DNA of 64,000 bases from Acidobacteriaceae bacterium KBS 146 (GTDB lineage Bacteria; Acidobacteriota; Terriglobia; Terriglobales; Acidobacteriaceae): contig JHVA01000001.1 of NCBI GenBank assembly GCA_000688615.1, forward strand, positions 1,984,001 through 2,048,000, written 5' to 3'. Each line of letters opens with the position of its first letter. Positions within the stretch are counted from its first letter, which is position 1. The notes beneath the pieces were generated by a model. It was not told where the DNA came from and ran no database searches. It saw only the letters and a list, made by a program, of their open reading frames with translations. Made by a program: the position numbers and the translations under genes. Positions 1-64,000 of this stretch are shown piece by piece.

Positions 1-813
1 CACTGCGGCGTTGGTTGCCGCACGCATACTCGCCTGATTCTCGATCCCCTGCCGGGTCAAGCCGCCCGAAAAATAAAGGAGGCTCTTGCGCTGGTCCACC
101 CCCTCCAGGCTCTTTGCGATGGTGCGAATGGCGTACAGCTCGCGGTCCGTGTTCAGAGAGTTGTATTCAGAGTCATCGGCTGTAAAACTCGACGCATCGT
201 CCGAAGTTCCCCCAGAATTTCCTCCCTCGTTTCCACTAGCAAAACCTGTACCTTCCGTGCCGTTGTACCGGCCCACAGCCTTCAACAGGGCCGGCTTGTC
301 TGCGGTAAAGTCCTGATCGAGACTCAGGCCAGTGTCCATGCTGACGACCGCGACCAGATCCGCCGGCTGCATCTTCTTGTTGATGTAATCCTGGGCCGCT
401 TCTACTGCGCGATCGGTGTCTTCTGGCTGCATGCTGCTTAGGTCAAAGAACATGACAATCAGGCGATGGTCCTTGAGCAGTGCGGGATTGGCAGCAAAGT
501 TACGATTCACAAGATCGGCAATGGTGGCCTTTCCGCTGACCGTGGCGCTCTCATGCAATGCGACTGCTTCATCGACACTCTGAAAGTCGAAGCTGGCAAT
601 CTTTTGCGGCTTGCCATCTTCAAGGACCGTGAAATCTGCTGCGGACAGCCCCTTCACGACGGTACCAGTCTTCTTATCGCGGACGACCACGTTGGTCAGC
701 ACGATGTCGCTCTGCACTTTCAGCGTGAAGGTGCGGTCCGATGCAGCCTGCTGGCTGTATCCCGGCAGGCCTGCTAGCAACGTCGCGAGTGCGGCTGCAA
801 TGATCCGTCGCAT
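1..813 (-). CDS. VWFA-related secreted protein (3' end outside window)
   Basis: The gene starts at the ATG complementary to 811-813 and runs off the left edge, so only the N-terminal 271 residues are visible. They begin with a short signal peptide (MRRIIAAALATLLAGLPGYSQ) and continue with a segment reading VVVRDKKTGTVVKGLSAADF, then a 'HRLIVMFFDLSSM' strand with the D-x-S-x-S-like start of a von Willebrand A fold. This arrangement is that of the VWFA-related domain family common in Acidobacteriota; its function is unknown, and secretion is inferred from the signal peptide. A Gly/Ser/Asn-rich loop is inserted near residues 190-205. It lies 17 bases upstream of the receptor gene that follows at 831 on the opposite side of its start, so it is read second-to-last in a minus-strand run of genes. 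Confidence 0.8.
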   Translation of the reverse strand, partial: MRRIIAAALATLLAGLPGYSQQAASDRTFTLKVQSDIVLTNVVVRDKKTGTVVKGLSAADFTVLEDGKPQKIASFDFQSVDEAVALHESATVSGKATIADLVNRNFAANPALLKDHRLIVMFFDLSSMQPEDTDRAVEAAQDYINKKMQPADLVAVVSMDTGLSLDQDFTADKPALLKAVGRYNGTEGTGFASGNEGGNSGGTSDDASSFTADDSEYNSLNTDRELYAIRTIAKSLEGVDQRKSLLYFSGGLTRQGIENQASMRAATNAAV

Positions 814-830
814 GGATGCTTGCCCTTTCT

Positions 831-3800
831 TTAGAACCTGTATCGAGCGACGAAGGTCATCTGCCGCATCGTCGCCGTCGAAGTTACCTGGCCAAAGGTC
901 CGTGAGTTCAGGACCGTGTCGATACCCGAATATTGCACGGTGTTGAAGACGTTATTGCCGGTCACACGCATCTCGAAAGAACGGGTCTCCCCCAGCGCTA
1001 TGGTTCGCGATAAAGAGGCGTCAACCGCGACCGTGCCAGGGCCTTCAATTGAGTTGCGCGAGGCCGTTCCAAATGCTCCGGTCGGGCTGGTAAAGGCTGC
1101 CGCATTGAACCAATCCAGAATCGTTCCTGTCCCCTCAATCGACTGCGAGAAGACCCGGTCGGGCCGCAAGGAATTGTTGGTCCCTGTTGCGGCCTGTCTT
1201 GAGGTACCGAGCAGGTGCGGGGTGAAGTAATTGCCGCTTGCGAAAGTAAAGTCCCCTGAGAGCGAGAAGCCATCCAGAACCTTCGACCATCGGTCCCCTT
1301 TTGAGAAGAAAGCTCGGTTTGGTCCAAAGGGCAGCTCGAAGACCCAGTTTCCAGTTAGCTTGTGGCGAAGATCGAAGGAGCTGTTGCCGTATTCCGCGTT
1401 GATGTTTTGAAAGTTTTGTACCGGAACCACAGTCGATCCGCCGATAGACGAAGCATTGTCGATCGAGTGCCCATACTGATATGTCGCTTGCAGGGAGATC
1501 CCCTTCTGCATGCGCTTGCGAGCGTTAATCGCCAGTGCGTGGAAGCGCGAGGATCCGAGAGAATCTTCGTAGTTGAACGGTTGGGTTTGAAAACTGACCG
1601 CCTGGATCGGGGTAAGCACCATGTCCAGATTCCCGCCGGTGGCTCCGTTATAACCAACGTTGAGAACGATATTCATCGGCAAGGTGCGCTGGACATCAAC
1701 GTTCCATATCTGAACTCGCCCCAGCCGATAGTTGAGATTCACGCTGTAGTTGTTCTGTACCGCCGCCGTGGAACAGTTGAACGCATCGGACAGGTGAAGC
1801 ACACCACAGCTTCCGTTTGACCCCGCGATATTCGTTTGAGTAACAGAAAAGGGCGGCTGAAAGGCAAGCTGTTGGGCGAATGTGACCGGTTGGGTTGTGT
1901 TGTAGTTAATGCCATAACCGGCACGGATGACGGTCTCTTTGAACCAGCTTCCCTTCGGACGATAGGCCAGACCTAAACGCGGAGCGACCATGGTGCGGTC
2001 CGGATTAACCAGCGACTTCGGAAACGCTCCGCTGTACGGTCCGCTCTGGCCGGATATCACCGGTGTTACCACGCTGAAGTCCGCACTGTGGTCGAGATTG
2101 ACCATGTGGCCGTTCTTTTCGGTATAGGGCGAGAAGTACTCATACCGCACGCCGTAGTTCAGCGTCAGGCTGGGTAGAATGCGCCAGTCATCGGTGGCAT
2201 ACAGGTCGAACACATTCGCCCGAAGATAAGCCTTGGAGAGTCCGGCCTGGATCGCAGACTGTTGCGGCAGGCCAAGAAGAAAATCAGCGAAGCTGAATCC
2301 GCCAGTCGGGTTGGCAAGATCCTGAGGATTCTTCGACGTAGACGTACCTGTGAAGGTGAAGGAACCCAGCGGGCTTGCTCCTGTCTGAAGATTGCTCGGA
2401 GGCGTAAGGCTGTCAGCGTGAACGCGACGAAGATCGCCACCGAAACGGAAGTTATGTTTTTTGTGGTTCCAGCTGATGAAGTCGCTGAACGAGAAGGTCT
2501 GATTGATCGTATCGTTCGGCGTCACTCCATTGAGGCCGGAAAGACCCGAGAAGGTCATCGAAGGCACGCCGTAATACAGGGGATTCGAGGCGATGGCAGC
2601 ATTGCCAATCAGTATCCCGGCATCTGCTGCTGGATTGTCCGCTCCATTTGTGAAGAAGTTGGTTCTGAGGGAATGAGAGCGATTCCAGGTGACTGTGGCG
2701 TTATTAGTGAGTCGTCCATAGCCGATGGTGTATCCGGCGGAAAGATTGTAGCCATCCGACTTGGTCGAGCCTCCCAGCGGCACGAAGACATTGGGAGAGT
2801 CACTGTCAGAATGGCTGTAGGAAAATCCGAAGTTGATGTTTTGGCGCAACGTCTTCGGGCCGTTTGCCTGCTGTCCGCGCCCACCTCCACCGAAACGGCC
2901 AAAGCCGGCGTTCTGACCGAAGTTGCGGACAAAGCGAGTCGACAAGCTAAGAGTATTTTGATCTGCCGCAGTGATGGTCTGGTAGTTGTATCCCTGCGCG
3001 CCCGTAACGGCAATATTGGGCGCTGGGTAATATTTCATCAGCGAGGCCGCCTGCGACGTAATGCGGTTGCCGCAGATAACGTTCAGTACTCCATTGCACT
3101 GGAACTGCTGTTGTGTCGAGGGATCAAAGATGGGTGTGCTCAGCTGCGAGAAGTCGCCGCTACGCTCCGCTACTGTAGGAACAGTGGCGTAAAGATTCTG
3201 CGGATTGGTATTGCGTCGCCCAGTGAGATTGAAAAAAATAAACTGCTTTGTGCTTGGCTTGAGTAGCCCAGGAATGAAGGGTGATCCTGCAAACGTCACA
3301 CCGAACTGGTTCTTGCTGTAAGCGGGCTTCACCACCGGGGCTCCGGTCAGCGAGTAGTTGGTAGCATCCAGGGCGCCATTACCGCCTTGATAAAAGATCG
3401 CTCCATGAGGTTGCGTGGGATTGAAGCCGCCCCGTCCACCCCTCCCGCGGAAAGCTCCGCCGCCGGGCCCACCTCCGAACCCTCCGCGGCCTCCACCACC
3501 CGGGCCCATCAGACCGCCCAGCATTCCGGCAACAGCACCGGCCACATCCGCGTTGGCGCCGCCCTGCTGGCGCGCACGCGCCATGGCATCTTCCACGCGC
3601 TGGCGAATCTCATCTTCACTCATGTTGGCGAGACCATTGGTCTGCCCCATCTGTCCTGTCACCGCGACAGAATCTGCGCTGGCAGCATCGGCGCCAAGAT
3701 TCGCCATTGTCGGCATCTGTGCTCCCGCGTTTCCATTGCCTGCGCTCGCGTCCGCCAGATCCGTTCCGCTTCCCATCACATTGAGCGATTGCACGCCTCT

Positions 3801-4316
3801 GCCGAGCGCCCCTGCAATCGCGCTTGCTGTTGCCGACTGTTGGCTCTGTTGCTGCTCCTGCTGTTGCTCCACCCGTGACGCAAGCTGCATTGTGAACGCT
3901 GCGCTCTGCTCCGGCTTCCCGCCATTCTCGCCAGCGGCGTTGATCAGGACCTCGCGGGTCTCTGCAGCAAAGGCGGCGAGCTCTGCTTTGAGGACATAAC
4001 GTCCATTCCGTGGAATTGCCATGACAAAGGAACCCGTGACGTCCGTCGTCGTCGCATATTTTTTGCCGGTCAGGGTATTGGTCGCCGTAACCGCCACACC
4101 GGGCAACGGAACGGTTCCGGCCCTCACTGTACCCCGAATCGTTCCTCCCGTTTGAGACTGGGCCGTGATGGGCGGGGGCGTCGCTGGAGCAGCGTCCTGA
4201 GCATGCGCTGCATTGACGCACCATCCCGTTAGCCCAGCAACAAGCATGTACAGCGCCACGTTTTGAAACGCTCTCTTCACAAGAACCTCGCTCAGTCTTT
4301 CAAGCCAAATTGCCAA
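831..4316 (-). CDS. Oar-like TonB-dependent receptor with carboxypeptidase-regulatory domain and RGG-like insert
   Basis: This 1161-residue protein is predicted to be an outer-membrane beta-barrel. A signal peptide ends near residue 39 (NAAHA). It is followed by a carboxypeptidase-regulatory-like Ig-type domain (about residues 58-145, starting TIRGTVRAG). Next comes low-complexity sequence, first Gln-rich near residue 150 and then Gly/Arg/Phe-rich (GGGGRGGFGGG type) near 270-300. The remainder is the long acidobacterial barrel typical of the Oar/TonB receptor family, with a terminal aromatic strand ending in RYRF. The plug is hard to delimit because the low-complexity block occupies that region. 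Substrate cannot be told from sequence; carbohydrate or peptide polymers are usual guesses for the family. The first ATG is used; an internal GTG or ATG nearer the hydrophobic core of the signal is possible. Confidence 0.85.
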   Translation of the reverse strand: MAIWLERLSEVLVKRAFQNVALYMLVAGLTGWCVNAAHAQDAAPATPPPITAQSQTGGTIRGTVRAGTVPLPGVAVTATNTLTGKKYATTTDVTGSFVMAIPRNGRYVLKAELAAFAAETREVLINAAGENGGKPEQSAAFTMQLASRVEQQQEQQQSQQSATASAIAGALGRGVQSLNVMGSGTDLADASAGNGNAGAQMPTMANLGADAASADSVAVTGQMGQTNGLANMSEDEIRQRVEDAMARARQQGGANADVAGAVAGMLGGLMGPGGGGRGGFGGGPGGGAFRGRGGRGGFNPTQPHGAIFYQGGNGALDATNYSLTGAPVVKPAYSKNQFGVTFAGSPFIPGLLKPSTKQFIFFNLTGRRNTNPQNLYATVPTVAERSGDFSQLSTPIFDPSTQQQFQCNGVLNVICGNRITSQAASLMKYYPAPNIAVTGAQGYNYQTITAADQNTLSLSTRFVRNFGQNAGFGRFGGGGRGQQANGPKTLRQNINFGFSYSHSDSDSPNVFVPLGGSTKSDGYNLSAGYTIGYGRLTNNATVTWNRSHSLRTNFFTNGADNPAADAGILIGNAAIASNPLYYGVPSMTFSGLSGLNGVTPNDTINQTFSFSDFISWNHKKHNFRFGGDLRRVHADSLTPPSNLQTGASPLGSFTFTGTSTSKNPQDLANPTGGFSFADFLLGLPQQSAIQAGLSKAYLRANVFDLYATDDWRILPSLTLNYGVRYEYFSPYTEKNGHMVNLDHSADFSVVTPVISGQSGPYSGAFPKSLVNPDRTMVAPRLGLAYRPKGSWFKETVIRAGYGINYNTTQPVTFAQQLAFQPPFSVTQTNIAGSNGSCGVLHLSDAFNCSTAAVQNNYSVNLNYRLGRVQIWNVDVQRTLPMNIVLNVGYNGATGGNLDMVLTPIQAVSFQTQPFNYEDSLGSSRFHALAINARKRMQKGISLQATYQYGHSIDNASSIGGSTVVPVQNFQNINAEYGNSSFDLRHKLTGNWVFELPFGPNRAFFSKGDRWSKVLDGFSLSGDFTFASGNYFTPHLLGTSRQAATGTNNSLRPDRVFSQSIEGTGTILDWFNAAAFTSPTGAFGTASRNSIEGPGTVAVDASLSRTIALGETRSFEMRVTGNNVFNTVQYSGIDTVLNSRTFGQVTSTATMRQMTFVARYRF

Positions 4317-4334
4317 ATCTTCCAGTGAATCGAT

Positions 4335-5105
4335 CTACTGTTTTGAGGGAGAAGCTGTCGCCGGAGCATTCGTTCCTTCGGGACCGCGACGCGTACGCAT
4401 CCCCATCGCTCCGTCGGCGCCGGGAGGAAGGATGGCTAGGGTGGTGGGAACAAACACGCCATGCTTCAGTGAGCCTCGTCCCGCGACCATATCGCCAACT
4501 TTAAGGTCGGCCAGCGTTACCATCTCGCCGCTCCCATCTGCTTCCTGCGTTACAGTTGCCCCAGCAGTAGACGGACTGCCCTCGGAGGTCATTGCCGTGC
4601 GGCGCCGTCCGCGCCCTTTGCGAAAGGAAGTGGTCTCGTCAACTTCGATCACCTGGCTGACGTGATCCGGACGCTGGATGGTCAGCTTCACGTCGTCGAT
4701 GGCAGTCACCTTACCCGTGATGTACGTCTTTCCCAGGTCCTCCCGCATCTTCTTCACCTGCTCGGCGTCGACCACAGCAACGAACAAGGCATGCAGTGTT
4801 TTCTTGGGTGCGTCCATCTCGCCCATGGCACCCACACCGTCACCGACCTTTATCTCAGCCGCCTGGACAGGTTGACGGTCTTTCATCATCCGCGTGTTTG
4901 GAGTAAGACTAATCTGGTAGATCTCGTCGGAATCTGTCTTGATGGTCAGATGATCGGGTGCGGCGGCTGTGACAGTTCCGCGGACCATCGGTCCCCGAGC
5001 CAAGGATGGAGACGCCTCCGAAGGGCCCTCCTGCGCCACAGAAACCCCAACTCCTGCTATTGCAACCACCGTGGCCAAGAGATGCACCACCGACCTTGCT
5101 CTCAT
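4335..5105 (-). CDS. secreted DUF5666 domain protein
   Basis: The 256-residue protein starts at the ATG complementary to 5103-5105, chosen because GAGGGAGA lies just upstream and a signal peptide (MRARSVVHLLATVVAIAGVG) follows directly. The mature part contains two small beta-barrel-like units. Each pairs a 'RGTVTAAAPDHLTIKTD' or 'GKVTAIDDVKLTIQRPD' strand pair with a downstream 'VGDxVxxxG' turn, the signature of DUF5666 domains. These are periplasmic or exported proteins of unknown biochemical role, often found near metal or redox genes. A basic loop near residue 165 (GRGRRR) separates the two units. It ends 18 bases before the receptor gene and probably shares its transcript. Confidence 0.75.
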   Translation of the reverse strand: MRARSVVHLLATVVAIAGVGVSVAQEGPSEASPSLARGPMVRGTVTAAAPDHLTIKTDSDEIYQISLTPNTRMMKDRQPVQAAEIKVGDGVGAMGEMDAPKKTLHALFVAVVDAEQVKKMREDLGKTYITGKVTAIDDVKLTIQRPDHVSQVIEVDETTSFRKGRGRRRTAMTSEGSPSTAGATVTQEADGSGEMVTLADLKVGDMVAGRGSLKHGVFVPTTLAILPPGADGAMGMRTRRGPEGTNAPATASPSKQ

Positions 5106-5225
5106 CTGTCTCCCTCGTCGATTGAAACCTGTGCTCATAGAGACGTGATCCTGCCGAGAAAGACGCTGTTCGCCATCGAAAAATCCCCATGGTCTGACCG
5201 CGAACAGTCGGTCTACACTACGGCC

Positions 5226-5990
5226 ATGCCATCCTCCGATCCTTCTGAAGCTCTGCGCGCGACCTCCGGCTCTTCGCCCCGTCGAGAAGATCCTCCTCGA
5301 CACACCGAACTGCACTTCGAGTCTTCCGAGACCGTCCGGGATGTTGTCATTGGCCTCTCCGATGGGCTGACGGTGCCATTCGCCCTTGCCGCAGGACTAT
5401 CAGGCGCTGTCGCTTCTTCCAGGATTGTCGTTCTCGCCGGACTGGCTGAGATCGCCGCTGGCGCCATCGCTATGGGGCTCGGTGGCTATCTTGCTGCCCG
5501 CGGCGATGCGGAGCATTACATCTCCGAGAAAAAGCGCGAAGAGCGTGAGGTCATCGAGCGTACTCGCGACGAAGAAGAAGAGATCTACGAGATCTTCCAG
5601 CAGTATTCCGTTCCCCGAGCCAACGCCGCTCCTGTACTCGAAGCATTGAAGCAAAATCCCACAGCCTGGGTCGATTTCATGATGCGGTTTGAGCTGGGCC
5701 TGGAAGAACCGCCCCCCAACCGTGCCCATCGATCCGCCATTACGATTGCAATGTCTTACATCGCAGGAGGACTGGTACCGCTTATTCCTTATATGGCCGT
5801 CTCTGATAACGGAACAGCGCTTAAGCTATCCGTCGTTATTACGTTGTTTGCCCTCGGCTGCTTCGGGGCCCTCAAGGGTAGAATCGTCGGTACCGGCTGG
5901 ATCCGCAGTGGCATCCAGACCGTGCTGATCGGAGGAACAGCCGCCGCAGTAGCGTATCTGCTGGCACGTATCCTCAATCGCGCTTCCTGA
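5226..5990 (+). CDS. VIT1/CCC1 family membrane transporter
   Basis: The 254-residue protein belongs to the VIT1/CCC1 family, which moves Fe(II) or Mn(II) out of the cytoplasm. The motif VRDVVIGLSDGLTVPFALAA opens the first helix, and a second helix reading AEIAAGAIAMGLGGYLAARG follows. Between helices 2 and 3 is a long acidic, Glu-rich cytoplasmic segment (about residues 95-165) that in this family binds metal. Three further helices fill the C-terminus. The start at 5226 is preferred because upstream in-frame sequence is unlike the family and overlaps the opposite-strand promoter region of the DUF5666 gene. The gene is divergent from that gene; whether DUF5666 relates to metal handling is only a guess. 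Confidence 0.9.
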   Translation: MPSSDPSEALRATSGSSPRREDPPRHTELHFESSETVRDVVIGLSDGLTVPFALAAGLSGAVASSRIVVLAGLAEIAAGAIAMGLGGYLAARGDAEHYISEKKREEREVIERTRDEEEEIYEIFQQYSVPRANAAPVLEALKQNPTAWVDFMMRFELGLEEPPPNRAHRSAITIAMSYIAGGLVPLIPYMAVSDNGTALKLSVVITLFALGCFGALKGRIVGTGWIRSGIQTVLIGGTAAAVAYLLARILNRAS

Positions 5991-6113
5991 GTATTTTTGT
6001 CCGTTCGCACGTCGAACGGACACGTCGAGACCGGCCCAGTTGCGCTGTGGAGAATTGAAAAAAAGCAACAAAAGCTCGCACGACCCCATCCCATGAGACA
6101 TACAAGGACGGAT

Positions 6114-7469
6114 ATGCCAGCCTCTACGCAGAACGCCTCTTCCACTCTCTTAGGCCGCTTCAAGGCGGTCCGCAGCGCCACGCTGGCACTCTGTCGACCC
6201 CTGTCTCCAGAAGACATGATGGTTCAGTCCTGCTCCGAGGCAAGCCCCGTCAAATGGCATCTCGCTCACACGAGTTGGTTTTTCGAGACCTTTGTCCTAG
6301 CCGAATTCCTCGCCAACTACACCCAGTTCGATCCCAACTTCCGCTGGCTCTTCAACAGCTACTACAACTCTCTGGGAGACATGCCCGAGAAGAAGCTTCG
6401 GTCCTCCTTCTCCCGCCCTCCTCTCGATCTCATCCTCGCCTATCGCGCCCACGTCGACTCCGCCGTCGGGCATCTTCTGCAACACCCGATCGAAGATGAA
6501 GCGGCCCGCCGGATCGCCCTCGGAATCGAACACGAACAACAGCATCAGGAACTAATTGCGACCGATATCAAGCACGGCCTGTTCACCAATCCTCTCCACC
6601 CGGCCTGCATCGAGCGTGTAGAGTCCTTCTCTGCGACGACAATCGCTCCCCCTCTCGATTGGGTTGATCTTTCTCCGGGCTTGATCGAGATTGGCGTCAC
6701 CCCCGATCCCGCCTCGACCGATTGCTTCGCGTTCGATAACGAGACGCCGCGTCATCCGGTCTATGTCGCTCCATTCCGGCTGGCGACCCGGCTCGTGACC
6801 TGTGCCGAGTACCTCGCCTTCATCGACCAGAATGGTTACAACCGTCCGGAGCTATGGCTCTCGGAAGGCTGGACCACCGTTCATGCTGAAGGATGGCAGG
6901 CACCGCTTTACTGGCATCGTGACTCCGAGACCAAGTCCGGCTGGTCCATCTACACCCTGCATGGGATGATTCCACTGGAAGATCTCTCCGAGACTCCCGT
7001 GTGTCATCTCAGCTTCTTCGAGGCAGACGCCTATGCCCGATGGACCGGCCATCGCCTCCCGACTGAGTTTGAGTGGGAGTATGCCGCCGCCCAGTTCGAC
7101 GCCGCAGATCGGAAGAGCCGGAGATCTGCTGACGGATCGGAGACGACTCCCCGCATCAGTATGTCCGCCAATCTGCTGGAAAGCGGTCATCTGCACCCGA
7201 CGGCTGCAAGTCATCTCCCAGGATTACAGCAGATGTACGGCGACGTTTGGGAGTGGACCTCCAGCCCTTATACCGGCTATCCCGGCTACGCTCCTCTGCC
7301 TGGAGCTCTTGGGGAGTACAACGGAAAGTTCATGAGCTCGCAGATGGTCCTTCGAGGAGGCTCCTGCGTCACGCCGGCGACCCACATCCGTGCAACCTAT
7401 CGCAACTTCTTTTCGCCAGGGACACGTTGGCAGTTCTCCGGCCTGCGCCTCGCGAGAGATCTCAAATAG
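6114..7469 (+). CDS. egtB: ergothioneine biosynthesis protein EgtB (sulfoxide synthase)
   Basis: EgtB is a non-haem iron enzyme that joins trimethyl-histidine (hercynine) to a thiol donor with O2, giving the sulfoxide intermediate of ergothioneine. The 451-residue protein has the expected two halves. The first is an N-terminal DinB-like four-helix domain with candidate iron ligands H52 (in WHLAHTSWFF) and H140/H144 (in GIEHEQQHQE, the HX3HXE motif). The second is a C-terminal formylglycine-enzyme-like domain with the 'LPTEFEWEYAA' and 'GDVWEWTSSPY' motifs and a final LRGGSC...R..YRNFF..GTRW block. ATG 6114 is chosen for its AAGGACG ribosome site; an in-frame ATG at 6093 is possible. The partner egtD lies 2.1 kb downstream on the same strand. 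No egtA, egtC or egtE is in the window. Confidence 0.95.
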   Translation: MPASTQNASSTLLGRFKAVRSATLALCRPLSPEDMMVQSCSEASPVKWHLAHTSWFFETFVLAEFLANYTQFDPNFRWLFNSYYNSLGDMPEKKLRSSFSRPPLDLILAYRAHVDSAVGHLLQHPIEDEAARRIALGIEHEQQHQELIATDIKHGLFTNPLHPACIERVESFSATTIAPPLDWVDLSPGLIEIGVTPDPASTDCFAFDNETPRHPVYVAPFRLATRLVTCAEYLAFIDQNGYNRPELWLSEGWTTVHAEGWQAPLYWHRDSETKSGWSIYTLHGMIPLEDLSETPVCHLSFFEADAYARWTGHRLPTEFEWEYAAAQFDAADRKSRRSADGSETTPRISMSANLLESGHLHPTAASHLPGLQQMYGDVWEWTSSPYTGYPGYAPLPGALGEYNGKFMSSQMVLRGGSCVTPATHIRATYRNFFSPGTRWQFSGLRLARDLK

Positions 7470-7487
7470 AGACGAACGAATGGACCT

Positions 7488-8267
7488 TCATTCTGCGGGT
7501 TTCGTACCTACCCAAACCATGGCATCTTCGATCAAGCGGTTCTGAATATCGCTGGTGAAGATTCTGTCGCCATGGCCCATGTTCAGATACAGCATGCGAT
7601 AGCGCGTGTTCGTCCAGACAACTGGAAGATCGCCTCCACGCACCACATCCTTCATTCCCAGCGGGTAGTTGGAGGGGGCCAGCGTCAGCAGCACCTTCAC
7701 ATCTTTATTCTCACGAGGCGATGGACGCCAGATGTACCATTCGTTCGCCGGAGCGACAAAGCTCGCGGGCAGATGACGTGTCACCGCGTGCGATGGATCA
7801 TCTACGGTCAACTTCACGGGCATGGGAGGCCAGTTGTTGCCATAAAACACCCCTCCTCCCAGAAAACGGACAAACCACGGCCACCGTGTTCCGCTGTCGT
7901 TATACGCGGCGATGTGGAACCCCAGCCATCCGCCGCCGTGCTCCATGTATTGTTCGAACGCGGCTCGTTGCTGCAGTGTGTGCGGGAAATCATCCAGCCA
8001 TACGATCATTTGATATTGCGCAAGTTTCGTGGCGTTCAGGTCGTCCCAGTTTGTTGTTGTTGCAAACTCGAAGTGATCCCGGAGAGCAGCCTCCGAGTAA
8101 AACTGGATCGCCTGATGCGCGAAGTCTACGTGGTCATGTTCAACCGTCTCCGAGTAGAAAGCCAAAACATGAAACGCTGGCTGCGTAGTTTGTGCGGCGA
8201 TCCTTGAAAGGCCGGGGCATACAAATGCAATCAGCAAGACAGCAAACAGCGATCGGGAACGGTGCAT
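7488..8267 (-). CDS. secreted ThuA-like protein
   Basis: The 259-residue protein starts at the ATG complementary to 8265-8267 behind AAGGA, followed by a signal peptide (MHRSRSLFAVLLIAFVCPG). The body is a ThuA-like class I glutamine-amidotransferase fold: a 'QYQMIVWLDDFPHTLQQ' segment and a 'GGGWLGFHIAAYN' nucleophile-elbow region are visible, with 'VVWTNTRYRMLYLNMGHG' near the end as in trehalose-utilisation ThuA proteins. The elbow position carries H rather than Cys, as is usual in this family, so amidotransferase activity is unlikely. The ligand is unknown, sugar-related by analogy. It is convergent with egtB, leaving 18 bases between their stops. Confidence 0.8.
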   Translation of the reverse strand: MHRSRSLFAVLLIAFVCPGLSRIAAQTTQPAFHVLAFYSETVEHDHVDFAHQAIQFYSEAALRDHFEFATTTNWDDLNATKLAQYQMIVWLDDFPHTLQQRAAFEQYMEHGGGWLGFHIAAYNDSGTRWPWFVRFLGGGVFYGNNWPPMPVKLTVDDPSHAVTRHLPASFVAPANEWYIWRPSPRENKDVKVLLTLAPSNYPLGMKDVVRGGDLPVVWTNTRYRMLYLNMGHGDRIFTSDIQNRLIEDAMVWVGTKPAE

Positions 8268-8381
8268 TTCCTTGGAGTCCTTCGTAATATTACAGCTGGC
8301 AGGCAAGCAATCAGCTGCACCTGCTAAAATCGTTCTCCATTGTAGACAAACGTTTGCCTGATGACGAATCTTCTCCGCTGA

Positions 8382-9440
8382 GTGGAGGCTCTGTTGTTTC
8401 GACGATCATCTCTCGCAGTTCTCGCTGGACTGTTTCTACTCGCGTCTTCAAGCGTTCGTCTCATTGGGCAGACCTCGGGGCCGGCGACAGGCCTTATCAA
8501 TCGCGATCCCGCGGTCTTCGTTCAAAGCACAGGAAAGATCTACCTCGTCGATTCTGATCACGATGCGCTCATCATGCTCCCTTCTTCCGGAGACCCGCTC
8601 CGCATTAAAGTCGGCGAGCGGCCCATTGCTGTTGCGGTCAATCAGAAGACCGGCCGTATCTATGTGGTGAATGCGGCAGGCCGATCTGTTTCGATCCTTG
8701 ATACGCACACCGACCAGGTCATTGCGACTGTGCCAACCGCAGCGCGTCCCTATGCCATTGCCGTAGATGAGATTGGAAACAAGGTCTACGTCTCCAATAC
8801 CTTCAGTTCCATGCTCACCATCATCGATGGTGAAAGCGGTCATGCAAATAATCTCAAAGCCGGATCCGCCGATGCCATCCTCGTCGATTCCGACCGAAAG
8901 AAAGTCTACCTGCTGGGATACGAAAGCGATACCGTCACGCAACTCGATCCAGCCACAGGAGCCATGGAGAAGCTCTCTGCCGGCGCCATGCACCTGTGGG
9001 GAATGGCACGAGCAGGTAAGACCCTGTACATCTCGCACGTGCAGGATGCAGCGATTGCAGCGATTGACCTGACGACAGGTTCGGCTCGAAGCCTTCCTGC
9101 CGGAGCTATGCCCTGCGCCATAGCCGTCAGTAAATCGGGCCAGATCTATGTCGCCAATTATGCCGACGGCACCGTCACGATCATCAATGACGGAGTCTCT
9201 TCGACCCTTACCGTCGCCGCCCACCCTCAGGCTCTTACTCTGGACGAAGACGCCGGGCTACTGTACGTCGCCAGCCCTCAGCAGGATGCGGTTACTTTGA
9301 TCGATACCAGAACCCGTCGAATCTTACAGAGATATCAGGATCCCGATCATCCTTACGGAGTTGCGTTCTCTCCGGTTACGCACCAGGCCTATGCGGTCAA
9401 TCAGGGCAATACTCCGTTTACACCCCTTAAACGCCCGTAG
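8382..9440 (+). CDS. secreted YVTN/YncE-type beta-propeller protein
   Basis: The 352-residue protein consists of a signal peptide followed by about seven repeats of roughly 42 residues. Typical cores are 'GRIYVVNAAGRSVSILDTHT', 'NKVYVSNTFSSMLTIIDGES' and 'GQIYVANYADGTVTIINDGV', which define a YVTN-type beta-propeller. Such proteins act in the periplasm or outside the cell as scaffolds or binding proteins; no catalytic residues are apparent. Two starts compete: GTG at 8382 and TTG at 8394. The TTG has GGAGG at 8385-8389 with a 4-base spacer, and gives a compact signal peptide starting FRRSSLAVLAGLFLL, so it may be the true start. The gene sits between egtB and egtD and reads in the same direction as both. 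Confidence 0.8.
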   Translation: MEALLFRRSSLAVLAGLFLLASSSVRLIGQTSGPATGLINRDPAVFVQSTGKIYLVDSDHDALIMLPSSGDPLRIKVGERPIAVAVNQKTGRIYVVNAAGRSVSILDTHTDQVIATVPTAARPYAIAVDEIGNKVYVSNTFSSMLTIIDGESGHANNLKAGSADAILVDSDRKKVYLLGYESDTVTQLDPATGAMEKLSAGAMHLWGMARAGKTLYISHVQDAAIAAIDLTTGSARSLPAGAMPCAIAVSKSGQIYVANYADGTVTIINDGVSSTLTVAAHPQALTLDEDAGLLYVASPQQDAVTLIDTRTRRILQRYQDPDHPYGVAFSPVTHQAYAVNQGNTPFTPLKRP

Positions 9441-9558
9441 TATATGCTGACACCGTACGTCAGGAGAAGGGCGATTTTGTAGTTTCCGATCGCTACGAAC
9501 CTGCATCCAATGGCCATGCGGTTCCGACCGCGCATTCTCACAAAGGGGACCTCATATA

Positions 9559-10608
9559 GTGCCCACTATCCCCGCGGTCGTCGACTCCATCGCTTCAGTT
9601 GAGTCGCTTCTCGCCCCATCGCCCGCTGATGCTGTTGCCGCCGAAGTCCGCGCAGGTCTCACCAGTGATCCCAAGACACTCTCTCCATGGCTCTTTTACG
9701 ACGAAGAGGGTTCGCGTCTCTTCGAGCAGATCACCGAGCTTCCCGAGTACTACCTCACGCGTGCAGAACGCAGTCTCTTCACCGCCCATGCCGACGAGAT
9801 CATTGCCTTGGCTGCAGAGCCCTCGGGAACGGACCCTGCCCCCATGCTCACCCTGATTGAGTTAGGTGCCGGGACGGCTACAAAAACAGGAATCCTTCTC
9901 GCTGCTGCGGTTCGCCGCCAACGCACCGTCGTCTATCAACCGGTTGATGTCTCTGAGACCGCGCTTGCAGAAGCAACTGAAAATATCCGCACCAATATTC
10001 CCGGTGTGACGGTTCGATGTCAGGTCGCCGACTATACGACGCAGGCCCTTCCGCTCAATCGGCTTCCTAACACCCGTACGCTCGCGCTCTATATTGGGTC
10101 CAGCATCGGCAACTTTTCTCCGGCAGCTGCCCGCGATGTCCTTCGAAATCTCCGTGCGCAGCTCCTTCCTGGCGAAAAGCTTCTGCTCGGCACCGACCTC
10201 GCACCCTGCGAATCCAAGACTGTCGCCGAGCTCGAGGCTGCTTATAACGATGCATCCGGAGTAACCGCCGCCTTTAACCGCAATGTGCTCGTGCGCCTCA
10301 ATCGCGAGCTTGGAGCTGATTTCGAGCCGGATGCCTTCGAACACAAGGCTCTCTGGAATGCTCGAGAGTCGCGCATGGAGATGCATCTGGTCTCTCAATC
10401 CGCGCAAAAGGTTTCTATTCCCGCGAACTCCTCAGGTCCCGTGCTGCGTGTCAACTTCAAAGCCGGCGAGTCGATCCATACGGAGAATAGTTACAAGTTC
10501 ACGCCGGAACGCATACGCGAGTTGCTGGAGTCGGCAGGATTTTCACTCACGCGCACCTGGCGGAACTCTGAGCATGTCTTCGCAATCAATCTCGCCACGG
10601 CGATCTAG
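9559..10608 (+). CDS. egtD: L-histidine N(alpha)-methyltransferase EgtD
   Basis: EgtD methylates histidine three times with S-adenosylmethionine to make hercynine, the substrate of EgtB. The 349-residue protein shows the family pattern. 'TLSPWLFYDEEGSRLFEQIT' and 'ELPEYYLTRAERSLF' lie near the N-terminus, 'LIELGAGTATKTGILL' is the SAM-binding glycine loop, 'LALYIGSSIGNFSPAAA' is the conserved core strand, and 'RVNFKAGESIHTENSYKFT' carries the C-terminal histidine-pocket segment. The start is GTG 9559, preceded by AAAGGGGAC. An in-frame start further upstream is not needed. Its length is slightly above the mycobacterial enzyme's. It completes a minimal EgtB-EgtD pathway with the gene at 6114. 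Confidence 0.95.
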   Translation: MPTIPAVVDSIASVESLLAPSPADAVAAEVRAGLTSDPKTLSPWLFYDEEGSRLFEQITELPEYYLTRAERSLFTAHADEIIALAAEPSGTDPAPMLTLIELGAGTATKTGILLAAAVRRQRTVVYQPVDVSETALAEATENIRTNIPGVTVRCQVADYTTQALPLNRLPNTRTLALYIGSSIGNFSPAAARDVLRNLRAQLLPGEKLLLGTDLAPCESKTVAELEAAYNDASGVTAAFNRNVLVRLNRELGADFEPDAFEHKALWNARESRMEMHLVSQSAQKVSIPANSSGPVLRVNFKAGESIHTENSYKFTPERIRELLESAGFSLTRTWRNSEHVFAINLATAI

Positions 10609-10950
10609 CCATGAGTAGAGAGGTGACGCGAAAGTTGCCGCTCTCAACGCTCCATCCGGATCGTCATCCAACATCAGTATTGGGATCGCTCGGAAGAAAA
10701 TGCTGCGGGCGGGCTCAACCTCTTCTGAGCTTGAGGTGGCCTTGGATGGGCGCTCCTTTTTTCTGCGAGGCTCCTCCTTTTTCGCGCAAAAAGACTGCTG
10801 TTGGTAATTCGATCGCGAGCAAGATTCACCTCTCAGTTACAGTATGAGTTCGCGTCTTCTTTCACGAAGACAGGGCGGCAGTTCTTCCTGCAACTGCCTA
10901 CCTAAAGGATCGCCTGGATCGATCCTCACATTGATTGGAGGAGTCGTTCC
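10609..10950 (+). other. intergenic stretch without a supported gene
   Basis: These 342 bases separate egtD from the P460 gene. A 78-codon open frame from 10611 has no ribosome site, low-quality composition and no recognisable sequence, so I do not call it. The last 20 bases hold the GGAGGAG ribosome site of the following gene. I see no terminator-like hairpin. Confidence 0.5.
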
Positions 10951-11469
10951 ATGAGACACGCCGCTCTCTTTGCCACGGTAGCGATGGCCACAGCCACCCT
11001 TGGCCTCGGGCGCTATATCGCAGGTCAGGCGAACTCAGCCACGGCTCCGATCTTTGGGGTTACTGTCCCGCCAGACTATCGCGAATGGAGACTGATCTCC
11101 GTCGCTCATGAAGAGGGCAATCTCAACGACCTGCGTGCCATTCTCGGTAACGAGATCGCATATAAGGCTTCCCGCGAGAAGACACTTCCATTCCCCGATG
11201 GCGCAATCATCGCCCGTGTGGCCTGGAGATACACAGCATCCGAAGAAAACAATAAAGTCTTTGGCCGCGAACAGTCGTTTGTTGCCGGATCGCCGACAAA
11301 TGTTCAGTTTATGGTCAAGGATTCGAAGAGATACGCTACAACAGGTGGCTGGGGATTTGCGCAATTCAACCACGGAACACCTGCAGATGAAGCGGTGCAC
11401 AAGACATGCTTTGCCTGTCATGAGCCTGTCAAGGCCCGCGATTTTGTCTTCACCAGCTACGCTCCTTAA
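10951..11469 (+). CDS. cytochrome P460 family protein
   Basis: The 172-residue exported protein has an N-terminal hydrophobic signal, then 'PPDYREWRLISVAHEEG' and 'DLRAILGNEIAYKASR' followed by 'FPDGAIIARVAWRY', the order seen in cytochrome P460 domains. A single c-type haem motif C153-F-A-C156-H157 lies close to the C-terminus, as expected for P460 haem. Family members oxidise hydroxylamine or reduce/scavenge small nitrogen species in the periplasm; many acidobacterial copies have no known substrate. The start ATG is preceded by GGAGGAG. Whether the P460 Lys crosslink residue is present cannot be judged by eye; K152 immediately before the haem motif and K161 after it are both visible. Confidence 0.85.
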   Translation: MRHAALFATVAMATATLGLGRYIAGQANSATAPIFGVTVPPDYREWRLISVAHEEGNLNDLRAILGNEIAYKASREKTLPFPDGAIIARVAWRYTASEENNKVFGREQSFVAGSPTNVQFMVKDSKRYATTGGWGFAQFNHGTPADEAVHKTCFACHEPVKARDFVFTSYAP

Positions 11470-11594
11470 ACGACGTTTTGCCCCCGGCCCCCATGCTTCT
11501 CGCCGGGCCATGATTTGGCATCCAACTCCATAGGTCGCAACTGAGACCACGCCCGCTTCGGGCCTGACCCCAGCGCTTCCATCCGGAGGCCATC

Positions 11595-12101
11595 ATGAAG
11601 ATTCATCACCCCTTTCTCTCGTTTATGTTCATTCCACTCTCTGTTGCTTGTTTGGGACAGTGCCCGAAGGCCGGCACGAAACCGGTCTGGGACTCAAACA
11701 AGAGCGAGTTCCGTTGTACCAGTGCAGCTGCGATGAGCGGGTCTGCGCAGAGCGCAATCGTACCTCCCACGGGCGACAAGAATTCCTGCAAGAGCATTCG
11801 TGAAGATCTGCAAAAGGCGTGTCCTTCGCCCGACGAAGGCAAGGCCTGCAAGAATGCCGTGAAGTCCATCTTCGAGGGGTGCTACAAGGGCTCTGAGGCC
11901 AGCAGTAGAGGATCGACAACTTCTTCGTCGCCCTCCAATCGGACAGATACGGCCAGTTGCATGACAACCTATCAGCAACAGCAGGAGGCATGCAGGACGC
12001 GTGTCACGCCCCCACGGGCTCCGGGTCAGCCGTACACACCGGACACGTGCCTTTCCGATGCTATGGCTGCGCAGAATAAGTGTCTTGCAAGTGCCAGATG
12101 A
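11595..12101 (+). CDS. small secreted cysteine-containing protein of unknown function
   Basis: I do not recognise this 168-residue protein. It has a signal peptide (MKIHHPFLSFMFIPLSVACLG) and a mature part with ten or so cysteines spaced as in 'NSCKSIREDLQKACPSPD' and 'GKACKNAVKSIFEGCYKG'. These look like paired helices held by disulfides. A Ser/Thr-rich linker (about residues 98-115) leads to a second Cys-bearing helix pair ending in 'CLSDAMAAQNKCLASAR'. GGAGG lies upstream of the ATG. It follows the P460 gene by 125 bases in the same direction; a shared role is not shown. Confidence 0.6.
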   Translation: MKIHHPFLSFMFIPLSVACLGQCPKAGTKPVWDSNKSEFRCTSAAAMSGSAQSAIVPPTGDKNSCKSIREDLQKACPSPDEGKACKNAVKSIFEGCYKGSEASSRGSTTSSSPSNRTDTASCMTTYQQQQEACRTRVTPPRAPGQPYTPDTCLSDAMAAQNKCLASAR

Positions 12102-12155
12102 TTGAGAGGGTTCGGTGCCACGCGCAGAGCTGACAGGCCGCGCTTACAGACGCGA

Positions 12156-12869
12156 CTAGAACTTTACGTCAGTGACTTTTCCGCTATCAAAGACGACCTG
12201 CATCCCCCTGTAGCTCCATAAGGACTTCGTTCCGAAGTTCACCTTCTTCTGCGGGTCGCCGAGAGCTTTGGTGACGTCGCCTGTGGTCATGCCGGGGTGG
12301 ATCGTAGCGTCGGCGGTATCGCCAGAAGGATCTGCAGATGGAGGCGGCGCGGCGTTCTGCGCGGACGAAGGCGCAGCATTACCGCCTGCCGTGCGGTGTG
12401 CCATCAGACTGGGGTAATTTTGCTTGGCCCAGCGCTCGATCTGTCCGGCGATGTTGTCGGCAGCGAAGCGCCAGCTCATCTCGCTTTGGGCATCGAGCGC
12501 CTGGGTGAAGCTGCCCGCCATCAGGGTGGCGTGAAGGTTTCGGACGGTCTTGTCGTTTGAGGTGGTCGTCTTGGTGCTCGATCGGCCATCGTCGCTTCGG
12601 TTAGTGTTGGTGGTGTAACCGTCGACCTCTTTGTGGGAATCGCGAGAGTCGATCCGGATGACGATGTCTGCCTCCGACGAGGAGTCGACGACCCGCAGGG
12701 TCTTCTTATTGGCCAGAGATTTCTGCAGGTCGAGCGCCGAGTCATTCGCGCCTGCCGCGCTGAAGCCATTGTTATCGCCGGTCACGAAGACGCTGACGAG
12801 CTGCTGGGCGAAGGCGGGCGTTGCCGCGAGAAGTGCAAGGCTGAGGATTGCCAGAACAGGGCGGCGCAT
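12156..12869 (-). CDS. exported protein with C-terminal SmpA/BamE-like segment
   Basis: The 237-residue protein starts at the ATG complementary to 12867-12869, giving a clean signal peptide (MRRPVLAILSLALLAATPAFA). The first part of the mature chain ('ALDLQKSLANKKTLRVVDSS' followed by 'EADIVIRIDSRDS') resembles proteins that report on stress through a GNA1162/DUF4136-like fold, but I cannot name it firmly. The C-terminal 45 residues, 'IHPGMTTGDVTKALGDPQKK' to 'VVFDSGKVTDVKF', match the shape of a SmpA/OmlA (BamE) lipoprotein repeat. A Pro/Ala/Ser linker joins the two. It lacks a lipobox, so it is probably a soluble periplasmic protein. Confidence 0.6.
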   Translation of the reverse strand: MRRPVLAILSLALLAATPAFAQQLVSVFVTGDNNGFSAAGANDSALDLQKSLANKKTLRVVDSSSEADIVIRIDSRDSHKEVDGYTTNTNRSDDGRSSTKTTTSNDKTVRNLHATLMAGSFTQALDAQSEMSWRFAADNIAGQIERWAKQNYPSLMAHRTAGGNAAPSSAQNAAPPPSADPSGDTADATIHPGMTTGDVTKALGDPQKKVNFGTKSLWSYRGMQVVFDSGKVTDVKF

Positions 12870-12963
12870 AGATCTTTTCTCCGTACCGCAAAATGGGAAC
12901 AAGGGGGACGGAGTTAGCTTAGTCTGCGCGGGGTGGAGCGGCAAGTGGGCTCCCGCATCGAGT

Positions 12964-14010
12964 TCAGCCGCGGTGTTTGAGCCAGGATTCGTAGTCGGAG
13001 TAGAGCTTGATGGATTGCGGGTTTCCTGCCATCGCGGTGGAACCGGGCTTGTTCATCAGGCCGAGACATTGGTAGACGAGGATGTTTTCGACGAACGGGG
13101 AGACGGCTGCCATCTGACGTTGCACGCGGTCGAAGCTGGCTGGAACCAGGGCGCTGTCGTAGTCGGCGCCTTCGAACTCGAAGATCTCAACGTCGGCCCA
13201 GATCCTGGCTTTCTTTGAGCGGTCGTGCGCCTTCTTGAGGCCTTCGAAGAAGGCTCCTGTTTGGGTGGTCTTCGATTTGCGGACGCCGACTTCGTCCTGG
13301 TAGGCGACGATGTCGATGTCCATCGCGTCGAGCTGGCGGACGTACTCGTCGTCCGGTTTTGCGAGGCGGGTGCCGTAGGGGGCGATCAGGATGGAGGCGT
13401 CGCGCTTGAGCTGTCGGGCTTCGTGGCTGAGGGTGTTCACGTAGGTCATGAACTCTGGTTTGTAGTGGGGGTTGATCTCGGCCTCATCGGGCCAGTACCA
13501 GCCGTAGAAGCTGGGGTGATGACCGTAGCGGGCGACCAGTTCTCCGAGAGACTGAAGTCTCTTTTTGGAGGCTACGGGGTCGGTGATGACGTTGCTCTTC
13601 TGCCAGCTGCCGTAGAAGCCGGCGCCGATGAAGAACTTCACTTTGTATTTGTCGGCGGCGGTGAGGACGGCTTCGAGAGGGTCGGGGCAGGCGAGTTTCC
13701 ACTTGGGATAGATCTTTGTGTCGTAGAAGGAGCGGAAGTAGACGGCGGTCGCCATGAGGACGAGATACTCGATCCCGATCTCCGCCATCTCTTGGACCTT
13801 GGCGTCCCACTGATCGGCTGTGAACTGGACGAGGGCGGGGTTCCAGTCGACGCCTTCGACGGTGGCGTGGTGCTGGAACTCGAACCAGCTTCCCTTGATC
13901 GGCTTGATTGCGTCCGATCCAGCGTTTTGCAGGAAGGGATGGACTGCGTGAGAGGCGGTCCCCATGCAAAGAGCGGCGATGAAATCCCTGCGGTTCGGTT
14001 GGTTGCTCAT
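12964..14010 (-). CDS. Tat-exported DUF4434-like (TIM-barrel) protein
   Basis: The 348-residue protein begins with a twin-arginine signal (NRRDFIAALCMGTASHA). The chain then reads like the DUF4434 family of glycoside-hydrolase-like TIM barrels: 'KGSWFEFQHHATVEGVDWNP', 'WDAKVQEMAEIGIEYLVLMA', 'FYGWYWPDEAEINPHYKPEF' with a WPDE acidic pair in the usual active-site strand, and 'ARIWADVEIFEFEG'. The likely acids are in YWPDEAE and in WADVEIFE. A role in polysaccharide processing is inferred; no substrate can be named. It stands alone between the SmpA-like gene and the repeat-rich region. Confidence 0.65.
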   Translation of the reverse strand: MSNQPNRRDFIAALCMGTASHAVHPFLQNAGSDAIKPIKGSWFEFQHHATVEGVDWNPALVQFTADQWDAKVQEMAEIGIEYLVLMATAVYFRSFYDTKIYPKWKLACPDPLEAVLTAADKYKVKFFIGAGFYGSWQKSNVITDPVASKKRLQSLGELVARYGHHPSFYGWYWPDEAEINPHYKPEFMTYVNTLSHEARQLKRDASILIAPYGTRLAKPDDEYVRQLDAMDIDIVAYQDEVGVRKSKTTQTGAFFEGLKKAHDRSKKARIWADVEIFEFEGADYDSALVPASFDRVQRQMAAVSPFVENILVYQCLGLMNKPGSTAMAGNPQSIKLYSDYESWLKHRG

Positions 14011-14420
14011 GCACGTCTTCTGTGGTTCAGGCGGGGGGCGATTGTGGCGATCGAATTGCGCCTACCCCCTCCCCCTTTTTGCGCAAAGTCTTCCAGAAAT
14101 TAGACTTAGGTCCGGACTTCGGTCTGGGAACGCCTATGACCACTGCCTGATACTTCTGGACCTCTTTCATTGTAGAGAGTCAGGAGGGATTAATCGGCGG
14201 CGGATTTCCTGTCTGTATTGAATGAGTTACCGGGTTCCGGGGCTTGACAGGGTGGCCCGGTGACCTGGAGGGTCCTGTGGCATGGAGTAATGCCGTGCGC
14301 TTGACGAGGCAATTCGAGCCGGCGTTCGAAAGAGCCCACTCATGCCATCACTCCGCATGAATGGGGGCACGCAGCTCATAACATCGGCGATCGGCTTATC
14401 CATGTAGAGGTGGATTCCCA
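14011..14420 (+). other. intergenic stretch holding a degenerate REP-like element
   Basis: No gene is supported in these 410 bases. The part at 14311-14374 is a decayed copy of the hairpin repeat found at 14952, 15871, 16637 and 17194. The remainder contains pyrimidine-rich sequence just upstream of the DUF4434-like gene and nothing else I recognise. Confidence 0.5.
14311..14374 (+). repeat. REP-like element copy A (degenerate)
   Basis: It keeps the layout of the better copies: an AATTCGAGCC / GGCGTTCGAA inverted pair, then CCCACTCATG...CCGCATGAATGGGG. The second hairpin arm matches the 15871 copy (CATGCG / CGCATG type), but the first stem has decayed. Confidence 0.5.
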
Positions 14421-14795
14421 TCAGCGGGATGACTGTTCGTCAGGAGAAGTTTGAAGGGTTTCATTCACCTTCGCCAAAAGATATGCGGGATCAGCAGACG
14501 CCTCATTTAGAGCGGAGGGTATCGCCGAAAACCTTAAGACGTTCAGCACCGGCACATCTCTATGAAGTTTGCGTGCCTCCTGAGAAATCTCTTCCCGCTC
14601 CTGTTCGCTTACGGTGTGACAGAAGATGAGAAGATCAAAATGTTCGCGGCGTAAGATACTCATCGCCTCGTGGCTTGAAGCAGCTACTACGGACGCACCC
14701 GTCAGCCTAAGAACTGCGGCCCTTATGGTTCGGAGCGCTGAATCGTTTCCGATTTGAAGGATCGAGCGCATGACCTTCCGCCGGCGGGAAGCCAT
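14421..14795 (-). CDS. degenerate response-regulator receiver domain
   Basis: The 124-residue protein looks like a stand-alone receiver domain: 'RSILQIGNDSALRTIRAAVL' (strand 1, helix 1), 'GASVVAASSHEAMSILRREH', 'FDLLIFCHTVSEQE' and 'VPVLNVLRF'. In a true receiver, strand 3 ends in the phosphorylated Asp followed by a Met/Pro loop. Here that strand reads LLIFCH, so the acceptor is missing, and strand 1 has ND instead of the acidic DD pair. It is therefore unlikely to be phosphorylated on Asp and may bind a partner constitutively. The start could also be the Met at residue 9. There is no kinase or output gene nearby. Confidence 0.6.
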   Translation of the reverse strand: MASRRRKVMRSILQIGNDSALRTIRAAVLRLTGASVVAASSHEAMSILRREHFDLLIFCHTVSEQEREEISQEARKLHRDVPVLNVLRFSAIPSALNEASADPAYLLAKVNETLQTSPDEQSSR

Positions 14796-14882
14796 GATTG
14801 TGGCGGGAGGCAGAATGCCGGGCGCATATACGGGTGGCCAGCTTCATAGTACGCTCTGACGGAGCGTATGGGCCAACCGCCA

Positions 14883-14940
14883 TCGGTCCCTCCTGAAAGG
14901 AATGGGAATAAGTATAGACCCGGAGGATTTTGTGGCCGGG
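14883..14940 (-). promoter_or_regulatory. candidate promoter and 5' UTR, duplicated upstream of the cupin gene
   Basis: Read on the minus strand this segment contains TATACT (complement of 14911-14916), CCCATTCCTTTC and AGGAGGGA. The same string with few changes lies directly upstream of the cupin gene (16567-16600), where AGGAGTGA is the ribosome site. A -35 is not obvious. It probably drives transcription toward the receiver-like gene ending at 14421. Confidence 0.4.
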
Positions 14941-14951
14941 GAGATTGCTTT

Positions 14952-15013
14952 GGGTTCGAGCTGAAGCTCGAATGCCCACCTTAGCCGCTTCGCGACGAAG
15001 ATGGGGCACCCGG
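14952..15013 (+). repeat. REP-like element copy B
   Basis: Two adjacent hairpins are visible. The first is TTCGAGC/GCTCGAA with a short loop, flanked by GGG...CCC. The second is CACCTTAGCCGC/GCGACGAAGATG, ending in GGGGCACCCGG. It lies between the receiver-like gene's upstream region and the SDR gene. Confidence 0.7.
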
Positions 15014-15052
15014 CATGTATGATTTGTCTTCGATAACTGACGCGGAGGGCAG

Positions 15053-15838
15053 ATGCAGCTTGAAGGAAAAGTAGCGATTGTTACCGGTGCAGCCTCAGGA
15101 ATCGGTTATGCCGTCGTCCGTCGCTTTGCGACGGAGGGTGCGAGGGTGGTGATCGCCGACCTGGATCGACAGCGGTCGGAGGATGCGGCTGCGGAGATCC
15201 GCGAAGCGACAGGCGGCGAGGTGCTTGGAGTTGCGATGGATGTGACGGATGAGGAGTCTGTCGAAAACGGAGTCGCGAGAGTGCTTCGCGAGTTAGGAGG
15301 CGTCCACATTCTTTACAGCAATGCGGGGGTGCAACACATTGCCCCGGTGCACGAACTTGCGTTCAGCGAATGGAAGAAGATGCTGGCGGTGCATCTGGAC
15401 GGAGCCTTTCTGACGACGCGGGCCTGTCTGCGCTATATGTACAGCTCCGGGGAGGGCGGCTCGATTCTCTACATGGGATCGTTTCACTCGAAGGTGGCTT
15501 CGGTGCTAAAGGCTCCCTATGTGACGGCGAAGCATGGGATTGTGGGGCTGTGCCGCGCGGTTGCCAAGGAGGGCGCACCGCATGGCGTGCGAGCGAATGT
15601 GATCTGTCCGGGATATGTACGGACGCCGCTGGTCGAGAAGCAGATTCCGGAGCAGGCAAAGGTTCTGAACCTGAGCGAGAAGGATGTGGTGGAGAAGGTG
15701 ATGCTTCGCGACACCGTGGACAAGGAATTTACAACGACCGACGAGATTGCGGATACCGCGGTGTTTCTTGCCGGGCAGAAGACCCTTGCGCTGACGGGAC
15801 AGAGCATCCTTGTGAGTCATGGGCTGGTGATGGAGTAG
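15053..15838 (+). CDS. SDR dehydrogenase, probable 3-hydroxybutyrate dehydrogenase
   Basis: The 261-residue protein is a classical short-chain dehydrogenase. It has the TGAASGIG nucleotide loop near residue 12, an acidic residue (D37 in IADLD) that favours NAD(H), the NAG motif in 'ILYSNAGVQHIAPV', a catalytic Ser in 'ILYMGSFHSKVAS', and the YxxxK pair in 'APYVTAKHGIVGL'. The C-terminal segment 'VIIC..PGYVRTPLVEKQI' followed by a flexible 'VMLRDTVDKEFTT' lid resembles D-3-hydroxybutyrate dehydrogenases, which interconvert hydroxybutyrate and acetoacetate. Assignment within the SDR superfamily is less sure than the fold. It is single and is followed by a REP-like element. Confidence 0.85.
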   Translation: MQLEGKVAIVTGAASGIGYAVVRRFATEGARVVIADLDRQRSEDAAAEIREATGGEVLGVAMDVTDEESVENGVARVLRELGGVHILYSNAGVQHIAPVHELAFSEWKKMLAVHLDGAFLTTRACLRYMYSSGEGGSILYMGSFHSKVASVLKAPYVTAKHGIVGLCRAVAKEGAPHGVRANVICPGYVRTPLVEKQIPEQAKVLNLSEKDVVEKVMLRDTVDKEFTTTDEIADTAVFLAGQKTLALTGQSILVSHGLVME

Positions 15839-15870
15839 CACAACTGTAGATAGAGTGGCTGCTCCCGGGA

Positions 15871-15931
15871 GGGTTCGAGCTTCGCTCGAATACCCACTCA
15901 TGCGATGAGACCGCATGAATGGGGCACCCGG
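15871..15931 (+). repeat. REP-like element copy C (variant second hairpin)
   Basis: It starts 33 bases after the SDR stop. Its first hairpin (TTCGAGC/GCTCGAA) is identical to copy D, but the second is a different sequence, CATGCG/CGCATG, in the same position and still closed by CCCA...TGGGGCACCCGG. Confidence 0.7.
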
Positions 15932-16008
15932 TTGGCGCGCCTCAATCTTATGTGTGGGCCACCCGCCCACTCGCACCGGTATTCAACTTGATGTATGGGG
16001 CATCGGCT

Positions 16009-16566
16009 CTAAGCAACCGGGAGCGGAGGTCCGAGATATTTCATGCCGTAGGCAGCCATCCGGTCCTGAAGATCGTAGGTTCTTCCTCCGGCGCGGTCCT
16101 GACTATCGAAGAACTCTTCCATGCGACCTGCGGGGGCGTAGGTGATGAGGAATCGTCCGGAAGATTCGCCGACGAAGGCGAAGGCGTGGGGGACGTTGCG
16201 AGGGCCGAGGACGGAGTCGCCGGCTTTGAGGTGATGAAGCTGGTCGCCCACCTTAACGATGTATTCGCCTTCGAGGACGTAGAACCACTCGTCTTCGACG
16301 GTATGGAGGTGGAGGGGTGGACCACCTTTTTTTGTGTGGTGGTGTTCCATGGCGAAGAAGTCACCACGGCAGTCTTTGGAGGAGACTTTGAAGGTGGTGG
16401 TTCCGTTAGGGAGGGGACGCTTGAGGCCGTAACGGTCTTGCCCGGCGGGGATGGGAGAGATATCGGGAGGAGCAGGGACCGAGGTTTGAGGGGTGCTGGC
16501 GAAGAGGCTGGAAGGAAGTGCGGCAGCGAGGAGCTGGAGAAAGGTGCGGCGTTTGAGTGCGGACAT
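16009..16566 (-). CDS. exported cupin domain protein
   Basis: The 185-residue protein has an N-terminal Arg-rich hydrophobic signal (SALKRRTFLQLLAAALPSSL, Tat-like) and a single cupin. The first cupin motif is seen in 'HHTKKGGPPLHLHTVEDEWF' with its histidines and Glu. The second is in 'GPRNVPHAFAF', so a metal site is likely. Function within the cupin superfamily cannot be assigned. AGGAGTGA lies upstream of the ATG, preceded by a TATACT box that is shared with the sequence at 14883-14940. The gene is flanked by REP-like elements at 15871 and 16637. Confidence 0.8.
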   Translation of the reverse strand: MSALKRRTFLQLLAAALPSSLFASTPQTSVPAPPDISPIPAGQDRYGLKRPLPNGTTTFKVSSKDCRGDFFAMEHHHTKKGGPPLHLHTVEDEWFYVLEGEYIVKVGDQLHHLKAGDSVLGPRNVPHAFAFVGESSGRFLITYAPAGRMEEFFDSQDRAGGRTYDLQDRMAAYGMKYLGPPLPVA

Positions 16567-16636
16567 CGATCACTCCTGGAAGGAATGGGAGTGAGTATAG
16601 AGCCGATGCGTCTCCTGGCCCGGGAATATTCGTGAA

Positions 16637-16697
16637 GGGTTCGAGCTTCGCTCGAATGCCCACCTTAGTCGCTTCGCGACGAAGATGGGGCACCCGG
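16637..16697 (+). repeat. REP-like element copy D
   Basis: It is nearly identical to copy B: TTCGAGC/GCTCGAA hairpin, then CACCTTAGTCGC/GCGACGAAGATG, then GGGGCACCCGG. It fills the gap between the cupin promoter and the end of exbD. Confidence 0.7.
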
Positions 16698-16701
16698 TTT
16701 G

Positions 16702-17139
16702 TTATCTCGATTGAGAATCTGTCGTTCGTGGGGTGATGATTCCGATGTTGTCGACTCCAGCCTGATGGCCGTAGTCGATGACCTCGGCGATTTGGGAGAA
16801 GTCGAGACCGGCGTCGCCCTGGATGAACATGGCTTTGTTGTTTCGGGTGGCGAAGATGGCGGCGAGTTTCGGTTCGAGCTCGCGTTTGCCGAGGGTGGTC
16901 TGGTTGATCTTGTAGGTGACGCCGTGGTCGCGGTCGCCGAGGAGCCGGACGACGACGGCCAGCGACTGGTCGGCGCGATCAGGAGATTTGGAGGGCTGGG
17001 GGACGAGGGCGTCGAGGCCTTGCAGCGTGATGGGCTGGATGACCATGAAGATGATCAGCAGCACGAGAAGGATGTCGATGAGTGGGGTGACGTTGATTTC
17101 GGTTCGGAGTTCCCTGCTGCTGCCGGATGTCATGGACAT
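16702..17139 (-). CDS. exbD: ExbD/TolR biopolymer transport protein
   Basis: The 145-residue protein has the ExbD/TolR layout. A short cytoplasmic N-terminus ends in 'REL(R)TEINVTPLIDILLVLL', with the membrane Asp that couples proton flow. After it come one transmembrane helix and a periplasmic domain containing 'NKAMFIQGDAGLDFSQIAEVIDYG'. ExbD works with ExbB and TonB to energise outer-membrane receptors, or as TolR with TolQ. Neither an exbB nor a tonB gene is next to it here. The second Met (residue 3) is an alternative start. Confidence 0.9.
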   Translation of the reverse strand: MSMTSGSSRELRTEINVTPLIDILLVLLIIFMVIQPITLQGLDALVPQPSKSPDRADQSLAVVVRLLGDRDHGVTYKINQTTLGKRELEPKLAAIFATRNNKAMFIQGDAGLDFSQIAEVIDYGHQAGVDNIGIITPRTTDSQSR

Positions 17140-17193
17140 GGGTTAGGCCTCTATGTCTGCTATGGACACCGTGAGGGGGATGGATGTCCCAGA

Positions 17194-17252
17194 GGGTTTT
17201 GAGCTTCGCTCGAATGGACCACTTTAGGCGGTTCGCGCTGAAGGTGGTTCAC
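17194..17252 (+). repeat. REP-like element copy E (degenerate, overlaps a gene end)
   Basis: It retains TTTGAGCTTCGCTCGAATGG and a second imperfect hairpin ACTTTAGGCGG/..CTGAAGGTGGTTCACC. Its right half encodes the last residues and stop codon of the four-TM protein gene. Confidence 0.55.
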
Positions 17253-17796
17253 CTTTTGTTTTTCTGCTGCTAACCCCGAATTCGGAGGTGATGAGCGCAT
17301 ACATTCGTTTCATCACCATCAGTAGTGTTAAAACAAAATTCGCCGTTAGCGAGGAAAGCAAAAATGTTGCGACCGGACCAGTGGACGCAAATGGCATTGA
17401 TTTCATATATCCGAGTGCGATAAGTGCGGTGCCGGTAACGGCAATCGCCACAAGAATGCAGTAGCAAACATTCGTGAAGACTTGCTTAAGGATTTCCTTC
17501 CTTATCGGTCCATCATTTCTCTCAACCGCGGTCGCAGACAAGCTGAAGACTAGGACGAGCAAATTGAGCATTAGTCCTGTCAAAATTGCAAAAGTGTTTA
17601 GAAAGCCGTTAACGGCGTCAGCTCTGAACCCAAATCTGATGAACAGGAGAGATGCTCCAACAACTATGGGTAATCCAAAAAAAAATGTAATGTCTTTGAC
17701 AGACACTGCATCTTTTCTGAAGTCCCGCATCGTATGCAGATGAGCCTGCAAGATTGGGGAAACATCAGCCTTTTCTATGATTTCAGGCACCTGCAT
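17224..17796 (-). CDS. four-TM membrane protein of a two-gene cassette, unknown function
   Basis: I do not recognise this 190-residue protein. The start is the ATG complementary to 17794-17796, behind a perfect AGGAGG; longer readings run back inside the neighbouring gene. A soluble N-terminus of about 35 residues is followed by two pairs of hydrophobic helices ('FFFGLPIVVGASLLFIRFG', 'FLNTFAILTGLMLNLLVLVF', 'YCILVAIAVTGTALIALGY' and 'TFLLSSLTANFVLTLLMVM'). The last dozen residues (KTKGEPPSARTA) are encoded by REP-like element E, suggesting that the original C-terminus was replaced. It overlaps the upstream gene by 14 bases, so the two are translationally linked. Confidence 0.65.
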   Translation of the reverse strand: MQVPEIIEKADVSPILQAHLHTMRDFRKDAVSVKDITFFFGLPIVVGASLLFIRFGFRADAVNGFLNTFAILTGLMLNLLVLVFSLSATAVERNDGPIRKEILKQVFTNVCYCILVAIAVTGTALIALGYMKSMPFASTGPVATFLLSSLTANFVLTLLMVMKRMYALITSEFGVSSRKTKGEPPSARTA

Positions 17797-18703
17797 AAGC
17801 ACCCTCCTGAATATCCGCGGCCAGTTTTTCGAAAGCTTCGGACATGCTTTCGTATTCTGGATTACCGTCGGGTCCAAGTCGAACGTCTGCCGTGATGTCA
17901 TGGAGTGGACTTGTATATCTTCTGCCCAAGTCGATCTTGCGACGATTCCTTCCTAACATCACTTCTATTTGAACATTCGTGTAGTCGACATCCGTTAGTT
18001 CATACAAATCTTGGACCGCCTTGAACGGGTCCTTCGCTCTAAGGATACTCTTTTTGATCGGTAGCGGCGTGTACCGTGGCGCAGTTACTACAACCTCCGT
18101 TTTCCCCCCAACAATTTGCTTGTGTCCTCCATCCAATAAGTCGGTAATGTCAGAAGGAATGCCCATCTGAATAAACCTGATCTTTTGTACCGATCCCTTA
18201 GATAGATATTCTGAAAATACTTGCTCTGGTAATACGGGATTTATCGCAAGCTGATATCCCTCAAACTTTTCCTTAAAATGGAAGGAGAGCATTCTCGAGA
18301 AGGCTGTCTTCGGCGAAGTCTTCCGCGACTTCTCGATCAGCAGTAAACCTTCGTCCCGCCCCGTTGGAATCTCGAGCCTGAAGAAAATTGGCAGCGCGTC
18401 TGCGTGCAGTTTTTTCTTCTTGAATACTGTCTTTGCATCTTCGACATTTCTGACGTTACTCGAATTTCCGTAATCCCCAACTTCAATTCGCCCCTCTATC
18501 ACACGACCATCAACTTCTACTCGTTCGATCAATGCGATTCGTTGTGAATCGATATCATTATGGTGATCGGTCTTACATGTTTGCAGGCATTCCTGGGCGA
18601 AATCCAAAAAATCCGCAGCTCCTCCGATTGAATCCAAATTCTCAAATTTGCGTTGGCGCTTTTCGTGAACCCGCAAATGGTATGCCCCTACCAATGTTGC
18701 CAT
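17783..18703 (-). CDS. soluble protein of a two-gene cassette, unknown function
   Basis: I do not recognise this 306-residue protein. It has no signal peptide or membrane helix and is mixed alpha/beta. Segments such as 'GRVIEGRIEVGDYGNSSNV', 'ALPIFFRLEIPTGRDEGLLL' and 'SFHFKEKFEGYQLAINPVL' resemble the style of defence-associated proteins of about 300 residues, but I cannot name a family. The ATG has GGAG five bases upstream. Its base composition is low for the window (47% G+C in the counted stretch 18001-18060, while neighbouring nrdJ lines are near two-thirds G+C), a sign of horizontal transfer. It is followed in the operon by a four-TM protein. Confidence 0.6.
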   Translation of the reverse strand: MATLVGAYHLRVHEKRQRKFENLDSIGGAADFLDFAQECLQTCKTDHHNDIDSQRIALIERVEVDGRVIEGRIEVGDYGNSSNVRNVEDAKTVFKKKKLHADALPIFFRLEIPTGRDEGLLLIEKSRKTSPKTAFSRMLSFHFKEKFEGYQLAINPVLPEQVFSEYLSKGSVQKIRFIQMGIPSDITDLLDGGHKQIVGGKTEVVVTAPRYTPLPIKKSILRAKDPFKAVQDLYELTDVDYTNVQIEVMLGRNRRKIDLGRRYTSPLHDITADVRLGPDGNPEYESMSEAFEKLAADIQEGAYAGA

Positions 18704-18758
18704 CTCTTCTCCGTAACTATCCGAAAAACACTTTACCCTTGGGCCTGCGTTAAGTGAA

Positions 18759-18793
18759 GAAAAAAAAGGAGATCTCGGTCGAGATCCCCTTCT
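18759..18793 (-). terminator. intrinsic terminator of nrdJ
   Basis: On the minus strand an AGGGGATCTCG / CGAGATCTCCTT stem with a three-base loop is followed by an uninterrupted run of T. It lies 23 bases beyond the nrdJ stop. Confidence 0.85.
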
Positions 18794-18815
18794 AGACGTT
18801 TTGAACCTGCACAGC

Positions 18816-22085
<3,270 letters not shown>

Positions 22086-22302
22086 GAAGTTGGCTCCTTC
22101 TCGCTTTTAAATTGATTTCCGGGAGCAGTCTGTCCCCGGTTTGTGCTGGGCCTCGGAGCTGACGAGGCGGGTCTTTATCTAGGGCTCCAGGTCGCTGGCT
22201 GTTCGAAGGTGTGCCGTCGTACGGGCTACATCCTGGGGAGCGAAACGGGCTGAAGTCTTGCGGAAACGGTTGACGTGATTCACATATCCTTCACGTCTTG
22301 CA
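22086..22302 (-). other. long nrdJ leader
   Basis: If transcription starts just downstream of the predicted -10, the untranslated leader is about 215 bases. I looked for cobalamin-riboswitch landmarks because the enzyme uses B12 but found no GCCACTG-type B12 box, so I make no riboswitch call. Only the AAGGAG ribosome site near 22095 is clear. Confidence 0.4.
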
Positions 22303-22308
22303 GTGGTG

Positions 22309-22337
22309 AAAGTACCGCCGCCTATAGCGTATGTCAA
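22309..22337 (-). promoter_or_regulatory. sigma-70-type promoter of nrdJ
   Basis: On the minus strand TTGACA (complement of 22332-22337) is followed by exactly 17 bases and TACTTT (complement of 22309-22314). The -35 is a perfect consensus and the -10 matches four of six positions. Confidence 0.65.
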
Positions 22338-22344
22338 GTATAAA

Positions 22345-22360
22345 GCACAACATGTTGTGT
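22345..22360 (-). promoter_or_regulatory. NrdR-box-like palindrome
   Basis: The 16-base sequence reads ACACAACATGTTGTGC on the minus strand. It retains all the strongly conserved positions of the NrdR box (acaCwAtATaTwGtgt), a site used to repress ribonucleotide reductase genes. It lies seven bases upstream of the TTGACA of the nrdJ promoter. The usual second box one or three helical turns away is not evident. Confidence 0.6.
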
Positions 22361-22552
22361 TGGCGGCGGGATTACCGTCCCTCACTCAAGGGTAGACCAT
22401 ATAGCCCCGTGGAAATCAGTGATTCTGCTGTGGAAGTCTCGAAATCGGCAGTTCCGGAGCGGGTCCAGAGCGGGCCCAATCCGTAAAGATTCTTTGCTGG
22501 CGAGTAACACTTTCGTTGTACCGACCGGTTATCCGTGGAAATCCACTCCGGC

Positions 22553-25500
22553 TCAGGAGGTCCGCACGGGAAGATGACGATCCAGCCAGGTCCGTACCCG
22601 GTCGGAGGAGCCATAGTGCTGACCCAGGCGCCGGTAGCTCTCAAACTGGGACTCACTGAACCACTGATCGACCGTTGAGGTATTGGGGAAGGTCGGATTT
22701 TCTTTGCGGAAGTTCACAAGGTCGGCCGGAAGATCGCGGATATAGACGGACTTGATGTACAGGATCTGGCCAACGGTACCGTTGGGGTAGCGTATGGTTC
22801 CGGAGACAGAGGGATAGGGGCTGGCTGGAGGGGTGCCGGTAGCTTCGAGCTGGGTCAGGTCGAGTGTAATTTCGGCACCGTGATCGATGCGGCACTTTCG
22901 GATGGCCATGCCGATGCCCTGGAAGTTGAGATCTCCGTCCTGCTCGGCATCGCAGATGATGATGGTGGTGCAGTGACGGCGCACCAGTTCGTAGAGGCCC
23001 ATGTTTTCGAAGTGACCGCCGTCTGTGAGGTAAACAAAGGCAGCCTCGTCGTTGACCATGCCGAACAGCTCGGCAAGCAGATAAAACAGCCCAAACCACG
23101 GCGAGGACGGATTGCTGTGACGTCCGCGCAGACGGAATCGCTTATGCCGCGGATTGCGAATCCAGAGGCCAAGCCGCACGTTGAAGATGGTGAGCAGAAA
23201 GGCCATGGTGGGGCTGGAATGAAAGCCCCAGTTGGGGCTCATGGCAGCGCCCGAGGTTGCGACAGCCGTCGCCATGCGCGGACCTCCGTCTTGATAGGCG
23301 AAGCTCCGGGTTGGCGCGAAGCCGTTGAACTGTACGCGATCGGTGTCGGTCTCGGTCCAGCCGACGTCATATCCGCAGTAAAGCGGGGTGAAGGCGAAAG
23401 AGGTTCCTTTCCGTTCCTGATACGCCAGATCCTGACCGAAGGAGAGATTGAGCGTGGTACAGAAGATGGGAAATGGTCCCTGGTAGGTAGGCGGTTGCGG
23501 CTCGATGGTACAGAGATCGGGGCCGCAGGTGTTCGCCCACAGGTCTTTGAGACGGGCATCGTTGAAGCGCGCCGGAAGCAGGTCGATCAGGCGAAGCCGC
23601 TTATCGCTGCCTGCAAAACCGGTGAAGCGGTTTGGCCGTCGATCCGGATTGCTGGCTCCTGCGTAGCAGCGGGCAATACGGTCCCGATAAAAGGAATGCA
23701 GCGAGAATTCGTTGACATCAATTCTCCATCCGAAGAGCAAGGCCGTGAGTGCCAGCAGCACCAACAGACAGAAAAAATCGGAGTGAGGCAAAATCTGATC
23801 GCCGATCTGAGACTGAATGGAGGTCAAGGCCTTCTCAATAACCCACGAAAGCGTCAGCACAAGTCCGGCGATGAAGACCGGCGGCCCAATCAGTACCAGT
23901 CCATTCAACAGCATCGCCGACTTTGATCGCTCATCTTTTGGCGTGCCGCCGATAAACGCGCTCTTTCCTGCAAGCACACTGGCGACTGTGGTTCCGATCC
24001 ACCCCAGCCACAGCGGCTTGCCGACATGCGCTACATGAAAGAGCCAGGAGACGATCGCCGGACCGAGCAGCGAACTTGCAGTGAACGCAAACCAGACGAG
24101 GCCGAAGAGGAAGCTCCATGCGCGCAGCCGAGCGAACCACTCACGAACGGAGCCATCGACGAGATTTCCGACCAGACCGCCTGCGATCTCAATCGATACG
24201 AAGACGATCGTCAATCCCATCCATGGCAGTAGTGGAATCGCTGTACGCGTGACCTCCGGCAGAGGGAGAAAAAAAGAGGCGATAAAGATGATCAGCCGCG
24301 AGAGGTTGATGAGGACATAGCCGCAACCGACCGCGCCCGCCATGCCGAGCAAGACAATCAGGCGTCGCCAGTTCTGTGGAATCGCACGCGCGGCGGAAAG
24401 CACCAGTAGAGCGATTCCAAGCAGCATGGACGTAAACACCCAGGAGGTGGAGGTGTCGTCGTCGAATCCGTTCAACGGTTTCCACCAGCGGAACGAATAA
24501 GCCGACCACCAGGCGCGCAGATTATTCAGCGCGTCGGGCTCTCCTGGCGGAGGAATGGACGGCCTGGTGGAAGAGGCTTTGACTGGATCAGCAGGCTTAA
24601 ACTCCTCTTGCCGTTGCGCGAGTCGGTGCAGGTGGCTGATATGGATCCGGGTGCTGTAGGGAACCATCCCGGTGTTTTCAGGCCAGTCAACCGTATCTTT
24701 CACGCGATGCACGCGGTTCCAGTGACGCATCTCGCTGGCCGTGTGAGGCTCCGTCTGTGGAAGCGGGTTCCCTGCCCAGAACGATGATCGGTAGAGATAA
24801 GGACACAGAGCAAAGACGGAGATAAGAATTGGAACGAAGACCAGGCCCAGGACACCCACCTGCCCGAAGCCGGTCTCTTCCACAGGGTGGCAATGATCCG
24901 CAGGCGGGTGGATGAGTTGCGTGAAGAAGATGATGGCCGATGCGAACAGAAATCCGGCGAGGATGATGGCCGCGGTGAATAGACCGTGGTTAAGCAGAAA
25001 ATGCGCGATCCGTCCGCGAGAGCTCAGGTAGAAGTGCGGCAGCAGCATCACCAGCATGATCGAAGAGACGAGCACGATCTGATTGAGAAAGGTATTGCGC
25101 AACCAAACGGCGAAGGCAACCCATGTGTCCGCGGTGAACAGACCGGTGCGGGGCGTAAGGTAGTTGGAATAGCGCCGCAACCAGCGCAATGGCTCCGGCC
25201 AGAAAGAGCGCTGCGAGGGCGGACCGGGCAGGGGTTGGAGCTGCTGTTTAACCTTTTCGATGTTTTCGCACGAGATCCACGATGCAAAGAACTGATGGAT
25301 GTATCCGCCCCCCGACACCGTCGAGAGATAGTCAAAGGAGTTGATGCGGTCTAAGGCAGCGAGGCCCTGCAGAATTCCAAGATTGAAGGTGGCGCTCCGG
25401 ATTCCGCCTCCGGAAAAACAGATGCCGGTGAGGTGTATCTCATCGGCAACCGCATAAGCATCTTTCTCTGGATCGGAGGGTGGCCAGTGACCCTGTGCAG

Positions 25501-25810
25501 CAAGCTCCTGTTCGAGAATCCACTTTCCTGGAGGGTAGTCGGTCAAGGTCGCCAGCCTCGCCTGTGCGCGCGGCTCTCGATGGAGCAGTTTGGCCGTGGC
25601 CGGGGCATCCAGCGTTTCCAGCGCCGGAACAGAATTTTTAAAGGCGGCGTGCCAAGACTGGGTAAACGCTGCCTTTGCCTCATGCGCGGTGAACGCCCCG
25701 TGGCGCGAATGAATCTGCTGAGCCAGGCGGAGACAGTAGGCCTCAGCAGCGCCGTCGCGAAGTTCTGCTTCCTTCAGGAGTGGATCGAAGGGCTTGCCGC
25801 GTTCAGCCAT
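22553..25810 (-). CDS. large membrane-embedded patatin-like phospholipase
   Basis: The 1085-residue protein carries a patatin catalytic site split by a membrane region. Near residue 134 'GICFSGGGIRSATFNLGILQ' supplies the oxyanion loop, and S166 in 'YLSTVSGGGY' is the candidate nucleophile. The catalytic Asp is about D930 in 'YLTDGGHFENMGLYELVRR'. Between them lie roughly 750 residues with about ten hydrophobic helices (approximately residues 240-320, 460-700) and long loops. The enzyme would hydrolyse acyl esters at a membrane surface; the lipid is unknown. AAGGAG precedes the ATG. It stands apart from its neighbours, with HNH and Dabb genes upstream on the same strand. Confidence 0.8.
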   Translation of the reverse strand: MAERGKPFDPLLKEAELRDGAAEAYCLRLAQQIHSRHGAFTAHEAKAAFTQSWHAAFKNSVPALETLDAPATAKLLHREPRAQARLATLTDYPPGKWILEQELAAQGHWPPSDPEKDAYAVADEIHLTGICFSGGGIRSATFNLGILQGLAALDRINSFDYLSTVSGGGYIHQFFASWISCENIEKVKQQLQPLPGPPSQRSFWPEPLRWLRRYSNYLTPRTGLFTADTWVAFAVWLRNTFLNQIVLVSSIMLVMLLPHFYLSSRGRIAHFLLNHGLFTAAIILAGFLFASAIIFFTQLIHPPADHCHPVEETGFGQVGVLGLVFVPILISVFALCPYLYRSSFWAGNPLPQTEPHTASEMRHWNRVHRVKDTVDWPENTGMVPYSTRIHISHLHRLAQRQEEFKPADPVKASSTRPSIPPPGEPDALNNLRAWWSAYSFRWWKPLNGFDDDTSTSWVFTSMLLGIALLVLSAARAIPQNWRRLIVLLGMAGAVGCGYVLINLSRLIIFIASFFLPLPEVTRTAIPLLPWMGLTIVFVSIEIAGGLVGNLVDGSVREWFARLRAWSFLFGLVWFAFTASSLLGPAIVSWLFHVAHVGKPLWLGWIGTTVASVLAGKSAFIGGTPKDERSKSAMLLNGLVLIGPPVFIAGLVLTLSWVIEKALTSIQSQIGDQILPHSDFFCLLVLLALTALLFGWRIDVNEFSLHSFYRDRIARCYAGASNPDRRPNRFTGFAGSDKRLRLIDLLPARFNDARLKDLWANTCGPDLCTIEPQPPTYQGPFPIFCTTLNLSFGQDLAYQERKGTSFAFTPLYCGYDVGWTETDTDRVQFNGFAPTRSFAYQDGGPRMATAVATSGAAMSPNWGFHSSPTMAFLLTIFNVRLGLWIRNPRHKRFRLRGRHSNPSSPWFGLFYLLAELFGMVNDEAAFVYLTDGGHFENMGLYELVRRHCTTIIICDAEQDGDLNFQGIGMAIRKCRIDHGAEITLDLTQLEATGTPPASPYPSVSGTIRYPNGTVGQILYIKSVYIRDLPADLVNFRKENPTFPNTSTVDQWFSESQFESYRRLGQHYGSSDRVRTWLDRHLPVRTS

Positions 25811-25956
25811 GAAGGCTCCTTGGAGCGGAATAATGCCAGCAGACCGTCACTCCAAGGGAGCGCGGTGGCTGGCAGAAGCTGGGGCCCGGATTGCAGCAAC
25901 GATACCAGAGGAGAGCTCAGAGAGAGCAGAAAGAAATCAGCAAGGGAGCAGAAGCG

Positions 25957-26457
25957 TCAATGCTCGGGCGCAGACATCAAGGGTGAGGTCCTTCGTTCGC
26001 GAAGCCGCGTGCGAAGCTCCGCTGTTGCTGTACGGTGACACAGGAGGCAGAGGGTCCGGAGATTGTCGAGATCGCACTGCCCGCCTCCCTCCGCGACAGG
26101 AATGATGTGGTCAGCGTCCCACAAGCTGCGGCGACTAGTAATGCTAGCCATGCCATAGAGGCGCAACCCTGCGGCCCTCGCGGCCCCTCTCGCTCGCTTG
26201 AGCGCAAGATACGCTGCGACCGTGTCGATCTTGCAGACCGAACAGTGGCCTCGATCGCGCGCGAATACCTGGTCGCGCAGATAGCCGGGATCTGTACGGA
26301 GACGCCACTGATGGACGCAATAGTCGCTGCAAAAGGTTCTGCGCCGCCTGGCGATGATCTCGAGATGACACCAGCGGCAGAGCGGCAGGCCATTGGGTCC
26401 GGTCGGAAGACTCTCGCGCTGAGCGCGGCCACCTGAAAGTGTGCGTGCAGGAAGCAT
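25957..26457 (-). CDS. HNH endonuclease
   Basis: The 166-residue protein holds an HNH nuclease domain: 'LWDADHIIPVAEGGGQCDLD' with the DH pair, then 'NLRTLCLLCHRTAT' with the Asn, the Cys-x-x-Cys and the terminal His. Two more Cys pairs ('CRWCHLEI...FCSDYCVHQW' and 'HCSVCKID') suggest structural zinc sites. It nicks or cuts DNA; whether it serves a mobile element or a restriction role is not shown, and no intron or phage gene is near. The start at 26457 follows GAGGA; an upstream in-frame start at 26496 would overlap the neighbouring gene by 17 bases. Confidence 0.8.
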   Translation of the reverse strand: MLPARTLSGGRAQRESLPTGPNGLPLCRWCHLEIIARRRRTFCSDYCVHQWRLRTDPGYLRDQVFARDRGHCSVCKIDTVAAYLALKRARGAARAAGLRLYGMASITSRRSLWDADHIIPVAEGGGQCDLDNLRTLCLLCHRTATAELRTRLRERRTSPLMSAPEH

Positions 26458-26479
26458 AACTTCGATCCTCAGGATAGCC

Positions 26480-26767
26480 TCAGGCCTCGAAGTCAACCTC
26501 GACTGGATTGATGAGAGGTATCAGCCATGACAGCAGTCGCTGATGGACGGGGTGATCGTTATATGCCTCGTAGGCCGCATGACTGGAAAACTTCATCACC
26601 CCGCCCAGCTCATACCCTTGCGAACGAGGTGAGATATTGGCACCGACCAACGTCTCGAGAAGCCCGGGGATCTGTCCTTGCAGGGCCTGAATCTCGTGGA
26701 TGGCGCGTTGCTTCTGCGCCTCGCTGACACCTGGTTTCCAGCGAAAGAGGAACGTATGAACGATCAT
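26480..26767 (-). CDS. Dabb family (stress-response A/B barrel) protein
   Basis: The 95-residue protein fits one alpha/beta-barrel Dabb domain: 'MIVHTFLFRWKPGVSEAQKQ' at the N-terminus, a central 'IPGLLETLVGANISPR' turn and 'YNDHPVHQRLLSWLIPLINP' toward the end. Members include stress-responsive dimeric proteins and small-molecule-binding enzymes; the ligand is unknown. The ATG complementary to 26765-26767 is used, though a GTG at 26788 is in frame. It is divergent from the operon that starts at 26832. Confidence 0.8.
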   Translation of the reverse strand: MIVHTFLFRWKPGVSEAQKQRAIHEIQALQGQIPGLLETLVGANISPRSQGYELGGVMKFSSHAAYEAYNDHPVHQRLLSWLIPLINPVEVDFEA

Positions 26768-26831
26768 GAGGTGTAGTTTAACCTTCACCGCTTAGAATGG
26801 TTCCACGAAGATTTTGTGTATTGGAGCGTGT

Positions 26832-27404
26832 ATGTCGAGAACACAGTCAACGATGGTGGAGTTGGGAACGATCGCTCCTCCCTTTGAACTGCAGGATGTC
26901 GTGACCGGAAAAGCGGTGGGGCGCGATGATGTCGCCGCAGACCGCAAGGGCCTGCTGGTGATGTTCATCTGTGTCCACTGCCCCTATGTAAAACACATCG
27001 AGGAAGAACTCGCGAACATTGGCCGAGACTACGAAGGCAAGATTGGAATCGCGGCAATCAGCTCGAACGATATCGTGAATCATCCCCAGGACGCGCCTGA
27101 GGAGATGAGGAAACAGGCGGAGCGACTTGATTTCCGTTTTCCTTATCTTTACGACGAGACCCAGGAAGTCGCTCGTGAATATCACGCTGCCTGCACGCCC
27201 GATCTTTTTTTGTTCGACGACGAGATGAAGCTCGTATACCGCGGCCAGATCGATGATAGCCGGCCGAAACGCGGTGACATCGGCAACGACATCCCTGTCA
27301 CCGGCAAAGACCTCCGGACGGCAATCGATGCCGTGCTCGCCGGCAAGCGCCCCCACCCCAATCAGAAGTTTTCCATCGGATGCAACATCAAGTGGAAGGA
27401 GTAG
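26832..27404 (+). CDS. thioredoxin-fold (AhpC/TSA-like) protein
   Basis: The 190-residue protein has a peroxiredoxin/thioredoxin fold: 'GTIAPPFELQDVVTGKAVG', then 'GLLVMFICVHCPYVKHIEEE' with a CVHC-like pair, 'IGIAAISSNDIVNHPQDAPE' and 'ACTPDLFLFDDEMKLVYRGQ' with the cis-Pro turn. The conserved 'GCNIKWK' tail is typical of this acidobacterial/cyanobacterial subgroup, whose members are called thioredoxin-family proteins and have unproven substrates. GGAG precedes the ATG at 26832. The gene stop is eight bases before the carbonic anhydrase start, so the two are co-transcribed. Confidence 0.85.
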   Translation: MSRTQSTMVELGTIAPPFELQDVVTGKAVGRDDVAADRKGLLVMFICVHCPYVKHIEEELANIGRDYEGKIGIAAISSNDIVNHPQDAPEEMRKQAERLDFRFPYLYDETQEVAREYHAACTPDLFLFDDEMKLVYRGQIDDSRPKRGDIGNDIPVTGKDLRTAIDAVLAGKRPHPNQKFSIGCNIKWKE

Positions 27405-27412
27405 AAGACGGC

Positions 27413-28063
27413 ATGGATCAGGTTCTCGAAAAACTAAAGCAAGGTATCCTGCAGTTCCAGACCGAGGTCTATCCTCCGAATGCAGAGAAGTATAAGAAAG
27501 CTGCCACCGAACCGCAGCAACCTTCCACGCTGATCGTTACGTGCGCGGATTCGCGGATCGATCCGGAATTGATTACTCAGTCTGGCCCTGGCGAGATCTT
27601 CGTCACGCGCAATATTGGAAATCTTGTTCCGGCATACGGCGAGATGATGGGTGGCGTCAGCGCGGTAATTGAGTACGCAGTCAGCGCACTCAAGGTAAGA
27701 CACATCGCAGTCTGCGGACACAGCGATTGCGGCGCCATGAAGGCTTTGCTGAGTCCCGCCAGCCTTGAGAGCCTGGCCAGCGTTAAAAACTGGATGCGGA
27801 ATGCGGAAGCAGCTCTGAGTGTGGCTGATTCGCTCGCGCCAGCCAAGGAGGCTACGGCGGAGCGCCTGAAGCGGCTTACAGAAGAAAACGTGCTCCTTCA
27901 GATTCAGCATCTTCGAACCCATCCCTCCGTTGCCGGGGCGATTGCCCGCAAGGAACTGACCCTGTCCGGATGGGTCTATGACATCGGGGCGGGTCAGGTC
28001 CGCATCTCTGAGGATGGCGAACGCGCCTTTCACCCCGTCACCGCGAGAGCCACAAAGGCATGA
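27413..28063 (+). CDS. beta-class carbonic anhydrase
   Basis: Beta-carbonic anhydrase interconverts CO2 and bicarbonate with a zinc ion. The zinc and dyad residues are visible: C44, D46 and R48 in 'TCADSRIDPE', and H103 and C106 in 'CGHSDCGAMKAL'. The 216-residue length is normal for the family. 'GEIFVTRNIGNLVPAYGE' is the expected dimer-interface strand and 'GWVYDIGAGQVRI' lies in the C-terminal strand. The ATG at 27413 follows GGAAGGAG. The stop codon overlaps the start of the bestrophin-like gene (ATGA), which suggests coupled translation and a shared role in bicarbonate handling. Confidence 0.95.
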   Translation: MDQVLEKLKQGILQFQTEVYPPNAEKYKKAATEPQQPSTLIVTCADSRIDPELITQSGPGEIFVTRNIGNLVPAYGEMMGGVSAVIEYAVSALKVRHIAVCGHSDCGAMKALLSPASLESLASVKNWMRNAEAALSVADSLAPAKEATAERLKRLTEENVLLQIQHLRTHPSVAGAIARKELTLSGWVYDIGAGQVRISEDGERAFHPVTARATKA

Positions 28064-28977
28064 TCCTTCCGCGCACAAGGCAGCTTGTGCTGCATACGCT
28101 GCAGTATGTCGGTCTGCCCCTTATCTGGCTGATCGCGTACGACGCAGCGATTGTGATCGTCTACAAGATGGGATATCTGCAATGGGCGGCGCTCGAGCAG
28201 ATTCCCCTGTCGCTGTTCGGCTCTGCCATCGGCGTGGTGCTTGCCTTCCGGAACAGCACCTCGTATGCGCGCTGGTGGGAGGCGCGTACCCTTTGGGGTT
28301 CCATCGTCAATAATTCCCGAAGCTGGGCACGCCTGGTGACGACTACGATGCGCTCAAAAGGTCCAGACGGAGGAGCCCGCCCGGGCGAGCTCCAGCGCAG
28401 GCTGGTCTACTACCAGATTGCATGGGTTCATGCGCTGCGCCAGCATCTCCGCAAGCTCGACCCCTTTGCGGAGCTCGTCCCCTTCCTGCCCGCGCACGAG
28501 ATTGAAGAACTCCGCATCGAAAAGAACGTTCCCGTGGCGATTCAACAGCGTCAAAGCACGATGTTGCGGGAAGCGCTCGATGCCGGTTGGATCGATCTGG
28601 CGCAATGGCATGCCATGAATCAGAGCCTGGACGATCTGGTCGATGCGCAAGGCGGTGCCGAGCGCATCAAAAATACCCCCATGCCTCGCCAGTACGACTA
28701 CCTGCCTCAGCTCTTTGCCCAGATGTTCTGCTTCCTGTTGCCGTTGGTGATGGTCTCCAGCATGGGATGGTTTACGCCGCTCGGCTCGACGCTGGTGGGC
28801 TTTATCTTTCTTTCGCTCGACAAAATCGGCCGCGACCTCGAAGATCCGTTCGACAACACGATTCACGATATTCCGTTGACATCGATCACTCGAACCATCG
28901 AGATCAACCTACGGCAGATGCTAGGAGAGACAGAGTTGCCGCCGCCCATTGTGCCAGTAAACGATATTCTCTGGTAG
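28060..28977 (+). CDS. bestrophin-like membrane protein
   Basis: The 305-residue protein is a bestrophin family (UPF0187-like) anion channel homologue. It begins with two hydrophobic segments ('LQYVGLPLIWLIAYDAAIV'), followed by the family signature 'LAFRNSTSYARWWEARTLWG', then a helical cytoplasmic part and a second hydrophobic pair ('MFCFLLPLVMVSSMGWF', 'PLGSTLVGFIFLSLDKI'). The tail 'DLEDPFDNTIHDIPL' is also a bestrophin hallmark. Such proteins conduct chloride or bicarbonate. The four-base overlap with the carbonic anhydrase gene points to bicarbonate as the physiological substrate, which is an inference. Confidence 0.9.
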   Translation: MILPRTRQLVLHTLQYVGLPLIWLIAYDAAIVIVYKMGYLQWAALEQIPLSLFGSAIGVVLAFRNSTSYARWWEARTLWGSIVNNSRSWARLVTTTMRSKGPDGGARPGELQRRLVYYQIAWVHALRQHLRKLDPFAELVPFLPAHEIEELRIEKNVPVAIQQRQSTMLREALDAGWIDLAQWHAMNQSLDDLVDAQGGAERIKNTPMPRQYDYLPQLFAQMFCFLLPLVMVSSMGWFTPLGSTLVGFIFLSLDKIGRDLEDPFDNTIHDIPLTSITRTIEINLRQMLGETELPPPIVPVNDILW

Positions 28978-29009
28978 CTGGCGTGGCAGCGTATCTCGCG
29001 GCAGTTCGC

Positions 29010-29285
29010 TTACTCCTGCGCCAAGCCCGGTCCTGTAGCTCCATCGGAGCCGTGAAGCTTTACCAGTTTGTTGTAGATACCCATCAGCAGTAAGGGCGCG
29101 GCCCACTGCCCGACGAAGAGCGCTGCATGATCCTTCCTGGACGCCTTGAAGGTCAGTGACGCCACCATTGAGGCAAGCGCTGCAGCCAGATAGGCGCTGG
29201 ATGGAACCTGCGAGGTTACTTTTTCAATTGCGGCTGTGACCTGATCTTCTTTGGCCTCGCCTTTGGATACGCGGTAATCAGTCAT
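29010..29285 (-). CDS. small membrane protein, unknown function
   Basis: The 91-residue protein starts at the ATG complementary to 29283-29285 and has a GGGGGA ribosome site. A Lys/Glu-rich N-terminus ('YRVSKGEAKEDQVTAAIEKV') is followed by two hydrophobic helices ('SAYLAAALASMVASLTF' and 'LFVGQWAAPLLLMGIYNKL'), which would form a hairpin in the inner membrane. Proteins of this kind are common and unnamed in Acidobacteriota. It is read away from the bestrophin gene and lies 103 bases before the corA stop in the same direction. Confidence 0.6.
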   Translation of the reverse strand: MTDYRVSKGEAKEDQVTAAIEKVTSQVPSSAYLAAALASMVASLTFKASRKDHAALFVGQWAAPLLLMGIYNKLVKLHGSDGATGPGLAQE

Positions 29286-29388
29286 GGAAATCAAATCCCC
29301 CTGTGGTAAGAGAGATGCCTCCGGCGCCCCTTGTGCAGTGCGGAAATCACCTTTTTCTCCAGAAAGTCGCAGAATTCTCAAAACGGAG

Positions 29389-30273
29389 CTACAACCACTT
29401 CATTCTGCGAAGCACGTAGAGCAGCAGCCCGGTAGATGCAACTGTCAGGAAGCCGACAAAACGGGCTCCATGGGGAGAGTCTTCAAAGGGCAACCCTTTG
29501 AGGTTCATCCCGTAAATTCCCGAGATTGCAAGTGCAGGAAGCGCAATCGTACCAAGCACGGTCAGAACCTTCATGACGTCATTGGTACGGTTGGCAACCG
29601 ATGAGAGATAGATGTCGAGTGAGTTATTTAATAGATCACGCTGCGTCTCTATGGAGTCGAGCAATCGCGTAACGTGGTCGTAGGTATCGCGGATATAGAG
29701 TTGATGCTCGGGGTCGATCAACGTATTCGGATCGCGTTGCAGATGCAGGCAGGCATCGCGCGTGTTGACCAGCACACGGCGAAGTTCAATCAACTCACGC
29801 TTGAGCGCAAAGATCAGAGAGAGGATCTCTGGAGAAGGTGAGTTGAAAACGGCATCTTCGAGGGCATCGATGCGATCGTCGAAGTGATCGATCGCGGGAA
29901 AGTAAAGATCGACGATCGTATCCAGAATGAGATAGAGCAGTCGCGACGGCTGATCATCATGTCCGTCTCGGCGCGCGCGCTCCAACGCTTCGGTCGTGGA
30001 AGAACAGACGGGATCCACGACGGTAATCAGAAAATCCTTCCCTGCGAAGATATCGATCGTCGAGAACATCGGCATCTGCTCGCCTGGGGCGGCGGGATCT
30101 GGCTGAAAGTAGATTGGCTTCAGAACAGCGAAGGTGTAATGCAGCCCTGAATCGACTTTTACGCTTTCGTCCTCACTGCGGGCATCTTCAATGTGCAGCG
30201 GATGGAGGTTGTACTGACGGGCGAGTTCGTCGAGTTTGGGGTCATGCGGACTATCGAGTTGGTACCACGGCAT
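29389..30273 (-). CDS. corA: CorA-like magnesium/cobalt transporter
   Basis: CorA forms a pentameric Mg2+/Co2+ channel in the inner membrane. The 294-residue protein shows a cytoplasmic alpha/beta N-domain, the long funnel helices ('LIDPEHQLYIRDTYDHVTRL') and two C-terminal helices. The first helix ends in the signature YGMN (in 'SGIYGMNLKGLP') and the protein ends in a basic cluster (LRRMKWL). The ATG complementary to 30271-30273 is chosen because AGGAG precedes it; a Met 13 codons upstream has no proper ribosome site. Confidence 0.9.
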   Translation of the reverse strand: MPWYQLDSPHDPKLDELARQYNLHPLHIEDARSEDESVKVDSGLHYTFAVLKPIYFQPDPAAPGEQMPMFSTIDIFAGKDFLITVVDPVCSSTTEALERARRDGHDDQPSRLLYLILDTIVDLYFPAIDHFDDRIDALEDAVFNSPSPEILSLIFALKRELIELRRVLVNTRDACLHLQRDPNTLIDPEHQLYIRDTYDHVTRLLDSIETQRDLLNNSLDIYLSSVANRTNDVMKVLTVLGTIALPALAISGIYGMNLKGLPFEDSPHGARFVGFLTVASTGLLLYVLRRMKWL

Positions 30274-30375
30274 GAGAGGCTGCTCTCCTAAGGAACCGTT
30301 CCCTGCGTCCATCCTACCGGCTGCAACGTATATTCAGTTAAAGTCCACCAAAATCCAAAAAAGAGGCCCGTCTCC

Positions 30376-32355
30376 TTGCCCTTTAGCTGCCGAGTCTTCG
30401 CGCTTCTACTGACTGCGGCCGGATCGCTCGCCTTTGCCCAGGGCTCCTTGCCCACGGCACCGGCTTATGATCCGGTCAAGACCTTCGCTCCGTTCACAAT
30501 GCCAGATCCGGTCAATGCCTACCGTTCCAGCAATGGCGCGCCCGGTCCGAGCTATTGGCAGAACGAGGCCGACTACGACCTCCGTCCCACGATCGACACG
30601 GTGAATAAGCAGCTCAACGCTACAGAAACGATCACCTACACCAACAACAGCCCGGACGTCCTTACCAGCCTGTGGCTGCATGTCGAGCAGAACATCTATC
30701 GCAAGGACTCTCGCTCCCGCCTCGCAGGAGGAGCAGTCCGCTCCCGCCGCCGCAGCGATGAGGAATCTGGTCCGCGTCCCTCATCGGAGGGCTACGCCTT
30801 CGATACCGTCGAGGTCGAGTCCGGCAAACAGCGAGTCAAGGCTGACTACCTGATCTCCGACACCCGCATGCAGATTCGTCTGGCTGAACCTCTTAAACCC
30901 CATGGCGGACAGCTCAAAATCCATATCAAGTACCACTACCAGATCCCCGGCGTGTGGGGCGGCCGTACCTCCTGGGGCAAATCGAAGCAGGGCGAGATCT
31001 ACGATATGGCCCAGTGGTATCCGCGTATGTGCGTCTATGACGACCTTCGCGGCTGGGATACGCTTCCCTACCTCGGCAGCGAATTCTATCTGGAGTACGG
31101 CCACTTCGATTACTACGTCACCGTACCCTCCAGCTTCATCGTCGCCGGTTCCGGGGAGTTGGTTAACCCCAAAGAGGTTCTTACTGCGCAACAGGTCACG
31201 CGGCTGGAACAGGCCAAGAGCAGCGACGCCACCGTCATGATTCTCAAGCCGGAAGAGGTTGGCAAAGCAGAGAGCCGGCCGAAGCAGGACGGTACCCTTA
31301 CCTGGCACTTCCACATGGATAAGACCAGGGACGTGGCCTTCAGCGCCTCGCCGGTTTTTGTATGGGACGGCGCAAAGATCAACCTGCCTGACGGAAAGAC
31401 GTCGCTCGCCATGAGCGTCTATCCTCCGGAGAGCGTGGGAGAGGATGCCTGGACCAAGTCGACCGAGTACGTGAAGAACTCCGTCGAAAACTTCTCCAAA
31501 CGTTGGTACCCCTATCCCTATCCAGCAGCTATCAATGTTGCAGGCTTCTCGACTGGCATGGAGTACCCCGGCATCGTCTTCGATGGCATTCCTGACAAAG
31601 GCTCATTCCTCTTCTGGGTGACGGCGCACGAGATCGGCCACGACTGGTTCCCCATGATCGTCGGCTCCAACGAACGCCGCAACGCGTTTATGGACGAAGG
31701 CTTCAACACCTTCGTCGATATCTTTGAATCCGATGAGTACGCCGGCGGGAAGTATGGCCCCAAACGCGATTCGGAGTACTCGGCCGGAGGCGAGCCGCCG
31801 GACATGATCCTCAAAGTAATCGACGACCCAGTTGCACCTCCTGTCCTCTTCTCGGCCGACGGCTACCCTGGCCGTCTCGGTCACCCGGTGAGCTACTTTA
31901 AAGGAGCGTACGGCAACGTGCTTCTGCGCGAACAGATTCTGGGGCCGGAGCGCTTCGACTGGGCGTTCCGCAAGTACATCCGCGACTGGGCCTTCAAACA
32001 TCCTTCGCCCTCAGACTTCTTCCGCGCGATGCAGAGCGAAGGCGGCGAAGACCTGGGCTGGTTCTGGCGGGGCTGGTATGAGAACAACTGGAAGTTCGAT
32101 CTTGCGGTTGAAAAGATCGATGGCGCCACGATGACTCTCATCAACAAAAACCAACTTGTACTTCCCGCAACCGTGGAAGTCAAGTTCAAGGACGGCACAT
32201 CCGAGCGCTTCCGCCTGCCATGGGAGACATGGCTCACCAAAGGCCAGTACGTTTGGTCCTCGGACGACAAAAAGCCCATCGCCTCGGTCACCATCGATCC
32301 GGATCATAAGCTTCCAGATGATGACCGCAGCGACAATACGAAGTCAGCCGAATAA
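30376..32355 (+). CDS. M1 family metallopeptidase, exported
   Basis: The 659-residue protein is an exported zinc peptidase of clan MA, family M1. Its signal peptide ends after FAQG and its start is a TTG preceded by GAGG. The zinc site is clear: H418-E419-x-x-H422 in '[12 protein letters not shown]', followed 18 residues later by E441 in '[11 protein letters not shown]'. A 'GMEYPGIVF' segment stands where other M1 enzymes have the GxMEN substrate motif. Members of this acidobacterial group degrade peptides in the periplasm or outside. A terminator follows the stop by six bases. Confidence 0.9.
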
Positions 32356-32361
32356 GACAAA

Positions 32362-32392
32362 AAGGCCGCCACTCCAAGTGTGGCGGCCTTTT
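32362..32392. terminator. bidirectional terminator between the peptidase and ABC genes
   Basis: The hairpin AAGGCCGCCAC / GTGGCGGCCTT has 11 perfect pairs and a seven-base loop, with A residues on the left and T residues on the right, so it can end both convergent transcripts. Confidence 0.85.
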
Positions 32393-32440
32393 GCCGATAA
32401 CGCGTGATCTGATCGCCTCCCGGTGTTGGAGGAGTTGACT

Positions 32441-33214
32441 CTATTCGGTCCACGCCTCGTGTACGAGACGGGCTGCTCCCTTTTCGATGGTTCTGATCCT
32501 GCCATCCCGCATATGGATAATGCGATCGGCTATTTGTGCGGCCTCAGGATTATGCGTAATCATCAGCACGGTTTGATTGAGTTCCCGACTGGAGCGGCGC
32601 AGCATATCCAGCACCGCCTCGGAGTTCTTGGTATCCAGGTTGCCGGTTGGTTCGTCAGCCAGCACAATCGCGGGACGAGAGATCAGAGCCCTGGCAATGG
32701 CTACCCGTTGCTGCTCCCCGCCTGACAACTCGCTCGGCCGGTGATTCAGTCTTCCCTTGATCCCCATCAGATCGGCCAGATGGTCCAGCAATGGACGGTC
32801 GAGCGGCGTTTTTTCCTGGGCTCCCAGGTTGGCGATATCGTGAGCGATCTCAATGTTGCCCATCGCGGTGAGTGTGGGCAGAAGGTTGAATCGCTGAAAC
32901 ACGAACCCGATCTTCGCTCGACGCATGCGGGTTCGTTCGATATCCGACATCCGCGAAAATTCGGCTCCATCGATATACAGAGAGCCCGAGGTAGCCTGCG
33001 TCAGCCCGCCGAGAATATAGAAGAGCGTCGACTTTCCAGACCCCGAGGGCCCAACGATCGCGACAAACTCCCCGGGGTCAGCGGTGAATGAGACATCGGA
33101 CAATGCGGTCACTGCCAGTTTCCCGGAATGGTAGACCTTGCCGAGTTGCCGGGCTTCGATAATTGGTTTCGTTACGCTTGGCCGGTCCGGAGGTGAGGAA
33201 GTTGGGGTCGCCAT
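32441..33214 (-). CDS. ABC transporter ATP-binding protein (MacB/LolD type)
   Basis: The 257-residue ATPase has Walker [10 protein letters not shown] (near residue 55), the signature [15 protein letters not shown], Walker B 'IVLADEPTG' and the switch His in 'MITHNPE'. The arrangement with '[18 protein letters not shown]' is that of the MacB/LolD/FtsE branch, which extracts lipoproteins or exports peptides and antibiotics with FtsX-type permeases. No permease lies next to it; one such permease is at 59621, too far to claim pairing. The first Met is used. It is divergent from the small membrane protein gene at 33250. Confidence 0.9.
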
Positions 33215-33249
33215 GGGTTACCTTTGAGTTTATCGTGACCGGAGCAGGT

Positions 33250-33855
33250 ATGGGCTGGGCTGAGCTTTTGCTGTTAGTTTTGGTGGGCTGGACGATCGTA
33301 GGCGCTTTTGGCGTCGCCGCCTCGTACAGACGAGGGGAACAGACAAAGGCAGGGCGACACCTGGCGTGGATTGGCGGCGTCTGGGTTCTCTATCTCGTCA
33401 CTTTGCTCGGTATCTCTGTGGCTGCAGCGCCTCGATCAATCAAACCGGCGCAAGAGCAGTGTTTCCATTCGCTTTGTTTTGCCGTTCTCGACGTGAAGAG
33501 CATGCCTGGCTACCTCGCAGGCCCCGGCGAGCATCTCCTGCGGCTCTCCATCCGCATGACCAACCACTCCAGAAAAGATCCGAAGGGAGACAGCCACCTA
33601 ACCGCGTATCTGGTTGACTCCCGCAATCGACACTGGGATGAGATTCCTGGACTTGAGGGAATACGGCTCTCAACGACGGTTCCCGCGGACAAATCTCTGA
33701 TCAGCACACCCGTGTTCAAAGTGGCGAGCGATGCCAAGGATCTTCGTCTTGTTTTTACCCATGGCCGCCGCCTTCCTTATCTGTTGCTGTTAGGCGACCG
33801 GGACAGCCTGCTGCACCCTCCAACCTTTGTCCCTCTCGGCGTTCCAAATGAGTAG
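33250..33855 (+). CDS. small membrane-anchored protein, unknown function
   Basis: The 201-residue protein starts at ATG 33250, behind GGAG. Two transmembrane helices occupy the N-terminus ('WAELLLLVLVGWTIVGAFG' and 'WIGGVWVLYLVTLLGISVA'), and the rest is extracytoplasmic. It contains two close cysteines (QCFHSLCFAVLDVKSM) and a beta-rich domain ('LLRLSIRMTNHSRKDPKGDS') that looks like a small Ig-like fold of the DUF4352 type. I cannot assign a role. It is divergent from the ABC gene, whose start lies 35 bases away. Confidence 0.55.
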   Translation: MGWAELLLLVLVGWTIVGAFGVAASYRRGEQTKAGRHLAWIGGVWVLYLVTLLGISVAAAPRSIKPAQEQCFHSLCFAVLDVKSMPGYLAGPGEHLLRLSIRMTNHSRKDPKGDSHLTAYLVDSRNRHWDEIPGLEGIRLSTTVPADKSLISTPVFKVASDAKDLRLVFTHGRRLPYLLLLGDRDSLLHPPTFVPLGVPNE

Positions 33856-34192
33856 GGAATTTTTCAACTCGAGCAAATCGGTCTGAAAAAATACTGCGAT
33901 TTTCACTTTTCCCTGCAAACGATTGCGACCTGCGTCGCCGCAGATAAGAAATTCCATTGGATTTGCGGCAGAAAAATTTGGCATGGCGATTGCACTAGTG
34001 CCAGACCGTATTGCGGGCCTTCATTCCACAGGGCGTCGGGCTGGATGCTGATGTGGAGCTGACTGTTTGACGATCTCGGGCTCTTTCCAAACCTTCGTGC
34101 GGGCTGACCGTTCGGTGCGCGGCATCGACACGAAGCTGGTGCAACCTTTGCTTCCCTCTGGAAGCCACTGGGACTGAAATCGGCGACGTCTC

Positions 34193-34215
34193 AAAAAAAC
34201 CCTCTTGAAAGAGGG
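34193..34215 (-). terminator. orphan terminator on the minus strand
   Basis: A CCCTCTT/AAGAGGG stem is preceded on the plus strand by seven A residues. This makes a textbook intrinsic terminator for minus-strand transcription, although no minus-strand gene lies upstream of it. Confidence 0.5.
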
Positions 34216-34244
34216 AACAGGATTGTTGACGTCAAAACTGGCCC

Positions 34245-34266
34245 CTACGCAGCACGTTCTGCGTAG
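34245..34266 (+). promoter_or_regulatory. leader stem-loop before the FapC-like gene
   Basis: The perfect stem CTACGCAG/CTGCGTAG with a six-base loop lies 30 bases before the ribosome site (GGAGG 34297-34301). Whether it protects the messenger or controls translation is unknown. Confidence 0.4.
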
Positions 34267-34306
34267 ACGGCGAACTATTCCTAACCCCTAAGTTGTGGAG
34301 GAAGAA

Positions 34307-35878
34307 GTGAGAAAAATTGTTAGTACAACCGCACTTGTTGCAGCCTTAGTCATCTCTGGACAGGCGTTTGGCCAGAGCAAATCGAATACGTCCACGGAAA
34401 AGAAGCAGACCAAGACTCGTGCCCTTCGTGACAACCAGATGGATAACGTCACCGCCGCAGGCGAAGAGAACTCCGCGCTTGCCGCCAACAACTCGACCGT
34501 CAATGAGAACAACACAGGAAGCGTGTCGCTTTCCGGCAGCGCTCTCAATGCGGCCAAGGGCATCAATATTGTCAGCTCTTCCGATGCGACCGTCGCCAAC
34601 GGGGTCAATGTCTATAACGGCAGCCTGACCACGCAAGGCAACAGCGGCAGCGCTAATGTCAGCCAGAGCAACGATGTAATGCAGGAGAGCGGCGGAAACG
34701 CCACGCTCAGCGGATACAAGAGAGGCGCCAACTCGCAGCTCAACACATCGAGCGCGTCGGATGTGACCAGCAGCAGCTCATCCTCCGAGAGCCTCAACGC
34801 ATCCATCAATCACACCTCCAACCACACCAGGACCTCATCGCTTACCGAAACGGCGAACAGCAGCTCGTCCAAGAGCGCCAACTCCAGCAAGAACGCGGCT
34901 CAACAGGCCAGCGCAAGCAAGAACTCCACCTCTTCCATGACCTCGTCCGCGTCGAACTCGGCCAGCAAATCGGCCTCGTCGACGGATTCCTCCGCTTCCA
35001 ACAATGCCCAGAATGCGAGCAATGTGAAGTCGGCGTCATCCAGCGATAACTCGGCCGCGACCAAGAGCGCAACCAGCAACGCTACCTCCTCAGCTAGTTC
35101 CAGCGGAGCCACGGCCAGCGCGAATGCTCCCGACGGAAGCTCCACTTCGGTCGGAAACTCTGCCTTTAACAACAGCTCTTCCAGCAATGGAGCGACCTCT
35201 ACGACAACAGGCAACGGAGCTAACAACCTCTCCGCATCGAAGGGCGGATCGGCAAGCAACTCCACCACGAGCAACTCCGGAACCGCGAGCAACACGTCGA
35301 GCAGCGCTGACCAGTCCGCCTCCGCCAATAACTCTGCGTCGAATGTGAGCTCCGCATCGAACGCAGCCAAGAACGCGAACTCGGCCTCGAACTCCGCTTC
35401 CAACAACGCTGCGCAGAACGCGGATTCCTCGAACAAGAGCAAGTCGCAACAGAGCGCAAACAGCTCCAATAGCGCAAGCTCGGATGCCACACAGTCGGCT
35501 AAGAACGATTCTTCTTCCAGCACCGACACGCACTCCACCAGCTCGAGCAATTCAACTTCGGCGAGCCTGGCGACTAACGAAACAAAGTCCAAGTCCAATC
35601 ACAGCGTTAAGTCCTACAGCAAGGTTTATAACGTGCAGGGTGCCGTCAGCTTCGATGACGCCAGCGCGCATAACATCGCCGTAGATGGCTCGACGGTAAA
35701 CGCGACCAATAACTACACCGTATCGCTGGCTGGCTCAGCGCTTGCCAACGCAACCGCAATGAACATCGTCAATGCAGCCGGCGGCATGGTTGCAAACGGA
35801 GTCAACGTAGCCCGGACGTCGAACATGAACTCGACCCCGACGCTCTCGCAGTCCAATAGCATCAGCCAGGTCCGCTAA
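34307..35878 (+). CDS. FapC-like secreted Ser/Asn/Ala-rich protein (candidate functional amyloid)
   Basis: The 523-residue protein starts at GTG 34307, behind GGAGG with a five-base spacer. A signal peptide ends near residue 22 (QAFG). Next comes a basic linker and then L40-RDNQMDNVTAAG52, a double-glycine-like leader motif. Residues of about 60-130 and 445-523 are two related modules, each with NNxxxVSLSGSAL or NNYTVSLAGSAL, then INIV/MNIV, then VANGVNV and a final xSQSN motif. Between them lies a low-complexity stretch of some 300 residues made almost wholly of Ser, Asn, Ala, Thr and Lys. I see no Cys or Trp. The end modules and central linker recall FapC of Pseudomonas, but this is a fold-level comparison, not a proven homology. 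It heads a four-gene run with a C39 peptidase and a barrel. Confidence 0.6.
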   Translation: MRKIVSTTALVAALVISGQAFGQSKSNTSTEKKQTKTRALRDNQMDNVTAAGEENSALAANNSTVNENNTGSVSLSGSALNAAKGINIVSSSDATVANGVNVYNGSLTTQGNSGSANVSQSNDVMQESGGNATLSGYKRGANSQLNTSSASDVTSSSSSSESLNASINHTSNHTRTSSLTETANSSSSKSANSSKNAAQQASASKNSTSSMTSSASNSASKSASSTDSSASNNAQNASNVKSASSSDNSAATKSATSNATSSASSSGATASANAPDGSSTSVGNSAFNNSSSSNGATSTTTGNGANNLSASKGGSASNSTTSNSGTASNTSSSADQSASANNSASNVSSASNAAKNANSASNSASNNAAQNADSSNKSKSQQSANSSNSASSDATQSAKNDSSSSTDTHSTSSSNSTSASLATNETKSKSNHSVKSYSKVYNVQGAVSFDDASAHNIAVDGSTVNATNNYTVSLAGSALANATAMNIVNAAGGMVANGVNVARTSNMNSTPTLSQSNSISQVR

Positions 35879-35977
35879 GCGCGGGCCAGCGTATTGCGAG
35901 GGTCCGGCGCGCATTCCCTCCATGCCGGATCCCCGCAGGCGCTTCCCTCGCTCCTTCACTGGATTCAAGGAGTTAAT

Positions 35978-36427
35978 ATGCAACGAATTCTCGTGATGGC
36001 GGTCCTGACCATGTTGGGGTCAGCAGGCCTGGCCGTAGCTGGCGCACAGACGCCGGCACGGACTCAGGCGTCGACACCAAGCCGCGTGCAAACAAAGGCG
36101 AAACCTCTGAGTGACGATGCGCTCGACAAGGTCACGGCCGGAACCGTTTCGGCCGGGATCTCCGACGGCGTTGTTCGCTTTCAGGGGCAGACCCCAACTG
36201 CAAACGGCCTGGTCTCGAGCACAGGTTCGCTCGCTATCCAGAGCGGACCCATTGGTGGAATCACGATGGGCACGCTCAGCCTGAACGGTAACGCGGAACA
36301 GAACCTGAGTTCTCTGGTCAACATCAATGCGGTGAACTCGAAGATCAACGTCCTGCTTAACCTCAACGTCAACATCAACTCAACTGTGAGCACCCTGACA
36401 CAGTCGAACTTGAATGGAAAACCCTGA
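35978..36427 (+). CDS. small secreted FapB/FapE-like protein
   Basis: The 149-residue protein starts at ATG 35978 behind AAGGAG. It has a signal peptide (MQRILVMAVLTMLGSAGLAV), a basic linker and the motif L44-SDDALDKVTAG55, the same pattern as in the preceding gene. The mature part is Asn/Ser/Val-rich, built from short strands ('SLVNINAVNSKINVLLNLNV') and ends in TLTQSNLNG, close to the TLSQSNS ending of the neighbour. It has no Cys. A minor amyloid, nucleator or secreted companion (like FapB or FapE) is the likeliest role. Its stop overlaps the C39 gene start by one base. Confidence 0.55.
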   Translation: MQRILVMAVLTMLGSAGLAVAGAQTPARTQASTPSRVQTKAKPLSDDALDKVTAGTVSAGISDGVVRFQGQTPTANGLVSSTGSLAIQSGPIGGITMGTLSLNGNAEQNLSSLVNINAVNSKINVLLNLNVNINSTVSTLTQSNLNGKP

Positions 36428-37125
36428 TGATCCTCCCTTCTGCCTGGTTCCGGCTCTGGTGTAGAGCAGCCGCGCTCGTTGTGGCGAGCTGCTTGTTCTT
36501 CCCGGCATCTGCGTCCTCTCAAACCAGAGAAGACGCAGATGCACAGGGAGGCAAAAAAATACGCAGCTTGAAAGAGATTCGCGGCGAAGGTGTCGTTCGC
36601 CAGAGATGGGATATGAGCTGCGGGGCGGCGGCGCTTAGCACTCTGTTGACCTACGAATTCCGAGACAATACTCCGGAGACAGCCATCGTCGTCTGGATTC
36701 TTCATCGTGTCGATCCGATCAAGGTTCGCGCACGTGGAGGATTCTCTCTTCTTGACCTCAAACGTTTCGCACAGGCCCGCGGGTATCGCGCCGAAGGCTA
36801 TGCCGGAATGTCGATCGAAGAGCTTGCATCGCAGAAGACGGCTGTCATCGTACCCATCCGACTGAAAGGCTTTGACCACTTCATCGTGGTGCGAAAGATC
36901 GCTGCAGGAAGTGTCATTATCGCTGATCCGGGCTTCGGGAACCTCACCATGAGAGTCGAGCGGTTTCAGTCTCTCTGGAAGGAAGGCATCGTCTTCATCG
37001 TGCACCCCCCGACCGACCTCATGCTGACCGAACAGAAGCCCAACATCGCGTCTCGCACGATTCCCGACCCCAGCATCATCCAGCGCGAGATTGGAGTCGC
37101 GATTCCACCCAATTACCTCTACTGA
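36427..37125 (+). CDS. exported C39-family cysteine peptidase (FapD-like)
   Basis: The 232-residue protein has a signal peptide of about 32 residues and a C39 peptidase domain. Q59 and C65 stand in 'VVRQRWDMSCGAAALSTLL', H151 in 'GFDHFIVVRK' and D167 in 'VIIADPGFGNLTM', matching the Cys-His-Asp triad and oxyanion Gln of bacteriocin-processing C39 domains. It lacks the ABC transporter parts, so it works alone in the periplasm like FapD. The probable substrates are the two proteins encoded just upstream, which carry a double-glycine-like site. The start overlaps the preceding stop (TGATG), implying coupled translation. Confidence 0.8.
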   Translation: MILPSAWFRLWCRAAALVVASCLFFPASASSQTREDADAQGGKKIRSLKEIRGEGVVRQRWDMSCGAAALSTLLTYEFRDNTPETAIVVWILHRVDPIKVRARGGFSLLDLKRFAQARGYRAEGYAGMSIEELASQKTAVIVPIRLKGFDHFIVVRKIAAGSVIIADPGFGNLTMRVERFQSLWKEGIVFIVHPPTDLMLTEQKPNIASRTIPDPSIIQREIGVAIPPNYLY

Positions 37126-37146
37126 GTTTTCAAAGGCCAGATTCCG

Positions 37147-38475
37147 ATGCAGACCATTCCGTTGAAACGCTTTTGCACAACACTCTTCCTCTGCTGCCTT
37201 ATTTGTTTGGCGCTGAAAACCGAGGCTCAGGAACGCAGCACCCAATCTCAACCTCAGCTCCAGCAACGTGCTCAGCCATCGAACCAGCCCATGTCAGAGC
37301 AGGAAGCCCTGCTGAATGCGGTTAATCAGAGGCTGAACGATGCGCTGCGAGAGCGGGATGCCATCATCCGCAACCTTCTGGAGCGTGTCCAGGAACTGGA
37401 GTGGCGCGTCAACGGTGGATTTACGACTTCGCCCAAAGACCTTGTCGCAGCTAAAACAGTCTCGGCTCCCGCTCCCGCTCCGCGCGCTGGAGCGGCGGCA
37501 GCCGTAACCTCCGTAGTGACGAACTCTGGTTACGACGCCGAAGAGCGACAGGCGAGCCAGGCCCTCGACCAGGCGCTGATCGTCCGCGGCGGTCTGCTGC
37601 TTCCGTCCGGGACGGTTGAGCTCGACAATACGACCTCTTATTTCAGCTCTACTACGGACCGGATCAACATCGACGGTTTCGCCCTGCTGCCGGTGCTGGT
37701 TGTCGGCGATATCGCTTCCCAGCGCGTCCGCAAGGATCTCTTGCTTCCGACCTTCTCGGCCCGGATGGGGCTTCCCTACAAGCTGCAGTTCGACACCTAC
37801 ATTCCCTACGGGTATCAGTTGAATCGCACTGTTGACGTCAACAATACCCAGACGTCTCAAAGCACCTTTGGGCTAGGCGACATTACCTTCGGCTTGTCAC
37901 GACAGCTGACTCTGGAACACGGCCGTATGCCTGACTTGCTGGCCAATGTGCGCTTCAAAACCACAACCGGCATTGACAGCTTCAATCTCAACAGCAGCCA
38001 GACTGCCCTTGGCACAGGGTTCTATGCCGTCCAAGGCAATCTGACAGCAGCCAAGTCGAATGATCCGGTGGTCTTTTTCGGCAATCTTTCTTACACCGCA
38101 AACCTGAATGGGACCCACTCCATTCCGGCGAACGATCCGGACAATCCCGGCCTGATGATCCCGGGGCACTTCAAACCTGGCGATTCGGTGGGTTTCCAGC
38201 TCGGCTCCATTCTGTCTCTGAATCCGGAGACCTCGATGACGATCGGCTGGGACCAACGATTCACTCGCGCGACAACACTCAATGACCAGACCATCCCCGC
38301 ATCGTTCCTCGTTGAAGGATCCTTGCGGCTTGGCGCCTCGTATCTCTACGCTCCAGGCCGAACGATCGACCTCAGCTTCGGCGTCGGCCTCACGCCAGAT
38401 ACCCCAAATCTGCAGTTCTCCGTCGGCCTTCCCATTCGGCGTGCGCTCTGGCACCCAAAGAACGGCGTCCATTGA
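37147..38475 (+). CDS. outer-membrane barrel with N-terminal coiled coil (FapF-like)
   Basis: The 442-residue protein has a signal peptide (about 29 residues), a Gln-rich stretch and a predicted coiled coil at roughly residues 53-85 ('ALLNAVNQRLNDALRERD', 'IIRNLLERVQELEWRVNG'). An Ala/Pro linker follows, then a transmembrane beta-barrel from about residue 140 to the end, with alternating aromatic strands. This order is that of FapF, the trimeric channel that exports Fap amyloid subunits. The family is also annotated as a general outer-membrane transporter, so the name rests on context. It lies 21 bases after the peptidase gene, in the same operon. Confidence 0.65.
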   Translation: MQTIPLKRFCTTLFLCCLICLALKTEAQERSTQSQPQLQQRAQPSNQPMSEQEALLNAVNQRLNDALRERDAIIRNLLERVQELEWRVNGGFTTSPKDLVAAKTVSAPAPAPRAGAAAAVTSVVTNSGYDAEERQASQALDQALIVRGGLLLPSGTVELDNTTSYFSSTTDRINIDGFALLPVLVVGDIASQRVRKDLLLPTFSARMGLPYKLQFDTYIPYGYQLNRTVDVNNTQTSQSTFGLGDITFGLSRQLTLEHGRMPDLLANVRFKTTTGIDSFNLNSSQTALGTGFYAVQGNLTAAKSNDPVVFFGNLSYTANLNGTHSIPANDPDNPGLMIPGHFKPGDSVGFQLGSILSLNPETSMTIGWDQRFTRATTLNDQTIPASFLVEGSLRLGASYLYAPGRTIDLSFGVGLTPDTPNLQFSVGLPIRRALWHPKNGVH

Positions 38476-38528
38476 TGGGTGGTCCTTGCAGGAGTTCGCT
38501 CAGTGAATGATTCGTCCCCGCAGATGGA

Positions 38529-39770
38529 TTACTTCGCGCTAACCACAGCTGAAGGCAGTGAATGGCAGTTGCTATGTGCGTTTTCGCCGGCAAACCGTGC
38601 GTCCACCCACATCCTCATCTCGGCCGCGGCAGAGGTCAGCACGGTTTCATGAGTGGCCGCTGGATAGACCATATATTCGATGGGAGATCCATCTCTACAG
38701 AGGGAGCGAGCCACGTCGTCAGTCCATGAGGGATTCACGGTGTCGTCCGCGGTGCCCTGGACTATCAGCGTAGGTACGCTTATCTTCAAAACACTCGGTT
38801 CATTCTCTGCCGCAATCTCCAGGATGCGAACGAGGTCGGCTTTTGGAAGAAACTGATCCTTTGGAATCGCTGTCGCCCAATATCCCTTGCTCACCGTGGC
38901 GGTGATGCAGGCCTGGCGAGTCTCCGGAAGATGATTCAACGCTTCGCGAGTGAGAATCTGATCCAGCTTGATCTCGGAATGATTGGAGGCAAATGACTCC
39001 AAAACGTACATCGCATACCCAAGCGCATACGAGGGCGCTGAGGCGCGCCTCATCGCGTTGAGTGTTGCCGCGATATGCGATGCGGGTGCGAGCGCGATAT
39101 CGCCCAGCAGCGTCAGCTCTGGAACGTAACGGGGAGCGAGGGCTGCAGTGAACAGATCGGCCTGGCCGCCTTGCGAATGCCCGATGACAACGTAGCGCGT
39201 TCCGATATGCGGGTCGATCTGGCGGGCGGCACGCAAAATGTCGAGTGCCCCGTGAGCCTCCGATGCCCCCTGCAGAAACGGATGCAGTCCTGGAGGACCC
39301 AGTCCCTGATAGTCAGTGGCGACCACAACGTATCCGCGCTTCACATAATCGTCCATCACAACTTCATGCATGCCGAGAAACGGGTGCTCCGGGCCATCTG
39401 GAGTGTCCAGGGACGGCGAGCACATGGAGACGATCCCGGTTGTGCCGTGGGTCCATGTCGTCACCGGCCACCCGCTGGCTGGTGGATCTCCTGCGGGAAT
39501 GGCGATCGTGCCAGTGACGGCAACATCCCTCCCGTCTTCGGTAGTGGAGTGATACATCACAAGGAGATTCCGCCCGGCGCTGGGAAGCGCTGCGGCATCG
39601 GTCAGGTTGCGTGATCGGATTACGCTGCCATGCGCGCCGATAGGAAGAGGAGAAGGAGGAACGTAGAATGCGTCGGCCTTGGGCGATTCAGCCAATCCCT
39701 GTAGAGACAGGATCGTAGAGAGAACAAAAGCAGATGCCATCCAAGGCATCCGAAACGGCAAAGACTGCAT
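38529..39770 (-). CDS. secreted lipase-like alpha/beta hydrolase
   Basis: The 413-residue protein has a signal peptide and an alpha/beta-hydrolase fold of the secretory-lipase type: 'WPVTTWTHGTTGIVSMCSPS' (oxyanion region), 'GYVVVATDYQGLGPPGLHPF', the nucleophile elbow GHSQGG in 'RYVVIGHSQGGQADLF', Asp in 'LIVQGTADDTVNPSWTDDVA' and His in 'VYPAATHETVLTSA'. The Ser-Asp-His triad is therefore complete. It hydrolyses esters outside the cytoplasm; the substrate is unknown. It faces the Fap-like cluster, with its stop 54 bases from the barrel stop. Confidence 0.85.
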   Translation of the reverse strand: MQSLPFRMPWMASAFVLSTILSLQGLAESPKADAFYVPPSPLPIGAHGSVIRSRNLTDAAALPSAGRNLLVMYHSTTEDGRDVAVTGTIAIPAGDPPASGWPVTTWTHGTTGIVSMCSPSLDTPDGPEHPFLGMHEVVMDDYVKRGYVVVATDYQGLGPPGLHPFLQGASEAHGALDILRAARQIDPHIGTRYVVIGHSQGGQADLFTAALAPRYVPELTLLGDIALAPASHIAATLNAMRRASAPSYALGYAMYVLESFASNHSEIKLDQILTREALNHLPETRQACITATVSKGYWATAIPKDQFLPKADLVRILEIAAENEPSVLKISVPTLIVQGTADDTVNPSWTDDVARSLCRDGSPIEYMVYPAATHETVLTSAAAEMRMWVDARFAGENAHSNCHSLPSAVVSAK

Positions 39771-39945
39771 GAGAACCTTTCGCTTCGCGTCGGCACAGAT
39801 CGTTTCAGGACGTGAGGTGCGATGTTACGGGAGAAACAGCAGGCCAGGTATGACCTTATCGGGTAAGCACGGGAGGCGCGGCTGTACGAGCGTGGACAAC
39901 CGGCGCGATCGCACCGATTCGCATCGGTAGAAAATCACAATGGCG

Positions 39946-40096
39946 TGACAACTCCCTGACAACTAAGGCTATGGACCGATCTACATTGTTTTCACGTCTT
40001 CGAGGCTCTCGAGGACGCGCAGGCAACTCGTAACTCCGGTGAAATGCCGGTCTCGGCGATGGAGCTTACATTGGGCGATGCTCCATCGCCGCTTTT
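39946..40096 (+). ncRNA. possible orphan structured RNA
   Basis: On the plus strand the sequence contains GACGCGCAGGCAACTCG, a CCGG-tgaaatg-CCGG hairpin, and then a 12-pair terminator-like stem. No plus-strand gene lies just upstream or downstream, since the next one, acpS, starts nearly 500 bases on. The GGTGAAATGCC core recalls part of cobalamin riboswitches, but the rest of that motif is absent. This is a low-confidence call. Confidence 0.3.
40054..40096 (+). terminator. terminator-like hairpin
   Basis: The stem CGGCGATGGAGC / GCTCCATCGCCG has 12 perfect pairs and a 14-base loop, followed by CTTTT. It points to transcription ending here on the plus strand. Confidence 0.6.
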
Positions 40097-40100
40097 CTGT

Positions 40101-40466
40101 TCAGGCAGAGATCCTGCTGGACTCGAGAAGCGAGTGCAGTGAAATCTCGTCGAGGAAGCTGATCTTCATCTTCAAGGCGATCACCTGTCCCAGGTCCGTG
40201 ACCGTCGTTACATTTCGCCGGCATGTACAAAGGTCGGTGAGCGCAAGATGCGAGGAACGGGTGAGTTCCAGGCCTGCGGCGACAAGGGATCCATAGAGCT
40301 CAAGGATGGAGCGAAGTTGCACCTCTACCCGCAACTCCATCAAGCTGGAGGTGAGTGCCTTGCGATCCATCACCCAGCCCCCGCAGTCTGCGAGCGCTAT
40401 CAGGAGTCCTGGCAGCACATCGGAGCGTTCGTCATAGCTGAACCCTTGAATGTCGAGCGATGGCAT
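40101..40466 (-). CDS. hypothetical protein
   Basis: I do not recognise this 121-residue soluble protein. It starts at the ATG complementary to 40464-40466, behind AGAGGAAG. The sequence is helical with no membrane segment or signal ('VLPGLLIALADCGGWVMDRK', 'LRSILELYGSLVAAGLELT') and has a Cys pair CTC near residue 81 ('ALTDLCTCRRNVTTV'). It is divergent from acpS, whose start lies 121 bases away. Its stop touches the terminator-like hairpin on the other strand. Confidence 0.5.
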   Translation of the reverse strand: MPSLDIQGFSYDERSDVLPGLLIALADCGGWVMDRKALTSSLMELRVEVQLRSILELYGSLVAAGLELTRSSHLALTDLCTCRRNVTTVTDLGQVIALKMKISFLDEISLHSLLESSRISA

Positions 40467-40587
40467 ATCTTCCTCTGGTCTCCAATGCATCAGGATCATA
40501 GACTTTCATCGGAGCGAAAACGTTGTAGCGTGATGCCCTGCCGCGGTACGGTGGTCACATGACGAACGAGTACACCGGAAAGAGCCA

Positions 40588-40977
40588 ATGATCATCGGCC
40601 TGGGAACAGACATGATCGAGATCAGCCGGATCGAGCGCAGTATCGAGCAGTTTGGCCAGCGTTTTCTGGACCGGATCTTCACGCAGGAAGAGATTCTCTA
40701 CTGCCAGCGAAAGCAGAAGCACGCTGCGGAGAGCTTCGCTGCACGCTTTGCCGCCAAGGAGGCGGCTGCGAAGGCTATCGGTACGGGAATCAGCCGCGGG
40801 GTCAGCTGGAAGGAGTTCGAGGTCAGGCGCCGTCCCGGGAGTGCGCCTACGCTGCACTTTTCCGGTCGCGCCCGCGAGATCGCGGACTCCCTTGGAATCG
40901 CCAGAACCTCGCTGAGCCTGACCCATAGCCGGGATCTGGCACTGGCTGTCGTCGTTGCAGAGGATCAATCGATCTAA
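40588..40977 (+). CDS. acpS: holo-[acyl-carrier-protein] synthase
   Basis: AcpS attaches the 4'-phosphopantetheine arm of coenzyme A to acyl carrier protein for fatty-acid synthesis. The 129-residue protein has the family motifs 'IIGLGTDMIEISRIE' (with magnesium ligand D8) and 'FAARFAAKEAAAKAIGTG' (E58), plus the usual 'LHFSGRAREIADSLG' and 'LSLTHSRDLALAVVVAE' at the C-terminus. Its length is typical. A GAAAGAG ribosome site precedes the ATG. It is not next to other lipid genes; the ribosomal protein promoter region follows. Confidence 0.95.
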   Translation: MIIGLGTDMIEISRIERSIEQFGQRFLDRIFTQEEILYCQRKQKHAAESFAARFAAKEAAAKAIGTGISRGVSWKEFEVRRRPGSAPTLHFSGRAREIADSLGIARTSLSLTHSRDLALAVVVAEDQSI

Positions 40978-41455
40978 ATGATTGATAATAAGGTAAATAA
41001 TTAACAGTAAAGAGTCATCGAGTGCTACTCCCTGAAGCGTCAAGCCCCAGGATCGGCTGTTTTCCTGCGATTGAGGCTTGACTTTCTCGTAAGTCGCAGT
41101 GAAATCGCGGGAAACCGCGTTGACGCCCCATAGAACCTCAGCTATTCTAAAAGCTCGCGCAGTCTCGCGTCTGCGTGTCTGTGACCGTGTATGGGCAGAT
41201 GGCGGCGAGACATCGTGGTGGATCCACCCGGGGCGGACAAGGATTGCCCCCAAAGCACCCACACCTCAGGCCCTCGAACCAGGCTCTGTGCGCAACTCAG
41301 GCGATGAATTCTCCCTCTTGAGAGAAGTTCTCTTTGGCGGTTTCCAGCGCCTGGCTGGATTTGGTTCGTTTTTGCAGGCAGCACCCATTCGTTCCACGAT
41401 TCTTCCGCACCATGCCGACCACGGAAGACGGCAGAAGTAAGGAGTACTTCATACG
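40978..41455 (+). other. intergenic stretch: rplM promoter and long leader
   Basis: These 478 bases hold the promoter at 41120-41148 and a leader of about 300 bases before rplM. No open frame in it has a ribosome site or known sequence. L13 leaders in other bacteria regulate translation, but I do not recognise such a structure here. Confidence 0.5.
41120..41148 (+). promoter_or_regulatory. sigma-70-type promoter of rplM-rpsI
   Basis: TTGACG at 41120-41125 and TATTCT at 41143-41148 are separated by 17 bases. The predicted leader to the rplM ATG is close to 300 bases. Confidence 0.6.
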
Positions 41456-41890
41456 ATGTCTACCAGGATCCCCAGCGCGAAAGAGATTCAGCGCAAGTGG
41501 TTTGTCCTCGACGCCAGCGGCAAGACGCTGGGCCGCCTCGCCACCCAGGCAGCCAACATGCTATCCGGAAAGCTCAACCCGCTGTATACGCCTTATATCG
41601 ATACCGGCGACCATGTGGTGATTGTGAACGCCGAGAAGATTGTGTTGACGGGCCTGAAGGCAGATCAGAAGCTCTATCGCCGCTACACCGGCTTCCCCGG
41701 CGGTCTTCGCGAAGAGTCTTTTGTAGACCTGCTGAAGCGCCGTCCCGACGCTGTGATTGAGCAGGCGGTCAAGGGTATGCTTCCCAAGTCCAAGCTCGGA
41801 CGCCAGATGGCAACCAAGCTGAAGGTTTACAAGGGCGACAAGCATCCGCACCAGGCACAGAAGCCTGAGCCGGTTGAGGTAACCGCCTAA
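41456..41890 (+). CDS. rplM: 50S ribosomal protein L13
   Basis: The 144-residue protein is ribosomal protein L13, recognised from '[20 protein letters not shown]' at the N-terminus, '[20 protein letters not shown]' in the middle and '[20 protein letters not shown]' in the second half. L13 binds 23S rRNA early in 50S assembly. TAAGGAG precedes the ATG. It forms the usual rplM-rpsI pair with the gene that follows. Confidence 0.97.
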
Positions 41891-41989
41891 GTATTCAGAG
41901 CACGGCTATCGCCGTCTCTGCTAGAGAGTTTGATTTCGACCATAAAGGGGTTCAGGCCCCTGAGGTTCAAGAGGATTTCAAGGAGCATC

Positions 41990-42385
41990 ATGGCAGATCT
42001 CGTCCAGTACTATGGCACCGGCCGACGCAAGAGTTCAATTGCGCGCGTCTTCCTGCGCCCGGGCAGCGGAAATTTCACCGTCAACAAGAAGGACGTTGAC
42101 ACCTACTTTGTTACAGCGCAGCAGCGTGCCTCTGCCAAGCGTTCACTCGGCATTGAAAACATCGGTGAGACCTTCGATGTCATCACCACCGTTCGCGGTG
42201 GCGGCGTGATGGGTCAGGCCGACGCGGTCAAGCTCGGCATCGCCCGCGCTCTGATGCAGTTCAACCCTGAGCTTCGCAAGGCGCTCAAGAGCGAAGGCCT
42301 CGTCACCCGCGACTCCCGCGCCAAGGAGCGCAAGAAGTACGGTCAGAAGGGCGCCCGCGCACGCTTCCAGTTCTCGAAGCGATAA
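41990..42385 (+). CDS. rpsI: 30S ribosomal protein S9
   Basis: The 131-residue protein is S9, seen from '[20 protein letters not shown]' and the C-terminal '[18 protein letters not shown]' with the terminal FSKR tail that reaches toward P-site tRNA. The start at 41990 follows AAGGAG with a four-base spacer; an upstream in-frame ATG lacks family similarity. It is 99 bases behind rplM. Confidence 0.97.
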
Positions 42386-42446
42386 AAAGAGCCTTTCAGC
42401 AAAGTTTTTTGCTGTTGCCTTTTTCTTTGAGAGCTTTCCGTTTTGG

Positions 42447-42477
42447 CAGGAGCCTGGATCTTTCGATCCGGCTCCTG
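42447..42477 (+). promoter_or_regulatory. stem-loop in the rpsI-rpsB gap
   Basis: CAGGAGCC(T)GGATC pairs with GATCC-GGCTCCTG around a TTTC loop. It lacks a following T-run, so it is more likely a leader structure of rpsB than a terminator. Confidence 0.4.
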
Positions 42478-42592
42478 TTCGCAACACCCGCAGGAGGAAC
42501 AACCCTGCGGCAAGGAGTCCAATCTCCCCTCCGGGGGATAAATACAGGTTGCGGATGGGCACACTCCGTCGGCCTCAACCAAGGAGATCAAT

Positions 42593-43510
42593 TTGGCTAC
42601 CATTACTATGAAAGAGTTGCTCGAAGCTGGCGTTCACTTCGGGCATCAGACCAAGCGCTGGAATCCGAAGATGAAGGAGTATATCTTCGGCGAGCGTAAC
42701 GGAATCTACATTATCGACCTGCAGAAGACGCTCAAGATGTTCAAGGATGCGTCCAAGTTCGTCACCGATCTGACCTCCACCGGCAAGCTGATCCTCTTCG
42801 TCGGTACCAAGCGACAGGCGCAGGACGCCGTGGCAGAGGAAGCGAACCGCGCCGGTATGCCGTACATCAACTCGCGCTGGCTCGGCGGTCTCCTCACCAA
42901 CTGGGTCACGGTGCAGAAGTCGGTTAAGCGCCTGCAGGAGCTCGACGACATGTCGACCGACGGTCGCTACGAGCTTCTCACCAAGAAAGAAGTTATCAAG
43001 CTCGAGCGCGAGCGCAAGCACCTGTCGACGAACCTCGCCGGCATCAAGAGCATGAAGCGGTTGCCTGACGCTCTCTTTGTGATCGACTCGAACAACGAGG
43101 CCATTGCCGTCTCCGAGGCTCGCAAGCTGGGTATCCCGGTCGTCGCTGTCGTCGACACCAACTGCGATCCCACGGTCGTCGACTACGTGATTCCCGGCAA
43201 CGATGACGCCCTGCGCGCCATCCGCCTCTTCACGACGAAGATTGCCGATTCGGCCTTCGAAGGCGTTCAGATGGTCTCGGAGCGTGCCTTCTCGGATGAA
43301 GTTGCTGATGTTCAGCAGGCCGAGGTTGCTCCTGAGTTCGTCGGTGAAGAAGGCGAGCTGAACGAGGTTCAGGCTTCCATCACTGCTGCCGACGCCGACG
43401 AGGACGAAAATGTCGACCTCGCTGCGGTCCTCGGCGGAAACATTCGCAAGGCGCCAGCCGCTGCCTCCGTCGATGAGCCTGAGACGGCCATCGCCGAGAC
43501 CGGAGCCTAA
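42593..43510 (+). CDS. rpsB: 30S ribosomal protein S2
   Basis: The 305-residue protein is S2, recognised from '[20 protein letters not shown]', '[20 protein letters not shown]', '[20 protein letters not shown]' and '[20 protein letters not shown]'. It is longer than the E. coli protein by a Glu/Ala-rich C-terminal tail. The start is a TTG at 42593, supported by AAGGAG six bases upstream. An ATG five codons later has no site of its own. Confidence 0.97.
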
Positions 43511-43561
43511 GCCCCCAGGCACCGCGTTAGCCGTGCTGTAACCGCCATCTGGCAACATCAG

Positions 43562-43593
43562 GGGGCGCGGGTCAATAAGCCCGCGCCCCTTTT
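43562..43593 (+). terminator. intrinsic terminator between rpsB and tsf
   Basis: GGGGCGCGGG and CCCGCGCCCC form a ten-pair stem with an eight-base loop, followed by TTTT. It would reduce transcription reaching tsf and let S2 and EF-Ts be set differently. Confidence 0.75.
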
Positions 43594-43631
43594 GTCTGAA
43601 TCATGCTGTACACCAGGAAGGGAATTTACCA

Positions 43632-44294
43632 ATGTCTGAGACTGCCGTAAAGATTGATGCAAAGCTGGTCAAGGAACTCCGCGAAAAGTCGTCTGCACCG
43701 ATGGGCGACTGCCTGAAGGCCCTGCAGGAGGCCAAGGGAGATATGGAGGAGGCGTTCGTCGTTCTCCGCAAGCGCGGCATGGCATCTGCCGCCAAGAAGG
43801 CTTCGCGTACGACCAACGAGGGTTCTGTTGGAACCTACATCCACGCAGGCGGAAAGATCGGCGTCCTCGTCGAGCTGAATTGCGAGTCCGACTTCGTCGC
43901 GCGCACGCCCGATTTTCAGGAGCTGCTTCGCGACATCGCCATGCACATCGCCGCTGCCGATCCGCGCTATGTTCGCCGCGAGGACGTGACGAGCGAAGAT
44001 ATCGAGCGCGAGAAGGAGATCTACCGCGCACAGGCTGCGTCCTCCGGCAAGCCAGCCAACATCATCGAGAAGATGCTCGAGGGCAAGATGGGCAAGTTCT
44101 ACGAGGAGGTCTGCCTTCTGGACCAGCCCTTCATCAAGGACCAGGCACAAACGATCTCGCAGATTATTGCGACCCGCGTCGGCAAACTCGGCGAGAACAT
44201 CAGCGTTCGCCGCTTCGCACGCTTCAAGGTAGGCGATCCGAACTGGACCGTCGCGACCACCGCCCAGACCTCCTCGGAGGAGGCATCGGCCTAA
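43632..44294 (+). CDS. tsf: elongation factor Ts
   Basis: EF-Ts renews EF-Tu by exchanging GDP for GTP. The 220-residue protein shows the N-terminal UBA-like '[20 protein letters not shown]' segment with the 'AMxxC' element at MGDC, then '[20 protein letters not shown]' and '[20 protein letters not shown]'. Its C-terminal core is shorter than in E. coli, as in other Acidobacteriota. It follows rpsB as usual but has a terminator ahead of it. Confidence 0.96.
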
Positions 44295-44317
44295 AACCAT
44301 AGCAATATGCAACAGGG

Positions 44318-44344
44318 AAAAGCCCGGATATCGTCCGGGCTTTT
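44318..44344 (+). terminator. intrinsic terminator of tsf
   Basis: AAAAGCCCGGA and TCCGGGCTTTT make an 11-pair stem with a five-base loop and end in a T-run. Confidence 0.85.
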
Positions 44345-44419
44345 CTATTGAGTCTTTGTTATCTTTCCGTTCGAGAAGTGCGAATATTCTCCGCACGAGA
44401 GGTCCGTCCAAGCGGCGCG

Positions 44420-45159
44420 AAGGTTTCTCACGTGGGCAATGCTCGCTCGGCTCTCGCGCTGCCGCACAGGGTCTCGAACCTCGCGCCTACTCCGCCTCCC
44501 TTGTAGACACAAGCTTCGTCGGAATCGCATTCGGTCGATCAAGCGGAGATATCGCCTTTGACCCTACGCTGCCGATTTCCAACGTAGATGCCACCATCTA
44601 CTCCCCAGTGCTGGGCCGAGGGCATACCTTCGGTGTATTCGGCAAACAGGCTCTCTTCACCGGTACATTTCCCTGCGGCTGGGCAACATCTCCGGTGATG
44701 TATGGGGAGCAGCGAGAACGCATCACTCGCTCCGGCCTTGCCGATGTGAAGACTCGCTTGTCAATCAATCTTCGCGGCAGCCCTGCTCTCAGCCCGGCTG
44801 AGTTCGCCCGTCGTCCGCATCTACGGCTGTGTTTAGCGAAAATAAAAGCTTTTACGCCGGACACTCCATCCGGTCGCAGTATGCTCTCCCGGTGCTTCAG
44901 GCACACGCGAGTTATACCTTTCGGCGAGGTCTTTGGGCGGCTATCGACGCCACGTGGTATACAGGTGGCGCAGCCACGGTCAAGGGCGGAACTCCCAGTT
45001 AAAGACAGAACAACTCCCGCCTGGGACCTTCTCGTATCCCTTCTCTAGAGGACATTCCCTCCAACTCAGCTACGGTTCGGGCATCGCCGCGCCAATGTCG
45101 GATCGAAGTTCACTACCATCGCAGGTGGCTGGCAGTACGTCTGGTTCGGTCACCCCTGA
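44420..45159 (+). pseudogene. decayed outer-membrane transporter (MetA-pathway-like family)
   Basis: In one frame the sequence reads 'AQGLEPRAYSASLVDTSFVG' and 'FDPTLPISNVDATIYSPVLG', then 'YGEQRERITRSGLADVKTRL' and 'SINLRGSPALSPAEFARRP', the start of an outer-membrane protein of the phenol-degradation-MetA-like family. After about 44820 the homologous text moves to another frame ('FYAGHSIRSQYALPVLQAHA', then 'YTFRRGLWAAIDATWYTGGA') and meets a stop near 44999. It continues with 'RGHSLQLSYGSGIAA' and shifts again to 'FTTIAGGWQYVWF' before a stop at 45157-45159. A stretch of about 50 residues also seems missing near 44820. No intact frame exists, so this is a pseudogene; its 5' end is uncertain. 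Confidence 0.7.
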
Positions 45160-45190
45160 TGGTTTCCTTTTGCCAGCGTGAGCAAATACC

Positions 45191-45973
45191 ATGGCAAGCA
45201 GAATCTCGGTCCATTCCGAAGGGAAACTCACTGATATGAAGAAGCTGGGCAAGCCGCTTCTGAGCACATGGTTCGTAATCACCCTGTGCCTGCTGGCCTA
45301 CGGTCTCTACGTTGGGCTACGGGACTCCCCTCCCGATGCCCAGCAGGGCAACATGATACGAGCGTTCTACTATCACTTCCCCAACTGGATCGGCGCAGGC
45401 ATCTTCCTGCCTTTGAACCTTCTCGCCTCCATCGCTTATCTGGCACTTCGCAGCCGCAACACGCTGGCGGCAATGAAGGCCGATGCCCTGGCCCTGGCAA
45501 CGGCGGAGATGGGAGTTCTTTACTGCACGCTCGGCATGATCACCGGCTCGCTCTGGGGACGAGAGGAATGGGGTATCTGGTGGACGTGGGATGCGCGATT
45601 GACAACGACGCTAATGCTCGCACTCATCTATATTGCTTACCTCATGACGCGACATCTCACCTCGGGCCCATCCCGGGCGACCATCTGTGCCGTGCTCGCC
45701 ATCTTCGGCTTTGTGGATATGCCCATCGTGTATATGTCCACGACGTGGTGGCGAACTCAGCATCCGGCACCCGTCTTCGGAGGCGGGGACGGTTCCGGCG
45801 TCGCCCCTAGCATGCTGCGGCCCACGTTGTGGAATGTGGCCGCATGGGTCGCCTGGGGCATCCTGATCGTCTCGATTCGTTACCTCGCCGAATTCCAGAG
45901 TCAGCTTCGGCAGCACCAGGAAGCGATGCACCTCATGGAAGGCGTACCCGTAAAGGAGACATCGAATGCTTAG
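45191..45973 (+). CDS. ccmC: cytochrome c biogenesis protein CcmC
   Basis: CcmC presents haem to the chaperone CcmE in cytochrome c maturation. The 260-residue protein has about six transmembrane helices. It carries the tryptophan-rich haem-handling motif in 'GREEWGIWWTWDARLTTTLM' with the WWTWD core, and a conserved His in 'RAFYYHFPNWIGAGIFLPLN'. Another His lies after 'MSTTWWRTQHPAP'. The ATG at 45191 is used; an in-frame ATG at 45236 would drop a polar N-terminal extension. The next, tiny gene overlaps its end. Confidence 0.85.
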   Translation: MASRISVHSEGKLTDMKKLGKPLLSTWFVITLCLLAYGLYVGLRDSPPDAQQGNMIRAFYYHFPNWIGAGIFLPLNLLASIAYLALRSRNTLAAMKADALALATAEMGVLYCTLGMITGSLWGREEWGIWWTWDARLTTTLMLALIYIAYLMTRHLTSGPSRATICAVLAIFGFVDMPIVYMSTTWWRTQHPAPVFGGGDGSGVAPSMLRPTLWNVAAWVAWGILIVSIRYLAEFQSQLRQHQEAMHLMEGVPVKETSNA

Positions 45974-46121
45974 GCCATGGATCCCTTACGATCCGTCCAT
46001 CGATACCCCTCTGGGGCATCGCAATCTGGTTCTGATCTACTGCGTGGTCTGGTTAGTTCAGCTTGCTTATGCAACCTACGCCACCCGCCGTTTCATAGTC
46101 AGCAGAAAGGATAAAAGCTAA
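45966..46121 (+). CDS. small CcmD-like membrane protein
   Basis: The 51-residue protein starts at ATG 45966, overlapping the ccmC stop by eight bases, a typical translational link. It has a polar N-terminus ('RPWIPYDPSIDTPLGHRN'), one hydrophobic helix ('LVLIYCVVWLVQLAYATYA') and a basic tail (RRFIVSRKDK). CcmD is a tiny one-helix protein that sits with CcmC and helps release CcmE. Size, topology and position match, though such short proteins have little sequence identity. No ccmE or ccmF follows. Confidence 0.6.
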   Translation: MLRPWIPYDPSIDTPLGHRNLVLIYCVVWLVQLAYATYATRRFIVSRKDKS

Positions 46122-46190
46122 CTGGTATGTGCGCCCTTCAAGAGTGGGCGCCAGATTTGCCATCCCTCATCATCCATCGGCCACATCCTC

Positions 46191-46216
46191 TCGGCGTGCG
46201 TTGCCAAGCACGCCGA
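46191..46216 (+). terminator. stem-loop between ccmD and the acyltransferase
   Basis: TCGGCGTGC and GCACGCCGA form a nine-pair stem with an eight-base loop in the gap between convergent genes. T residues occur only some bases later (AGTTTTCC), so termination is possible but not certain. Confidence 0.4.
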
Positions 46217-46295
46217 GAAGTGCAGTTTTCCTACCGAAGAGCTACAAACTTTATGGAACCGAGGAGAGACGGCATATGGGCAGCTCTTCCTTTCT

Positions 46296-47477
46296 CTATT
46301 GCGAAAGCGAGCTTGTTACGGCGGTTTCTATGGTGCGGACCTGCTCTTTAGCGAGAATCCAGCGACGAGCGGGGACCTCAAGCCAGTAATAGCTGACGAC
46401 ACTGAGGCCGATTGTTCCGATCAGGTAAAGAAGCAGCAGCGGCGTGCCTCCACGCTCGATAAGCCGTCTGAGGATGGAATATACCGGATAGTGCAACAGG
46501 TAGAGCCCATAGCTGGCCTCTCCAAGGACCACAAGCCACGGTGCCGAAAATATGCGGGAGATCAGATTATTTCCGCTGGCGAATGCAAGGATAGCCACGG
46601 CGAAAAGCGGCGCCAGCGATCCATGCACGAGGGTTTGATGAAACCCACTCTTGAAGGTCGGCACGACAAGGAGCCCGATCGCACAAAAGAAAAGCAGAAA
46701 GGGCGACACGGCCGCCAGCCTGCTCGATCGCTGCTGACTTTCTCCGATCCAAACGAAAAACTTCGCCAGAAGAATGCCCAGGACAAAGAGAAAAAGATGC
46801 GGAAAAGGAAAATAGGACAGCCTGTCCCTATCCCAGGAACGGTCAAGCACAACCACCAGTTGGAGTCCTGCAACGTAAATCAGAATAGAAAAAGTCAGAG
46901 CCAGCCAGCCGCGCATCTTCCACAGCGCCATACCGATAAAAGGGAAACACACATAGAAGAAGACCTCTGTCGAAAGAGACCAGCCGGGAGGATTGAGTCC
47001 GCACTTGTTGAGCCACGCCTGGACAAGGCCCGCCGTAGCCAGAGTCTCAGCAAGGATATGTCCTGGATTTCCGTGCAGAATCTTGAGCTGCGTGTAAAGG
47101 TAATGCGGCAGATCCAACAACATTGCAGCAAGATAGAGCGGATAGATGCGTGCAAAACGAGCTACAAAAAAGCGCCGCTTATTTACGGGCCGGTTCCCTC
47201 TGAGGTAAACCACTGCAAGGATGAACCCGGAGAGCATGAAGAAAAAGCTCACACTGATATAGCCCAAGCCCACGACCTTGAGTACCCATGCATGCAGCGG
47301 GCCAGCCCCTGAAGTACGAGGAAAGGTGTGATAGAGCATGACGTAAAGCGCCGCAAAGAAACGTGCCGAGGTTAAGGGCAGAATCTTAGGCTTGCCTGGG
47401 GAGGGTGGCATATATTCGCATGATACCTGTATCTCCGCGGGTACCGCCTCCCGCAAAAGCAGCAGGTCGTTAGACAA
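46296..47477 (-). CDS. OafA/YrhL-type membrane acyltransferase
   Basis: The 393-residue integral membrane protein belongs to acyltransferase family 3. The family opens with 'SARFFAALYVMLYHTFPRTS', where the His of 'LYH' is the catalytic candidate, and continues through 'GYISVSFFFMLSGFILAVVY' and 'RRFFVARFARIYPLYLAAML' with the conserved Arg. About ten helices follow. It transfers acyl groups, often acetyl, to surface sugars or lipids; the substrate is unknown. A second member is at 49017 on the other strand. Confidence 0.85.
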   Translation of the reverse strand: MSNDLLLLREAVPAEIQVSCEYMPPSPGKPKILPLTSARFFAALYVMLYHTFPRTSGAGPLHAWVLKVVGLGYISVSFFFMLSGFILAVVYLRGNRPVNKRRFFVARFARIYPLYLAAMLLDLPHYLYTQLKILHGNPGHILAETLATAGLVQAWLNKCGLNPPGWSLSTEVFFYVCFPFIGMALWKMRGWLALTFSILIYVAGLQLVVVLDRSWDRDRLSYFPFPHLFLFVLGILLAKFFVWIGESQQRSSRLAAVSPFLLFFCAIGLLVVPTFKSGFHQTLVHGSLAPLFAVAILAFASGNNLISRIFSAPWLVVLGEASYGLYLLHYPVYSILRRLIERGGTPLLLLYLIGTIGLSVVSYYWLEVPARRWILAKEQVRTIETAVTSSLSQ

Positions 47478-47762
47478 AAATTAACGCCCGCGGCTAATGG
47501 TTTCAGAACTGACGAAGATCATTCATCCTGCCTGTAACGCGTCTCGATGATGGTCCCGGAGAGCGCTTGATGGTTATCTTCCACTTTCACAGGCCTATCT
47601 TTCCGGACCACCTCTCTGTCGTCTTGTGGCCATCCTGAAGGTCTGGCACTCCCCGCTGCATCCGAACGGCTAAGATACCTCAATAGAGTAGTTTGCACGA
47701 AGCAGGTCCCGAAGAGGACCTGGCCAAACAACCATTTTCCAAAGCTGCTCACTAATACAGAT

Positions 47763-48155
47763 ATGAACAGTTTCCGAGTAGCCTCCCTTACCTCCTCACT
47801 TGCCCTCGCAATCGCCCTTGCTCCGGGAACCCTGCTGGCTCAGACTGCGGGACAAGATGTCAAAGACGCTGGAACTCACACCAAGCATGCGGCGAAAGAT
47901 ACCGGAAGCGCCATAAAGAAAGGCACCCACAAGACTGTCGATAAAACGAAGGAAGGCGGCACCGTTGCGGTCGACAAGACGAAAGAGACCTCGGTGAAGG
48001 CATACGACCGCAGCAAGGAAGGGGTTCAAAAGGTTACTGATCCCGATGCCGCTAAGAAGACCAAGGCGAAGAGCCGGGCCAAAGAGACCAAGATGGAGAC
48101 CAAGGACGACGCTAAACGGGCGAAGCAGAAGGCTGAAGATGCCTCTCCCCAGTAG
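47763..48155 (+). CDS. secreted Lys-rich LEA-like protein
   Basis: The 130-residue protein has a signal peptide ending at LLAQ and a hydrophilic, lysine-rich mature part. It consists of loose repeats of 'DKTKE' and 'KDTGSAIKKGTHK' type with regular Asp/Lys/Thr/Ala spacing, as in late-embryogenesis-abundant (group 3) or apolipoprotein-like amphipathic helices. It is probably unfolded in solution and may protect membranes or proteins during drying, which is only an inference. No ribosome site is obvious before the ATG; a CAGGTCC/GGACCTG hairpin lies in the upstream gap. Confidence 0.6.
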   Translation: MNSFRVASLTSSLALAIALAPGTLLAQTAGQDVKDAGTHTKHAAKDTGSAIKKGTHKTVDKTKEGGTVAVDKTKETSVKAYDRSKEGVQKVTDPDAAKKTKAKSRAKETKMETKDDAKRAKQKAEDASPQ

Positions 48156-48248
48156 CCGTCTATAGTCAGCGATGCCAAATCATCCAAGCTAAGGAAAGGA
48201 GCCAAGGTCCTGACTTGCCAGAGTGCGCATGCGATACTAGAACCTGAC

Positions 48249-48953
48249 ATGTACAAACGAGTCCTCCTCAAGCTATCAGGAGAAGCATTGGCTGCGGGCC
48301 GGGGCTTCGGTATCGACGCTGTTTTTATCCATAAGGTGGCTGAGGAGATTGCTGCGGTACACGCCCTCGGCTGCCAGGTTGGAATTGTGGTGGGAGGAGG
48401 AAACTTCTTCCGCGGGGTCGCTCAGCAGGCGATTGATATGGATCGCGTCGCGGCCGATCACATGGGCATGCTTTCGACGGTCATCAATGCGATTGCGCTC
48501 CAGGATGCGATCGAAAAGCGCGGAATCTATTGCCGCGTGATGAGCGCCATCGAGATGCACCAGATCAGCGAACCCTATATCCGACGTCGGGCCATCCGTC
48601 ACTTTGAAAAGGATCGCATTGTGGTCTTCGCGGCGGGAACAGGCAATCCGTACTTTTCGACCGATACCGCTGCCGCCCTGCGAGCGATGGAGATCAAGGC
48701 CGATATCCTTTTGAAGGCCACGTCTGTGGACGGTATCTACTCTGCCGATCCCAAAAAAGATCCTAATGCCACCCGCTTCGAACAAATTACGTATAACGAC
48801 ATCCTCCGGCGCAACCTGGGAGTTATGGACACAACCGCTGTCTCGTTGTGCCGGGATAACAACATGCCGATGATGGTCTTCAGCATGCGCGAACAAGGCA
48901 ATATCGTTAAGGTCGTCTCCGGAGAAAAGATCGGCTCGCTGGTTACGGCCTGA
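48249..48953 (+). CDS. pyrH: UMP kinase
   Basis: UMP kinase makes UDP from UMP for RNA, DNA and envelope sugars. The 234-residue hexamer subunit shows '[20 protein letters not shown]', '[20 protein letters not shown]', '[20 protein letters not shown]' and '[20 protein letters not shown]', then '[20 protein letters not shown]'. The last is the typical UMP/ATP-binding segment. In most bacteria pyrH follows tsf directly and precedes frr; here the interval from tsf is nearly 4 kb and frr is absent. Confidence 0.96.
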
Positions 48954-49016
48954 CGGCGTCCGCAGCTTTTACATCTTTTGCCTCGGAAGCGCGTTTATAC
49001 AACAGGACATCAGCAC

Positions 49017-50156
49017 TTGGCCTCCACAGCAACGACGCCGCTGGTCAAACCAGCACGCAAACCTCCCCTGCCGGCGCTTACAGGGATACGAACCCTGCTC
49101 GCCTTCAATATCGTCCTTTTTCACTTCACTCCGCCGTATCTGGGTCCGATTCGGCCGTTCGTGGAGCACGGATTCGTCTTCGTCAACGTCTTCTTTCTGA
49201 TCTCCGGATTCATCCTCTCGTATAACTACTTCGACCGCGGCCGTGATCTGGTCAAGCGCGACTTCTGGATGGCCCGCTTCTCGCGCCTTTATCCTGTCTA
49301 TCTGCTGGTCTTGCTGATTTCGATCCCTATGCTCGAGCTGGAATGGCACTCCCGCTCCATCACGGAGTTCTGGCAGGGGATCGCGATGACCCCTTTTCTT
49401 CTGCAGGGATTTAGTCCCTCTCTCTCCACGTTCTGGAATACGGTGGCCTGGACGCTCTCCTGCGAGATGGCGTTCTATGTGCTTTTTCCATGGCTCATCC
49501 TGCTGCCATGGCCACGTAAGCCTTCTCGACTGGTCCTGATTATCTTTCTACTGTGGATCATCGATCTTATCCCGGCAGTCTTGTACCTGTGGCTTAACCC
49601 AGACCATCTGTCGGCCCCGGTGGATCGTTACACATCAACGACACTGATCCGCTTTTTGAAATACACTCCCCTGCCCTACGCTCCAACCTTCCTGTCGGGC
49701 ATAGCGCTCTCGAGGCTTCAGCTGACGAGCGTTATCAGCGAACGCGGCCGCATGGCGATTGCGGCGGCAGCCCTGGGCGGCCTTGGACTGTTCTTCTTTG
49801 TCGTCTCCAATAAAGTTCCGTACCTCATCCTGCATGGCGGAATTCTGCTGCCGCTCTTTGCTGGGATGGTCTTTGGCTTAAGCGGAAAACATGCGATCTC
49901 AAAGATTTTTTCCTGGGGTCCACTGCTGCTGGTCGGAGAGAGCAGCTACGTTCTCTATCTGCTGCACTTCAACCTTTTCATTTTGATCCACAAGTATCAT
50001 CTTCCAGAGCGGTTGCACGTCGCGGAGTTTGATCCCTGGATCTCTTATGCAGTTTTGATTATTGTCTCCGTGCTGATCTATAAGTTCTTCGAGAACCCGA
50101 TGCGCAGAACAATCCTCAACCGCTTTCCTCCCGCTTCGCGGCAGAAGATCGCTTAG
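49017..50156 (+). CDS. OafA/YrhL-type membrane acyltransferase
   Basis: The protein, about 379 residues, is an acyltransferase family 3 member with ten or so helices. The signature region reads 'GIRTLLAFNIVLFHFTPPYL' with the catalytic-type His in LFHF, then 'FVFVNVFFLISGFILSYNYF' and 'DFWMARFSRLYPVYLLVLLI' with the invariant Arg-x-x-Arg. It probably decorates cell-surface polysaccharide or lipid. The TTG at 49017 has AGGA at a fair distance and is preferred; another TTG at 48978 is in frame but has no ribosome site. It follows pyrH by about 60 bases in the same direction, where frr usually is. Confidence 0.8.
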   Translation: MASTATTPLVKPARKPPLPALTGIRTLLAFNIVLFHFTPPYLGPIRPFVEHGFVFVNVFFLISGFILSYNYFDRGRDLVKRDFWMARFSRLYPVYLLVLLISIPMLELEWHSRSITEFWQGIAMTPFLLQGFSPSLSTFWNTVAWTLSCEMAFYVLFPWLILLPWPRKPSRLVLIIFLLWIIDLIPAVLYLWLNPDHLSAPVDRYTSTTLIRFLKYTPLPYAPTFLSGIALSRLQLTSVISERGRMAIAAAALGGLGLFFFVVSNKVPYLILHGGILLPLFAGMVFGLSGKHAISKIFSWGPLLLVGESSYVLYLLHFNLFILIHKYHLPERLHVAEFDPWISYAVLIIVSVLIYKFFENPMRRTILNRFPPASRQKIA

Positions 50157-50180
50157 GTTCGAATTCCACTCTCTGAATGA

Positions 50181-50208
50181 AAAAGGTCTCGCCGAAGCGA
50201 GACCTTTT
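50181..50208. terminator. terminator between convergent genes
   Basis: AAAAGGTCTCGC and GCGAGACCTTTT pair perfectly around a CGAA tetraloop, giving A and T runs on both sides, so both the acyltransferase and the beta-propeller transcripts can stop here. Confidence 0.85.
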
Positions 50209-50228
50209 CATTTGCGTGCTGAGCAGGA

Positions 50229-51491
50229 TTACGGATTCACTACCTGCGTGGCGTGCGAGCCATTTCCGACCGCTACGACACAGGTTGGGGTTCCCGCTGC
50301 AGGGAACGGAGTGTTCTGGACGTTCTGCAGCGTACCGTTATGCGAGTCTAACTTCAGGCCGGTTGTGGTGTTGTCGAGATTGTTCGCGCTGTACATGTAG
50401 ATACCGAGCGCGGGCTCGATCGACAGGCAGTTTGGTCCCGTACCCACTTTGGTGGAGCTGGAGCCAACGGCTCCGGTGGGGGCACCGGTAGGCTGATCGA
50501 TCGCATATGCGCTAACCGAGTTGTCGTTATAGTTGGCAACAAACAGGTACTTTCCACGCGGATCAACCGTAACGGCTACCGGAAGCAGACCGGTCGCGAA
50601 TGGCGAGTTCTGCATCGGCTGCAGCAGGCCACCCGAGATCACAATATTGCCGTAGAGCTGGTTGGTTGCGCGATCGGTGACGTAGACGAAGCGCGAAGCC
50701 GGATCTGCGGCAATGGCGCTGGGACTGGTTCCAGCGCCGTATCCCGTGGCGACTGTTTTTCCGGAAGTATCTACCGAGATGTTCGTCTTGCCGATCGGCG
50801 TCAAAGCTCCCGAGGTGCCGTTTGCCGAGAAGGCCAAGATCCATCCCGTCGCCGAGCCAGAGCCAGTCGCAGGCTCCGCATCGATGATGTAGACATAGTT
50901 GTTAAAGTTGGTGACAGCCACACCGACCGGATTGTTGCCAAGAACCTGAACGCTGGGATTTCCGAGGGAAAAATCGGCGCTGACCGGGAAGATGTCGACT
51001 CCGCCGGGCCCGGGATTGGAATCGGAATATCCCTTCTGATAGGTGAACGTGACGTAGAGAAATTTACCAGCGGCATCCATGGCCAAAGCGGTCGGATGCG
51101 ATCCAGTGGGATAGGTATTCTTTGAGGTCAGCTTGCCGCTTCCAGAATCGACAGCGAACTCCTGAACGGTCGAGTCACCCTGATTCAGAACATAGATAAA
51201 GAGTCCGTTGGGAGAAGCGATAATCTTGACTGGGTTATTGCCAGCGGCCACTGGAGAACCCTGGATGGGAACGAGGGCACCCGACTGATAGTCCACACCA
51301 TACTCGTTGATGCCCGCCCCAGCTGCGGTCGCATAGACGTAAGCCACCGTGTAGTCGCGGGTACAAGCGGTCAGACCGAGGGCACCAGTCAGAAGCACCG
51401 CTGAAGCGATCCGTGAAACCACCGAGGCCCTGGAGGGTGAAGCAGTCTTCTCCATGGGAGTCGACGCAAAGATCTTTCCTGTCAAGCTCAT
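50229..51491 (-). CDS. beta-propeller lipoprotein 1 of 3 (lactonase-like)
   Basis: The 420-residue protein is exported and lipid-anchored. The lipobox LTAC lies near residue 43 ('LLTGALGLTACTRDYTVAYV'), and the mature chain has about seven YVTN/lactonase-like repeats ('NPVKIIASPNGLFIYVLNQG', 'PTALAMDAAGKFLYVTFTYQ', 'PVAVTVDPRGKYLFVANYND'). No lactonase catalytic site can be confirmed by eye. It is the last of three tandem paralogues that share the 'TACxRDYxVxYVY' start and a closing 'PTCVVAVGNGS' type blade. AAGGA precedes its ATG. A binding or surface role is likelier than catalysis. Confidence 0.8.
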   Translation of the reverse strand: MSLTGKIFASTPMEKTASPSRASVVSRIASAVLLTGALGLTACTRDYTVAYVYATAAGAGINEYGVDYQSGALVPIQGSPVAAGNNPVKIIASPNGLFIYVLNQGDSTVQEFAVDSGSGKLTSKNTYPTGSHPTALAMDAAGKFLYVTFTYQKGYSDSNPGPGGVDIFPVSADFSLGNPSVQVLGNNPVGVAVTNFNNYVYIIDAEPATGSGSATGWILAFSANGTSGALTPIGKTNISVDTSGKTVATGYGAGTSPSAIAADPASRFVYVTDRATNQLYGNIVISGGLLQPMQNSPFATGLLPVAVTVDPRGKYLFVANYNDNSVSAYAIDQPTGAPTGAVGSSSTKVGTGPNCLSIEPALGIYMYSANNLDNTTTGLKLDSHNGTLQNVQNTPFPAAGTPTCVVAVGNGSHATQVVNP

Positions 51492-51558
51492 CCTTTTCCT
51501 TCATCCGGCGGAATAGCACCGCCTTGCATCATTCTAACTTCCTGTCCTCGACTGGTAA

Positions 51559-52782
51559 TCAGCGCCCCGGGATAGCGGGTACTGTTACAAGGCAGGAAGG
51601 TAAAGCATTGGCTCCAAAAGGGGTCCGCTGAATCTGCCGAAGGCGTCCATCAGAGGCATCCATCTGGTTTCCGGAGATATTGTTGCTCAGAGAGTTCGAA
51701 GTGTAGAGATAGATTGCGTGCGTCGGATCTCCCGTGCTGGGTGCACCGATCATGGCGAGGCAGGTCGGTCCGGTTCCTACCTGGACGCTTCCAGAGACAC
51801 TCGAACGAATCGGTTCCCCATTCGGACCGAAGGTAAACCCATTGATTGCGCCTGCTCCGGAACTCGCAATAAAGAGATACTTGCCGCTTCCGTCGATCGT
51901 CATTCCTCCGGGAGCCGAATCGGTAGCCGCAGTTGCGATGAGACTCGGAATACCACTGGCGGCGACGGAGTATGCCATCACGGCATTCTGACCCTGATCT
52001 GTGACGTAAAGATGATTACCGGAGTTGTCGACCAGAACTCCTGCCGGAGTCGACCCTGTCGGAAAGCCAATAGAGGCGACATTGCCGCCGTTGATGGTTA
52101 CACCAGGCAACGGGTTCAGGCTTCCGCTACTCGGATTCTGTGAAAAGCCGAAGAGATTCCCGGAGGTTTCCGTATCCTGTGCGATCACGTAGACGAAATG
52201 GTTCGGGCTGGTCGCAGCGATCTTGACAGGATTGCGCCCAAGATTGAATGTAGCGGGCGCGCCCAGAGTGCCATCGGCGGCGATGGGAAAGATGGTGACT
52301 CCCCCCGGGCCGGGATTGGCGGGCGTGTAGAGCTGTTGCTGGGTTCCGTCCGCAAGAATGGTGTTCTGGTAGGTGTACGTGACATACAGGAACTTGCCAG
52401 CGGCATCGATGGATGCGTCTGTCGCGAAGCTTCCTGTGATGTTGTAGGTCTTCTGTGGATAGAGTTTGCCGTCGGTACCGATGAGGAAGTGCACGACGTT
52501 GGAGTCGTCCCGATGCACCACGTAAATGCTCTTGTGATCGGGGGACGCTACCACAGTGACGGGATTTTTTCCGCCGGAGGGCAGAGGCGAGTTCGCGAGC
52601 TGAGTCAGGTAGCCCTGCTGGTAGTCAACCTTATAGCCGTTGATCAGGCCAGAAGTTGTCGACGCGGTCGTCATGTAGACATAACCGACCGAATAGTCGC
52701 GGCCACATGCCGTCAGGCCAAGCCCCATCGCCAAGGACATCAGTGAGGCTATCGCTCCGCGGCCCATCTTCTTCAACGTCAT
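51559..52782 (-). CDS. beta-propeller lipoprotein 2 of 3 (lactonase-like)
   Basis: This 407-residue paralogue has its lipobox at 'MGLGLTACGRDYSVGYVYMT' and the same propeller repeats ('NPVTVVASPDHKSIYVVHRD', 'ATDASIDAAGKFLYVTYTYQ', 'GGMTIDGSGKYLFIASSGAG'). It is closest to the neighbour at 50229, sharing the 'PGPGGV.IFP' insert after the third blade. The start ATG is followed by a Lys-rich n-region (MTLKKMGRGA). It lies 67 bases upstream of paralogue 1, and 120 bases downstream of paralogue 3, so the three probably share a transcript. Confidence 0.8.
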   Translation of the reverse strand: MTLKKMGRGAIASLMSLAMGLGLTACGRDYSVGYVYMTTASTTSGLINGYKVDYQQGYLTQLANSPLPSGGKNPVTVVASPDHKSIYVVHRDDSNVVHFLIGTDGKLYPQKTYNITGSFATDASIDAAGKFLYVTYTYQNTILADGTQQQLYTPANPGPGGVTIFPIAADGTLGAPATFNLGRNPVKIAATSPNHFVYVIAQDTETSGNLFGFSQNPSSGSLNPLPGVTINGGNVASIGFPTGSTPAGVLVDNSGNHLYVTDQGQNAVMAYSVAASGIPSLIATAATDSAPGGMTIDGSGKYLFIASSGAGAINGFTFGPNGEPIRSSVSGSVQVGTGPTCLAMIGAPSTGDPTHAIYLYTSNSLSNNISGNQMDASDGRLRQIQRTPFGANALPSCLVTVPAIPGR

Positions 52783-52839
52783 GCGCTTCCCTTACTCCAA
52801 ATAACGACCGGTTGCCCAGATGGAAGAACCGGTGATCTC

Positions 52840-52873
52840 CTCTTTCTCCCGATTGATCAATCGGGAGAAAGAG
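52840..52873. repeat. perfect 34-base palindrome
   Basis: Two arms of 17 bases, centred on TTGA/TCAA, mirror each other exactly. As RNA they form a strong hairpin between paralogues 3 and 2, but no T-run follows on the minus strand, so it is not a standard terminator. Confidence 0.6.
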
Positions 52874-52902
52874 AGGTCTTGTGGGCCGACATCGAATGCC
52901 GG

Positions 52903-54171
52903 CTAGTTGACGTTCGGGCTGAGCGCCATGCAGGTTGGCTGACCGACCGTCGGGAAGGTCGAGTTTCTCGGCAACTCTCTCAGTTCTCCGGAGTTTGAGT
53001 CGAGTCTCTTACCCGTTATTGTTCCATCGATATTGTTGGAGGTGTAAGCCCACTGGTTGGTCGGATCTTCCACCATGCAAACCGGCCCCGCTCCCACAGC
53101 ATAGGGATTTCCCGCCGCGGGGCTTCCGCCAGTTCCAAGGAACTGCAGCTTTCCGGTGGTGGGATCGATGGTGAATGCCGAGATGGAGCTTGCCTTATTG
53201 TTTGGATCGAGCGAAGAGCGATTGAGGACGTAGAGCGTCTTACCCTTGTTGTCGACCATCGAGTAGACCGGATTTGAGGTCAGCGGCAGGTTGTTGATCG
53301 GGCCGCCGGTCAGCGTATTGAGCGAGCATGCTGCAGAACCGGTGCCTACCGTGTAAGCCAGAACCCGTCCGCCAGGGCTGTCTGAGGTCGCAGCCGCATC
53401 GGTCAGGTAGACATAGGTTCCATTGGCGGTGATCGATGTGAGATTACCTGCACCGGTGGTGATGGTGGAGTTCGCGGTTAGCGTGAGCTGGCCGCTGGTT
53501 CCGACCGCATACGGGAACACCGTCTGATCGCCCGTGTCGATGGTGAAGAGGCAACCTCCAGAGGTGCGCATCATCGTCGGCGCGCCACCTACAGGGAAGA
53601 AGGTGAGCTGCGTCTGATTGCTGTCCTTGATCTGCTGATTGGGAACCAGCTGGAGACGGCCGGTGTTGGCGTCAATCGCGAACACCGTGATCGCACCCAG
53701 ATGATTGGGGTTCGGATACTCCGGAGTATCTGGATAAAGAGTATCCAGCACGTAAAGGAAGCTCCCGGTGGTATCGACTGTTGCCCACACCGGCGTGTTT
53801 CCGCGGCTGGTGTAAGTCTGCTGGAAGGTAAGAGTGCCGTCTCCACCGACGCTGAACAGAGCGATATTTCCAGGAGTCGCCGGTGTGGTCCCTGAAGCGG
53901 CGACACCCTTATTCACGACGTAGACATAACGTCCGCCCGGCTTCACCGCGATAGAGATCGGATTGGTGCCGTTGGAGCTGAAGGGCGAGCCAACCACCTG
54001 CGTCAGATTGCCTGAAAAGTTATCGACCTTGAATCCTGCGATCTGGTTGTACTGCGTGCCAAGCACCCAGAGATAAGCCACCGTGCCACCACCGCACGCT
54101 GTCATGCCCAGACCCATTGCAACGGACACTACCAAGGCCATTGAAACCCGGCCAATCCTGCTCAACTTCAT
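52903..54171 (-). CDS. beta-propeller lipoprotein 3 of 3 (lactonase-like)
   Basis: The 422-residue protein has the lipobox 'LGMTACGGG' and the same repeat plan ('NPISIAVKPGGRYVYVVNKG', 'TPVWATVDTTGSFLYVLDTL', 'NPVYSMVDNKGKTLYVLNRS') with longer loops than the other two. It lacks the RDY after the lipid Cys and instead has a Gly triplet. It stands first in the transcription order of the three. Repeated duplication of such lipoproteins is common in Acidobacteriota; ligand unknown. Confidence 0.8.
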   Translation of the reverse strand: MKLSRIGRVSMALVVSVAMGLGMTACGGGTVAYLWVLGTQYNQIAGFKVDNFSGNLTQVVGSPFSSNGTNPISIAVKPGGRYVYVVNKGVAASGTTPATPGNIALFSVGGDGTLTFQQTYTSRGNTPVWATVDTTGSFLYVLDTLYPDTPEYPNPNHLGAITVFAIDANTGRLQLVPNQQIKDSNQTQLTFFPVGGAPTMMRTSGGCLFTIDTGDQTVFPYAVGTSGQLTLTANSTITTGAGNLTSITANGTYVYLTDAAATSDSPGGRVLAYTVGTGSAACSLNTLTGGPINNLPLTSNPVYSMVDNKGKTLYVLNRSSLDPNNKASSISAFTIDPTTGKLQFLGTGGSPAAGNPYAVGAGPVCMVEDPTNQWAYTSNNIDGTITGKRLDSNSGELRELPRNSTFPTVGQPTCMALSPNVN

Positions 54172-54364
54172 GCGTTTCCTTAATCCTCGCCGGCGCCGAC
54201 TGCTCTGACGCCGCCGGTTGCGAGCAATTCTTTAGGGATAGATTCCTTTGGACATTGTAGAAGGTGAGGCGACTTTGTGCCACTTCCGGGTGATGGGAAT
54301 CTCACAGAAAACACGACGCCCCGCGTTCGGAAGACCGGCTTCGTGTGTTCCATGGAGATAAAAC

Positions 54365-56425
54365 CTACCAGACGCGGCATGCGTTCGCCGGCACCATGGG
54401 CTGGCCGACCTTACAGCCGAAGGCCTTTCCGAACTCGTCGAAGTTCTGTACAGCTCCATTGGTGCGCCAGCGCCCCGACGAGTGCGGATCGGTCTTCGCC
54501 CGCAGACGTGCGGCCTGTTCCGTTACGTTTTCACACCACACCTGCCCGAAGCCAAGGAAGAAACGTTGCGCGGGGGTATAGTTGTCGACCTTTGCCGTGA
54601 CCGATGCATTTTGCTCCGCGAGTGTGCTCATCAGGGCCTGGTAGGCAATCCGGAGACCGCCATTGTCGGCAGTATTTTCTCCGAGCGTCAGTTTCCCGTT
54701 CAGGTTCTGCCCGGGAGCGACTTCAAAACCGTCGTATTCTTTGACTTCGCAATCCGTACGCTCGGTGAACTTTTTCTTGTCCTCATCGGTCCACCAGCTG
54801 CGAACATTGCCCTTCGGATCGTACTGGCTGCCTTGATCGTCGAAGCCATGGGTCATCTCGTGTCCGATCACTACACCAATGCCGCCGAAGTTGACCGCTG
54901 GGTCCGCTTTGAAGTCGTAGAACGGAGGTTGCAGGATCCCGGCCGGGAAGTTGATGTCGTTCATCGCCGGATTGTAGTAGGCGTTGACGGTGGGTGGAGT
55001 CATAACCCACTCTTTCTCGTCGACCGGCTTGCCGATCTTTTCGAGATCACGTCTGTCGTTGAAGGCCGCAACCTGCTCTGCATTGCCAACAGGATTGTTC
55101 CTATCGATTTTTACCGAGGAATAGTCTCTCCACTTGTCGGGGTAGCCGATCTTGTCGCGAAACGCATCAAGCTTCTTCTTCGCTTCAACCTTAGTGGCGT
55201 CGCTCATCCAGTCCAGATGCTGGATGTCCTGATCGAGTGCAGTCTCGAGTGCCTTGACCAGCTTCTCCATATTGTCTTTTGCTGCAGGGGGAAAGTTCTT
55301 CGCGACCCAGTCCTGCCCTACGGCCTCGCCCAATGCACGGTCCGTAGCCTGTGTGCAGCGCTTCCAACGCGGCGCAAGCTCTTTCTGTCCCGCCAGGGTA
55401 GCGGCATAGAACTGGAAGTTCTCCCGAACAAAAGCATCGCTCAGGTTCGGTGCATATCGATGGATCGTGTGCCATCGGAGGTAGCTCTTCAACGCTTCCA
55501 ACTGAGCAGAGTCGAGCTGAGTGTTCATCGCTTTGAAGAAGTCAGGGGCGACAACGTTCACCGTCTTGAGACCACCCTGTTTTTTGGCATGGAAGTAAAC
55601 CTTCCAATCAAATTCCGGGGTCAGCGACTGCAACTCCGCGATGGTCCTGATGTGATACACATTGGCGGGATTGCGGCGGTCGACGCGAGACATCGAGCCC
55701 TCAGCAAGCGCCGTTTCGATCGCAAGAACCTGTTGGGCTTCCCTGGCTGCCCGCTCTGGCGTGTCGCCTGCCAGCGTGAACATCTTCGTCACATGCTCTA
55801 CATATTGCGAGCGGAGTTTCTTTGAGCGTTCATCCTGATTGAGGTAGTAGTCGCGATCGGGGAGCCCGAGACCGGCCTGATCGATCTCGCCAATCTGCTG
55901 GCTGGAGTCCTTCTGATCCTGATCGGAGCCAAAGCTGAAGAAATATCCTACGGCGAACTTGTCTTCCATCTGGCCCATCAGGGTCGCCAGCTTCTTTTTG
56001 TCGTTCCAGTCAGCGATAGCCTGGAGCATCGGCTCAATCGGTTTCGCACCCAACCTGTCGGCAAGCTCGGTATTCATACACGCCGCGAAGAAGTCGCCGT
56101 ATTTCTTTTGCAGCGGTGTCTTTGGGGCGTCAGCGGCAGCCTTGAGATCGGAGTAGAGCAAATAATTGTTGTACTCGGCAAGCTCGTTGAAACGTCCCCA
56201 GCGTGTCTGGTCCCCGGGGATGGGATTGTTCTTCCGCCAGTTGCCGCAGGCGTACTGATAGAAATCCACACAAGGGTCCGCCGAGGTGTCGATTGCGGAG
56301 AGATCGAAGATAGCTGGCTTCTTTGGAGCGGCCTTTGGCCCTGAGACGTCCTCTGCCGAGGCCGATGACAGGCAAAAAAATAAGGCCGCGGCGGGAACGA
56401 TGCACTTCAACAAAATGGACTTCAT
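54365..56425 (-). CDS. M13 family zinc metallopeptidase (PepO/neprilysin-like)
   Basis: The 686-residue exported peptidase has the M13 zinc site: H522-E523-x-x-H526 in 'VIGHEMTHGFDDQGSQYDP', and the third ligand Glu in 'LGENTADNGGLRIAYQA'. It has the family's 'NAYYNPAMNDINFPAGILQP' strand and ends in the invariant CRVW. It is a secreted oligopeptidase in the neprilysin group. The ATG at 56425 is chosen because GAGGAG lies immediately upstream; a TTG four codons earlier overlaps that site. It begins with a signal peptide (KSILLKCIVPAAALFFCLSS). Confidence 0.95.
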   Translation of the reverse strand: MKSILLKCIVPAAALFFCLSSASAEDVSGPKAAPKKPAIFDLSAIDTSADPCVDFYQYACGNWRKNNPIPGDQTRWGRFNELAEYNNYLLYSDLKAAADAPKTPLQKKYGDFFAACMNTELADRLGAKPIEPMLQAIADWNDKKKLATLMGQMEDKFAVGYFFSFGSDQDQKDSSQQIGEIDQAGLGLPDRDYYLNQDERSKKLRSQYVEHVTKMFTLAGDTPERAAREAQQVLAIETALAEGSMSRVDRRNPANVYHIRTIAELQSLTPEFDWKVYFHAKKQGGLKTVNVVAPDFFKAMNTQLDSAQLEALKSYLRWHTIHRYAPNLSDAFVRENFQFYAATLAGQKELAPRWKRCTQATDRALGEAVGQDWVAKNFPPAAKDNMEKLVKALETALDQDIQHLDWMSDATKVEAKKKLDAFRDKIGYPDKWRDYSSVKIDRNNPVGNAEQVAAFNDRRDLEKIGKPVDEKEWVMTPPTVNAYYNPAMNDINFPAGILQPPFYDFKADPAVNFGGIGVVIGHEMTHGFDDQGSQYDPKGNVRSWWTDEDKKKFTERTDCEVKEYDGFEVAPGQNLNGKLTLGENTADNGGLRIAYQALMSTLAEQNASVTAKVDNYTPAQRFFLGFGQVWCENVTEQAARLRAKTDPHSSGRWRTNGAVQNFDEFGKAFGCKVGQPMVPANACRVW

Positions 56426-56551
56426 GGCTCTCCTCAAAGCTGTACAAGAATCGGGGATTGTCTTCTCACACTACTCCCGCCATGAGGCGAAGAAAAGATG
56501 CTCGTGTCAGATGAGACCGGGCACACCTCTCCACCGAAAGGGTCGAGCTGA

Positions 56552-57637
56552 TTAGAAGATCTTCAAATGAATGGTCAGGTATTTTTTTGGATTCTGTCGA
56601 ACTGCGGTCACAAGATCGGAGCTGTTCGTCAGCAGATTGTTCATGTTCGTATGCAGGGTGTCTTCGGTGGCCAGTTTGCCAAGGGTTCCCCTGCCCTGGT
56701 TGATTCCTGTCACCAGATGATTGACCTGAGTAAAGGTGTCATCCAACTGCTGACGGAACTTAGGATCTTTCAAGAGCAGCCCAACGCCCCCCTTGCCTGC
56801 ATCCGCGTCGGCCATCAGCGAGTTGGCGTGCTTGAGGGTGGAATTGAGGTTGTCATACAGAGAAGGATCTTTTAAAAGCTTGCCGGCCGAGCCTTTGCCG
56901 CTATCCAGATCGTTGGCGATGTTTTCGAGCTTTGCGGTCGTGTCGTTCAGACGATTGTAGAGGGTGTCGTCGCTGACCAGCTTGCCGACCGTTCCCTTGC
57001 CCTGATTGAGATTGACGGTAAGTTTGTGCAGTTCATCTACAGTCCCATTGAGCTTGTTGTACAGGTCGGGATTGTTGATGAGCTGACCGATCGAGCCCTT
57101 TCCGGACTGGAGATTGTCGACGATTGTATTCATCTTGGCCAGAATGACATTCAGGCTCTCGATGGTCCCCTGGCTGGCCTTGACGACATCGGTAAGGCTC
57201 GGCGTCTCTAATGTCTTCAGCTCATCGCCATCCTGCAGTGGTGGACCGACAGCAAATTGGCTATTGATATCAACCACCGTGTCGCCGAGGACACCGATGG
57301 TCGTCAGAGAAGCCTTGGAGTCTTTCTTCAGCTCTTCCGCATATTTGTCGTTCAGCTTCATGACTACTCTGACAGGGGTTAGCTTTTTCTCCGGAGAGGC
57401 AATGACGGTGACGGTTTTGACCGTGCCGATGGTGACACCCTGCAGGTTGACCGCTGCGCCGGGCTTCAGGCCAGCGGAGTTCTCAAAGTAGGTGGTGATG
57501 GTGAGCTTGTGCGAGAGAATCCCAAGACCGGCCGAACTGGTCATCAGGAAAAGAAGGGTAACCAGGACCACCGAAGCCACCAGGACGATCAGGCCCACCT
57601 TCAATTGTGACCATCTCACCTCCTGCTGACTCGGCAT
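56552..57637 (-). CDS. MlaD/MCE domain protein
   Basis: The 361-residue protein has one N-terminal membrane helix ('WSQLKVGLIVLVASVVLVTL') and an MCE domain (about residues 40-125) with 'YFENSAGLKPGAAVNLQGVT' and 'IGTVKTVTVIAS'. A long C-terminal helical part follows with four or five 'GKGSIGQLINNPDLYNKLNG'-like repeats of about 40 residues. MCE proteins form rings or tunnels that carry lipids between the membranes. No ATPase or permease partner (MlaF/MlaE type) is adjacent here, so the complex may be encoded elsewhere. Confidence 0.9.
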   Translation of the reverse strand: MPSQQEVRWSQLKVGLIVLVASVVLVTLLFLMTSSAGLGILSHKLTITTYFENSAGLKPGAAVNLQGVTIGTVKTVTVIASPEKKLTPVRVVMKLNDKYAEELKKDSKASLTTIGVLGDTVVDINSQFAVGPPLQDGDELKTLETPSLTDVVKASQGTIESLNVILAKMNTIVDNLQSGKGSIGQLINNPDLYNKLNGTVDELHKLTVNLNQGKGTVGKLVSDDTLYNRLNDTTAKLENIANDLDSGKGSAGKLLKDPSLYDNLNSTLKHANSLMADADAGKGGVGLLLKDPKFRQQLDDTFTQVNHLVTGINQGRGTLGKLATEDTLHTNMNNLLTNSSDLVTAVRQNPKKYLTIHLKIF

Positions 57638-57805
57638 AGCTCTCCTTGAAGATCGGCCTTCCCCATTTTGTTGCGAGTGGGGTTCTCTTTCTAATGACCG
57701 CAGATATCAGATAGTTCAGAGGATACATTACCGCTGACCCTAAAGCATGGATGCGAACTCCGGGAGCATGGATGCAGGAGTTCGCATATCTCGGGGATCA
57801 ATCTC

Positions 57806-59488
57806 TCAATGATCGGGTTTTGCGGAGGCTTCCGGGTGGCTGAAATCTGCCTGTAGGAGCCCCGTGGCCGGATGGAAGGTGCGCCGGTGACGGCGGGTAT
57901 CCGCCGGAATGGGATCAAGCCGGTAGAGGATCAGGAGATTTCTTTCAGGATCGTCCATTGCAGGAAACGATGCCACGCGCTTGAGACGATAAAGAGAGGT
58001 CAACGCGTCCATCTTGTCGTCGTCGACCTGGTTCCAGGCGACGTACCAACCTGGCTGGTAGGCCTTTACTCTATCGGATAATTCCATCGTGCCGAAGTCG
58101 TCACAGATGGAAGGGAGACCGGTCATCAAGGATAGATCAGAACCGCTGATGGAGAGCACCAGGGACTTGTGGGAGGGATCGGAATCGACGATCCTTCTGA
58201 CCTGTTCGGCGGCTGTCGCGAAGGTGTACTCAGGGTGGCGAACGTAGTCGAGGGTTTGACGAGCGTCCGCCACCGTGAGGATGGTGAGGGCAGCGGTCGA
58301 GATCAGCGCTGCTGAAAGAGTCGGCCCTTTTCCCCATTCGCGGGGACGCAATATCTCTTCAAACACAACAACGGCGACGACCGTCATGGGTACAACGATG
58401 ACGAGATAGTAACGGGGCTGAAGATTGTCGTGGTAGATGATGAAGGCCAAATAGCCGGCAATCCACAGCAGCAGAGCGGGGAGTAAAGGATTTTTCAGCA
58501 ACCGAGGCCGGATCAGCAGGGCAACGATGGCCGCAGCAACGGCCAGGGGATACATCATCTGCCCGATCCACATGCCATCGGCAAAGCCTTCTTGCAGGAC
58601 TTGGAAAAGGTTCTGGCTCGTTACTCCCGTGTAGTCGTTTGCGGTGAAGAGGTAGCGGTAGTCGCCGAGGAAGTGCGGGCGAACCACAATACTGTAGTAG
58701 GAAACCCACAGAAAGATCGCAAGCAAAGCTGCTGGCCACGCAGCCTTGAGCGCGGTTCGAACACGATAGCCAGATCTCGTAAACAGAACCCACGCGACTG
58801 CAGGAAAGAGAAACACCGCAGTCGTCTTGGTCAGGACCATGAGAGGCAAAAGGATCCCGACTGCGAAAGCGGGAAGATTTTGCCGCAACCAACCCAATCT
58901 GCCCAGGCTCTCCCCGCCGGGCTCGCGCACGTAGGACGCGCACAACAAGGTCAGCAGCGTAAGAAGAATCAGCATCGGCTCCAAAATGGCCATCCGGCTG
59001 AAGGCGTAGCAGAACGGGCTGACGGCGAGCAGCAGGACAGCCGCCGCCGGCGCCAGAGATCTTCCCCGGCCAGGCCATCGCAGTTGTTGTCCGCGTCGAA
59101 CCAGAAAGTACGTGGAAGCCAGAATGAGAGCAAAGATCGCCACCGCCAGACTGCGTGCGGCAATTACATTGGCACCCGTGAAATGAAAGACGACCGACTC
59201 AACCAGTGGCCAGACCGGTAGAGCTGCTGCGGGGTTGAAGTCTCCCGGAACATACCAGTCGCCGCGCTGAAAATGACGGATGGCCGCATCCCCATACCAT
59301 CCTTCATCGGTGTATTTGGCCCAGTCCATCCATGGAGAGTGGTTCGGAAAGTCAGCCCTAAGATGAACGGCGTGCAGACCGAGAAAGATAGCTGCCACAG
59401 TAAGCAACACGAACTCGAGGATGGCCGTTGTGGAACGCACCATCCGGGGTCGAAAGCCACAGCCAGAGTCGATTGTGGATTGTGTCAT
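57806..59488 (-). CDS. GT39/ArnT-like membrane glycosyltransferase
   Basis: The protein, about 560 residues, has an N-terminal helix, then the luminal/periplasmic 'HSPWMDWAKYTDEGWYGDAA' segment with the acidic DE pair typical of the dolichyl-phosphate-mannose transferase-like and ArnT-like fold (GT39/GT83). About ten more helices follow, and then a soluble C-terminal domain. It transfers a sugar from a lipid carrier to an unknown acceptor such as a lipid or protein. The ATG complementary to 59486-59488 is used. It is followed on the same strand by the MCE gene. Confidence 0.8.
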   Translation of the reverse strand: MTQSTIDSGCGFRPRMVRSTTAILEFVLLTVAAIFLGLHAVHLRADFPNHSPWMDWAKYTDEGWYGDAAIRHFQRGDWYVPGDFNPAAALPVWPLVESVVFHFTGANVIAARSLAVAIFALILASTYFLVRRGQQLRWPGRGRSLAPAAAVLLLAVSPFCYAFSRMAILEPMLILLTLLTLLCASYVREPGGESLGRLGWLRQNLPAFAVGILLPLMVLTKTTAVFLFPAVAWVLFTRSGYRVRTALKAAWPAALLAIFLWVSYYSIVVRPHFLGDYRYLFTANDYTGVTSQNLFQVLQEGFADGMWIGQMMYPLAVAAAIVALLIRPRLLKNPLLPALLLWIAGYLAFIIYHDNLQPRYYLVIVVPMTVVAVVVFEEILRPREWGKGPTLSAALISTAALTILTVADARQTLDYVRHPEYTFATAAEQVRRIVDSDPSHKSLVLSISGSDLSLMTGLPSICDDFGTMELSDRVKAYQPGWYVAWNQVDDDKMDALTSLYRLKRVASFPAMDDPERNLLILYRLDPIPADTRRHRRTFHPATGLLQADFSHPEASAKPDH

Positions 59489-59620
59489 CAAGGAAGTGCC
59501 CTGCGTCTATAAATCCTGTAAAAAGCTATCCGCTTTGGATTGCTGTCCTCATCGGCGGAGCGTTTTCTTTTTACTTCTCTAATTCTCTACGATGCCGCAA
59601 AATCGGCCGGAAGCCAATCA

Positions 59621-60712
59621 TCATTCGTAGGCCAGGGCGTCGATCGGGTCTTTGCTGGCAGCCTTATACGCCGGGTAGATGGCTCCCAGGAGTGCTCCGG
59701 TAAAGGCGATAGCGACAGACTTCCAGACCCACGGCAGATCTATGACGAAGTCGAGGGTAGGAAAGCGAGCGTTGAGTGCACCGCTTAATGCGTAACTGGC
59801 AACCACCCCAAGAGTGATGCCGACGGCAGCAATCAATGCGGTCTCGCGAAGGACCAGTGAAACGATGTAGATACGGGAAGCTCCCAGAGACTTCAGGACG
59901 CCGATCTCGCGGGTTCTCTCCATCACCGCCGTGTACATGGACTGGAAGATCACAAGGAAGCCGATCACCAGAGCGATTCCCACGACCACTTTGATCGCGG
60001 TGCTCATGTACGGCAGCTTGGCCGGGGAGATTGCGGAAAGGTACTCCTCGGCTGTGCGCACATCGTAGTCGCTCATTCCTGGTGTTGCGAGGATTGCTTT
60101 CCGCACATCATCCTGATACCGGGGCGGATCATCGGTTCTCACGTAGAAGACGGAGGCCTTCCCTTCGGTGCCATTTAGCCCACCCATCGTGTTGATAGGG
60201 ATGAACTTGCGACCTCCTTTCCCATGCTCGACAATGCCGCAGATTCGAAAATTGTGGTTGAGAATCTTGAGGGTGTCCCCCACCTTTTTTCCAGTGGCGG
60301 AGTAGTCGTCGATGATTACATCATCCGGGCTCTGGAAAGAGGTTCCGGAGAGAAAGTTGAAGGGAGAAAGATCATTAAAGCTCTTGTAATCAATCCCATA
60401 GATACTATCAAGCGATCCCGTGAGCGTGATATTGACCGGAGCCGCGACGGCAACGTGAGGAATCTTGGCGATTACATCGCCGACCTTAATGGAGGCGCCC
60501 GCGGCGCTCATACCGAGAAAGTTATTGGTCGTGGCCGGACGAATGATCATGTCCATCCCAATTCCGTTCTGGCGGGTTTTGAAGCCGCTGATCTTGCCCA
60601 GAAGAATGGCCGTGATCGAGAGGATCATGATGACCTCGATCGCGATCGCTAAAGCGCTGATCAAAGAACGAAGGGGACGGTGAACGAGGTTGCCGACGAC
60701 AAGTTTGTTCAT
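59621..60712 (-). CDS. ABC transporter permease (FtsX type)
   Basis: The 363-residue protein has an N-terminal helix ('LISALAIAIEVIMILSITAI'), a periplasmic MacB-like domain (about residues 45-240) and a C-terminal group of three helices. The last group contains 'MYTAVMERTREIGVLKSLGA' and 'LLGAIYPAYKAASKDPIDAL', the FtsX-domain signature of MacB/LolC/DevC permeases. Such permeases work with ATPases like the one encoded at 32441, but that gene lies 26 kb away. The first Met is used; the gene has no adjacent ATPase. Confidence 0.85.
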   Translation of the reverse strand: MNKLVVGNLVHRPLRSLISALAIAIEVIMILSITAILLGKISGFKTRQNGIGMDMIIRPATTNNFLGMSAAGASIKVGDVIAKIPHVAVAAPVNITLTGSLDSIYGIDYKSFNDLSPFNFLSGTSFQSPDDVIIDDYSATGKKVGDTLKILNHNFRICGIVEHGKGGRKFIPINTMGGLNGTEGKASVFYVRTDDPPRYQDDVRKAILATPGMSDYDVRTAEEYLSAISPAKLPYMSTAIKVVVGIALVIGFLVIFQSMYTAVMERTREIGVLKSLGASRIYIVSLVLRETALIAAVGITLGVVASYALSGALNARFPTLDFVIDLPWVWKSVAIAFTGALLGAIYPAYKAASKDPIDALAYE

Positions 60713-60759
60713 GCTCTTTCTAGTGTATGGCAGCCGCTCCGCTTCTACCTGTAACCCTG

Positions 60760-62256
60760 TTACGGCAACGAGCGAGCGCGCCGTGGCAAGGTATGCATTA
60801 CGGCGGGTCCGGACGTCCGATTCTGACCAGGCCCCTTGATAAGGACTCCCAGGATGGGCATCACATATGCAGCCGCAAAAGCCGCGAAGACCAGACCGAA
60901 GGCGATGAATCCCAGGGAATAGATGACGCCTCCGATGCCCCCTTCAGGAGCGATATGAGCAAATACCGCGCAAAGCAGAAGGCCCCAGGGAGAGATACGA
61001 GTGTCCCCGCAAAGAGAGTCGAAGAGGGTAAAAAACACGATCCACAAGAGGGGAGCCCAGAAGAAGATTCCGATCCACTGACCGATATGGTAAGCCTCTC
61101 CGGCGGCACTGAAGGAGATGCCGGTTGTGGTGTCGTCAGCCGCAAGGCTTCCCATCTGATGGGCGTACAAATTGCCAAAGTTGACGTTCGGCTTATTTGG
61201 CCAAAGAAATCTGGGAATCAGATTCTCGAGTCCCATGATGATTGGCATCGGTCCGATGACTCCCACCCGCTCCGTGAGATCGTTGAGACGATCATCCGCC
61301 GAGATCATCTGCAGACGATCCATAAATCCCTGGGAGGTGTCGTAGTAGCTCTGGATCGTCCGCTCGTAGGAGTCGGCCGAGTCTTCCAGATATTTTGCCC
61401 GGGTACCTTCGAGGTCTTCCAAAAGATCGACGATGGCATGAGCGCGCACGGAAAACGAGGGGTCGAAGAAGTTCCGGCCATACTGCGCATACGGCACCAG
61501 GAAGTGCACCATAAAGTAGAGCGTGAAAGCCAGACCCGCCATCTGAGCGCGCGAAAGCCGATATCCCTGGGACGCTGCGGCGATGATCCAGCATGCAAAC
61601 GGGGTAAACAGGCCCTCTTTGGAAAAGCCGAAGATTCCCTGCATGAAGATCGCAAAGCATGAGATGAAGACTGGGAGATTGATGCTCTTTCGTCCCCCGG
61701 TTCGGCGTATCTCATAGATCACCCCGAGAATGATCGCCATGGGGAGAAAACGGTTTACCTGCGCCAGCGCGCTCAACATGCTACCAGGCTGTATTTCGAC
61801 CATCATCATCACGAATGTGACGACGAGCCCGGTTGCCATACATCCGTAGGTTGCATCCTGGATGTTGGCGTCAGTCACCAGCTTATCGAGCAGAGGTCGC
61901 CGCAGCGAGAGCTTTTTGCTGACCAGGGCTGCGCCCCACATGGCAGTGATGCTGCCGGCGTAGATCTGCATGGTCAGGATCGGCTGAAGGAGATTTGAGT
62001 CTGCTGGTTCTCCCAGAACCGCTTTGCAGACCAATCCCAGAATCACAGCGAGAACTGCATAGAAGAAGATGTACGCCCCGGAAGGACGCGAAAGCCCTCC
62101 GGCGGAGTTGAATGCCGCTCCGGAGATCAGGATAAACAGAAGAGCGAAAAGGGCAAACGTAAGGGAGGTTCCCTGATAAATCTCGATCAGAAAGAGCAGG
62201 ACCGCGAAGGCGGCAACCCGCGATAAAGGAATATGGACTGGAAAGGGGATCCGCAC
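60760..62256 (-). CDS. polytopic membrane protein, O-antigen-polymerase-like
   Basis: The 498-residue protein has about twelve hydrophobic helices and a long central hydrophilic loop (about residues 260-370). This loop contains 'EDLEGTRAKYLEDSADSYER' and 'NDLTERVGVIGPMPIIMGLE', as in Wzy-like or oligosaccharide-repeat polymerases. The C-terminal 'NVNFGNLYAHQMGSL' and the following helix pair fit that group too. Recognition is only at topology level. The neighbouring GT39-like gene supports a surface-polysaccharide role. Confidence 0.55.
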   Translation of the reverse strand: MRIPFPVHIPLSRVAAFAVLLFLIEIYQGTSLTFALFALLFILISGAAFNSAGGLSRPSGAYIFFYAVLAVILGLVCKAVLGEPADSNLLQPILTMQIYAGSITAMWGAALVSKKLSLRRPLLDKLVTDANIQDATYGCMATGLVVTFVMMMVEIQPGSMLSALAQVNRFLPMAIILGVIYEIRRTGGRKSINLPVFISCFAIFMQGIFGFSKEGLFTPFACWIIAAASQGYRLSRAQMAGLAFTLYFMVHFLVPYAQYGRNFFDPSFSVRAHAIVDLLEDLEGTRAKYLEDSADSYERTIQSYYDTSQGFMDRLQMISADDRLNDLTERVGVIGPMPIIMGLENLIPRFLWPNKPNVNFGNLYAHQMGSLAADDTTTGISFSAAGEAYHIGQWIGIFFWAPLLWIVFFTLFDSLCGDTRISPWGLLLCAVFAHIAPEGGIGGVIYSLGFIAFGLVFAAFAAAYVMPILGVLIKGPGQNRTSGPAVMHTLPRRARSLP

Positions 62257-62585
62257 TCTCTTTAGTCTCTTTGGCCTGGCCTTTTCAGGAAGATGGGGGT
62301 GCTCCAGCAGGAGGACTTTAAGGCTCCCCGCTGCTCAATTCTGGCCACGATAGAGGTCGACGGGGCTTGTCCAAATCATAGAGGTCGAGGAATGGTCAGT
62401 CAAAGGAAGGGCGATATTACCTGCTTTCCGCCGGAAACCCATTTCGGGAAAGCGACCTAACTACTTTGATTCCAGTCATCTATAAGGATTCGATGGCTTT
62501 GACTTGAGGAAAATAGGGGAATATTCTGCCCAAAGCCGAGATTTATAAGGAAGATATAGATAATTCCTCAGGAAATGAGGCGGGA
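62257..62585 (+). other. intergenic stretch with the promoter of the RodZ-like gene
   Basis: Apart from the promoter at 62499-62527 and the ribosome-site region near 62578 I see nothing functional in these 329 bases. The sequence is rather A+T-rich around the promoter. Confidence 0.5.
62499..62527 (+). promoter_or_regulatory. sigma-70-type promoter
   Basis: TTGACT at 62499-62504 and TATTCT at 62522-62527 have a 17-base spacer, giving a leader of about 50 bases before the gene at 62586. Confidence 0.6.
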
Positions 62586-63005
62586 ATGGAACAGTTCGGC
62601 GATGCATTGCGAGTGGAGCGTGAGAGCAAACGGATTACTCTTGAGACCATCTGCGAAGTCACGAAAGTATCCATTCGTCATCTTGAGGCGCTGGAAGCGG
62701 GGCGCTATACCGAGCTTCCGGGTGGAGTTTTTCGCAGGGGCATACTACGAAGCTATCTGAGTGCCGTCGGGCTTGACGAAACAGGCTGGGTAGAGCGGTT
62801 CGATATGGAACTGCGGGAATCCGTCTCACCAAATGAGCAGGAAGGCTGGACCGAATTTGCCGAAAATGTGCGACGAAACCGCGGCGGCCGGTCAGGTTCC
62901 GGAATCGATTCGCGGTGGGTCGGCGTCGCAGTGATGATTGCTGTGCTCGTTGTGCTGAGCTGGGGCGTATGGAAGTTCGTCCTGCACGGCAGGCTGTTCC
63001 TCTGA
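62586..63005 (+). CDS. RodZ-like helix-turn-helix membrane protein
   Basis: The 139-residue protein has an N-terminal helix-turn-helix of the RodZ type ('FGDALRVERESKRITLETIC', then 'VTKVSIRHLEALEAGRYTEL' and 'FRRGILRSYLSAVGLDETGW'). A short charged linker is followed by a single transmembrane helix ('RWVGVAVMIAVLVVLSWGVW') and a very short tail. RodZ links MreB to the cell-wall machinery, but the usual C-terminal periplasmic domain is absent here, so a membrane-tethered regulator is equally possible. Confidence 0.8.
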   Translation: MEQFGDALRVERESKRITLETICEVTKVSIRHLEALEAGRYTELPGGVFRRGILRSYLSAVGLDETGWVERFDMELRESVSPNEQEGWTEFAENVRRNRGGRSGSGIDSRWVGVAVMIAVLVVLSWGVWKFVLHGRLFL

Positions 63006-63217
63006 CCTTAGTCGGCGATAAGCGCTGGCAGGAATCGCTTTAAGCGGTGACGGGTACACAACAAACTGATTGACATGGGAGAGGGGAAAGAGTAACTCTC
63101 TTTTCACAATTCAAATGTCTGCCGGGGAGAGTTAGCGGTAAAGCCTGCGGCAAATGAGTGAAAACAGACAGCCGGAAGATATCTGGCGATGCACTACTTT
63201 TTTTTGAGGAGACAGTG

Positions 63218-64000
63218 ATGACGGGATTCAGGCTTTTTGCCTGTCGCGCGATGATGTTCATCGCAGCGGCAGTCTTGGTCCTGGCCTGGGGTGCGCAAAG
63301 CGCCTGGGCTCAGAATGTTCTTGGTAGTATCAGCGGAAATGTAACCGACGTTAGCGGAGCTGCAATCAGTGGCGCCACCGTTTCGATTCTGAATATAGAT
63401 CGGAACCAGGTCGTGCGCACGGTGACAACCAACGGCAGCGGAAACTATGCGGCTCCCACGCTTCCGCTTGGCGGATACACCGTAACGGTGTCGGCTCCAG
63501 GGTTCGGCGATCAGGTGATCAAGGGTATCGTGCTTCACGTCAACGATGCTCTTTCGATCGATGCAAGGCTCCATCCGGGCGCGGTACAGGAGGTTGTGGT
63601 CACTGCGGATGCCCTGGCCATCAACACAGAGAATGCAACCCAGGCAGGCCTGATCAATGGGACGCAGGTGCGTGAACTCGTACTTTCCAGCCGCAACTAT
63701 GAACAGCTGGTGGGCCTGCAACCTGGTGTCGCTTACACGGGCGGCGATCAGATTTATATCGGCAACTCCAGCCCCAACGGCGCGACCAATGTCGTGAACT
63801 TCTCGGTGAACGGCTCACGTACCAGCGGAAACGCCTGGACGGTCGATGGCGCCGATAATGTAGACCGCGGATCGAACTTCACGCTGCTGACCTATCCTTC
63901 GGTTGATGCGATCGCCGAATTCAAGACCCTGCGTGGCACCTATCAGGCAGAGTTTGGCCGATCGGCAAGCGGGCAGGTCAATGTCATTACACGCTCCGGC
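63218..64000 (+). CDS. Oar-like TonB-dependent receptor (partial, right edge)
   Basis: The gene starts at ATG 63218 with GAGGAG upstream and runs off the right edge, showing 261 residues. A signal peptide ends at SAWAQ. A carboxypeptidase-regulatory-like domain (residues about 32-120) follows with 'GSISGNVTDVSGAAISGATV' and 'GSGNYAAPTLPLGGYTVTVS'. The plug then begins ('VRELVLSSRNYEQLVGLQPG' and 'NFSVNGSRTSGNAWTVDGAD', then 'TLRGTYQAEFGRSASGQVNV'). Unlike the receptor at 831 it has no low-complexity insert. It is probably over 1000 residues long, like others of this family. Confidence 0.85.
   Translation, partial: MTGFRLFACRAMMFIAAAVLVLAWGAQSAWAQNVLGSISGNVTDVSGAAISGATVSILNIDRNQVVRTVTTNGSGNYAAPTLPLGGYTVTVSAPGFGDQVIKGIVLHVNDALSIDARLHPGAVQEVVVTADALAINTENATQAGLINGTQVRELVLSSRNYEQLVGLQPGVAYTGGDQIYIGNSSPNGATNVVNFSVNGSRTSGNAWTVDGADNVDRGSNFTLLTYPSVDAIAEFKTLRGTYQAEFGRSASGQVNVITRSG

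Follow-up and report, generated by a model that had tools for sequence, protein, structure and literature searches.

Does a run of four genes in the genome of Acidobacteriaceae bacterium KBS 146 encode a Fap amyloid system, and what does the peptidase of such a system cut? The genes form four successive + strand ORFs at 34307-38475 of the window, the 64,000-nucleotide stretch of DNA analysed here. The first-pass annotation had read them as a Fap-like functional-amyloid secretion cluster. Its four consecutive same-strand genes are present where it placed them and its descriptions of all four stood, but it had overlooked a leader motif in both secreted proteins.

34307..35878, + strand: P1, large secreted substrate, 523 aa, GTG start
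35978..36427, + strand: P2, small Asn-rich secreted substrate, 149 aa, ATG start
36427..37125, + strand: C39 cysteine peptidase, stand-alone, Sec-exported, 232 aa
37147..38475, + strand: FapF-like outer-membrane barrel protein, 442 aa

A ribosome site (GGAGGAAGAA) precedes the GTG start of P1 at 34307, and P2 and the peptidase gene share one base, at the stop codon of the former and the start of the latter. No Rfam families were found, and no promoter or terminator signals rose above chance. Directly after the cassette and convergent with it, a secretory lipase-type alpha/beta hydrolase is encoded at 38529-39770 on the - strand (Pfam LIP, 4.9e-23); homology search found no LIP-type hydrolase around other cassette loci.

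The barrel protein is a homologue of FapF

The fourth protein matched the NCBIfam models for FapF (8e-26) and FilC (3.6e-16), in both cases under the curated equivalog cut-offs (700 bits for FapF), and a sequence search of the PDB returned FapF (5.7e-18). When the structure model (mean pLDDT 78) was submitted to Foldseek, 18 FapF chains ranked first (best E 1e-20) and the COG4313 channel came next; the top folds were FapF 5o65, 5o67 and 5o68, with TM scores of 0.81-0.89 on the target. These results indicated that the barrel is a FapF homologue. The coiled coil plus beta-barrel build proposed for this protein at first pass is seen in the model, which predicts a coiled-coil helix, a linker, a plug-like helix and a barrel.

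37297..37410, + strand: periplasmic coiled-coil helix of the barrel protein, predicted from the structure model
37525..37584, + strand: plug-like helix before the barrel, predicted from the structure model
37612..38445, + strand: beta-barrel strands, predicted from the structure model and fold search

In four barrel-type ORFs elsewhere, an HTH_17 domain (excisionase/MerR-like helix-turn-helix, Pfam E 1e-8 to 4e-10) occupies the place of the coiled coil. They come from a Nitrospirales MAG, Parahaliea, a distant Acidobacteriota genome and a betaproteobacterium. The domain lies behind a signal-like start, so that a DNA-binding-type fold is apparently sent to the periplasm.

L077:6702-8066, L078:6674-7948, L019:6986-8359, L095:6420-7670: HTH_17-bearing barrel-type ORFs next to a stand-alone C39

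The peptidase is related to FapD and lies outside the FapD clade

The third gene encodes a Peptidase_C39 protein (Pfam E 2.6e-17) with a Sec-like signal and without ABC transporter domains, in agreement with its earlier description as a stand-alone exported C39, and the catalytic residues Q59, C65, H151 and D167 are all intact. Against NCBIfam it matched FilB (3.3e-33) and FapD (2.7e-30), both under the curated equivalog cut-offs (330 bits for FapD). In a tree of 76 stand-alone C39 domains, midpoint-rooted so that only the split is interpretable, the acidobacterial C39s formed a single clade (support 100/99) on the same side as those of P1/P2-type proteobacterial loci and a large small-substrate group, and FapD and FilB lay across a branch with 100/97 support. 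The earlier equation of this peptidase with FapD holds as far as homology to FapD and FilB; the sub-cut-off score and the position outside the FapD clade do not make it a FapD orthologue. The C39 copy of distant Acidobacteriota (L010 / L019, G122) is interrupted by a TAG stop codon and is possibly decaying.

P1 and P2 have no family match

From its N to its C terminus, P1 is built of a Sec signal, a basic linker, a putative C39 leader, an N module, a low-complexity middle and a C module.

34307..34375, + strand: Sec signal peptide of P1 (VRKIVSTTALVAALVISGQAFGQ), approximate, read from sequence
34424..34459, + strand: C39-type leader core of P1 (LRDNQMDNVTAA), predicted cut after the core
34460..34684, + strand: N-terminal module of P1, from profile comparison
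34760..35605, + strand: Ser/Ala/Asn/Thr-rich low-complexity middle of P1, from composition
35606..35875, + strand: C-terminal module of P1, homologue of the N module, ends TLSQSNSISQVR
36107..36142, + strand: C39-type leader core of P2 (LSDDALDKVTAG), predicted cut after the core

Profile comparison showed that the end modules are homologous to each other (E 2.6e-16, 42% identity), which bears out their reported duplication. The middle had been described as a 300-residue linker; it is long and of low complexity, with a measured length of ~280 residues (Ser 37%, Ala 17%, Asn 15%, Thr 10%). Long antisense open frames cross this Ser/Asn-rich part at 34900-35598 on the - strand and most likely reflect the biased codon usage for serine and alanine.

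Neither P1 nor P2 matched a family in Pfam or NCBIfam, and their earlier identification as FapC and FapB was not sustained. The hhalign comparisons against FapB/C repeats were not significant (E 0.011 to 0.014); an E of 0.011 was judged too weak to make FapC repeats of the P1 modules, and P2 gave no significant match to FapB. FapE, also considered for P2, gave no significant match either: P2 and the FapE mature region align at the mature start, and both follow a leader, at an E of 0.24. For mature P2, the AlphaFold model was of too low quality (pLDDT 57) to support an amyloid fold. Members of the P2 family were found in Acidobacteria, Gammaproteobacteria and deltaproteobacterial lineages.

A predicted C39-type leader behind the Sec signal

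The double-glycine leader cut by the C39 domain of bacteriocin exporters has hydrophobic residues at -12, -7 and -4 and small residues at -2 and -1. P1 and P2 match this spacing in a bacteriocin-type leader that follows the Sec signal and precedes the mature part, ALRDNQMDNVTAA before GEEN in P1 and PLSDDALDKVTAG before TVSA in P2. What is new here, as read from the sequence, is that both secreted proteins bear a C39 leader behind a Sec signal, which suggests that both would be cut after the leader by the C39 peptidase. The leader was present in all copies of P1 and P2 that were compared within the lineage. Among 33 distinct acidobacterial leaders, gathered with a regex that already demands part of the pattern, position -12 is invariably L/I/M, -7 M/L, -4 V/I, -3 T and -2 A. 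The residue at -1 varies among leaders (G, A, S, K, R, Q).

A strict DNA pattern for the leader occurred twice in the genome's own 5.0 Mb, both times in the P1/P2 genes, and control matches numbered 0. Over 300 family genomes the pattern gave ~0.5 matches per genome, many of them resembling methyltransferase FDxVTA motifs. Because of these chance matches, the own-genome count is support rather than proof, and the DNA pattern was dropped as a survey tool. In the open-access literature, searched as main text without supplementary files, no paper was found that names such a leader.

The cassette is conserved and patchily distributed

The four-gene cassette is kept in ~25 Acidobacteriaceae loci with differing flanks (one neighbour set in L011-L015, others in L016-L018). 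Conservation of gene order in relatives had been proposed as a check, and the order P1-P2-C39-barrel proved constant wherever the cassette occurs in the family. Its distribution is patchy: of 151 genomes of the class, 10 had the peptidase by protein search, and a FapD-family search was positive in 19 of 396 genomes of the phylum, mostly from the window's own genus. Edaphobacter, Granulicella and related MAGs (L020-L036), plus many Proteobacteria, were found in a scan of named genomes. The suggestion that the locus would extend a system described mainly from Proteobacteria is overtaken by a 2018 report of neighbouring FapD-FapF pairs in five further phyla (PMC6173800).

P2 is recognisable in Marinobacter, Desulfuromusa, other Proteobacteria and deltaproteobacterial MAGs (L037, L038, L040-L045), and the P1 end modules in most of these loci. 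The window cassette belongs with this P1/P2-type class, with which it shares the P2 family, the P1 end modules, the leader, the exported C39 and the FapF-like barrel. In these other loci, however, the P1 middle is not Ser/Asn-rich, two or three large substrates are often present and the gene order varies.

Some alpha- and betaproteobacterial loci contain rows of four to six small, diverse Sec-exported proteins, each leader-bearing, that adjoin a C39 and usually a barrel. The rows of L059, L074 and L084 matched nothing in Pfam, and NCBIfam families only marginally.

L084:113-2219, L075:3658-5849, L074:6929-9723, L059:6833-9032: small-protein row loci

The leader recurs next to C39 peptidases of other lineages

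A score matrix trained on acidobacterial leaders alone was applied to Sec-like ORFs of other lineages, the exported ORFs being picked by a crude rule. At a threshold of >= 8 bits, 53 of 183 exported-like ORFs near a C39 were positive compared to 0 of 174 in a background of twenty 20-kb random regions (Fisher 5.6e-18, although such p-values overstate the certainty because the loci are related and the gene calls crude). A looser regex, some of whose matches were visibly spurious, was applied with one representative per 60%-identity C39 cluster, each the best locus of its cluster. It was positive in 52 of 139 ORFs near a C39 and in 19 of 601 in the background. By this regex 23 of 28 clusters across several phyla were leader-positive, and reading by hand revealed leader-like motifs in three of the five negative clusters (L050, L078, L095).

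Genuine FapE and FilA-type proteins carry a similar predicted leader

In the order searched, FapE scored above the NCBIfam cut-off in four genomes. In the fap operons of these genomes the protein, a genuine Pseudomonas FapE, reads ...AESLFRPIE-LKDQELAQLRGK before YVMPGRVISFG, and leaders of the wider FapE family include VPEEQLSEIRGK (before F), LSDSELAQQRGR (before F), LTDEELNQVRGG (before Y) and VAATTLDATRGG (before F), at the place corresponding to the P1/P2 leader. FilA-type DUF6160 proteins have the leader MDDAALSGVTGQ before DGI. FapA has a leader-like motif (LSDSDFAGVTSG) that is less convincing, because published mass spectrometry saw peptides throughout FapA (PMC5557850). The main fibre proteins FapB and FapC of Pseudomonas have no leader, so that passage through the pore cannot in every case depend on it.

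Since 2017 the target of FapD has been called unclear (PMC5557850, PMC6173800) and the Fap proteins said to lack canonical C39 sites; in the 2017 work, FapE alone lost N-terminal peptides in mass spectrometry and FapC secretion required the catalytic Cys of FapD (PMC5557850). A 2025 review states that FapD is thought to process FapE (PMC12822426). That Pseudomonas FapE has the leader as well suggests where the protease of the machine may cut. We lean toward the view that the Sec signal and the C39 leader behind it act together as a general two-step address to FapF-like pores, in use across several phyla (in systems of the Fap, Fil, Nap-like, P1/P2 and small-protein types), and that the FapE leader is the long-sought FapD site. 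A Fap-like cassette in Acidobacteria is a modest claim by itself; the leader adds a testable answer on the FapD target, an exact predicted cut site that was first seen in a distant cassette, then in genuine FapE, and that is accessible to point mutation. If this view is true, Fap, Fil, Nap-like and many unnamed loci would be one secretion class, and the motif would help to find their substrates, which for the most part match no family in the libraries.

Proposed mechanism and alternatives

The best explanation of the locus, to which we assign a probability of roughly three in four, is a hybrid secretion cassette of Fap-like kind whose substrates bear two tags. Sec would carry P1 and P2 over the inner membrane, after which the exported periplasmic C39 would recognise the double-glycine-type leader behind the Sec signal and cut after VTA[GA]. 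The periplasmic coiled coil of the FapF-like barrel, presumably a trimer, may capture the unfolded mature chains, which would pass through the pore to the surface. Once outside, P2 would probably join with the related Asn-rich end modules of P1 to build a fibre or an adhesive layer, and the Ser/Asn-rich P1 middle would be a flexible region at the surface. The second tag plausibly keeps the subunits secretion-incompetent or docked until it is cut. The gene set, the homologies, the leader and the conservation were computed directly; fibre or amyloid formation is suggested by analogy, from the Asn-rich modules and the relatives of the pore.

The cassette is real and conserved, and represents a variant within the hybrid secretion class of Fap and Fil. 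With the Pseudomonas FapABCDEF system it shares a stand-alone Sec-exported C39, a FapF barrel with coiled coil and plug helix, Asn-rich secreted proteins and, in FapE, the same kind of leader. It is nevertheless unlikely to be a plain acidobacterial fap operon in which P1 is FapC, P2 is FapB and the product is the Fap amyloid fibre. The side-by-side FapF and FapD relatives and the Asn-rich, repeated end modules, with a short visual likeness between the P1 modules and FapC repeats (weak profile score, 0.011), would fit such an operon, but P1 and P2 show no family match or significant profile similarity, all secreted proteins of the cassette bear the leader whereas Pseudomonas FapB and FapC do not, and P1 has its long Ser/Asn-rich middle. 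No FapA, FapB, FapC or FapE is recognisable in the cassette, and no fifth cassette gene that could be FapA was found in related loci, although some accepted fap operons also lack FapA (PMC3792158). Since the C39 splits from FapD and FilB in the tree while barrel and peptidase are homologous to Fap components, the locus is a Fap relative and not a fap operon, and membership in the fap operon family is not supported.

The Fil system (FilB C39, FilC barrel, DUF6160) is similar in that its C39 adjoins the barrel and its substrates have a Sec signal and a leader, there ending TGQ. However, Fil substrates are DUF6160 proteins and are followed by further outer-membrane and lipoprotein-like genes, whereas the window cassette has no DUF6160 substrates and its C39 belongs to a clade separate from FilB.

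Catalytically dead C39-like domains serve as chaperones in some type 1 systems. The window C39 could by that precedent be a chaperone or, as processing of the FapF linker has been proposed (PMC5557850), a trimmer of the barrel, and the motif could have another role, such as coiled-coil docking. We regard this as improbable, given that the catalytic residues are all retained and that the motif has textbook C39 leader spacing at the start of the mature part.

The Neisseria Nap island, compared by its published description, combines GG peptides, a C39 peptidase and a FapF relative, but its peptides are small and cationic with a role in autolysis (PMC11798529). Bacteriocin ABC exporters share the double-glycine leader consensus and the C39 domain; theirs, however, lies within a cytosolic ABC exporter, whereas the window C39 is exported without an ABC part and its substrate would cross by Sec first. 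That the secreted proteins are antimicrobial or lytic, as in a bacteriocin-like or Nap-like island, and not fibre subunits is quite improbable: the bacteriocin type of the leader, the several small leader-bearing proteins per locus in relatives outside the lineage and the Nap precedent favour it, but P1 has 523 residues of mostly low complexity compared to class II microcins of <10 kDa, the cassette has no immunity-like gene, and the Asn-rich units formed by P2 and the P1 modules are kept in different phyla, which resembles structural subunits more.

Other genes in the window

A 1085-residue protein encoded at 22553-25810 on the - strand has a patatin-like GGGIRSATFNLGILQGL stretch and no Pfam match at 1e-5. 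The + strand ORF at 18801-22115, which is without family matches, is the equally long shadow of a class II (B12-dependent) ribonucleotide reductase gene at 18816-22085 on the - strand (Pfam 1.8e-134).

Follow-up and report, generated by a model that had tools for sequence, protein, structure and literature searches.

The four-gene cluster

The window is a stretch of 64,000 nucleotides from the genome (5.0 Mb) of a soil bacterium of the Acidobacteriota. The organism belongs to the Edaphobacter group, and its nearest named relatives are Edaphobacter and Granulicella. Four genes running in the same direction encode a large subunit, a short subunit, a C39 peptidase and an outer-membrane pore. There is no gene besides the peptidase between the subunits and the pore. 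The features are listed below; signal peptides were judged by eye and by simple rules.

34307..35878, plus strand: large subunit, 523 aa, GTG start; open reading frame, position conserved in 22 loci
34307..34372, plus strand: predicted Sec signal peptide of the large subunit, MRKIVSTTALVAALVISGQAFG before Q; hydrophobicity and A-x-A type rules
34373..34423, plus strand: basic linker (K/R-rich) of the large subunit; sequence and length (7-24 residues) vary among orthologues
34424..34459, plus strand: C39-type leader of the large subunit, -12 to -1, LRDNQMDNVTAA, G next; genus alignment and matrix
34487..34684, plus strand: imperfect repeat 1 of the large subunit, ending SQSNDVMQ; local alignment to repeat 2, BLOSUM62 score 118
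35684..35869, plus strand: imperfect repeat 2 of the large subunit, ending SQSNSISQ; local alignment to repeat 1
35978..36427, plus strand: short subunit, 149 aa; conserved beside FapD across phyla
35978..36046, plus strand: predicted Sec signal peptide of the short subunit, …GLAVAGA before Q; simple rules
36047..36106, plus strand: basic linker (K/R-rich) of the short subunit; 6-26 residues among orthologues
36107..36142, plus strand: C39-type leader of the short subunit, -12 to -1, LSDDALDKVTAG; genus alignment and matrix
36427..37125, plus strand: FapD-type exported C39 peptidase with Q59, C65, H151 and D167; profile searches, alignment and model
37147..38475, plus strand: FapF-type outer-membrane pore, 442 aa, with an N-terminal coiled-coil-like segment; NF058560 8e-26, FapF structure 5O65 5.7e-18

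The mature part of the large subunit is composed of 29% Ser, 16% Ala and 15% Asn and carries an imperfect repeat of 60-odd residues at either end. Neither subunit matches any Pfam or NCBIfam family, and the NCBIfam models of FapA, FapB, FapC and FapE match neither of them. We propose a FapC-like role for the large subunit. The amyloid label for the two proteins is suggestive only and is drawn from their composition, the imperfect repeats and the Fap-like neighbours.

The peptidase is the sole match to Pfam PF03412 in the genome (2.6e-17). It bears a signal peptide of its own and lacks a transporter domain, as expected from the preliminary description, which had placed an exported C39 peptidase without a transporter next to the subunits. 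Among NCBIfam models it matches FilB with 3.3e-33 and FapD (NF058616) with 2.7e-30 and 105 bits, against a curated cut-off of 330, and the pore stays under the 700-bit cut-off of the FapF model, so that all NCBIfam matches of peptidase and pore lie below the curated equivalog cut-offs. The structural model of the peptidase (pLDDT 82.6) is closest to C39 domains, with ComA first (Z 18.7, rmsd 1.8 over 131 residues) and PCAT1 and the leader-bound domain 6MPZ next. In a sequence alignment, the PCAT1 groove residue I59 falls near a conserved GFSLLDLK at residues 105-112; that its Lys contacts the Asp residues of the leader is only a guess. Given matches below the equivalog cut-offs and subunits without a family match, the cluster is Fap-like but not a canonical Fap operon. 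It is not bacteriocin-like either, and this reading was rejected because the peptidase is not partnered by an ABC exporter and because the pore belongs to the FapF type. A lone ABC ATPase is encoded upstream of the cluster on the opposite strand (32441-33214).

Also upstream lies the gene of a conserved membrane protein of about 200 aa whose C-terminal part is exported (33163-33855). It has no family match, and at least two relatives have it in front of the cluster too (L061, L087). The gap that separates this gene from the cluster holds a minus-strand stem-loop with a T-run (34200-34215), which has no Rfam match and is not above shuffles. We looked for an upstream regulatory RNA and found none, and the promoter and terminator scan gave nothing above shuffles.

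The leader in the two subunits

The consensus for C39 leaders is L(-12)xxxE(-8)L(-7)xxxxG(-2)G(-1), where the peptidase also reads position -4 and a helix extends over -10 to -4 (PMC6959990). In the large subunit LRDNQMDNVTAAG begins at residue 40 of 523 (codon 40 at 34424), and in the short subunit LSDDALDKVTAG begins at residue 44 of 149, both in frame. Counted with the last residue as -1, the window leaders contain L-12, D-10, M/L-7, D-6, V-4, A-2 and A or G at -1. This is the published register, with hydrophobic residues at -12, -7 and -4 and a small-small pair at -2/-1. E(-8) is missing from the window leaders. GG, GA or GS at -2/-1 is absent from the Edaphobacter clade, which uses A-G, A-A or A-S instead; GG is present in related FapD clades. 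The preliminary description had located the motif at these two residues, behind a signal peptide and a basic linker, and had likened it to the leader of C39-processed bacteriocins. All of this holds: a signal peptide of the Sec type and then a linker rich in K and R precede each motif. The orthologue alignment of the VTAAG form puts A at -1 and G at +1, so that the large subunit is predicted to be cut after VTAA or, one over, after VTAAG, and the exact bond is uncertain by this one residue. For the short subunit, the structural model (pLDDT 57) weakly suggests a short helix over -10 to -3. The genome-wide check for the motif used DNA patterns: the degenerate pattern has four matches, two being the window subunits and the other two lying outside exported frames, and a narrower pattern requiring ATG or CTG at -7 matched one subunit only.

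Among 61 genomes searched, a close FapD homologue occurs at 17 loci in 16 genomes of the same genus. The short subunit is found in exactly those 16 genomes and in no other genome of the genus. Both subunits carry the leader at 22 of 22 non-redundant related loci (44/44 proteins), including two large subunits that fall outside the regular expression and read LLDNQMGNVTAG and LRDNQMDNLTAAG. D(-10), T(-3) and A(-2) are kept in all genus proteins, and -12, -7 and -4 are always hydrophobic. That L, D, V and the small residues at the end should be conserved had been put forward as the check on the motif; they are, both in these 44 proteins and across phyla. Identity amounts to 66-73% in the leader versus about 30% in the six residues just before it. 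The ratio pN/pS is 0.24-0.28 in the leader versus about 0.6 in the linker, and rises after the leader to 0.65-0.78 in the large and 0.39-0.44 in the short subunit. The leader is an island of constraint behind a variable linker.

FapD homologues and leaders beyond the genus

When GTDB genome contigs were scanned with the FapD alignment, 52 loci emerged, and genome searches added loci in the Acidobacteriota and in the order of Marinobacter. Exported open reading frames beside FapD in Deltaproteobacteria and Pseudomonadota have the leaders LSDAEMETVAAG, LSDEQLDAITAG and LDDATLHTITAG. FapE-like proteins have ISNEELDSQRGG, IHDQELEQHRGG and LTDQELSELRGG, and FilA-type proteins MDDAALSGITGQ. A matrix trained on the 35 distinct genus leaders only and applied at a threshold of at least 12 bits detects the leader in 30/250 Sec proteins near FapD elsewhere, versus 0/262 control Sec proteins and 0.1% of shuffles; a relaxed pattern from the published C39 constraints finds it in 67/209 near FapD versus 13/270 controls (Fisher p=8e-16), and the strict published consensus in 4/209 versus 0/270, all these counts being rougher than those from a curated proteome because open reading frames and signal peptides were called heuristically. 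Mature parts that are unrelated to one another follow the same leader, namely those of the large and short subunits, of FapE, of FilA/DUF6160 and of small peptides.

Small peptides with a Sec signal and a GG/GA-type leader occur at L065:6361-7116, at its counterparts L066 and L067, and at L036:5576-5839, with the leaders ELSVAAMEEIVGGLSRR, LISDDDLEAVVGALS and PLTDSQLATLSGMG. They adjoin a stand-alone C39 peptidase, exported or anchored, together with membrane proteins, and no FapF homologue was found near these C39 proteins. The peptides are possibly bacteriocin-like and show the same logic of Sec signal plus leader outside Fap. In Methylococcales, three tandem small Sec proteins with TAG- or SAG-type leaders stand beside a FapD-like gene (L117:462-2458, L121:68-2488); both contigs end at these arrays. 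FilA-type proteins (DUF6160, a family of unknown function) carry MxDxALxxxTGQ after the signal peptide and lie beside FilB/FapD-like peptidases (L171:5292-5744, L172, L175, L176 and others), and this motif is likely their cut site. At L097:5403-5912, a FapD-like gene adjoins that of a short exported protein whose leader is of the VEAKG type. FapF-like proteins at L086:4353-5561 and L101:6731-7951 show a helix-turn-helix-like segment directly after the signal peptide.

The catalytic Q, C, H and D are invariant in 55/55 FapD homologues. FapD and FapF homologues are nearly always neighbours; a 2018 review had already noted adjoining fapD and fapF homologues in five further phyla (PMC6173800). In the tree of the 55 FapD proteins, a single branch with support 93 sets the AG flavour of the leader (27 rows from several phyla) apart, TGQ occupies one branch, and GG/Gx makes up the remainder. 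Flavour changes twice on this tree, which is the minimum, versus a shuffled mean of 16.6. With the Edaphobacter clade cut to one row there are two changes versus 14.2, and the result is the same with observed leaders only, where L073, L170 and L173 are dropped. Agreement between flavour and FapD clade is what a specificity match predicts, but since subunits and peptidase share an operon, shared inheritance explains part of it, and with genes that travel together it does not amount to independent co-evolution. Marinobacter iranensis (G442) contains three FapD homologues of different clades in one genome (L167, L088, L170). GG and AG leaders occur there at their own FapD loci, and the FilB-like locus has no leader gene in the stretch fetched. 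This organism is a natural test bed for leader specificity.

For Pseudomonas, Rouse et al. reported that the active-site Cys of FapD is essential for secretion and that FapD is active in the periplasm; in the UK4 system, C38A abolishes FapC secretion. By mass spectrometry FapE alone lacked N-terminal peptides. At that time, in 2017, the FapD target was called unclear, the Fap proteins were said to lack canonical C39 sequences, and cleavage in the FapF linker was suggested (PMC5557850), a suggestion found again in a review of December 2025, which names FapE and FapF as the proteins that FapD is 'thought to' process (PMC12822426). Three loci have a FapD above the curated cut-off; behind its signal peptide, their FapE (NF058559, 7e-104) reads ELKDQELATLRGR or ELKDQELAQLRGK, followed by Y. 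No other part of the 14 FapE-like proteins is as well conserved as this block, in which R-3 and G-2 hardly vary and which is followed by F or Y at +1. FapB and FapC have no such block. Judged by its sequence, Pseudomonas FapE carries a degenerate, disguised C39 leader, which we suggest was overlooked because Arg or Lys takes the place of the final Gly. A leader on FapE and none on FapB and FapC is consistent with the published mass spectrometry. No published description of this leader was found in a search of literature that is neither behind subscription nor in preprint form. Pseudomonas FapA holds a similar block, ELSDSDFAGVTSG. We considered FapA as a FapD substrate and rejected it, since mass spectrometry reports it as unprocessed; the motif may therefore not suffice for cutting.

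Proposed maturation and relation to known systems

We consider it very probable that both Fap-like subunits contain a C39-type leader between Sec signal peptide and mature part, and that periplasmic FapD cuts it before the subunit passes FapF. The subunits would first be exported by Sec and cleaved by signal peptidase. The leader, as a short helix with its hydrophobic residues at -12, -7 and -4, would then dock into the groove of the periplasmic FapD homologue, which would cut behind the two small residues, A-G or A-A, at -2/-1. The trimmed, unfolded subunit would leave through the FapF pore and assemble outside. The comparisons establish the genes, the intact catalytic residues, the conservation and register of the leader, its recurrence near FapD in several phyla and the agreement of flavour with clade. 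From these we infer that the subunits are cut, at which bond and when in relation to passage through FapF, and that an amyloid results. The two-step maturation suggested in the preliminary description, Sec first and periplasmic C39 trimming second, is the reading best supported by these comparisons.

An uncut docking or export signal, which binds FapD as a chaperone or the periplasmic domain of FapF and is retained on the secreted subunit, would also be conserved. Some C39-like domains of the HlyB type bind without cutting (PMC5557850), and the near-constant neighbourhood of FapD and FapF would fit. Such a signal is nevertheless improbable: it does not account for the invariant catalytic residues, for the C38A phenotype, or for conservation that reaches the -3/-2/-1 residues at the predicted bond. 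The leader is also not simply a FapF export signal, since FapB and FapC traverse FapF without it and similar leaders stand beside C39 proteins for which no FapF homologue was found nearby (L036, L065-L067). It is very unlikely that the segment simply belongs to the mature amyloid and is kept for fibre structure, while FapD has its real target elsewhere. The suggested cleavage of the FapF linker in Pseudomonas provides a candidate for such a target, but FapD could cut FapF too, the same segment is N-terminal on unrelated mature proteins, and the large subunit shows little conservation on either side of it. Chance resemblance is hardly credible: the two window proteins do share one operon and exported N-termini are biased in composition, but the segment is under purifying selection between weakly constrained flanks and recurs in other phyla with near-zero controls.

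For a leader that is cut by FapD, two roles of the pro-segment can be envisaged. It may restrain fibre formation in the periplasm, or it may bring the subunit to a FapD-FapF complex, and we tentatively favour the latter because FapD and FapF are nearly always neighbours. Tentatively, and with less than even confidence, we extend this to a broad, unrecognised class of Sec proteins with a second, C39-type leader. The leader would be an address tag to FapD at the FapF pore, and FapD plus FapF would form a split, ATP-free outer-membrane counterpart of the peptidase-containing transporter in which cutting is coupled to release. Without FapD activity the biofilm amyloid of Pseudomonas is not secreted, and our comparison supplies a candidate recognition sequence. 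Read outward from the Acidobacteriota, it places a C39-register leader behind the Sec signal of exported FapD partners, names likely FapD substrates and predicts their cut sites. It also widens the range of Fap-like secretion, which would take in the Acidobacteriota and further groups whose subunits are unrelated.

The exported C39 peptidase FapD and the pore FapF of the Fap system are homologous to the window genes, and Pseudomonas FapE has its degenerate leader in the same place as the window subunits. Unlike in Pseudomonas, with its leaderless FapB and FapC, the leader is found in both subunits here; RGG or RGR in Pseudomonas is replaced by AG, the repeats are of a different type, and the window operon contains no FapA, no FapB/FapC repeat proteins and no FapE family match. 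The Fil system (FilA/FilB/FilC; DUF6160) likewise combines an exported C39 peptidase with a FapF-like protein, FilC, and its FilA-type proteins have a signal peptide followed by …MDDAALSGITGQ. It differs in its TGQ-flavoured leader, which belongs to a separate branch of the FapD tree, and in mature parts that are unrelated by family search. With PCAT1, ComA and LahT the window system has in common the C39 fold, the catalytic residues and the leader register -12/-7/-4/-2/-1. In PCAT and bacteriocin export, however, the C39 domain is fused to or encoded beside an ABC exporter and cleavage is cytosolic, whereas the window peptidase is exported and stands alone, has a FapF-like partner in place of an ABC exporter, and would act on substrates that take Sec first and present AG or AA at the predicted cut site.
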